A DNA stretch of 24,526 bases, taken from IMG/VR virus record IMGVR_UViG_3300036398_000019, positions 1 to 24,526 of that record, one strand, 5' to 3'. Positions 1 to 24,526 of the stretch are shown here, piece after piece (the first letter of the stretch is position 1; every line of letters starts with the position of its first letter). The position numbers were made by a program, and so were the translations under genes. The DNA is from a virus. The notes below the pieces were generated by a model. The model saw only the letters and a list, made by a program, of their open reading frames with translations, was not told the DNA's origin and made no database searches.

Positions 1-473
1 CTGAAATCAACGCAAAGTACCCAGGTATGCAAGTGTTGGTATGGGGCGATCCAGCTGGTATGGCGCGGGATGCCATCTATGAGGTAACAGCTTTTGACTT
101 CCTCAGAACTTTAGGTCTCAAGGCACAGCCAACACCCTCGAATGATTTTAAAGTTCGTAGAGAGTCAGCTGCCGCGCCCATGCAACGCTTAATTAACGGC
201 AAGCCGGGGCTGATAGTTGACACCAAGTGCAAGCTACTGCGTAAGTCTTTGGCTGGTGGATACCATTTCAAGCGAGTATCGGTAGGCTCTGGTCAGGAGC
301 GGTTTAGGGATACCCCAAACAAAAACGAACACTCCCACGTTGGTGATGCCTTTGGATATCTCTTGCTAGGTGGAGGTGAATACAAGCGCATGACTCGTCC
401 AGGAGATGTCTCATCAAGAACTTATGTAGCCCAGACTGTGGCCAATAGCGACTTTGATATATTCTCAAGATGA
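1..473 (+). CDS. Terminase large subunit, C-terminal end (partial)
   Basis: The reading frame is open from base 3 with no start in the window, so this is the 3' end of a longer gene; the first ATG at 27 is internal. The visible part is the RNase H-like nuclease domain of the packaging motor, which cuts concatemeric DNA at the head portal. Signs are a short beta-strand motif VLVWGDPAG with a candidate metal-binding Asp, and the late conserved motif HSHVGDAFGYLLLG with another candidate catalytic Asp. The N-terminal ATPase lies outside the window. The last four bases (ATGA) overlap the next gene. The position just before connector and scaffold genes is normal for terminase. Family assignment is from recognised motifs and context; catalytic residues are inferred. 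Confidence 0.88.
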   Translation, partial: EINAKYPGMQVLVWGDPAGMARDAIYEVTAFDFLRTLGLKAQPTPSNDFKVRRESAAAPMQRLINGKPGLIVDTKCKLLRKSLAGGYHFKRVSVGSGQERFRDTPNKNEHSHVGDAFGYLLLGGGEYKRMTRPGDVSSRTYVAQTVANSDFDIFSR

Positions 474-964
474 AAGTAACCATACCTTATGAGGTATTGA
501 ATGAGGAGATGCATCCCAAGAGAGGGGTGTTCTATCTGCCATTTGTGATTGACCACTTTGACCAGCTCGATACTACCCAGCCAGAGTTGTTAGCGGTAGC
601 TAGAGGCTATGACCTTAGATCCATGATACATAGCCAAGCAACACTCGGCACAGCGGTTACTGCGTTCTATCGCAATAAACCGATAGCCATCTTTGGAGTT
701 GTATTGTTTTGGGGTGGAGTTGGCGAGATGTGGAGCATCTTTGATAATCAGGCTAGAGAACACCCAACATCTATGCTTAGATGTGGCAGAACCTTTGTAG
801 ATATCGCAATCCGATATCTCCACTTGCACAGACTGCAAATAACTGTTAGAACTGACGATATTCGGGCAATACGTTATGCGCAAGCATTAAGGTTTGAGAC
901 CGAAGCGATTTTAAAGATGTATGGCCCTGACAAGGTGGATTACTTACTAATGACGAGGTATTAA
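470..964 (+). CDS. GNAT-like acetyltransferase fold protein
   Basis: A 164-residue protein whose second half reads like a GNAT fold: a strand with IAIFGVVLFWGGVGEMWSIF, a helix around RCGRTFVDIAIRYL, a strand LQITVRTDD, then IRAIRYAQALRFETEAIL, the usual GNAT end in which a helix leads into a G/RF strand. A clear acetyl-CoA loop (R/QxxGxG/A) is not obvious, so enzymatic activity is uncertain. Proteins of this fold sit beside structural genes in many podoviruses, and T7 gp13-type virion proteins have a comparable layout, so it could be an assembly factor rather than an enzyme. Its ATG overlaps the terminase stop by four bases, indicating translational coupling. Confidence 0.62.
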   Translation: MKVTIPYEVLNEEMHPKRGVFYLPFVIDHFDQLDTTQPELLAVARGYDLRSMIHSQATLGTAVTAFYRNKPIAIFGVVLFWGGVGEMWSIFDNQAREHPTSMLRCGRTFVDIAIRYLHLHRLQITVRTDDIRAIRYAQALRFETEAILKMYGPDKVDYLLMTRY

Positions 965-1210
965 ATGGGTGGATTATTTGGTGGATCTCCAGATACTAGT
1001 GGCGCTCAACGAGCAGCTGATGAGACTAAAGAAGAAACGGCTCGCATTCGGGCGCAAGCTGAAGAAGAAAAGCGCGAACTAGCCGAGCAAAACGCAGCTC
1101 GTGCTAAAGCACGATTACGAGGTGGTAGCCGAATGTTGTTATCGGATACACGTTTAACCCCAGAGACAGGCATCCAAAAGCTTGGCTCTAACGATATGAA
1201 AGTGAGCTAA
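965..1210 (+). CDS. Small phage protein, first of two tandem paralogues
   Basis: An 81-residue protein that starts directly after the preceding stop. It has a glycine-rich start (MGGLFGG), a highly charged helix rich in Ala, Glu and Arg (about residues 18-50), and a C-terminal motif with LLSDTRL, PETG and KLGSN. The start and the C-terminal motif recur in the next gene, so the two are paralogues. Small proteins with a glycine start, charged middle and an R..LL...G..LG end are common near phage connector genes, but I know of no defined function. A minor virion or head-tail junction role is a guess from position. Confidence 0.75.
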   Translation: MGGLFGGSPDTSGAQRAADETKEETARIRAQAEEEKRELAEQNAARAKARLRGGSRMLLSDTRLTPETGIQKLGSNDMKVS

Positions 1211-1212
1211 TC

Positions 1213-1443
1213 ATGGGTGGATTATTTGGAGGCGGTGGTGGTGGCGGTGGTAGTCCAAAGGCTCCAGAGCCTGAGAAAATACCAGAACCAGTTGCTGGTG
1301 TTGAGAAAGCAACACAAGCACAAGAAGAGGCTGGCGCAAAGATGCGTGGCGCAAGACGTAGAGGCCGTCAGCTCTTGTCGGATGCACGTTTAAATCCAGA
1401 GATGGGGATGAAAGAAACCCTCGGCTCTAACCAAAGCCTATAA
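1213..1443 (+). CDS. Small phage protein, second of two tandem paralogues
   Basis: A 76-residue protein starting two bases after the first paralogue. Its first 17 bases (ATGGGTGGATTATTTGG) equal those of its neighbour. A run of eight glycines (residues 6-13, GGN triplets) is followed by a Pro/Glu-rich linker and the shared C-terminal motif: R.LLSDARL, then PEMG, then TLGSN. The middle differs strongly: proline/glutamate linker here, long charged helix in the first copy. The triplet run could vary in length by slippage without breaking the frame. Function is unknown; the pair probably arose by duplication and then split roles. Confidence 0.75.
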   Translation: MGGLFGGGGGGGGSPKAPEPEKIPEPVAGVEKATQAQEEAGAKMRGARRRGRQLLSDARLNPEMGMKETLGSNQSL

Positions 1444-1452
1444 AGGACAATC

Positions 1453-1608
1453 ATGCCAGATACAGATAAGATGCAAGCCAAAGTTGCCAAAGTAATGCGT
1501 GAGTATTCTAAAGGAAAACTCAAGTCAAGCTCTGGTCAGAAAGTAAAAACACCAGCTCAGGCAAAAGCAATTGCAATGTCTGAAGGCCGTAAAGCGGGAG
1601 GGTATTAA
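1453..1608 (+). CDS. Tiny basic protein, DUF6496-like
   Basis: A 51-residue gene. An AAAGGA ribosome site lies seven bases before its ATG. The protein is lysine rich and carries VMREYSKGKLKSSSGQKV followed by a short helix with AKAIAMSEGRKA. I recognise this pattern (MREYkkGkLrSssGkkV...qAiAiAlseA) as the small DUF6496 family found in many phages and some bacteria. No biochemical role is established that I know of. Its neighbours are further very small basic proteins, so a shared role with DNA or with the connector is possible but unproven. Confidence 0.72.
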   Translation: MPDTDKMQAKVAKVMREYSKGKLKSSSGQKVKTPAQAKAIAMSEGRKAGGY

Positions 1609-1609
1609 T

Positions 1610-1765
1610 ATGAAAGCTGGCCTCTATGCCAATATCCATAAAAAACGTGAGCGGATCGAGTCGGGATCTAAGGAGAAGATGCGTAAGCCTGGCTCTCCTG
1701 GCGCACCAACTGATGCTGCATTTGTTAAAGCCGCTAAGACTGCAATGAAGCCTAAGAAGAAATAA
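1610..1765 (+). CDS. Tiny lysine-rich conserved phage protein
   Basis: A 51-residue protein. I chose the ATG at 1610, one base after the previous stop, rather than the longer frame from 1571, because the conserved part begins at MKAGLYANIHKKRERI. The pattern GLYANI..KR.RI..GS.EKMRKPG..GAPT..AF..AAKTA is one I know from many phage genomes, where it is also tiny and basic. Nearly a third of residues are Lys or Arg, and there is no membrane segment. Its last base is the first base of the next gene's ATG. Function unknown; nucleic acid binding is an inference from charge alone. Confidence 0.7.
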   Translation: MKAGLYANIHKKRERIESGSKEKMRKPGSPGAPTDAAFVKAAKTAMKPKKK

Positions 1766-2358
1766 TGCCGATTACAGTTGAGCGTGAGTCGCTCTCTACT
1801 AAATCTCGCCATGTTTCTCCAAGCTACGTTGATAAAGATAACGTACAGACTCTTGCGAGTTCGGATAGACCATTCCCAACAGTTGATATAAATCATCTGC
1901 GTTTGCATGAGGGTCGTGCGTATTATGTGTATAAAACACATCCAGATAATGGTAGATTGGCAGTTGGCTCAAGCATTAATATTGCTATTGCGTGGCCAGC
2001 TGGACTAGAGGCTCACGCGTTTGTTGATTATCAATGTGGCGGCGAGACTGAGGTTTACGCTTACGAAAGCTCTACAACTAGCGGCGGCACAGCAATGACT
2101 TTGCATCGCCGTAATCGAGTAATTACTACAGCAAGCCAAGCAGCTGCGGTATTAAATCCAACTGTAACCGCAGTAGGCACAGAGTTTTATTCTGAACTTA
2201 TTACAAGCGCAGAAGGTCAAGGAAATAGAAGTGGAGCTGGTGGCAGGGGAACTAGTTTTGAATTTATTTTAAAGCCGTTGACAACATATCTGTTTCGTTT
2301 AACGAATGTAAACAGCAGCTCTCAGATGGCTGAGATGCGTATAGATTGGTACGAATGA
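1765..2358 (+). CDS. Conserved phage protein, probable virion component
   Basis: A 197-residue protein without signal peptide or membrane segment, rich in Thr, Ser and beta-type segments. It ends with a pattern (FILKPLTTYLFRLTNV, then MRIDWYE) that I recognise from a family sitting next to connector and capsid genes in short-tailed phages, where the usual ending is I.LK..T.YLFR.TN.......L.FSWYE. The middle has a typical TVTAVGTEFYSELI strand pair. A beta-rich head decoration or fibre role is plausible from composition and place, but I know of no direct evidence. It overlaps the previous gene by one base and the next by four (ATGA). Confidence 0.68.
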   Translation: MPITVERESLSTKSRHVSPSYVDKDNVQTLASSDRPFPTVDINHLRLHEGRAYYVYKTHPDNGRLAVGSSINIAIAWPAGLEAHAFVDYQCGGETEVYAYESSTTSGGTAMTLHRRNRVITTASQAAAVLNPTVTAVGTEFYSELITSAEGQGNRSGAGGRGTSFEFILKPLTTYLFRLTNVNSSSQMAEMRIDWYE

Positions 2359-2624
2359 AGAAAGAGCATAAGAGTCCTAGCGGTGGTCTTACTGAGGCTG
2401 GCCGTAAATACTTTAAGCGGACAGAGGGCGCGAACCTAAAGGCTCCTGTCAAGGAAGGCACGAACCCACGGCGCGTATCTTTTGCTGCTCGATTTGGTGG
2501 TATGGCTGGCCCACTCGTTGATGAGAATGGAAAGCCAACACGCCTAAAGCTGGCTCTGAAGAAGTGGGGATTTGGTAGCAAAGAGGCAGCTCGCAACTTT
2601 GCGAATAAGCACAAAAAGGATTGA
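2355..2624 (+). CDS. Small basic protein, DUF6321-like
   Basis: An 89-residue protein. The ATG at 2355 overlaps the preceding stop (ATGA) and is preferred to an upstream TTG in the same frame at 2346. It contains SPSGGLTEAGRKYFKRTEG, then ANLKAPV, a FAARFGGMAGP segment and KPTRLKLALKKWGFGS. This order (SPsGGLT.kGR..F....GanLK..V ... sF..R..G..GP..D.kGrPTR...al..W) matches the small DUF6321 family of phages. It is strongly basic. Role unknown; it lies directly upstream of the connector gene and is probably co-translated with it. Confidence 0.72.
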   Translation: MKKEHKSPSGGLTEAGRKYFKRTEGANLKAPVKEGTNPRRVSFAARFGGMAGPLVDENGKPTRLKLALKKWGFGSKEAARNFANKHKKD

Positions 2625-2625
2625 T

Positions 2626-4197
2626 ATGGCTGAGATGATGAGATTAAAACCAGAGGACATCCTCAAGCGCCACGACATAGCGTTGCGTAAGAAAGAGGAT
2701 TTTAGAGACCTATACGATGAGGCATATGAGTTTGCTCTGCCACAGCGTAACCTTTATGACGGCTACTATGATGGTAAGGTTGGCGGTGCTAAGAAGATGA
2801 ATCGTGTGTTTGATGCTACTGCTATTAATTCAACTCAGCGCTTTGCTAATCGTCTACAGTCAGGAATATTCCCGCCACAACGCAAATGGTGCAGATTAGA
2901 AACTGGCCCAGATATTCCAGAAGACCGCAAAGCAGAGGCATCCGCAGCGCTTGATATCTACGCAGACAAGATGTTTGCAACTCTCAAGCAATCTAACTTT
3001 GACATTGCGATGGGCGAGTTCTTGCTTGACCTGGCAGTTGGTACGGCTGTAATGATGGTTCAGCCTGGTGACGATACCAGCCCAATCAACTTCATTCCTG
3101 TGCCACAGTTCTTGGTTGCCTTTGAAGAGGGCGCTAATGGTCAGGTAGACAATGTATACAGACGTATGCGTATTAAAGGTGAGGCAATTATCCAGCAATG
3201 GAGAGATGCTGAGATTCCTACAGACTTACAGCAGAAGATTGACCAAAAGCCAACCGAAGACTTTGAGTTGATTGAGGCTACAGTATTTGATCCAAAGCGT
3301 GGAGATTTCTGCTATCACGTTATCCACAAAGAGTCTAAGCAAGAGCTGGTCTATCGCAGACTCAAGAAGAGTCCTTGGGTAGTCAGTCGCTACATGAAGG
3401 TAGCCGGTGAGATATACGGCAGAGGCCCATTGATTACTGCGTTGCCTGATATCAAGACATTGAATAAAACACTAGAGCTAGTATTAAAGAACGCATCTTT
3501 AGCTATATCCGGTGTGTATACAGCTGCTGACGATGGAGTTCTTAATCCAGCAACAGTCAAGATTGTGCCTGGCGCAATCATTCCTGTAGCTCGTAATGGT
3601 GGCCCACAAGGTGAATCACTCAAGCCATTGCCACGAGCTGGTGACTTTAACGTAGCTCAAATTATCATGGGAGACCTACGCGGAAACATCAAGCGCATAC
3701 TGCTAGACGAGAGTTTGCCTCCCGATAATATGTCTGCTCGCTCCGCAACGGAAGTCGTAGAACGTATGAAGGAGTTGAGTCAGAACCTCGGATCTGCATT
3801 TGGCCGATTAATTAATGAGACCATGATTCCACTTGTATCTAAGATACTACAAGTCATGGATGACAGAGGCATTATCGATATGCCTTTGCGTGTCAATGGA
3901 CTAGAGGTTAAGGTAGCGCCAGTTGCCCCATTAGCTATGGCTCAGAATATGGAAGACGTAACCAACGTCATGCAGTTCGTGCAGATGGCTCAAGGCTTTG
4001 GCCCAGAGGGTCAAGCCACACCTAAGATGGGCGAGATTACAGACTATATCGCAGACAAGCTGGGCATCCCATCAAGGTTGCGTAATGACTCAGCAGAGCG
4101 CCAATACAATCTCCAGCAGATTGCTCAACAGGCAGCTCAGGTTGCCGAGCAGAACCCAGAGGCTGTACCCGAAATGCTGAAAATGGCTGGAGGCTAA
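2626..4197 (+). CDS. Head-to-tail connector (portal) protein, T7 gp8-like
   Basis: A 523-residue protein, about the size of T7 gp8 (536). The ATG at 2626 sits one base after the previous stop with AAAGGA just upstream; a longer frame from 2572 is rejected because it would overlap the previous gene by 53 bases. The N-terminal part has LRKKEDFRDLYDEAYEFALP and RVFDATAINSTQRFANRLQS, typical of the head-to-tail connecting protein family (Pfam Head-tail_con). Further on are YGRGP, LP.IKTLNKTLELVLKNAS, and MSARSATEVVERMKEL, all recurrent in that family. Twelve copies are expected to form the ring through which DNA is packaged and to which the tail tube attaches. The C-terminus is Gln/Ala rich. Confidence 0.93.
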   Translation: MAEMMRLKPEDILKRHDIALRKKEDFRDLYDEAYEFALPQRNLYDGYYDGKVGGAKKMNRVFDATAINSTQRFANRLQSGIFPPQRKWCRLETGPDIPEDRKAEASAALDIYADKMFATLKQSNFDIAMGEFLLDLAVGTAVMMVQPGDDTSPINFIPVPQFLVAFEEGANGQVDNVYRRMRIKGEAIIQQWRDAEIPTDLQQKIDQKPTEDFELIEATVFDPKRGDFCYHVIHKESKQELVYRRLKKSPWVVSRYMKVAGEIYGRGPLITALPDIKTLNKTLELVLKNASLAISGVYTAADDGVLNPATVKIVPGAIIPVARNGGPQGESLKPLPRAGDFNVAQIIMGDLRGNIKRILLDESLPPDNMSARSATEVVERMKELSQNLGSAFGRLINETMIPLVSKILQVMDDRGIIDMPLRVNGLEVKVAPVAPLAMAQNMEDVTNVMQFVQMAQGFGPEGQATPKMGEITDYIADKLGIPSRLRNDSAERQYNLQQIAQQAAQVAEQNPEAVPEMLKMAGG

Positions 4198-4200
4198 TAG

Positions 4201-4467
4201 ATGAATGTTGACGGATGGGCTGGCTTAGAAAGTGTAGTCACAGATATTCGCGATGTTGACCAATCAGTAGAAGACCTAAACAAACTATGCCTTAGAGTTC
4301 TTAGCTCTGAGGATGGCGAGAAACTAATGAAGTGGTTAAGAACTACTTTGTTAGAGCAGCCAGTTGCCTTGCCTGGCGCTGATCCTAGCTATGCTTTTTA
4401 CCGAGAAGGACAAAACAGCGTAATTAGGGATCTTGAAGCAAGGATTAATAAAGCAAGGAAAATGTAA
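4201..4467 (+). CDS. Bbp19-like small phage protein
   Basis: An 88-residue protein with a GGAGG ribosome site in the end of the connector gene. It carries L.VLSSEDGEKLMKWLRTTL, a short linker with LPGADPSYAFYREGQNSVI, and a closing amphipathic helix. The pattern (F..vFst.eG..vL..L......P.DP..tafrEGqRsvvl.I) corresponds to the small Bbp19-type family named after a Bordetella phage, encoded between portal and scaffold genes in many podoviruses. Its function is not known to me. The position between connector and scaffold suggests a role in procapsid assembly. Confidence 0.72.
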   Translation: MNVDGWAGLESVVTDIRDVDQSVEDLNKLCLRVLSSEDGEKLMKWLRTTLLEQPVALPGADPSYAFYREGQNSVIRDLEARINKARKM

Positions 4468-4469
4468 AC

Positions 4470-5246
4470 ATGGAAACTACCGAAGCAGTCCAGCCCACAG
4501 AGAATGGTGGCCTACTGGACTCAGTAACAACTGAGGACAGCCAAGGTACCGAGCAGCAAAACCCAGAATCAACACAGATATCTCATTTAGCAGAGCAAGA
4601 GGATGACACTCCGCTAGACCGGCCTGATTGGTGGCCTGAGAACTTTTGGAAGAAAGACGATTCAGCCCCCGATCTAGAAGGCATAGCCAAGTCTTGGATG
4701 GATCTTAGGAAACAGATATCGCAAGGCAAACACAAGGCACCCGCAGATGGTAAGTATGATGCATCCGCATTTGGTGCTGTTCCTGAGAATGACCCAGTTC
4801 GTAGCCACGTTATGAGTTGGGCGCAAGAGAATGGGATATCGCAACTCGCTTTAGATAGTTTGGTTAGCAAGGTTGTTGGTATGGGGGCAGAGAAAGTAGA
4901 GTCTGTTACCAGATCACTTGCTGAAGAGAAAGCATCTCTTGGCCCTAACGCAGATGTCATTATTAAAGGAATGACAGATTGGGCTAGAGGTCTTGTAAAC
5001 AAAGGGGTATGGGGCAAAGATGATTTTGAAGAGTTTAAGTACATGGGCGGTACTGCCAAAGGCTTAAAGGCTTTGATGAAACTGCGTGAGACCTATGAAG
5101 GTTCTCGCATCCCAGTTGAGTCTGTACCTATTGAGGGCGCTCCCTCCAAAGACGAGTTGTACCAAATGGTTGGTGATCCTAAGTACAAGACAGATCCATC
5201 CTACCGCGCCAAGGTTGAGAAGATGTTTGCTCAGAATTTCGGCTAA
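4470..5246 (+). CDS. Capsid assembly scaffolding protein
   Basis: A 258-residue acidic protein with a disordered, Gln/Glu/Thr-rich start (residues 1-45), then PDWWPENFWKKD and LEGIAKSWMDLRKQIS, a pattern I recognise from podovirus scaffolds (P..iPekFw ... dle.laksY.elek.l). The middle is helical with charged heptad-like stretches, and the C-terminus ends in a basic helix (YRAKVEKMFAQNFG), the usual capsid-binding part. Scaffolds of this kind form the core around which coat protein assembles and then leave. It is the last gene before the terminator at 5279-5307, so it closes the connector operon. T7 gp9 has the same position just before the coat gene. Confidence 0.87.
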   Translation: METTEAVQPTENGGLLDSVTTEDSQGTEQQNPESTQISHLAEQEDDTPLDRPDWWPENFWKKDDSAPDLEGIAKSWMDLRKQISQGKHKAPADGKYDASAFGAVPENDPVRSHVMSWAQENGISQLALDSLVSKVVGMGAEKVESVTRSLAEEKASLGPNADVIIKGMTDWARGLVNKGVWGKDDFEEFKYMGGTAKGLKALMKLRETYEGSRIPVESVPIEGAPSKDELYQMVGDPKYKTDPSYRAKVEKMFAQNFG

Positions 5247-5278
5247 TATAAAGAATCTCCTCACGAGAGTGACCCTTG

Positions 5279-5307
5279 CCCCGGTGCAGTTTGCCGGGGG
5301 TTTTTTT
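5279..5307 (+). terminator. Intrinsic terminator after the scaffold gene
   Basis: A perfect six-base GC stem (CCCCGG at 5279-5284, CCGGGG at 5294-5299) with a nine-base loop is followed by G and seven T. It lies 32 bases after the scaffold stop. This is the clearest terminator in the window and separates the connector/scaffold message from the capsid message. Confidence 0.88.
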
Positions 5308-5410
5308 ATCCACATTTAGTAGATGTAAAAAATATTTCACTAGATGTTGTATTTTTCCTACATTTCTGCTAGAAACTCATTAAGGCATACCATTTAGTTG
5401 GCCCTTGATG

Positions 5411-5422
5411 CAGATTAATCTG
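5411..5422. repeat. Perfect 12-base palindrome (CAGATTAATCTG)
   Basis: CAGATTAATCTG is its own reverse complement. It lies 94 bases before the coat protein ATG, within the untranslated leader. It could be a dimeric-protein operator or a short RNA stem; no protein known to bind it can be named. Confidence 0.5.
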
Positions 5423-5429
5423 ACGATTG

Positions 5430-5466
5430 GCTACCGCAAGTAGCAAGCGTAGGCCCTGGCAACAGG
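5430..5466 (+). ncRNA. Two small hairpins in the capsid leader
   Basis: Hairpin one pairs GCTAC (5430-5434) with GTAGC (5440-5444) around CGCAA. Hairpin two pairs CCTG (5455-5458) with CAGG (5463-5466) around GCAA, a GNRA-type tetraloop. An alternative longer pairing of GGCTAC (5429-5434) with GTAGGCC (5449-5455, one bulge) would exclude hairpin one. The T-poor 3' sides argue against termination. A structured 5' leader that steadies the message or tunes translation is an inference. Confidence 0.4.
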
Positions 5467-5516
5467 CACACCAAAGCAAAAACCCAATTTATTTTTTACC
5501 TATTTAGGAGAAACAC

Positions 5517-6359
5517 ATGAGCATTTCATTATCTAATGCCTTTGTTACCCTCTTTGATGCTGAGGTAAAACAGGCTTTCCAGGGCAAAGCAATGCTGGTA
5601 GGTGCTGTTCGTCAGCGTAGAGGAGTAGAAGGTTCTACAGTTAAATTTCCAAAAGTTGGCAAAGGTGTGGCTACCCCACGCATTAGTCAATCTGATGTAA
5701 CCCCATTAAACGTAGCATTTTCAAGCGTAACTTGCACCCTATCTGACTTTAATGCCGCTGAGTACAGCGACATTTTCAGCCAGGCTAAAGTTAACTTTGA
5801 TGAGCGCCAAGAGCTTGTACAAGTTCTAAGCAACGCTATTGGCCGTAGACAAGACCAGTTGATTCTTGATGCTTTGACAGCATCTAGCACCAGCTTGACT
5901 GTTTCTAACGATATCGGTGGTAGCGATACCAACATGAACGTAGCCAAGTTGCGTGAAGCCAAGAAGTTGTTGGATAAAAATAACGTACCTCCAGAGGGTC
6001 GTAACATTATCCTCCACGCAAATGGTTTAGCATCGTTGTTGTCTGAGACAGCTGTAACTAGCTCTGACTTCAATACTGTTAAAGCTCTTGTTGCTGGTGA
6101 AATCAATACGTTCTTGGGCTTTACTTTCCATGTCCTTGGTGACCGCTCTGAGGGTGGCCTAGCAGTTGATGCGTCTTTAGACCGCACTTGCTTTGCTTTC
6201 CACAAAGATGCCATCGGCTATGCAGAAGCTATTGCCCCACGCACCGAAATTAATTACATCCCTGAGAAGACCTCGTTCCTCGTGAACAGCATTTTCTCAG
6301 CCGGTGCAATTAACATCGATGATGAGGGTATTGTCAAAATCACCGCTCGCGAATCTTAA
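5517..6359 (+). CDS. Major capsid protein
   Basis: A 280-residue protein preceded by the strong AGGAG site. It starts MSISLSNAFVTLFDAEVKQAF, has an early strand with VEGSTVKFPKVGKG, a TLSDFNAAEYSDIF region, a long helix DERQELVQVLSNAIGRRQDQ, AKKLLDKNNVPPEGRNIILH, and a typical end with the IGYAEAI.PRTEINYIPEKTSFLVNS pattern split over residues 236-262. These are hallmarks of the HK97-fold coat proteins of podoviruses with T7-like morphogenesis. It builds the icosahedral shell with the upstream scaffold. It is shorter than T7 gp10A (345 residues), and I see no extra C-terminal Ig-like domain or frameshift extension. Its own leader and terminator upstream fit high expression. Confidence 0.9.
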   Translation: MSISLSNAFVTLFDAEVKQAFQGKAMLVGAVRQRRGVEGSTVKFPKVGKGVATPRISQSDVTPLNVAFSSVTCTLSDFNAAEYSDIFSQAKVNFDERQELVQVLSNAIGRRQDQLILDALTASSTSLTVSNDIGGSDTNMNVAKLREAKKLLDKNNVPPEGRNIILHANGLASLLSETAVTSSDFNTVKALVAGEINTFLGFTFHVLGDRSEGGLAVDASLDRTCFAFHKDAIGYAEAIAPRTEINYIPEKTSFLVNSIFSAGAINIDDEGIVKITARES

Positions 6360-6376
6360 TCTAAGGAGAGAATGAT

Positions 6377-6652
6377 ATGGCATATTCTAATACTGGTTTA
6401 GTAACTGTTTGTGCATCGAAGTCTGGTAATGCACCATCGATGTATTTATATAAAACAACAGACACCCAAGCTACAGTTAATACTGTAAGCTACTTTGACA
6501 GCATTGCATCGCTGTTAAAAGTGGGTGACATTATTTTTGTCTATGACGCTACTACCCCCAGCTTAGTGTTGACTTACGTCAACGCTGTGTCTTCAGCTGG
6601 TGTGGTTGATATTGCTGATGGTACAACTATAAGTGCAACCGATACTGACTAA
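6377..6652 (+). CDS. Small conserved protein after the capsid gene, possible decoration protein
   Basis: A 91-residue protein with an AGGAG site at 6364-6368. It begins MAYSNTGLVTVCASKSG, has YLYKTTDTQATVNTVSYFDS, LLKVGDIIFVYDA and ends in beta-type Val/Ala/Asp/Thr sequence. I recognise the pattern (sY.NTGLv.v......lw.Y.t.D..atV...gYF..a...L..GDvI.v) from small genes directly after the coat gene in many phages. It looks like a compact beta protein without membrane segment. A capsid decoration or head fibre role is plausible from position and from the strong ribosome site, but not shown. Confidence 0.68.
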   Translation: MAYSNTGLVTVCASKSGNAPSMYLYKTTDTQATVNTVSYFDSIASLLKVGDIIFVYDATTPSLVLTYVNAVSSAGVVDIADGTTISATDTD

Positions 6653-6669
6653 TAGTATCTAGTAACAAG

Positions 6670-6704
6670 ATGGGCTATTGCTGGCAAAACTGGCGATAGC
6701 CCAT
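6670..6704 (+). terminator. 12-bp hairpin after the capsid genes (weak terminator or processing site)
   Basis: ATGGGCTATTGC (6670-6681) pairs with GCGATAGCCCAT (6693-6704) through one G-T wobble and encloses an 11-base loop. The following bases (TCTTACATT) are not a T run, so full termination is unlikely. It may lower read-through from the capsid message into the tail genes, be cut by RNase III, or protect the 3' end of the capsid mRNA. Confidence 0.6.
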
Positions 6705-6723
6705 TCTTACATTGGAGATTTAA

Positions 6724-7338
6724 ATGGCAGCTGGCGATACCGCACTATCAATATGTTCTGATGCTTGCGTGATGTTAGGCGCAAAGCCAATCTCCTCATT
6801 TAATGAAGGAACTGATGAGGCATCGATTGCAGACCGCTTATATGCGGATATTCGCAATCAAGCCCTTATGCTTTACCCTTGGTCATTTAGCTTTAAAAAG
6901 ACCTCTATTGCTCAATTAGTAACAACACCTACTAACGAGTACCGCTACGAATATCAGTTGCCTGGAGACCGATTAGGATCCCCAAGAGCGGTATATGACA
7001 CTAATGCCACAGGCATCCCGCCACGCAAAGAATACAAAATCATGGGTAGCAAACTGCTTACCGATTATCAACAGGTTTATATTGACTATCAATACGCTGT
7101 ACCTGAGTTTGAAATGCCCAGCTATTTTGTGCAATTGCTCAAGTACATGATGACTTGGCACCTTGCATTACCTATTACAGACCAAACAGAGAAGAGCCAG
7201 TATTGGCAGTCTGTCGCTGTTGGCTCACCAGCTGAAAATGGCAGAGGTGGATATCTAAGACAGGCTATGAACATTGATGGCCTTAACCAGCCAACCAACG
7301 CAATTAACGATTTCTCACTTATTGCTGTGAGGTATTAA
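6724..7338 (+). CDS. Tail tube protein, T7 gp11-like (tail tubular protein A)
   Basis: A 204-residue protein, close to T7 gp11 (196). GGAG lies seven bases before the ATG at 6724. Diagnostic patterns are ALSICSDACVMLGAKPISSF, then A..LYADIRNQALMLYPWSFSFKK, YRYEYQLPGD, and a C-terminal helix with PSYFVQLLKYMMTWHLALPIT. These match the phage adaptor that binds below the connector ring and starts the stubby tail. The last base of its stop is the first base of the next gene's ATG, so it is probably translated together with the nozzle gene, its direct structural partner. Confidence 0.9.
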   Translation: MAAGDTALSICSDACVMLGAKPISSFNEGTDEASIADRLYADIRNQALMLYPWSFSFKKTSIAQLVTTPTNEYRYEYQLPGDRLGSPRAVYDTNATGIPPRKEYKIMGSKLLTDYQQVYIDYQYAVPEFEMPSYFVQLLKYMMTWHLALPITDQTEKSQYWQSVAVGSPAENGRGGYLRQAMNIDGLNQPTNAINDFSLIAVRY

Positions 7339-9332
7339 TGGCTCGCTTTGTCTCTATCCAGACAAACTTTTCTACTGGTGAGTTAGACCCATTGCTCCGA
7401 GCAAGGGTTGATTTGGCTGCCTATCAGAACGCATTAGAAGAGGCTACCAATGTGGTGTGTCAGCCACAGGGTGGCATTAGACGTAGACCTGGCACCAAGT
7501 ACATTTCATCCTTGCCAAACACTAGCACAGAGTCTGCTGGCAACGGAACCCGATTAGTTGAGTTTGAGTTCAGCACATCGGATTCCTATATGCTTTGCTT
7601 TACGCATAATCGGATGCACGTTTTTAAGAATAAGGCTTTGATTACAGCCATTAATGGTGGTGCTAATAATTATTTAGATACATCTGCATTGGGGCTTACT
7701 GGAGCTAGGTTGGCAAACATTGTATGGACACAATCTGCCGATACGCTTATTGTGGTTCATCCCGACATTAATCCAATTAAGATTGTTCGCGGTGGCACAG
7801 ATGCTACATGGACAGGCACAGCAATTACTTTTGACTCTATTCCAAAGTATGCCTTTACCGCTGCTTTTTCTAATCCAGCGGGTACGCTAACACCATCGGC
7901 TGTATCGGGTAAGATTACATTAACCGCCAGCTCATCTGTATTTGTGGCTGGAAGTGTTGGCCAATACGTCAACGCATCTCCACAAGGTAGGGCTAAAATT
8001 GTTAAGTACACATCTGGCACCTCAGTAGATGCTATTACCGAGTTCCCATTTTTTAACACCTCTGCCATTGCTAATGGTTCGTGGGAATACGAATCAGGTT
8101 ACGAAGATGTGTGGAGCGCTGGTAAAGGCTATCCGCGCTCGGTAACATTCCATGAAGGCCGTTTATATTTCGGTGGATCGAAGTCGCGCCCCTCTACCAT
8201 ATGGGGTTCTAAGGTTGGACTGTTCTTTGACTTTGACCCAACAGAAGGCTTGGATGACGATGCGGTTGAGGCTACACTAGACACCAACACATTCAACGCT
8301 ATTGTTGACATTATCTCTGGCAGAGACCTACAAGTATTTACAACAGGAGGTGAATTTTATGTTCCTCAAAACGGCCTTGACCCAGTTACTCCAACGAATT
8401 TCTTTGTTAAAACAGCAAGCCGTAACGGCATTAAAGAAGGTGTTAGGGTTCAACAGTTAGAGTCTGGCACCCTGTTTGTACAACGACAAGGGAAATCATT
8501 AAATGAGTTTGCTTATACTGATACGCAGCTTACATACGTCACGCAAAAGATATCGTTGCTTGCTGGCCATCTCTTGCGTACTCCAACTCGTATGGCTTTG
8601 CGTAGGTCTGTGGCTACTGATGAGAACGACTTACTGCTAATTACTAATGCAGATGACGGCATGATGGCTGTGTTCTCATTGCTACGCGCCCAAAACGTCA
8701 TTGCCCCATCCGAGTTTATTACTGTAGATGGATCCTTTGTGGATGTAGGTGTAGATATATCAACCATCTATGTAGTAGTCAAGCGCAACGTAAACGGCAC
8801 ATTCCAATACTTTGTAGAGGCATTTGACAACGACTTGCTTACAGATTGCGCTAAAACTGGTGGAGCTGCTGCATCTGTATCCATGAGCCATGTAGCTACA
8901 GAAACAGTTAATGTTATTCTTGATGGATCTGTACAGGCTAACCAAGCAGTACCAGGCGGTGGCACAGTTACATTCCCACGCTCATCAACTACTAAATTTG
9001 AGGTAGGTTTGCCTATCTCTGTAAAAGCGGTAACCATGCCGGTAGACCTAAAGCTACAGACAGGCACACGCATTGGATTTAAGAAACGGATTGTTGAGGT
9101 TAACGCGTTGGTGGCTAGTACCCAGCACATGAAAATTAATACGATTGAGGTGCCATTCAGAGCGTTTGGTGACATCCTTGATGAAGCGGTTGACGAGTAC
9201 ACAGGCACCAAAACAATACATGGACTCTTAGGCTATACGACTGAGGGCAAGATTACAATTGAGCAAGACGTTCCATTAAAGATGACCTTGCTTGGCTTAG
9301 AGTACAAAGTAGCAACACATCAGGGGACATGA
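7338..9332 (+). CDS. Tail nozzle protein, T7 gp12-like (tail tubular protein B)
   Basis: A 664-residue protein starting MARFVSIQTNFSTGELDP, followed by R.DLAAYQNALEEATNVVCQPQGG and RRRPGTKYI. This opening (QtNFs.GelsP.l..R.Dl..Y..gl....N....p.Gg..RRPGT.f) is highly conserved in podovirus nozzle proteins. The middle contains VTFHEGRLYFGGSKSRP and IW.SKVGLFFDF, and the rest is beta rich. It should form the hexameric end of the tail through which DNA leaves. Although T7 gp12 is longer (794), size and order after the gp11-like gene fit. Its stop is followed after one base by the next ATG. Confidence 0.88.
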   Translation: MARFVSIQTNFSTGELDPLLRARVDLAAYQNALEEATNVVCQPQGGIRRRPGTKYISSLPNTSTESAGNGTRLVEFEFSTSDSYMLCFTHNRMHVFKNKALITAINGGANNYLDTSALGLTGARLANIVWTQSADTLIVVHPDINPIKIVRGGTDATWTGTAITFDSIPKYAFTAAFSNPAGTLTPSAVSGKITLTASSSVFVAGSVGQYVNASPQGRAKIVKYTSGTSVDAITEFPFFNTSAIANGSWEYESGYEDVWSAGKGYPRSVTFHEGRLYFGGSKSRPSTIWGSKVGLFFDFDPTEGLDDDAVEATLDTNTFNAIVDIISGRDLQVFTTGGEFYVPQNGLDPVTPTNFFVKTASRNGIKEGVRVQQLESGTLFVQRQGKSLNEFAYTDTQLTYVTQKISLLAGHLLRTPTRMALRRSVATDENDLLLITNADDGMMAVFSLLRAQNVIAPSEFITVDGSFVDVGVDISTIYVVVKRNVNGTFQYFVEAFDNDLLTDCAKTGGAAASVSMSHVATETVNVILDGSVQANQAVPGGGTVTFPRSSTTKFEVGLPISVKAVTMPVDLKLQTGTRIGFKKRIVEVNALVASTQHMKINTIEVPFRAFGDILDEAVDEYTGTKTIHGLLGYTTEGKITIEQDVPLKMTLLGLEYKVATHQGT

Positions 9333-9333
9333 T

Positions 9334-9774
9334 ATGGCACTACCAGTTGCAATAGCACTTACAGTAATCAGCGCAGCTGGCTCTATCAAGGCTGGCCAAG
9401 ACCGCAACAAGATGTATCAGATGCAAGCCAAACAAGCAGAGGTTGAGGCTGACCGCAGAGCTGTGCAGTATGAGTTACAGGCTAACGATATTCTTAGACG
9501 TACTAACCAAGCCAACGCAGCCGTAGTGGCTCGTGGCTTTGCTGGTGGTATACAAGGTTTTGAGGGATCCGCTGGATTAATACAAGCTGTCAACAATACT
9601 CGCGGTGGCAAAGAGTTTACGTTTGCTTTACAAAATGCAGACATGGCACAACGCGGTGGTTTGATACAAGCAAGTCTGTATCGAGGTGCTGGGCAGATTG
9701 CTGAACAGGCTGGTTATTTTGATGCCGCTGGTAAGTTGGGTTCTGCTGGATTTCAGTTTGCAAAACTAGGATAG
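9334..9774 (+). CDS. Internal virion protein, T7 gp14-like
   Basis: A 146-residue protein with a hydrophobic N-terminus (MALPVAIALTVISAAGSIKAG), a long Gln/Ala/Glu/Arg helix (about 28-65), then glycine-rich segments with VVARGFAGGIQGFEGS and a C-terminal Ala/Gly tail. The helix pattern (A...A...A......n...l.r.......)  and the place after the nozzle gene match T7 gp14-type internal core proteins, which are ejected and form a channel in the outer membrane. The N-terminal hydrophobic stretch could act as a membrane insertion segment. Shorter than T7 gp14 (196), but in the same gene order. Confidence 0.75.
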   Translation: MALPVAIALTVISAAGSIKAGQDRNKMYQMQAKQAEVEADRRAVQYELQANDILRRTNQANAAVVARGFAGGIQGFEGSAGLIQAVNNTRGGKEFTFALQNADMAQRGGLIQASLYRGAGQIAEQAGYFDAAGKLGSAGFQFAKLG

Positions 9775-9781
9775 GTTAATT

Positions 9782-11452
9782 ATGGCTGAACTTCCACGCT
9801 ACCAACCAACTGGCTATTTGCCAGCAGACGTTCCACGTCTAGACTTTGCAAACATTAAAGAGTCTATAGCTATGACTCAGGGGATTAGCGCTGCATTAGA
9901 CCGCCTATCTAGCTTTGCTTTTAAAGAGGCAGCAGAGACAGCCCAAAGAGAGGGCGCTCAATATGGTGTAGAGAACGCACCAACAATGGAGCAAGTATTA
10001 AAAGCCCAAGAGGCTGGGCAAACCCCACAAGAGTTGTTTGCTAAACCAGGCACATACTTTGGCGATGCAGCTAGAAAAGTTCAAGCACAACAAGTTCGCA
10101 TTGATTTTGAAGCAAAGGCTAGACAAAACTTAGATGCAGTAAGTGCTGCTATTGATTCTGGAGCATTTGATTTAAATCAAATACAAACTGAAATAAAAGC
10201 GATTACTACTAAAAATGGTAGCTATCGCAAAGTGCTTGCATCTGTAGATGCTGACGAGGCATTGAAGTTTAGTGCATCAATAACAAGCGCTGGTAATGCT
10301 GTATACAAAAAAGCAACAGAACAATATTTGAAACTTGTTGGAATGCAAAACGAAAAGTTGGTTACCGATTCTCTTAATTCGTATTCAACAATGATTGCGG
10401 ATGTGATAAAAGCAGAGCAAGACCCAACAATGCTTGCAGAAAGAATTAGGGCTGAAGAGAATAGCGCTATTAAATTAATAGAAAGAAGCACAAGGCCTGA
10501 GTTCGTAAAACAAAAACGAGATGAGTTGCAAGATAAGATTTACTCTAATATTGCTGACCACCTAATTGACTCTAGCCCAAATGCAACACAGGCTTTATTA
10601 AAGTTGCAAAAGGGAGACGTTGGTAATCTAAGCGAGTTATACAAAGGACTCGATAAAGATAAGCTAGGAGCTATGTTCTTAAAGAAGGCTACAGAAAGAG
10701 CTAGTGCATTAACCGCTGCCAAGAATATTGAGAAGTTGGGCAATGAAGAAATGGTAAACGATTTGTTAATTGAGTATTACAACCCAGCTACCAGCGCAAC
10801 AAAAAAACTTGATATTGGTAAAAAAATAGCAAAGTCAAGAGTATTGTCTATAGACCAAATGGAAAAGTTTTTAAACCCATCATCAGATGGTGACTCTGCT
10901 GTTTTCTCAAATATAAGTTTGCAAGTTAGAACTGGTGTTATTACTGATTTAAATGATTTGCGTAAAATATCTGCTAGATCCGGGATAAGTGGAAAGCAAC
11001 TTGCTGATCTATCCAAACAGCTAATAGATAGAACTGAAAAAGATGAAGGACAGGCAGCCGCTATTATTCGCAGAAACGCTGGGTTGCCGGATGTTAGCGT
11101 TGGTAAAAACAAAGCCAATGCTCACGCTTTTGCTAAAGAGGCAAAACTAACCGAATACTATAACGAGGCTAAGAAAGCACAGCTATTAGATACTGGTTCA
11201 TTTGATCCAAAATCTGTCGCTAGTGTTGCTATACAAAGATACGAAAATGATGACAAGGCTAACATTGTAAAAAACAAAGCAAGAAAAGATATTTCTGGTG
11301 TTGTTGATTCGTTAGTCGCAAAGAAAAAAGTTGAAAAAGGTTTTGTGATTGATGAAAGTACCAGCCTAGATGATTTGCGTACAAGAAAAATTATTGATGA
11401 GAGTCAGTACAATTATTTAATTGGTTTACAAACTATATTGCAAGCACAATAA
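9782..11452 (+). CDS. Internal virion / ejection protein (gp15 position)
   Basis: A 556-residue, mostly helical, lysine- and alanine-rich protein. It begins MAELPRYQPTGYLPADVPRL, then ISAALDRLSSFAFKEA, EGAQYGVENAPTMEQVL and a GTYFGDAARKVQA segment. I know this opening (LPRYq..G........D.....e....a..i..alDr.s.fa...a.....eG..yG..n.Pt) from virion proteins of many phages with T7-like tails. There is no signal peptide. Order (gp14-like, this, two more large proteins, tail fibre) is that of T7 gp14-15-16-17, so it likely sits in the internal core and is ejected with DNA. Sequence-level similarity to T7 gp15 itself cannot be claimed. The ribosome site is weak (AGG), and the stop overlaps the next start by one base. 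Confidence 0.7.
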   Translation: MAELPRYQPTGYLPADVPRLDFANIKESIAMTQGISAALDRLSSFAFKEAAETAQREGAQYGVENAPTMEQVLKAQEAGQTPQELFAKPGTYFGDAARKVQAQQVRIDFEAKARQNLDAVSAAIDSGAFDLNQIQTEIKAITTKNGSYRKVLASVDADEALKFSASITSAGNAVYKKATEQYLKLVGMQNEKLVTDSLNSYSTMIADVIKAEQDPTMLAERIRAEENSAIKLIERSTRPEFVKQKRDELQDKIYSNIADHLIDSSPNATQALLKLQKGDVGNLSELYKGLDKDKLGAMFLKKATERASALTAAKNIEKLGNEEMVNDLLIEYYNPATSATKKLDIGKKIAKSRVLSIDQMEKFLNPSSDGDSAVFSNISLQVRTGVITDLNDLRKISARSGISGKQLADLSKQLIDRTEKDEGQAAAIIRRNAGLPDVSVGKNKANAHAFAKEAKLTEYYNEAKKAQLLDTGSFDPKSVASVAIQRYENDDKANIVKNKARKDISGVVDSLVAKKKVEKGFVIDESTSLDDLRTRKIIDESQYNYLIGLQTILQAQ

Positions 11453-13605
11453 TGGCATACACTAAATTTGAACAAACCTATGTAGATGCATATTTAAACA
11501 ATATGTATCCAGATGTTGAGGAAGAAGTGCAGCCTCAAGATACCATGTTGGCCGCAGCTCCTACTACCGAGCCTACTGGCCAAGTTACTGTGTCTGGATT
11601 TCAGCCACAACAAGTTAGGACAGATGTTCAGCCAGAGCTTGGTGTAGCTAGACCAATCCCACAGAATAAAGCCCAAGAGGCATTGGGATACATTGGCGAG
11701 TTGCTAACTAAGGCTGGTGTACAGCTTGATAAGGTTGGGATTGATATACCAGTATTAGGTAGGATATCTCTCAAGGATTTAACTGTTGGAGAGTCAGGCA
11801 AAGTATTAGAAGATATGGCTTTAGGCTTTTACCCTATTGAGGGAGCCGGTGGCTTTATCTCTGGCACGACTAGGATTAAACCTGATCCCGCATTAGAGTT
11901 ATTAAATATTGCACCGATTGCTGGAGCTGCTGCAAAGGCTGGTGGAAAGGCTGTAATTAAAGGTGCAACTAAAGCAGTACAGGCTACCAAGGGTATGCCA
12001 GTTGGCATGAGTACGCAGATGGTTGGCGAAGGTGTTAGCGAGCTTGGGTTCTATTCAGCAGCTAAAGAGGCTGTAGATGCTATCCAACAACCCAAAGGTA
12101 CTGGAGACCAATTCTTAAAGCAGATTGAAAAGACTCCCGGAGTTAAGCCAGATGAGATTAAATGGACAGGATTAGATGATTTCTTGAAGTCTAAGAAAAC
12201 AGTTACTAAGGCTGAGGTTCAAGAGTACCTAGACAAGAATCAAGTTGAGGTTAAAGAGGTTCAGTTGGGTTCTGGGCAAAACCAATACCCATATCGCACA
12301 GCTGATGAATGGCAAGGGGCTATTGACAGGGCTGAAAGAGCTGGAAATTATGATGAGTCTGAGCGTTTAACTAACGCATGGGAAGTGTTTGAGGGATTTG
12401 GTGTGCCTGACGAAGCGTTGGGAATACCTAACCAAACTAAGTTTTCTAAATATACATTGCCGGGCGGTGAGAACTATCGAGAGATATTGTTGACTTTGCC
12501 AGGCAGTATGCAAAAATTTGATTCAGAAAAAGTATCCATTTCTAGAAATAGGAGATCGGCTACACAGGGAACCTACAAGATTACTTATGATGGTAAACAA
12601 ATAGGCGAGTTTTCTGACAATTTTTCTGTAGAAAATAATTACGCTGGTTTGTCAGATGAAGAAATAATGAAAACTGCTCAACAGTTATTTGAGAAAGGCA
12701 ACCCATATTCTGGTATTGATGCCATGTCTGGTGGGTTCAAATCAACTCACTTTGACCAACCCAATATCCTAGCCCATCTCCGAGTTAATGACCGAGTAGA
12801 TGCTGACGGCAAGAAAGTGCTATTTGTAGAAGAGGTGCAATCTGATTGGCACCAAACTGGGCGCAAAAGGGGATACAAAAATCTAGATGTTGAAAAACAG
12901 ATTCTTGACATTGAAGAACAAATGTCAAATCTAGCTGATATTAGAGACCCAGTAACAAATCAAATTGTTAATGAACAAGAGTTTTCTGCTTTATGGCGCA
13001 AAAAAGATGAGCTTTTAAAGCAAATGGGAACTGTACCAGATGCCCCATTCAAAACCACATGGCATGAACTTGCCCTCAAACGTGCTATCCAACTTGCATC
13101 AGAAGGTGGCTATGACCGAGTAGCGTTTACTACTGGCAAGACTCAGGCAGAGCGCTATGATTTGAGTAAGCAGATTAGTGAAGTTAGTCTAAGCGGTACA
13201 AACTTAGTTGCTTATGATAAACAAGGTAATACAGTAATTAAACAAACTGGCGTTACAAAGGATAATCTTGCTGACTATATTGGCAAGGAGCCAGCTAAAA
13301 AGTTGCTTGACCAAGAGCCTCAAGGAACATTGCGAACAATCTCAGGCATTGACTTACAGGTTGGCGGTGAAGGCATGAAAGGCTTTTACGACACAATCCT
13401 ACCTAAGTTCTTAGACAAGTACGCTAAGAAGTGGGATGCTAAAACAAGTCAAATGAATATGTTTATTTCTCCTAGAGATGGTTCTGTTCAAATCCAATAC
13501 ATTGACGTTACCCCTAAAATGAAAGAATCTGTTTTAACTAAAGGTCAACCATTATTTGCTGTAGGTGGAGCTGGCGCTGCAATGCAACAAGAGGATAATA
13601 AATAA
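11452..13605 (+). CDS. Large virion-locus protein with conserved EVQSDWHQ-type domain
   Basis: A 717-residue protein in the internal-protein block. Residues 1-75 look disordered. Residues 126-180 are Gly/Ala rich and could associate with membrane. From about 220 a conserved region begins: GVKPDEIKWTGLDDFL (230-245), NYREILLTLPG (341-351), FKSTHFDQPNILAHLRVNDR (429-448), VLFVEEVQSDWHQTGRKRGY (456-475), PDAPFKTTWHELALKRAI (529-546), GYDRVAFTTGKTQAERYDLS (553-572) and a closing LTKGQPLF (695-702). I recognise this set from large phage and metagenomic polyvalent-type proteins, but know no established activity. Conserved His, Asp, Glu, Trp and Arg in these motifs hint at an enzyme. Residues about 478-526 look like a variable coiled-coil insertion. 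Starts and stops overlap its neighbours by one base. Confidence 0.7.
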   Translation: MAYTKFEQTYVDAYLNNMYPDVEEEVQPQDTMLAAAPTTEPTGQVTVSGFQPQQVRTDVQPELGVARPIPQNKAQEALGYIGELLTKAGVQLDKVGIDIPVLGRISLKDLTVGESGKVLEDMALGFYPIEGAGGFISGTTRIKPDPALELLNIAPIAGAAAKAGGKAVIKGATKAVQATKGMPVGMSTQMVGEGVSELGFYSAAKEAVDAIQQPKGTGDQFLKQIEKTPGVKPDEIKWTGLDDFLKSKKTVTKAEVQEYLDKNQVEVKEVQLGSGQNQYPYRTADEWQGAIDRAERAGNYDESERLTNAWEVFEGFGVPDEALGIPNQTKFSKYTLPGGENYREILLTLPGSMQKFDSEKVSISRNRRSATQGTYKITYDGKQIGEFSDNFSVENNYAGLSDEEIMKTAQQLFEKGNPYSGIDAMSGGFKSTHFDQPNILAHLRVNDRVDADGKKVLFVEEVQSDWHQTGRKRGYKNLDVEKQILDIEEQMSNLADIRDPVTNQIVNEQEFSALWRKKDELLKQMGTVPDAPFKTTWHELALKRAIQLASEGGYDRVAFTTGKTQAERYDLSKQISEVSLSGTNLVAYDKQGNTVIKQTGVTKDNLADYIGKEPAKKLLDQEPQGTLRTISGIDLQVGGEGMKGFYDTILPKFLDKYAKKWDAKTSQMNMFISPRDGSVQIQYIDVTPKMKESVLTKGQPLFAVGGAGAAMQQEDNK

Positions 13606-16583
13606 TGTCTATAAAACCACTTAACGAGCGCTTAGACGAGTTAGCTGGTCAAGGTGAGGTACAACCTAAACCAGTAGTTGAGATGCCCACAGAGGGCGCT
13701 AGAATCAATTTACAGGATGTCCAGCCTCTTGATTTTGAGCCAAGCGATATTGATGAATCCCAATCTATTCAAGTCGCTGGCAAGTTCACCCCCTTTGAAA
13801 ACATTGCTAAGATGTTTAGCAAAGAGACCAAGGGCTTGGCCAACAAGGGCAAGGATGCGGTAGACGAGGTTGTTCCACCAGAAATAATTAAGCCAGTAAC
13901 TACAGATGTACCCCTAAAAGTACCCAAAGCTAAGGGCATAGAGCAGCCTATATCAATCCAAAAGTTTGAGGAGGCTTTGCCCCTTGCTAAGACTGAGGGT
14001 GTGCCGCCAGAGCTATTACAAAACCTTAACCGCATTGAGGGGCCAGATGACCTCAAGCGTGTAGCAGATGCAATTAATAGAGCATCAGGCATCGAGGTAG
14101 AAAGAACCACCTTTGAGCAGTTGCAAAAGTTAGCCGTAGAGCGCGGTTTTGGCACATCGTTTATTCGGGAGATGGAAGACCTTAAATCCTTGTATGGTGA
14201 CTTGCCTATTGACTATATGCGCTTTAGGTTTGCAGCGCACAATAACGTATCCCAGTTTTACGAAACAATGCAGAAGTCGGCTCTTGATCCTAACAACCAA
14301 GAGCTAAAGGCCGAACTGCTTTATCGTTTAAATCTACAAAGCGCAATCTTAGAGTCTGGCATATCTATCAGAACTAAGGCTGCACAAACAACTGCATCCG
14401 GCAACATTGTTATACCAGCTCCAGATTCTGATGAAATGAAGAGGTTGCTTGCTGATCCAAAGGTTGATGAAGGGCTAAAGGATTTGATGGGCGCAATGGA
14501 TAACTTGCTTGAGACATCCTCAAAAGAGGGTCTCTTGAACAAAGTGTCCAAGGTTGGACTTTTGCGTGATCTGTGGGATTTAACATACAAAAATGGATTG
14601 CTATCCGCAACAGGCACACACCTTATTAACCTAAGTTCAAGCGTAACATTCATGGCTAGTACATTAGCGACTAGGCAGTTAGCTGGAATAGCTGGATCAA
14701 TTAAGCGTGGGTTTGGATTACAGGCAGAGGTTGAGGTGGGAGAGGCGGCAGCTGCACTAGCCGCGGTAACCCACACTTGGAGAGATGCTTTACGTCTTGG
14801 CTGGGTTGCACTAAAAACAGGAACCACCCGCGAAATGCGTGAGGGTCAAGACGTACTTAGTGATGCTGGTGTTAAGTTTGAGGTGCAGTCTGGCAAGTTT
14901 AATGCTAAAGACTATGGGCCACCAACTGGCTACTTTAAAAAGTTTGTTACTGAGCCTTTGGGAATAGAAGATGAAAGTTACTATAAAGGCATAAACTCAT
15001 ACGCTACATTTGTATCATTGCTAGGCAACAGGCCAATTATGGCAATGGATGAGGTAACCAAGTTTCTTGGTTACAGAGCTGAACTTTATACTCAGGCTTA
15101 TAGAGCAGCTGAGCAAGCCAAGCGCCAAGCAAGGTTAGATGGAAAGGTGGGCGATGAGATAGAAGAGATTGGCTTAAAAGCCATGAGCGATATCTTTATA
15201 AACACACCAAAAGCAATTGATGAAACCGCCACAGACTTTAGTCATATGTTGACATTTAGCAGAAAGCTAACTGGCGCATCAAAGGTTGTCCAAGAGTTAG
15301 CTCAAGAGAGCTTGATAGGCAGAATTAATTTGCCATTCGTTAAGACTCCAATTTGGGTTACTAGCGAATCAATGCAAAACAGCCTGATTGCCCCACTATC
15401 CAGTCAATGGCGAAAAGACATAGCAGAGGGCGGGGCAACTCGTGAGCTTGCTATGGCTAAGTGGGGCATGGGATCTGGCATTATGATTGGTGTTGGATCC
15501 TATGTTGCTGATGGTAGGATAACTGGCGGTGGCCCAGCCAACCAAAACCTAAGATCGGTTTACTTGGCGAGCGGGTGGAGGCCATACTCGTTTGTGTTTT
15601 CTGATGGCGAGTGGGATCAGGAGTTTGTCTCTTTCCTTGGCAAGATGCGTATGGATCCATCAGTTGGAAAAGATGGAAAACTATACGTTCCATTTAGGGG
15701 TTTAGATCCTATAGCTGGCTCGCTATCAATGGTGGCTGATGCTGTTGAGTATGCAAGATACGAGGATGACCAAGACCTTGTTGCACAAGTAATACTTGGT
15801 GGTGTATGGGGTCTCTATAACTATGTTGGCCAGCAACCCTGGCTAACAGCGTTAAGCTCTGTAACTGGCGCGTTCTCATCAACCATAGAGAACCCCAAGG
15901 CATCATTTAAAGCGGCTATAGAGTCCATCTTAACTGGTGGCGCAACCTATGCAATAGAGGGTTCTCCGGCCGGTATATTCAGCTCGGCTAGAGGTATGGT
16001 TGCAAGGATTGTAGATCCAACCGCAAGAGATGTAGCAGCCGATCCAAACGAAGACATGATAACCAAGGCTGCTCATAAAGCCATCAACAAATACAGATCC
16101 AAGACCCCAGGTCTTTCTGAGGATTTGCCAGAAAGATACGATATGTTTGGCGAGCTAGAGTACAGAGCTGACCCATCTAATCCAGGGCTATCTTCTCTGT
16201 CTGGTATTAGGTATCAAGAAAGCAAGCAAAGAACGTCTGACAAGATAATTATTTCTTTGGGTCTGCCAATTCAAAAGCCAAAGCGCATCATTGATGTTGG
16301 CGATGTTAAGGTAAAGATTACACCAGAGGAATACCAGTACTGGTTAAGCAGAATAGGCAAAGTAAGCATAGATGGTGAAGGAGTACAGAAAGCAATTGTA
16401 ATAGCTGCAAATGCTCCTGGCTTTAATGTTCTTGGAAAGAATGAAAAACAAGAGACCATAAAAGAAGTGTACGCACAATATGTAAGTTTAGCTAAAGAGG
16501 ATTTGCTTGAGCGTTTCCCAGCGATATCTATTAGGGCGCAAGAGGCTGAGGCAAAGCTACCGATTTATGGTGTACCAAAATAA
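13605..16583 (+). CDS. Giant internal virion / DNA ejection protein (gp16 position)
   Basis: A 992-residue protein, the largest in the window. Residues 1-120 are Pro/Lys/Glu rich and probably disordered. The core carries motifs I know from very large virion proteins of aquatic phages: NGLLSATGTHLINLSSSVTF (330-349), INLPFVKTPIWV (574-585), Q.RKDIAEGGATRELAMAKW (601-620), ITGGGPANQNLR with LASGWRPYSF (639-663), and PFRGLDPI. Hydrophobic stretches near 338-365 and 620-635 may contact membrane. No lytic transglycosylase motif like that of T7 gp16 is seen. By position it should be the main ejected protein that carries DNA across the cell envelope. The C-terminal third (about 830-990) is soluble and charged. 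Confidence 0.75.
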   Translation: MSIKPLNERLDELAGQGEVQPKPVVEMPTEGARINLQDVQPLDFEPSDIDESQSIQVAGKFTPFENIAKMFSKETKGLANKGKDAVDEVVPPEIIKPVTTDVPLKVPKAKGIEQPISIQKFEEALPLAKTEGVPPELLQNLNRIEGPDDLKRVADAINRASGIEVERTTFEQLQKLAVERGFGTSFIREMEDLKSLYGDLPIDYMRFRFAAHNNVSQFYETMQKSALDPNNQELKAELLYRLNLQSAILESGISIRTKAAQTTASGNIVIPAPDSDEMKRLLADPKVDEGLKDLMGAMDNLLETSSKEGLLNKVSKVGLLRDLWDLTYKNGLLSATGTHLINLSSSVTFMASTLATRQLAGIAGSIKRGFGLQAEVEVGEAAAALAAVTHTWRDALRLGWVALKTGTTREMREGQDVLSDAGVKFEVQSGKFNAKDYGPPTGYFKKFVTEPLGIEDESYYKGINSYATFVSLLGNRPIMAMDEVTKFLGYRAELYTQAYRAAEQAKRQARLDGKVGDEIEEIGLKAMSDIFINTPKAIDETATDFSHMLTFSRKLTGASKVVQELAQESLIGRINLPFVKTPIWVTSESMQNSLIAPLSSQWRKDIAEGGATRELAMAKWGMGSGIMIGVGSYVADGRITGGGPANQNLRSVYLASGWRPYSFVFSDGEWDQEFVSFLGKMRMDPSVGKDGKLYVPFRGLDPIAGSLSMVADAVEYARYEDDQDLVAQVILGGVWGLYNYVGQQPWLTALSSVTGAFSSTIENPKASFKAAIESILTGGATYAIEGSPAGIFSSARGMVARIVDPTARDVAADPNEDMITKAAHKAINKYRSKTPGLSEDLPERYDMFGELEYRADPSNPGLSSLSGIRYQESKQRTSDKIIISLGLPIQKPKRIIDVGDVKVKITPEEYQYWLSRIGKVSIDGEGVQKAIVIAANAPGFNVLGKNEKQETIKEVYAQYVSLAKEDLLERFPAISIRAQEAEAKLPIYGVPK

Positions 16584-16628
16584 CGTAATAGACTTTTATG
16601 AAAAAATCAACTAGATTAGGGAAATATT

Positions 16629-18086
16629 ATGGCTGATTATGCGATATCTAACGTAGCAAGACGTGTGGTCTACACCAATACTGGTGTCGGGCCATACTCG
16701 TTTACGTTTGAAGTTCTTGCCAATACCGATATCGCTGTATATCGCGGCAGTACATTACTGACTCTGACCACAGATTACACAGTAATTATCAACGCTAACG
16801 GCACAGGCTCAGTTACCTTGGTTGTCGCTGGCACAGGCAATATTACAATTGTTGGCTCAAGAGCAATTCAACGCACTAGCGACTATACGACAGGCGGTGA
16901 CTTGTTCGCCAGCACCCTTAATACTGACCTAGACTCCCAGACCATCTACGCACAGCAAGTCGCTGAGACCGCAGAGCGTGGACTCAAGGCTCCAGTAACA
17001 GATCCAACAGATATCGCAATGACCTTACCAGCCAAGGATGGCCGTAAGGGTAAGGTATTAGCGTTTGACTCTACAACCGGCAACCCTGTAGCTGGCCCAG
17101 CGCTGGATGCGGTGACTACTGTTATCGAGCAGTCGGCCAACATTAATACTGTTGCTACCAATATTGCATCGGTTAATACTGTTGCTGGCAATACATCGAA
17201 TATCAATACTGTAGCTGGCATTAGCGGTAACGTCACTACTGTTGCTGGGGTGTCGGCTAGTGTAACCACAGTTGCCGGTATCTCGGCTAACGTAACAACT
17301 GTCGCTGGCAATAATGCTAACGTAAGCACAGTAGCGGGTATCTCTGGTAACGTCACTACAGTAGCTGGTATCTCAGCCAATGTGACTACAGTTGCTGGTA
17401 TCTCTAGTAATGTGTCAACTGTAGCCACAAATAATGCAAACGTAACAACTGTAGCTACAAATATTGCATCAGTTAACACTAACGCTACAAACATTGTTGC
17501 AATTCAGAACGCCTCTACTAACGCTACTAATGCTGCTACCTCTGCTACTAATGCAGCCAATAGCGCAACAGCTGCACAAAACGCACAGACCGCAGCAGAG
17601 GCAGCTCTAGATAGTTTTACTGATACCTACCTAGGTGCGTTTGCTACCGATCCCACGCTAGATAATGACGGCAACGCTCTGACTGCGGGTGACTTGTATT
17701 TCAATACAGGCATCAATCGTCTAAAAGTTTATAGTGGCGCAACGTGGTCAGTTGCAGTAGTTGACACAACAACTGTCGTTGAGAAAACCAGCGCTACTGG
17801 ATCAGCTGTAATCCCAGCTGGTACTACTGGGCAACGTGATGGCTCACCAGCCAACGGATACTTTAGATACAACTCCACGCTCGCATCCTTTGAGGGATAT
17901 GTCGGTGGTGCCTGGGGTGGAGTAGGTGGCGCACAAGCCGGTGGAGTTATCTTTGAAAACGCACTAACGATTAGCGCAAACTATACCCTGACAACTAGCA
18001 AGAATGGATTTAGTGTGGGGCCGATCACGATCTCGAATGGTGCCGTAGTAACTATTGGTTCTGGACAGAGATGGGTGGTGATATAG
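16629..18086 (+). CDS. Tail fibre protein with T7 gp17-type N-terminus and ten-residue repeats
   Basis: A 485-residue fibre. Residues 1-140 match the T7 fibre anchor domain (GPYSFTFEVLANTDIAVYRG, then Y.V..N..G, ITIVGSRAIQRTSDYTTGGD, LNTDLDSQTIYAQQ). Residues 171-290 are twelve ten-residue repeats of type NV(T/S)TVAGISA, followed by an Ala/Asn/Thr-rich segment (about 292-328) likely to be a trimeric coiled coil. Then come DNDGNALTAGDLYFNTG (about 342-358), a GTTGQRDGSPANGYFRYNST region (about 398-417) and a C-terminal module ending in GPITISNGAVVTIGSGQRWVVI-like strands that I know as a normal fibre end. So the protein appears complete although an endonuclease gene overlaps its last 16 bases. 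It should recognise the host surface. Confidence 0.9.
   Translation: MADYAISNVARRVVYTNTGVGPYSFTFEVLANTDIAVYRGSTLLTLTTDYTVIINANGTGSVTLVVAGTGNITIVGSRAIQRTSDYTTGGDLFASTLNTDLDSQTIYAQQVAETAERGLKAPVTDPTDIAMTLPAKDGRKGKVLAFDSTTGNPVAGPALDAVTTVIEQSANINTVATNIASVNTVAGNTSNINTVAGISGNVTTVAGVSASVTTVAGISANVTTVAGNNANVSTVAGISGNVTTVAGISANVTTVAGISSNVSTVATNNANVTTVATNIASVNTNATNIVAIQNASTNATNAATSATNAANSATAAQNAQTAAEAALDSFTDTYLGAFATDPTLDNDGNALTAGDLYFNTGINRLKVYSGATWSVAVVDTTTVVEKTSATGSAVIPAGTTGQRDGSPANGYFRYNSTLASFEGYVGGAWGGVGGAQAGGVIFENALTISANYTLTTSKNGFSVGPITISNGAVVTIGSGQRWVVI
17139..17498 (+). repeat. Twelve in-frame 30-bp tandem repeats in the tail fibre gene
   Basis: Twelve contiguous 30-base units encode N-V/I-N/T/S-T-V-A-G/T-x-x-x. 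Central units (17229-17408) are most alike; the outer ones are diverged. The units lie head to tail with no spacers and no codon break, giving a regular beta-type or coiled shaft whose length could change by whole units through recombination or slippage. Confidence 0.9.
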
Positions 18087-18655
18087 TGTTTTATACATAT
18101 GCTCATTACACTCCAGAGGGTAAAATCTTTTATATTGGTAAAGGTATAAAGGATAGAGCTTATTCTTTTTCAGATCGTAGCCATAATTGGAAACGTGCTG
18201 TTAAAGATAACAAGGGTGTAAGCATTGAAATATTAGCTCATTGGGATACAGAGCAAGAGGCCTTTGAACATGAGAAAGTTTTAATTAGTTGTTTTGCTGA
18301 TATGAAACAACCGCTAGTAAATAAAACAAAAGGCGGCAAGGGTGCATATGGAATTGTATTTTCAGAAGAGCGAAAAGAATATTTAAAAAATAAACTTACT
18401 GGCATTAAGCATAAAGAAGTTACTTGCCCAACTTGCAAAAAGGTTGGTGGCATTACAAGTATGAAACGCTGGCATTTTGAAAATTGTGTTGGCAATAAAC
18501 CATACAGAGCAAGAGTCACTATTGATGGTAAGAGAATGTATTTGGGTTATTTTGAAACTAAAGAGTTAGCAACACAAGCAGAAATTAATGCGTATAACGA
18601 AGTAAACAAACCTTTGCCAAAAGAGTTTATTAGACATAAAGGGTTAAGCATATGA
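18071..18655 (+). CDS. GIY-YIG homing endonuclease with zinc finger and AP2-like domain
   Basis: A 194-residue site-specific endonuclease. The GIY-YIG nuclease core is at about 7-78: FYTYAHY, IFYIGKG with Tyr21, Arg29, and EQEAFEHEKVLI with the likely catalytic Glu68. A zinc finger follows: Cys119, Cys122, His135, Cys139. Residues 144-178 (PYRARVTIDGKRMYLGYFET and following helix) are an AP2-like DNA-binding domain. The first ATG, 18071, lies inside the last 16 bases of the fibre gene. GTG at 18086, sharing its G with the fibre TAG, would begin exactly at the nuclease domain and is a good alternative start. Its stop overlaps the ATG of the next tail gene (ATGA). It is more AT rich than its neighbours, which fits lateral arrival. 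Such genes spread by cutting phage genomes that lack them. Confidence 0.9.
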   Translation: MGGDIVFYTYAHYTPEGKIFYIGKGIKDRAYSFSDRSHNWKRAVKDNKGVSIEILAHWDTEQEAFEHEKVLISCFADMKQPLVNKTKGGKGAYGIVFSEERKEYLKNKLTGIKHKEVTCPTCKKVGGITSMKRWHFENCVGNKPYRARVTIDGKRMYLGYFETKELATQAEINAYNEVNKPLPKEFIRHKGLSI

Positions 18656-19227
18656 GTATTGTCTTAGTTGGAAGTACGAGCGGTTCAGTTACATTACAAG
18701 AACCAGCCGTTGCTGGTACTACTGTATTAGACTTGCCAGCCGTATCAGGAACAGTCCTAACCACAGGTTCTAGCGGTCAATCTATTCCTAAAGCAGCATT
18801 ACCTACTGGTTCTGTGTTGCAAGTGGTCAATGCTACTTATAGCACTTCTACTGATACAAGTGGAAATACTTTTATTGATACAGGTTTATCTGCATCTATT
18901 ACACCAACAAGTTCTTCAAGCAAAATATTAGTATTTGTAAGTCAAACTGCATTAGTAAAGTTTGGTGGAACTAGTAATGGTTCATATATGGCTTTGCGAT
19001 TATTGAGGAATTCAACAAGTTTAATTACTTTTGAACCTCAAATTTTATACACAGGCTCAACCTTAGAGCAAAATTCTGCTTCAAGCACAACTTATTTAGA
19101 TAGCCCAGCAACTACATCATCCACAACTTATAAAACACAATTTAGAAACGCTGGCATAAGTGGAACTGTTCGTATTTGTGCAGATTCTGGTACGGCAACT
19201 ATTACATTAATGGAGATTGCGGCATGA
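18652..19227 (+). CDS. Tail fibre module / receptor-binding protein (first small module)
   Basis: A 191-residue beta-rich protein. The opening VLVGSTSGSVTLQEPAVAGT and LDLPAVSGTVLTTGSSG is a common phage tail-fibre lead, and the rest (GSVLQVVNATYST, FIDTGLSASITPTSSSSKIL, then STTYLDSPATTSSTTYKTQF and a closing ITLMEIAA) is a widespread receptor-binding-type domain of aquatic phages. It lacks the T7-type anchor, so it must attach to the main fibre or to other tail parts. An AAGGG ribosome site lies inside the end of the endonuclease gene, and the start overlaps that gene's stop by four bases. It overlaps the next gene in the same way. Confidence 0.78.
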   Translation: MSIVLVGSTSGSVTLQEPAVAGTTVLDLPAVSGTVLTTGSSGQSIPKAALPTGSVLQVVNATYSTSTDTSGNTFIDTGLSASITPTSSSSKILVFVSQTALVKFGGTSNGSYMALRLLRNSTSLITFEPQILYTGSTLEQNSASSTTYLDSPATTSSTTYKTQFRNAGISGTVRICADSGTATITLMEIAA

Positions 19228-19511
19228 GTTTAACAATTCAACAATCTTTAGCTTTACAAAAATTAAACCCATCCGTTGTAACCATTCGTGGCGATGTAGC
19301 TTACGATGCAGACGGCAACGAAGTCGCATACGATAAAGCCGCAGTAGAGGCTTATGTAGATGCTCATGCTTATATTGCTAAACGAGCCGCAGAATACCCA
19401 CCCATCACCGATTACATTGATGGTGTAGTAAAGGGTGACCAAGCACAGATTGATAAATACATTGCTGACTGCTTGGCGGTCAAAGCTAAATTTCCCAAGG
19501 GAGTAGCATAA
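19224..19511 (+). CDS. Small tail-associated protein, possible fibre assembly factor
   Basis: A 95-residue protein. The ATG at 19224 (ATGA overlap) is chosen over an upstream in-frame ATG at 19176, which would overlap the previous gene by 52 bases. It has VVTIRGDVAYDADGNEVAYD, a helix, and a C-terminal part YPPITDYIDGVVKGD with IADCLAVKAKFPKG. The end resembles small tail proteins with (Y/F)P....Q.D.....GD......I..VKAKYPK, found beside fibre genes in many phages. A chaperone or minor tail role is likely from context only. It overlaps the next gene by one base. Confidence 0.65.
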   Translation: MSLTIQQSLALQKLNPSVVTIRGDVAYDADGNEVAYDKAAVEAYVDAHAYIAKRAAEYPPITDYIDGVVKGDQAQIDKYIADCLAVKAKFPKGVA

Positions 19512-19981
19512 TGGCTGTCACATTAAATGCGAGTACATCTACAGGACTGGTTCAGAGTGCTGATACAAGTGGAATTATTACTCTACAGAACAATGGCACA
19601 AACGCAGTAACTGTTGATAGCGGTAATCTTCAATTTAATTCAGGCTATGGCTCTGTTGCTACTGCTTATGGCTGTAGAGCGTGGGTAAGTTTTAATGGTA
19701 CTGGTACACCAGCAATTCGTGCTAGTGGAAATGTAAGTTCTATTACTGATAACGGAACAGGTGACTATACAGTTAATTTTACAACCGCTATATCTGATGC
19801 AAATTATTGTGCAACCTTAGCATTTAGCCGTCAAACAGATGCAACTAGTGGGCAAATTGCAACAAACAATTCAACAGGCAATGATGTTGCCCCAACTACA
19901 ACAGCATTAAGAGTTGGAATATTTTTACCTGGTACTGGCGGCAAAGATATTAGTTATGTCAATGTTGCGGTTTTCAGATAA
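19511..19981 (+). CDS. Tail fibre module with IRAS-NVSSITDNGTGDYTVNF domain
   Basis: A 156-residue beta-rich protein. It starts with a repetitive Thr/Ser/Asn segment, then RAWVSFNGTGTPAIRASGNV, SSITDNGTGDYTVNFTTAIS and DANYCATLAFS. This is a very common C-terminal receptor-binding or fibre-tip domain of phages (..WvnFnGtg...iras.NVsSitDnGtGdytvnFt..m.danY). Here it is a stand-alone gene, which suggests that fibre tips are built from several short polypeptides or that modules are exchanged as whole genes. Starts one base into the previous stop. Confidence 0.82.
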   Translation: MAVTLNASTSTGLVQSADTSGIITLQNNGTNAVTVDSGNLQFNSGYGSVATAYGCRAWVSFNGTGTPAIRASGNVSSITDNGTGDYTVNFTTAISDANYCATLAFSRQTDATSGQIATNNSTGNDVAPTTTALRVGIFLPGTGGKDISYVNVAVFR

Positions 19982-19992
19982 AAGGATAAAAA

Positions 19993-20169
19993 ATGAACAA
20001 AAGAATTATTTACCCTACTGATGATGGCGGTGTAGCTATTATTATTCCAGCCGAGTCTATTGAGTTAGCCATGAAAGACATTCCTGAAGGCAAACCATAC
20101 AAGATTGTGGATGTTGCTGACATTCCTACAGACCGCACATTCCGTAACGCATGGGAGTACCAAGAATGA
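19993..20169 (+). CDS. Small conserved tail-cluster protein (58 residues)
   Basis: AAAGGA lies eight to nine bases before the ATG. The protein reads RIIYPTDDGGVAIIIPA, then a helix, PEGKPYKIVDVADIPTDRTF and RNAWEYQE. I recognise the pattern (RiiyPtd.GgvavI.P......IEeia.KdvP.G.pykIVd.sdiP.DRtFR.AWe) from small genes in fibre clusters of phages, normally paired with the gene that follows here. No function is known to me; binding to or folding of a fibre protein is a guess. Its stop overlaps the next ATG (ATGA). Confidence 0.72.
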   Translation: MNKRIIYPTDDGGVAIIIPAESIELAMKDIPEGKPYKIVDVADIPTDRTFRNAWEYQE

Positions 20170-20390
20170 TTACCATTAACTTTGACAAAGCCAAAGCGAT
20201 TACTAAAGACCGCCTAAGAGCAGAGCGTACACCTTTATTACAAGCCCAAGATGTAGCGTTTCAGAGAGCGTTAGAGTCGGGTGCAGACACCACAGCAATC
20301 GTAGCTGAGAAACAACGGCTAAGAGATATTACCCAACTAGCTGACCAAGCCACCACGCTTGAGCAGTTAAAACAAATTGAGGTGAAATAA
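20166..20390 (+). CDS. Small helical tail-cluster protein (74 residues)
   Basis: The ATG at 20166 overlaps the preceding stop and is preferred over an in-frame ATG at 20151. The protein is helical and charged: MITINFDKAKAITKDRLRAE, then a Gln/Ala/Leu region and a closing helix TLEQLKQIEV. The pattern (MI.in..KAkaI..d..R..R...l...D......a) is usual for the partner of the previous small gene in phage fibre clusters. Likely a fibre assembly helper, not proven. Its terminal GAGG serves as ribosome site for the HNH gene that starts at its last base. Confidence 0.68.
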   Translation: MITINFDKAKAITKDRLRAERTPLLQAQDVAFQRALESGADTTAIVAEKQRLRDITQLADQATTLEQLKQIEVK

Positions 20391-20902
20391 TGCCTATAAC
20401 CTTAGACGGCACAGCACAACGCTTTAATGAAGCGTTTGAGTACCGCAATGGCGAACTGTATTGGAAAATTAATACCAATCCATCAAAGCGTCTAATCGGT
20501 AAGCGTGCTGGTTGTATGTCTAGTATGTATGGTGTAGTAAACCTAGATGGTCAGGCTTACTGTATCCATAAGGTAATTTTCTGTATGCATCATGGTTATA
20601 TGCCTGAAGTGGTTGACCATATTAACGGAGTTAAAAAAGACCACAGAATTGAAAACTTGCGTGCCGCCAATCATCAATCGAATAATTGGAACAAGACTGT
20701 GCAAAGCAACAATAAGTTAAGAATGAAGAACATTAGTTGGCACAAGCAAAACAAGAAGTATTGGGTGCAGATTACCCAAAATAGAAAGAAAGTTTACAGT
20801 CAAATGTTTGATGATTTAGAACTTGCCGAACTTGTAGCTGTCATGGCAAGAGAAAAATATCATGGTAAGTTTGCTAATCATGGAGAATTTAAATGCCAGT
20901 AA
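20390..20902 (+). CDS. HNH homing endonuclease with AP2-like domain
   Basis: A 170-residue endonuclease. FEYRNGELYWK (16-26), GKRAG, a Y..HKVIF..HHGYMP stretch and VVDHINGVKKDHRIENLRAAN (75-95) are the HNH nuclease core, with the DH pair at 76-77 as likely base/metal site. The middle position is DHR where most relatives have DNR. Residues 111-157 (ISWHKQNKKYWVQITQN, VYSQMF and a helix) look like a degenerate AP2-type DNA-binding domain. The first eight residues, MPITLDGT, do not belong to the usual endonuclease start but resemble the start of the following tail gene (MPVIIDGT). It begins on the last base of the preceding stop and overlaps the next gene by ten bases. Confidence 0.88.
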   Translation: MPITLDGTAQRFNEAFEYRNGELYWKINTNPSKRLIGKRAGCMSSMYGVVNLDGQAYCIHKVIFCMHHGYMPEVVDHINGVKKDHRIENLRAANHQSNNWNKTVQSNNKLRMKNISWHKQNKKYWVQITQNRKKVYSQMFDDLELAELVAVMAREKYHGKFANHGEFKCQ

Positions 20903-21684
20903 TTATTGATGGTACGAACGGGGTCAACACACCCAATACCTTTGCGTTCAAGAATCGCATCATTGATGGCGGTTTCACTATAAACCAGCGTGGCTATACA
21001 TCAGGCACTTCACTATCGTCAGGTTCTTACGGACACGACAGATGGAAGGGCGGTGCAAGCGGTGGCACATATACCTTTACACAAGGCTCTACTGGTGTTA
21101 ATACGACCATTACGATTACTGCTGGTTCTATTATTCAAGTCATTGAAGGTGCTAATTTACCCGAAGGTGGCACTTATGTTTTATCGTGGACAGGCACAGC
21201 ACAAGGCAAGATTGGTGCTGGTAGCTTTGGTGCAAGCGGAATAACAGGAACAATTACTGCGGGAACAAACACCAACATTGAGTTCAACACAGGAACTTGT
21301 GGCAATGTGCAATTAGAGGTAGGCTCTACAGCTACTAGCTTTGATTACAGACCTTATGGAACTGAATTGCAACTTTGTATGCGCTATGCACAGCAAATTG
21401 GACAGGGTGCTGCTGGTCGTGTGGGTGGAACTAATTATGCTGAGTTAGGGTTACTTTATGCCGTGCCAATGAGGGCTGGGGCGACTATATCTTTTGGTGG
21501 TTTTCCTGGCGCACAAAATAAAGTGTCAGAGCCTGGATTTGGTGACTTAACAATGACCTCTATTAATGCTGGACCTACTGCAAAAACAGGAGCATATTTA
21601 GTTCCAGGTTTCACAGGCGGTACAGCTGGAAGGATTGCCTTAATTCTTTCTGGTGACGCTTTCTTTGCATCTGCGGAGTTATAA
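20893..21684 (+). CDS. Tail fibre / receptor-binding protein (second module)
   Basis: A 263-residue beta-rich protein. The opening MPVIIDGTNGVNTPNTFAFK and NRIIDGGFTINQRG, with YGHDRWKGG soon after, is typical of phage carbohydrate-binding-like tail proteins (NriinGdf.i.QRg....Y..DRW). The middle ends in GNVQLEVGSTATSFDYRPYG, then TELQLCMRYAQQIG, another hallmark. The last 80 residues form a variable C-terminal domain. Its GGAG ribosome site (20882-20885) lies in the end of the HNH gene, so expression now depends on sequence brought by the endonuclease. Probably host-range determining. Confidence 0.82.
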   Translation: MPVIIDGTNGVNTPNTFAFKNRIIDGGFTINQRGYTSGTSLSSGSYGHDRWKGGASGGTYTFTQGSTGVNTTITITAGSIIQVIEGANLPEGGTYVLSWTGTAQGKIGAGSFGASGITGTITAGTNTNIEFNTGTCGNVQLEVGSTATSFDYRPYGTELQLCMRYAQQIGQGAAGRVGGTNYAELGLLYAVPMRAGATISFGGFPGAQNKVSEPGFGDLTMTSINAGPTAKTGAYLVPGFTGGTAGRIALILSGDAFFASAEL

Positions 21685-21685
21685 A

Positions 21686-21880
21686 ATGTATAAATTATTT
21701 TCACTTAACGGCAAAGTAGTATCCGTAAATCGTTTATCGGATGGAGCATCAATCCCATTTGACCCAGACAACACAGACTACCAAACCTTCAAAAAAGAAG
21801 TCTTAGCTGGTGCAGAACTGCAAGATGCCGATGGGAATGTGATGACGGATGCTAGTGCGTATATTGCGAGTTTGCCATGA
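21686..21880 (+). CDS. Small tail protein, fibre assembly-like
   Basis: A 64-residue protein; the ATG at 21686 lies one base after the preceding stop and is preferred to an in-frame ATG at 21653. It reads YKLFSLNGKVVSVNRLSDGA, SIPFDPDNTDYQTFKKEVLA and a short acidic end. The core (SIP.D..N.DYq.f..wv..G) is common in small phage tail-fibre-associated proteins. Role probably in fibre folding or attachment. Four-base overlap with the next gene. Confidence 0.7.
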   Translation: MYKLFSLNGKVVSVNRLSDGASIPFDPDNTDYQTFKKEVLAGAELQDADGNVMTDASAYIASLP

Positions 21881-22026
21881 ACTTTATCTTTGCATACATC
21901 CTAGACCGCTTTGGCTTTATCCCCAGAGCTACCCTTGAGTTTCCTATTGAGAAACCAGTTGTTGTTAAGCCAGCTCGTAAGGCTGCTAAGAAAGTCGTAC
22001 GCAAAAACGTACGCAAGAAAGCATAA
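21877..22026 (+). CDS. Small protein with basic Lys/Arg tail (49 residues)
   Basis: It begins with a short hydrophobic stretch (MNFIFAYILDRFGFIPRATL) and ends in a strongly basic tail, KPARKAAKKVV with RKNVRKKA. I know similar small phage proteins at this position, between the fibre cluster and the lysis genes, with long AKKP-type tails. The N-terminus is too short and charged for a sure membrane anchor. Function unknown. ATGA overlap upstream and one-base overlap downstream. Confidence 0.62.
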   Translation: MNFIFAYILDRFGFIPRATLEFPIEKPVVVKPARKAAKKVVRKNVRKKA

Positions 22027-22214
22027 TGATGGCTCAACTTACCGAACAAGAGATTGAGGATATCGTTGAGAAAGTAACTGAGCGTGTCATTGAAAAGGTC
22101 TATACCAATATCGGTAAGTCTGTGGTCACCAAGTTCTTTTGGATTGTTGGAGTCGGAGCCGTTGGCCTTGTTACATTCCTAGCTGGGATGGGTCACATTA
22201 AGATCGGCTCCTGA
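22026..22214 (+). CDS. Small single-span membrane protein
   Basis: A 62-residue protein with two possible ATGs (22026, 22029); the first overlaps the upstream stop by one base. Residues 5-30 form an acidic amphipathic helix (EQEIEDIVEKVTERVIEKVY), and 37-57 are a membrane span (TKFFWIVGVGAVGLVTFLAG). It opens the membrane/lysis block. It could be a holin partner, an antiholin or a small inner-membrane accessory protein. Too little is known to choose. Confidence 0.65.
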   Translation: MMAQLTEQEIEDIVEKVTERVIEKVYTNIGKSVVTKFFWIVGVGAVGLVTFLAGMGHIKIGS

Positions 22215-22215
22215 T

Positions 22216-22662
22216 GTGTCGGATCAATTTGGATTCCTAGAGGGTGCAAAGGGTCTCAGCAGTTCTCTAAATGCTAGTCGTGATGTCAGCAAAGAGCTGT
22301 CCAAGAGCATTGCGGATACCCAGAAAGAGGCATCTGATGTAGCCCAGCAGCGCAACCTTGATAGACGTAGGGAGCTGCGAGAGAATGAAGTACGCAAGGA
22401 GTTATTTCTCAAGCGTGTACTAAATGCCTGGGAACATGAAGAGGCTGTACGCAGAGAAGAGGCCAAGTTAAGAGCTGACTTCCTAAAGAAGTACGGCAAG
22501 AGATGGGCAGAGGTTGAGGCTCTTAGGGTCAAGCTGGAGAAACAAGAGAAAGAGTTTCAGAAAGCATTTGACTCTGATCTATCGAGGGCTAGGTGGGCGC
22601 AGTTCTGGTGCTTTACTGTGGCTGGTTGGATTGCTTATTTTATTGTATGGGGATATAAATAA
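22216..22662 (+). CDS. Coiled-coil protein with C-terminal membrane anchor
   Basis: A 148-residue protein with a GTG start just after the preceding TGA (TGATGTG). An ATG at 22214 is out of frame. Residues 20-120 are a long charged coiled coil (KEASDVAQQRNLDRRRELRE; EEAKLRADFLKKYGKRWAEV), and 127-146 are a membrane span near the C-terminus (WAQFWCFTVAGWIAYFIVWG). There is no signal peptide, so the coil should stay in the cytoplasm with the tail in the membrane. I have seen similar proteins beside phage lysis genes, without named function. Spanin-like topology is not met (spanins have the anchor N-terminal). Confidence 0.7.
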   Translation: MSDQFGFLEGAKGLSSSLNASRDVSKELSKSIADTQKEASDVAQQRNLDRRRELRENEVRKELFLKRVLNAWEHEEAVRREEAKLRADFLKKYGKRWAEVEALRVKLEKQEKEFQKAFDSDLSRARWAQFWCFTVAGWIAYFIVWGYK

Positions 22663-23147
22663 TGTTTACTCTGTTAACAACTCTCGTTTCATTCCTAGCC
22701 GGTGGCTTACCAAAGCTGCTAGATTTTTTCCAAGATAAATCAGACAAAGCACATGAGATGGATCTAGCTCGTATGCAGACTGAGCGTGAGCTACAGATGC
22801 TAGAGCGTGGCTACATTGCTCAAGCCAGAGTAGAAGAGATCCGCACAGAGCAGATTGCAATACAGTCAGCAGAGAAAGAGCGTGAGTCGCTCTATGCCCA
22901 TGACATCGCTATCGGTCAAGGTGCATCTACATGGGTCATCAACGCTCGTGCTATGGTGCGCCCAGCGATTACCTATGGAATGTTTGTCCTCTTTGCTTTC
23001 GTAGAAATCTTTGGCTTTGTCTATGCCTGGAAGACAGGAGTTGACTTCAGCATTGCATTAGACGTGCTGTGGGATAACGAGACTCAAATCATTTGGAGTT
23101 CAGTCGTAGCGTTTTGGTTCGGAACTCAGGCCTTCTCCAAAAAATGA
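22662..23147 (+). CDS. Holin, 3TM type (GTA holin-like)
   Basis: A 161-residue protein with three hydrophobic segments: 1-23 (FTLLTTLVSFLAGGLPKLLD), about 101-125 (VRPAITYGMFVLFAFVEIFG) and about 141-158 (IIWSSVVAFWFGTQAF), separated by a long charged helix (30-80). The RPAITY start of the second span and the FWFGTQAFSK end correspond to the 3TM-type holin family (Pfam Holin_3TM). Its job would be to make the inner-membrane lesions that let the endolysin out. It overlaps the coiled-coil gene by one base and the next by four, and the endolysin follows a short gene later. Confidence 0.78.
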   Translation: MFTLLTTLVSFLAGGLPKLLDFFQDKSDKAHEMDLARMQTERELQMLERGYIAQARVEEIRTEQIAIQSAEKERESLYAHDIAIGQGASTWVINARAMVRPAITYGMFVLFAFVEIFGFVYAWKTGVDFSIALDVLWDNETQIIWSSVVAFWFGTQAFSKK

Positions 23148-23317
23148 AAGTCTTTCTTGCTATTATCTTCTTCTGCCAAGGCGAGTGTGCTTTTTGGCGA
23201 GGAGATAGGGTTCACTATACCGAGCAAGACTGCATCTCCTACTTGAGTTTTTCTATAACTAAGTTTCCCAATGCTGCCGGTGCGTGTATCTCTGTGCCAG
23301 ATTCTACACAAATATGA
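23144..23317 (+). CDS. Small secreted cysteine-containing protein in the lysis block
   Basis: A 57-residue protein. The ATG at 23144 (ATGA overlap) is chosen over an in-frame ATG at 23093. MKVFLAIIFFCQGECAFW looks like a short signal or anchor segment, followed by a soluble part with cysteines at 15, 30 and 48 (and 11 in the leader). The arrangement C.(F/W)W......Y.T...C......A.......FPNA.....C resembles small periplasmic proteins I know from other phages next to lysis genes. A lipobox is not convincing (FFCQ, FCQGEC). Function unknown, perhaps an outer-membrane or spanin-like accessory. Overlaps the endolysin start by four bases. Confidence 0.6.
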   Translation: MKVFLAIIFFCQGECAFWRGDRVHYTEQDCISYLSFSITKFPNAAGACISVPDSTQI

Positions 23318-23796
23318 TTGACCATAAAGTTATTGAGATGATTCGGCACCACGAGGGTGTACGAACAACTCCCTATCGGTGTCCAGCATTACTGTGGACA
23401 GTTGGTGTCGGAAGAGTAATAGATCCCAATCACATAAAGGTGAAACTTGAAGAGCGTAAGAACCTACCAATCCCAGACGGCTGGAACAGAACCCTCTCAA
23501 TGGAAGAGGTGGATAAACTTCTTGCTGAAGACTTGGCAAGGTTTGAGAGCGGGGTACGCAGACTATGTCCTGATGGCCTTACTCCTGGGAGGTTTGGCGC
23601 ACTCGTCAGCTTTGCCTTTAATGTTGGATTGGGTAATCTTCAACGCTCAACGCTAAGAATGAAACACAATCGCGGAGACTTTGAGGGTGCCGCTGAGGCC
23701 TTTCTCGATTGGACAAAGGCTGGCGGCAAGGTTCTCAAAGGTTTGGTATCAAGGCGCAATGATGAACGCGCCCTCTACCTAAGCAACACCATCTAA
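23314..23796 (+). CDS. Endolysin, GH24 lysozyme (T4/lambdoid type)
   Basis: A 160-residue muramidase that cuts the glycan chain of peptidoglycan. The ATG at 23314 (ATGA overlap) is preferred over one at 23284. Catalytic spacing is kept: Glu14 in HHEGVR, eight residues, then Cys23 in PYRCPALLWTVGVGR, five residues, then Thr29. Thus the usual E-8-D-5-T triad of GH24 reads E-8-C-5-T. The conserved region RFGALVSFAFNVGLGNLQRS and the end VLKGLVSRRNDERALYL are typical of the family. No signal peptide or signal-anchor is present, so release needs the holin. Its last 18 bases overlap the convergent ERF gene. Confidence 0.9.
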   Translation: MIDHKVIEMIRHHEGVRTTPYRCPALLWTVGVGRVIDPNHIKVKLEERKNLPIPDGWNRTLSMEEVDKLLAEDLARFESGVRRLCPDGLTPGRFGALVSFAFNVGLGNLQRSTLRMKHNRGDFEGAAEAFLDWTKAGGKVLKGLVSRRNDERALYLSNTI

Positions 23797-24526
23797 TACT
23801 TTCTTACGATTCTGCTTTGCGCTGGTCATTATGACCATCTGAGTGGGTGATAGCATCTCAATGGTGGTTTTGTTTAGCGTGTTGAACTCCAACAGTTTCT
23901 TTTGCTTGTCAGCCAATGCCAGCTTGGAGTTGGCTACTTTATCCGCAACTGTGTTGTATTGGCTAATAAACTCTTCAATGTTTTTACACTCGATGGCATC
24001 CTTGCCGGGTATCTGTAGCCTAACTGACCCCGGAGGTGGAAGTGTTGTTTTTACGCTACTAGGTATATCCTCTTTAATCGAGTTCAGATCAACTTTCGGT
24101 GTGGGTGTAGGGATAGGTACCCCAGCGAGCTTTGGAATCGAATCTAGGGGGTTTCTAGCGGTTCTAGAGGCAGCGTTACCATCATCATCCTCTGGCGCTA
24201 TACCACAGGCAGCCATCAGGCTGTACCTACGAGCGTAGGTCAGAGCTGATCCATACCCTTGGGGGTCTTGCTTGCTTGCTGGAACGTGTAGAACTCCACA
24301 GGAGAGAGACTCACCAGACTCATGCAGTAGCAATGTTTCTACATTGACTCCTGTATCGGACTCGTGGCATTTCTGTATCAAAGCGATGCCGTTATTGTTC
24401 AGCGCATCAATGACCGCCTCCACACAAGCAGCCAGGTCAGCGTACTTGGATGTGAAGTATGGATTGGTTGATGACTTGAGAGCTGGGCCAAATTCTTTCT
24501 GTGCCTTGACCATGGCTGTTGCGATT
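23779..24526 (-). CDS. ERF-family single-strand annealing protein (5' end outside window)
   Basis: The minus-strand frame remains open to the window edge; an internal Met lies at 24513, but family members have more residues before it, so the true start is probably beyond 24526. The visible part (about 248 residues) has KAQKEFGPALKSSTNPYFTS, KYADLAACVEAVIDALNNNG and the ERF signature GYGSALTYARRYSLMAACGI followed by PEDDDGN. These proteins anneal single strands during phage recombination and repair. A Pro-rich linker and a charged helical tail follow. Transcription runs against the lysis genes, marking a different module; the TAG stop falls inside the endolysin 3' end. Confidence 0.88.
   Translation of the reverse strand, partial: IATAMVKAQKEFGPALKSSTNPYFTSKYADLAACVEAVIDALNNNGIALIQKCHESDTGVNVETLLLHESGESLSCGVLHVPASKQDPQGYGSALTYARRYSLMAACGIAPEDDDGNAASRTARNPLDSIPKLAGVPIPTPTPKVDLNSIKEDIPSSVKTTLPPPGSVRLQIPGKDAIECKNIEEFISQYNTVADKVANSKLALADKQKKLLEFNTLNKTTIEMLSPTQMVIMTSAKQNRKKVLDGVA

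What the first reader, a model, noticed from the sequence alone, without database searches (positions are those of the whole stretch)
11452..13605. Probable ejected protein with an uncharacterised conserved domain
The 717-residue protein stands in the internal virion block but its conserved part (motifs YREILL, HFDQPNILAHLR, EEVQSDWHQTGR, PFKTTWHELALKRAI, GYDRVAFTTG..QAERY, GQPLF) looks like an enzyme rather than a structural rod, with invariant-looking His, Glu, Asp, Trp and Arg. If ejected with DNA, it could act in the host at the first moment of infection, for instance as a counter-defence or host-modifying factor. A variable coiled-coil insertion (about 478-526) inside the conserved domain adds to the interest.
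Basis: partly seen in the sequence, partly recalled or inferred. Interest (0 to 1): 0.6.

Follow-up and report, generated by a model that had tools for sequence, protein, structure and literature searches.

The report
Ejected phage enzyme with swappable loops
A short-tailed freshwater phage carries, among the proteins it probably injects with its DNA, a large enzyme-like domain predicted to fold like acetyltransferases; related phages exchange the whole domain, and individual surface loops within it, suggesting an evolving weapon used on the host at the first moment of infection.

Summary
The 717-aa ORF (11452-13605) is real, under strong purifying selection (core dN/dS 0.04-0.13) and sits between candidate ejection proteins in a T7-like structural block. 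It has three layers. (1) An N-terminal ~165-aa region that goes with the phage's ejection-protein set. (2) A ~500-aa C-terminal domain with 12 residues invariant in 123 diverse relatives. No Pfam or NCBIfam model, PADLOC model or PDB sequence matches it. Two independent AlphaFold models (pLDDT 88 and 89) give a GNAT (acetyltransferase) fold: all 50 listed structural matches in each are GNATs (Z up to 10.3; tRNA-acetylating toxins AtaT/TacT/KacT at Z 9-10). The canonical acetyl-CoA loop motif is not conserved. The domain recurs in >580 viral stretches and in giant polyvalent proteins of phages and plasmids. (3) Within the domain, five loops are shuffled combinatorially between phages while the core stays constant; two lie where GNATs bind acceptor substrates. 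At the same gene position, other phages carry DUF7178 or ADP-ribosyltransferase cargo behind a common or related N-terminus, with sharp DNA breakpoints. Best reading: an ejected, swappable effector enzyme of GNAT fold. Acetyltransferase activity, the target and virion presence are inferred, not shown.

The parts
11452..13605 (+). 717-aa protein: N-terminal adaptor plus GNAT-fold cargo domain
   Evidence: ORF and translation; same-size homologues in same position in about 20 viral contigs
11452..11961 (+). N-terminal adaptor (aa 1-170), goes with the ejection-protein set, shared by proteins with different C-termini
   Evidence: 95-97% identical in phages with unrelated cargo; breakpoint at 11965-11979; replaced as a block in L002/L004-type phages
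12034..12267 (+). conserved helical subdomain at start of cargo (aa 195-272; FYS...GVKPDEIKWTGLDDFL...)
   Evidence: alignments A1/A2, model
12268..12435 (+). hypervariable loop A (aa 273-328), in the GNAT alpha1-alpha2 region between beta1 and beta2
12436..12501 (+). core: beta2 with invariant Glu344 (aa 329-350, LPGGENYREILLTLP)
12502..12735 (+). hypervariable loop B (aa 351-428)
12736..12873 (+). core: beta3-beta4 with invariant Arg444, Glu461, Gln463, Ser464 (aa 429-474)
13033..13179 (+). core: alpha3-beta5 with invariant Pro532, Trp537, Arg568 (aa 528-576)
13180..13347 (+). hypervariable loop D (aa 577-632)
13348..13443 (+). core: long helix before beta6 (GNAT alpha4 position) with invariant Tyr646 (aa 633-664)
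13444..13497 (+). hypervariable loop E, beta6-beta7 hairpin (aa 665-682)
9334..9774 (+). candidate internal virion protein (phrog_418)
9782..11452 (+). 556-aa candidate ejection protein upstream (no family match), diverges together with the adaptor
13605..16583 (+). 992-aa internal virion (ejection) protein downstream (phrog_6651)

Best explanation
The protein is a virion cargo protein ejected with the DNA. Its first ~165 residues dock it to the phage's internal (ejection) proteins. Its last ~500 residues are an enzyme of GNAT (Gcn5-related acyltransferase) fold that modifies a host molecule (a protein or a charged tRNA) as the phage DNA enters. A constant core carries the active site (candidates Glu344, Arg444, Glu461, Arg568, Tyr646). 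Five exchangeable surface loops, two at the GNAT acceptor-binding elements, re-tune target recognition or evade host countermeasures. Shown here by computation: the ORF, the family, the predicted fold, modularity, cargo swapping and loop shuffling. Inferred: packaging, ejection, catalysis, acyl donor and target.
For: Fold: model of the window domain pLDDT 88.0, pTM 0.81; all 50 listed VIA entries are GNAT-fold structures, best Z 10.3, TacT3 9.6, NatD 9.2. An independent compact relative gave pLDDT 89.1, pTM 0.82, again 50 of 50 GNAT, 114 chains at Z>=8, rank 50 still Z 8.2, with AtaT, KacT and TacT near 10. Enzyme: 12 invariant residues in 123 relatives, dN/dS 0.04-0.13. Delivery context: between ejection proteins; the same domain occurs in giant phage/plasmid proteins with ART-PolyVal, LPD23, LPD38 or ddrB-ParB domains; Pelagibacter phage HTVC028P gp34 has it directly before its 'internal virion protein'. 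Swapping: unrelated C-termini behind the same N-terminus, and ART-PolyVal (E 7.6e-19) or DUF7178 at the same slot. Loop shuffling in the cargo but not in neighbouring proteins.
Against: No virion proteomics exists for it. Foldseek alone gives no PDB hit at E<=0.001. Profile-profile comparison with PF00583-type GNATs is not significant (E 0.33), although it aligns alpha3-beta5. The GNAT [QR]xxGx[GA] acetyl-CoA loop occurs in only 30 of 123 members, against 31 of 33 control GNATs. The closest structural match, the ICL2 C-terminal domain, binds acetyl-CoA as a regulator (PMC6788997). Most stand-alone relatives sit on short contigs without the window-type ejectosome genes.
Confidence: 0.5

Rival explanations
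1. It is delivered to the host but is not an acetyltransferase: the GNAT-like scaffold uses another donor (for example aminoacyl-tRNA or another acyl carrier) or binds a ligand without catalysis, as in the CoA-sensing C-terminal domain of isocitrate lyase 2.
For: Canonical acetyl-CoA loop motif not conserved; long insertions between beta4 and alpha3, where CoA sits in GNATs; top structural match is ICL2, an acetyl-CoA-responsive domain (PMC6788997).
Against: Twelve invariant residues, including polar ones on beta2, beta3, beta4 and the alpha4-position helix, look catalytic.
Confidence: 0.27
2. It is a structural part of the internal core or ejectosome that never reaches the cytoplasm; the domain is a scaffold or plug.
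For: Position between two internal virion proteins.
Against: The same domain is used in plasmid-borne and giant polyvalent proteins; it is replaced by ART or DUF7178 in related phages, for DUF7178 with very similar ejectosomes; hypervariable loops next to conserved structural neighbours; enzyme-like fold and invariants.
Confidence: 0.12
3. It is a cell-wall enzyme (endolysin/ejection lysin), as the PHROG label and the Nostoc phage annotation say.
For: phrog_7348 'endolysin' matches residues 429-703; Nostoc phage Nsp-JY18 'lysin' contains the domain.
Against: The labelled proteins are 2500-4000 aa multidomain proteins; Pfam finds no lysozyme, amidase or peptidase in the matched region and the fold is GNAT. 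The label most likely comes from other domains of those proteins.
Confidence: 0.04

Closest known systems
Polyvalent proteins of phages and conjugative elements (Iyer et al. 2017, PMC5512222)
   Same: The domain occurs in the same giant proteins (for example the 12-ART protein of Pseudomonas aeruginosa plasmids) and beside ART-PolyVal, ddrB-ParB, LPD23 and LPD38 domains; predicted delivery with DNA; solo versions are known for many such domains.
   Different: Here it is a solo cargo on a dedicated N-terminal adaptor; no Pfam LPD, ART or GNAT model matches the domain; loop shuffling and slot swapping are not described in the passages read.
GNAT toxins AtaT/TacT/KacT (acetylate charged tRNA)
   Same: Closest catalytic structures (Z about 10); an invariant Tyr in the alpha4-position helix, where these toxins have their catalytic Tyr (placement by topology, from own knowledge).
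   Different: About 3 times larger with five insertions; no sequence similarity; acetyl-CoA loop motif not conserved; not a toxin-antitoxin pair; delivered by a phage particle (inferred).
RimI-like GNATs of polyvalent proteins (Iyer et al. 2017, section 11)
   Same: GNAT domains in phage/plasmid polyvalent proteins, often next to ART.
   Different: Those are RimI-clade by sequence; here no Pfam acetyltransferase model is among the families shown for 31 members even at E<=1.
T4 Alt (ejected ADP-ribosyltransferase)
   Same: Works-like model: enzyme packaged in the virion, injected with DNA, modifies host proteins at once (PMC5512222).
   Different: Different fold and chemistry; unrelated sequence.
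T7-like ejection proteins gp14/gp15/gp16
   Same: Same genomic position and presumably the same route.
   Different: Those build the channel; this protein is an accessory cargo.

Membership tests
GNAT acetyltransferase superfamily | GNAT fold (beta1-alpha1-alpha2-beta2-beta3-beta4-alpha3-beta5-alpha4-beta6-beta7) | tested here: met
   Two independent models; 50 of 50 listed entries GNAT, Z up to 10.3; order of elements consistent. Prediction only, Foldseek E > 0.001.
GNAT acetyltransferase superfamily | conserved acetyl-CoA pyrophosphate loop [QR]xxGx[GA] between beta4 and alpha3 | tested here: not met
   30 of 123 members by regular expression against 31 of 33 control GNATs; no acetyltransferase Pfam family shown among hits of 31 members.
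GNAT acetyltransferase superfamily | significant profile similarity to known GNATs | tested here: not met
   hhalign E 0.33-0.38, probability 0.2%; alignment falls on alpha3-beta5 but is not significant.
GNAT acetyltransferase superfamily | acyl-CoA binding and transfer | not testable with these tools
   needs biochemistry
Polyvalent proteins (Iyer 2017) | several effector-type domains in one phage/plasmid polypeptide | tested here: not met
   The window protein has one recognisable effector domain plus adaptor; its homologues in L048, L052, L054 and L029 do meet it.
Polyvalent proteins (Iyer 2017) | the domain itself circulates in polyvalent proteins | tested here: met
   Domain in proteins of 1300-5300 aa, some with ART-PolyVal, LPD23, LPD38 or ddrB-ParB.
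Pfam LPD families | match to a Pfam LPD model at its cut-off | tested here: not met
   No significant LPD match within the domain in 31 members (best LPD5, E 0.023, one member); LPD23 lies elsewhere (2226-2282) in the plasmid protein, the domain at 3314-3806.
Internal virion / ejection protein | gene in the ejectosome block, co-varying with ejection proteins | tested here: met
Internal virion / ejection protein | present in the virion and ejected | not testable with these tools
   needs proteomics
Endolysin | muralytic catalytic domain | tested here: not met
   No such Pfam domain in the window protein or family; fold is GNAT-like.

The most novel reading that the evidence does not exclude
Short-tailed freshwater phages deliver alternative effector enzymes (a new GNAT-fold family, an ADP-ribosyltransferase, DUF7178) through one ejection slot. 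For the GNAT-fold effector they shuffle substrate-facing loops combinatorially on a fixed catalytic core: a recombining arms-race repertoire of injected enzymes in bacterial viruses.
Probability: 0.45. Interest if true: 0.82.

Novelty: new variant of a known kind. Interest (0 to 1): 0.64.

Why it matters
The domain is common (over 580 viral stretches in one scan, plus plasmids and prophage-like contigs of many phyla) yet has no Pfam, NCBIfam or PDB entry and is sometimes labelled lysin. If right, it adds an acyltransferase-type effector to the short list of enzymes injected by phages. It also gives a natural experiment, with cargo swaps and loop swaps on constant backgrounds, in which target choice and host countermeasures can be tested directly.

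Tried and rejected
Pfam, NCBIfam, PADLOC and PDB sequence searches with the whole protein: nothing significant, also with the family profile. The weak DUF84/NTPase hit (E 0.06-0.09) is below cut-off and seen in one member only: rejected. LPD23 membership, suggested by the name of the plasmid protein: rejected, LPD23 lies elsewhere. Endolysin label: rejected (see rivals). Foldseek alone gave no PDB match at E<=0.001 for either model; the fold rests on the VIA second look and on consistency across two models. Profile-profile match to GNATs was not significant. Assembly chimaera as the cause of loop shuffling: judged unlikely, because the same mosaics recur in separate metagenomes (L005/L006/L007; L014/L015) and neighbouring proteins show none. 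Phage-collection DNA search with the window: no match. Paper searches found no description of loop shuffling or of this domain.

Full report
WHAT IS THERE. It lies in a podovirus structural block: portal PF12236, capsid PF19821, nozzle/tail phrog_376, phrog_418 internal virion protein, a 556-aa protein, this protein, a 992-aa protein matching phrog_6651 (internal virion protein), then a tail fibre. The closest isolate is Methylophilales phage MEP301 by its portal (77% identity). MEP301 carries different genes in this slot. The host is therefore probably a methylophilales bacterium (inference).

FAMILY. Pfam, NCBIfam, PADLOC and PDB sequence searches give nothing significant. The PHROG hit is to one region of a 2564-position profile labelled endolysin. 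Scans found 50 related loci with the single sequence and 587 confirmed stretches with the profile in viral contigs, and 135 in bacterial/archaeal contigs. Of 196 nearly full copies, 92 are in proteins of at most 1000 aa (90 of them in viral or phage loci) and 104 in larger proteins; nearly all copies in genome contigs (67 of 69) are in the large proteins. Several of the large ones are polyvalent proteins: the Pseudomonas aeruginosa plasmid protein has 12 ART-PolyVal stretches and an LPD23, another has LPD38 plus ART-PolyVal, another ddrB-ParB. The domain itself is none of these (positions).

CONSERVATION. In 123 members, twelve residues are invariant: E344, R444, E461, Q463, S464, P532, W537, A549, G562, R568, G611 and Y646 (most counted again). 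Core dN/dS against ten relatives is 0.04-0.13.

FOLD. The window domain was modelled at pLDDT 88.0, pTM 0.81; a compact relative lacking most insertions at 89.1 and 0.82. In the VIA second look every one of the 50 listed entries for each model has the GNAT fold. Top Z values are 10.3 (ICL2 C-terminal domain), 10.2 (AtaT), 10.1 (KacT), 10.0 (TacT3) and about 9 (NatD, GCN5); rank 50 is at Z 8.2 for the compact model. The tool's own yardstick for models without a clear match is 7-8 at best and 4-5 at rank 50. Caveats: Foldseek alone has no PDB match at E<=0.001, profile-profile comparison with GNATs is not significant, and the usual acetyl-CoA loop motif occurs in 30 of 123 members against 31 of 33 control GNATs. 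So the fold is well supported, membership among catalytic acetyl-CoA GNATs is not. By topology, Glu461 lies on beta4 and Tyr646 in the helix before beta6, positions where GNATs often carry the general base and the general acid (own knowledge, not tested by superposition).

CARGO SWAP. Close relatives share nozzle, 556-aa and 992-aa proteins (67-99%) and the first ~155-171 residues of this protein (95-97%), but then carry unrelated C-termini: a 622-aa form and a 665/666-aa form with DUF7178. Conversely, L002 and L004 have 92-99% identical DNA over most conserved cargo blocks but no alignable DNA over the first ~167 codons, most of the 556-aa gene and nearly all of the 992-aa gene. The breakpoints coincide: about 11953-11979 on the left and 13601-13640 on the right. 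In L224 the slot holds an ART-PolyVal domain (E 7.6e-19), with a C-terminal tail like that of the window protein. The N-terminal module therefore goes with the ejection machinery and the C-terminal module is exchangeable cargo.

LOOP SHUFFLING. Inside the cargo the DNA matches stop at the borders of five loops, A 273-328, B 351-428, C 475-527, D 577-632 and E 665-682. Among 26 relatives the core segments fall into one to three sequence types each, whereas the loops fall into 17-21 types that recombine freely. Identities are bimodal. For example L012/L018 share loop E at 98% and the other loops at no more than 25%; L017/L019 share loop D at 97%, others at most 32%; L004/L014 loop C at 99%, others at most 30%; L005/L017 loop B at 97%, others at most 32%. 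In two phages (L218, L003) whose neighbouring proteins are 89-98% identical to the window's, 50-residue windows never fall below 0.62 identity in the neighbours but go down to 0.08 in the cargo. Loops A and E fall on the alpha1-alpha2 region and the beta6-beta7 hairpin, the acceptor-binding elements of GNATs (own knowledge of the family; mapping).

MECHANISM. Best reading: a virion-packaged cargo protein enters with the DNA and its GNAT-fold enzyme modifies a host molecule, with loops setting specificity or evading host factors. Iyer et al. predicted this logic for polyvalent proteins and cite injected T4 Alt as model (PMC5512222). They reported two RimI-like GNAT families there; this one is not detectable by such models. 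Steps shown by computation: gene, family, predicted fold, modular swapping, loop shuffling. Steps inferred: packaging, ejection, catalysis, donor and target.

VERDICT. New variant of a known kind: an undescribed GNAT-fold cargo of the polyvalent-protein world, here solo on an ejection adaptor, with recombining loops.

Noticed in passing
L224:2513-4477: Related phage carries an ART-PolyVal (ADP-ribosyltransferase) cargo in the same slot with a C-terminal tail like the window's (GAAMQQEENK).
   Followed up: partly
L217:8004-9998; L221:8001-9998; L237:3679-5532; L254:756-2684: DUF7178 (PF23802, phrog_3842) recurs as alternative cargo in the same slot; function unknown, a good candidate for a second injected effector.
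   Followed up: partly
L055:1201-13239 (Nostoc phage Nsp-JY18) and phrog_7348: Lysin/endolysin labels on giant multidomain proteins spread to this domain, which is not muralytic by fold; likely mis-annotation.
   Followed up: partly
L223:8133-9998; L226:7497-9905: Further slot proteins (622 and 803 aa) have no Pfam or PHROG match; unexamined cargo types.
   Followed up: no
window 20390-20902 (+): HNH_3 endonuclease (PF13392, E 1.4e-11), possibly a homing enzyme.
   Followed up: no
window 18071-18655 (+): Weak GIY-YIG-like match right after the tail fibre gene (E 0.001); MEP301 has a 'putative endonuclease' in a similar place.
   Followed up: no
window 23779-24513 (-): ERF-family recombinase (PF04404) on the opposite strand; single-strand annealing recombination could feed the mosaicism seen in the cargo gene.
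   Followed up: no
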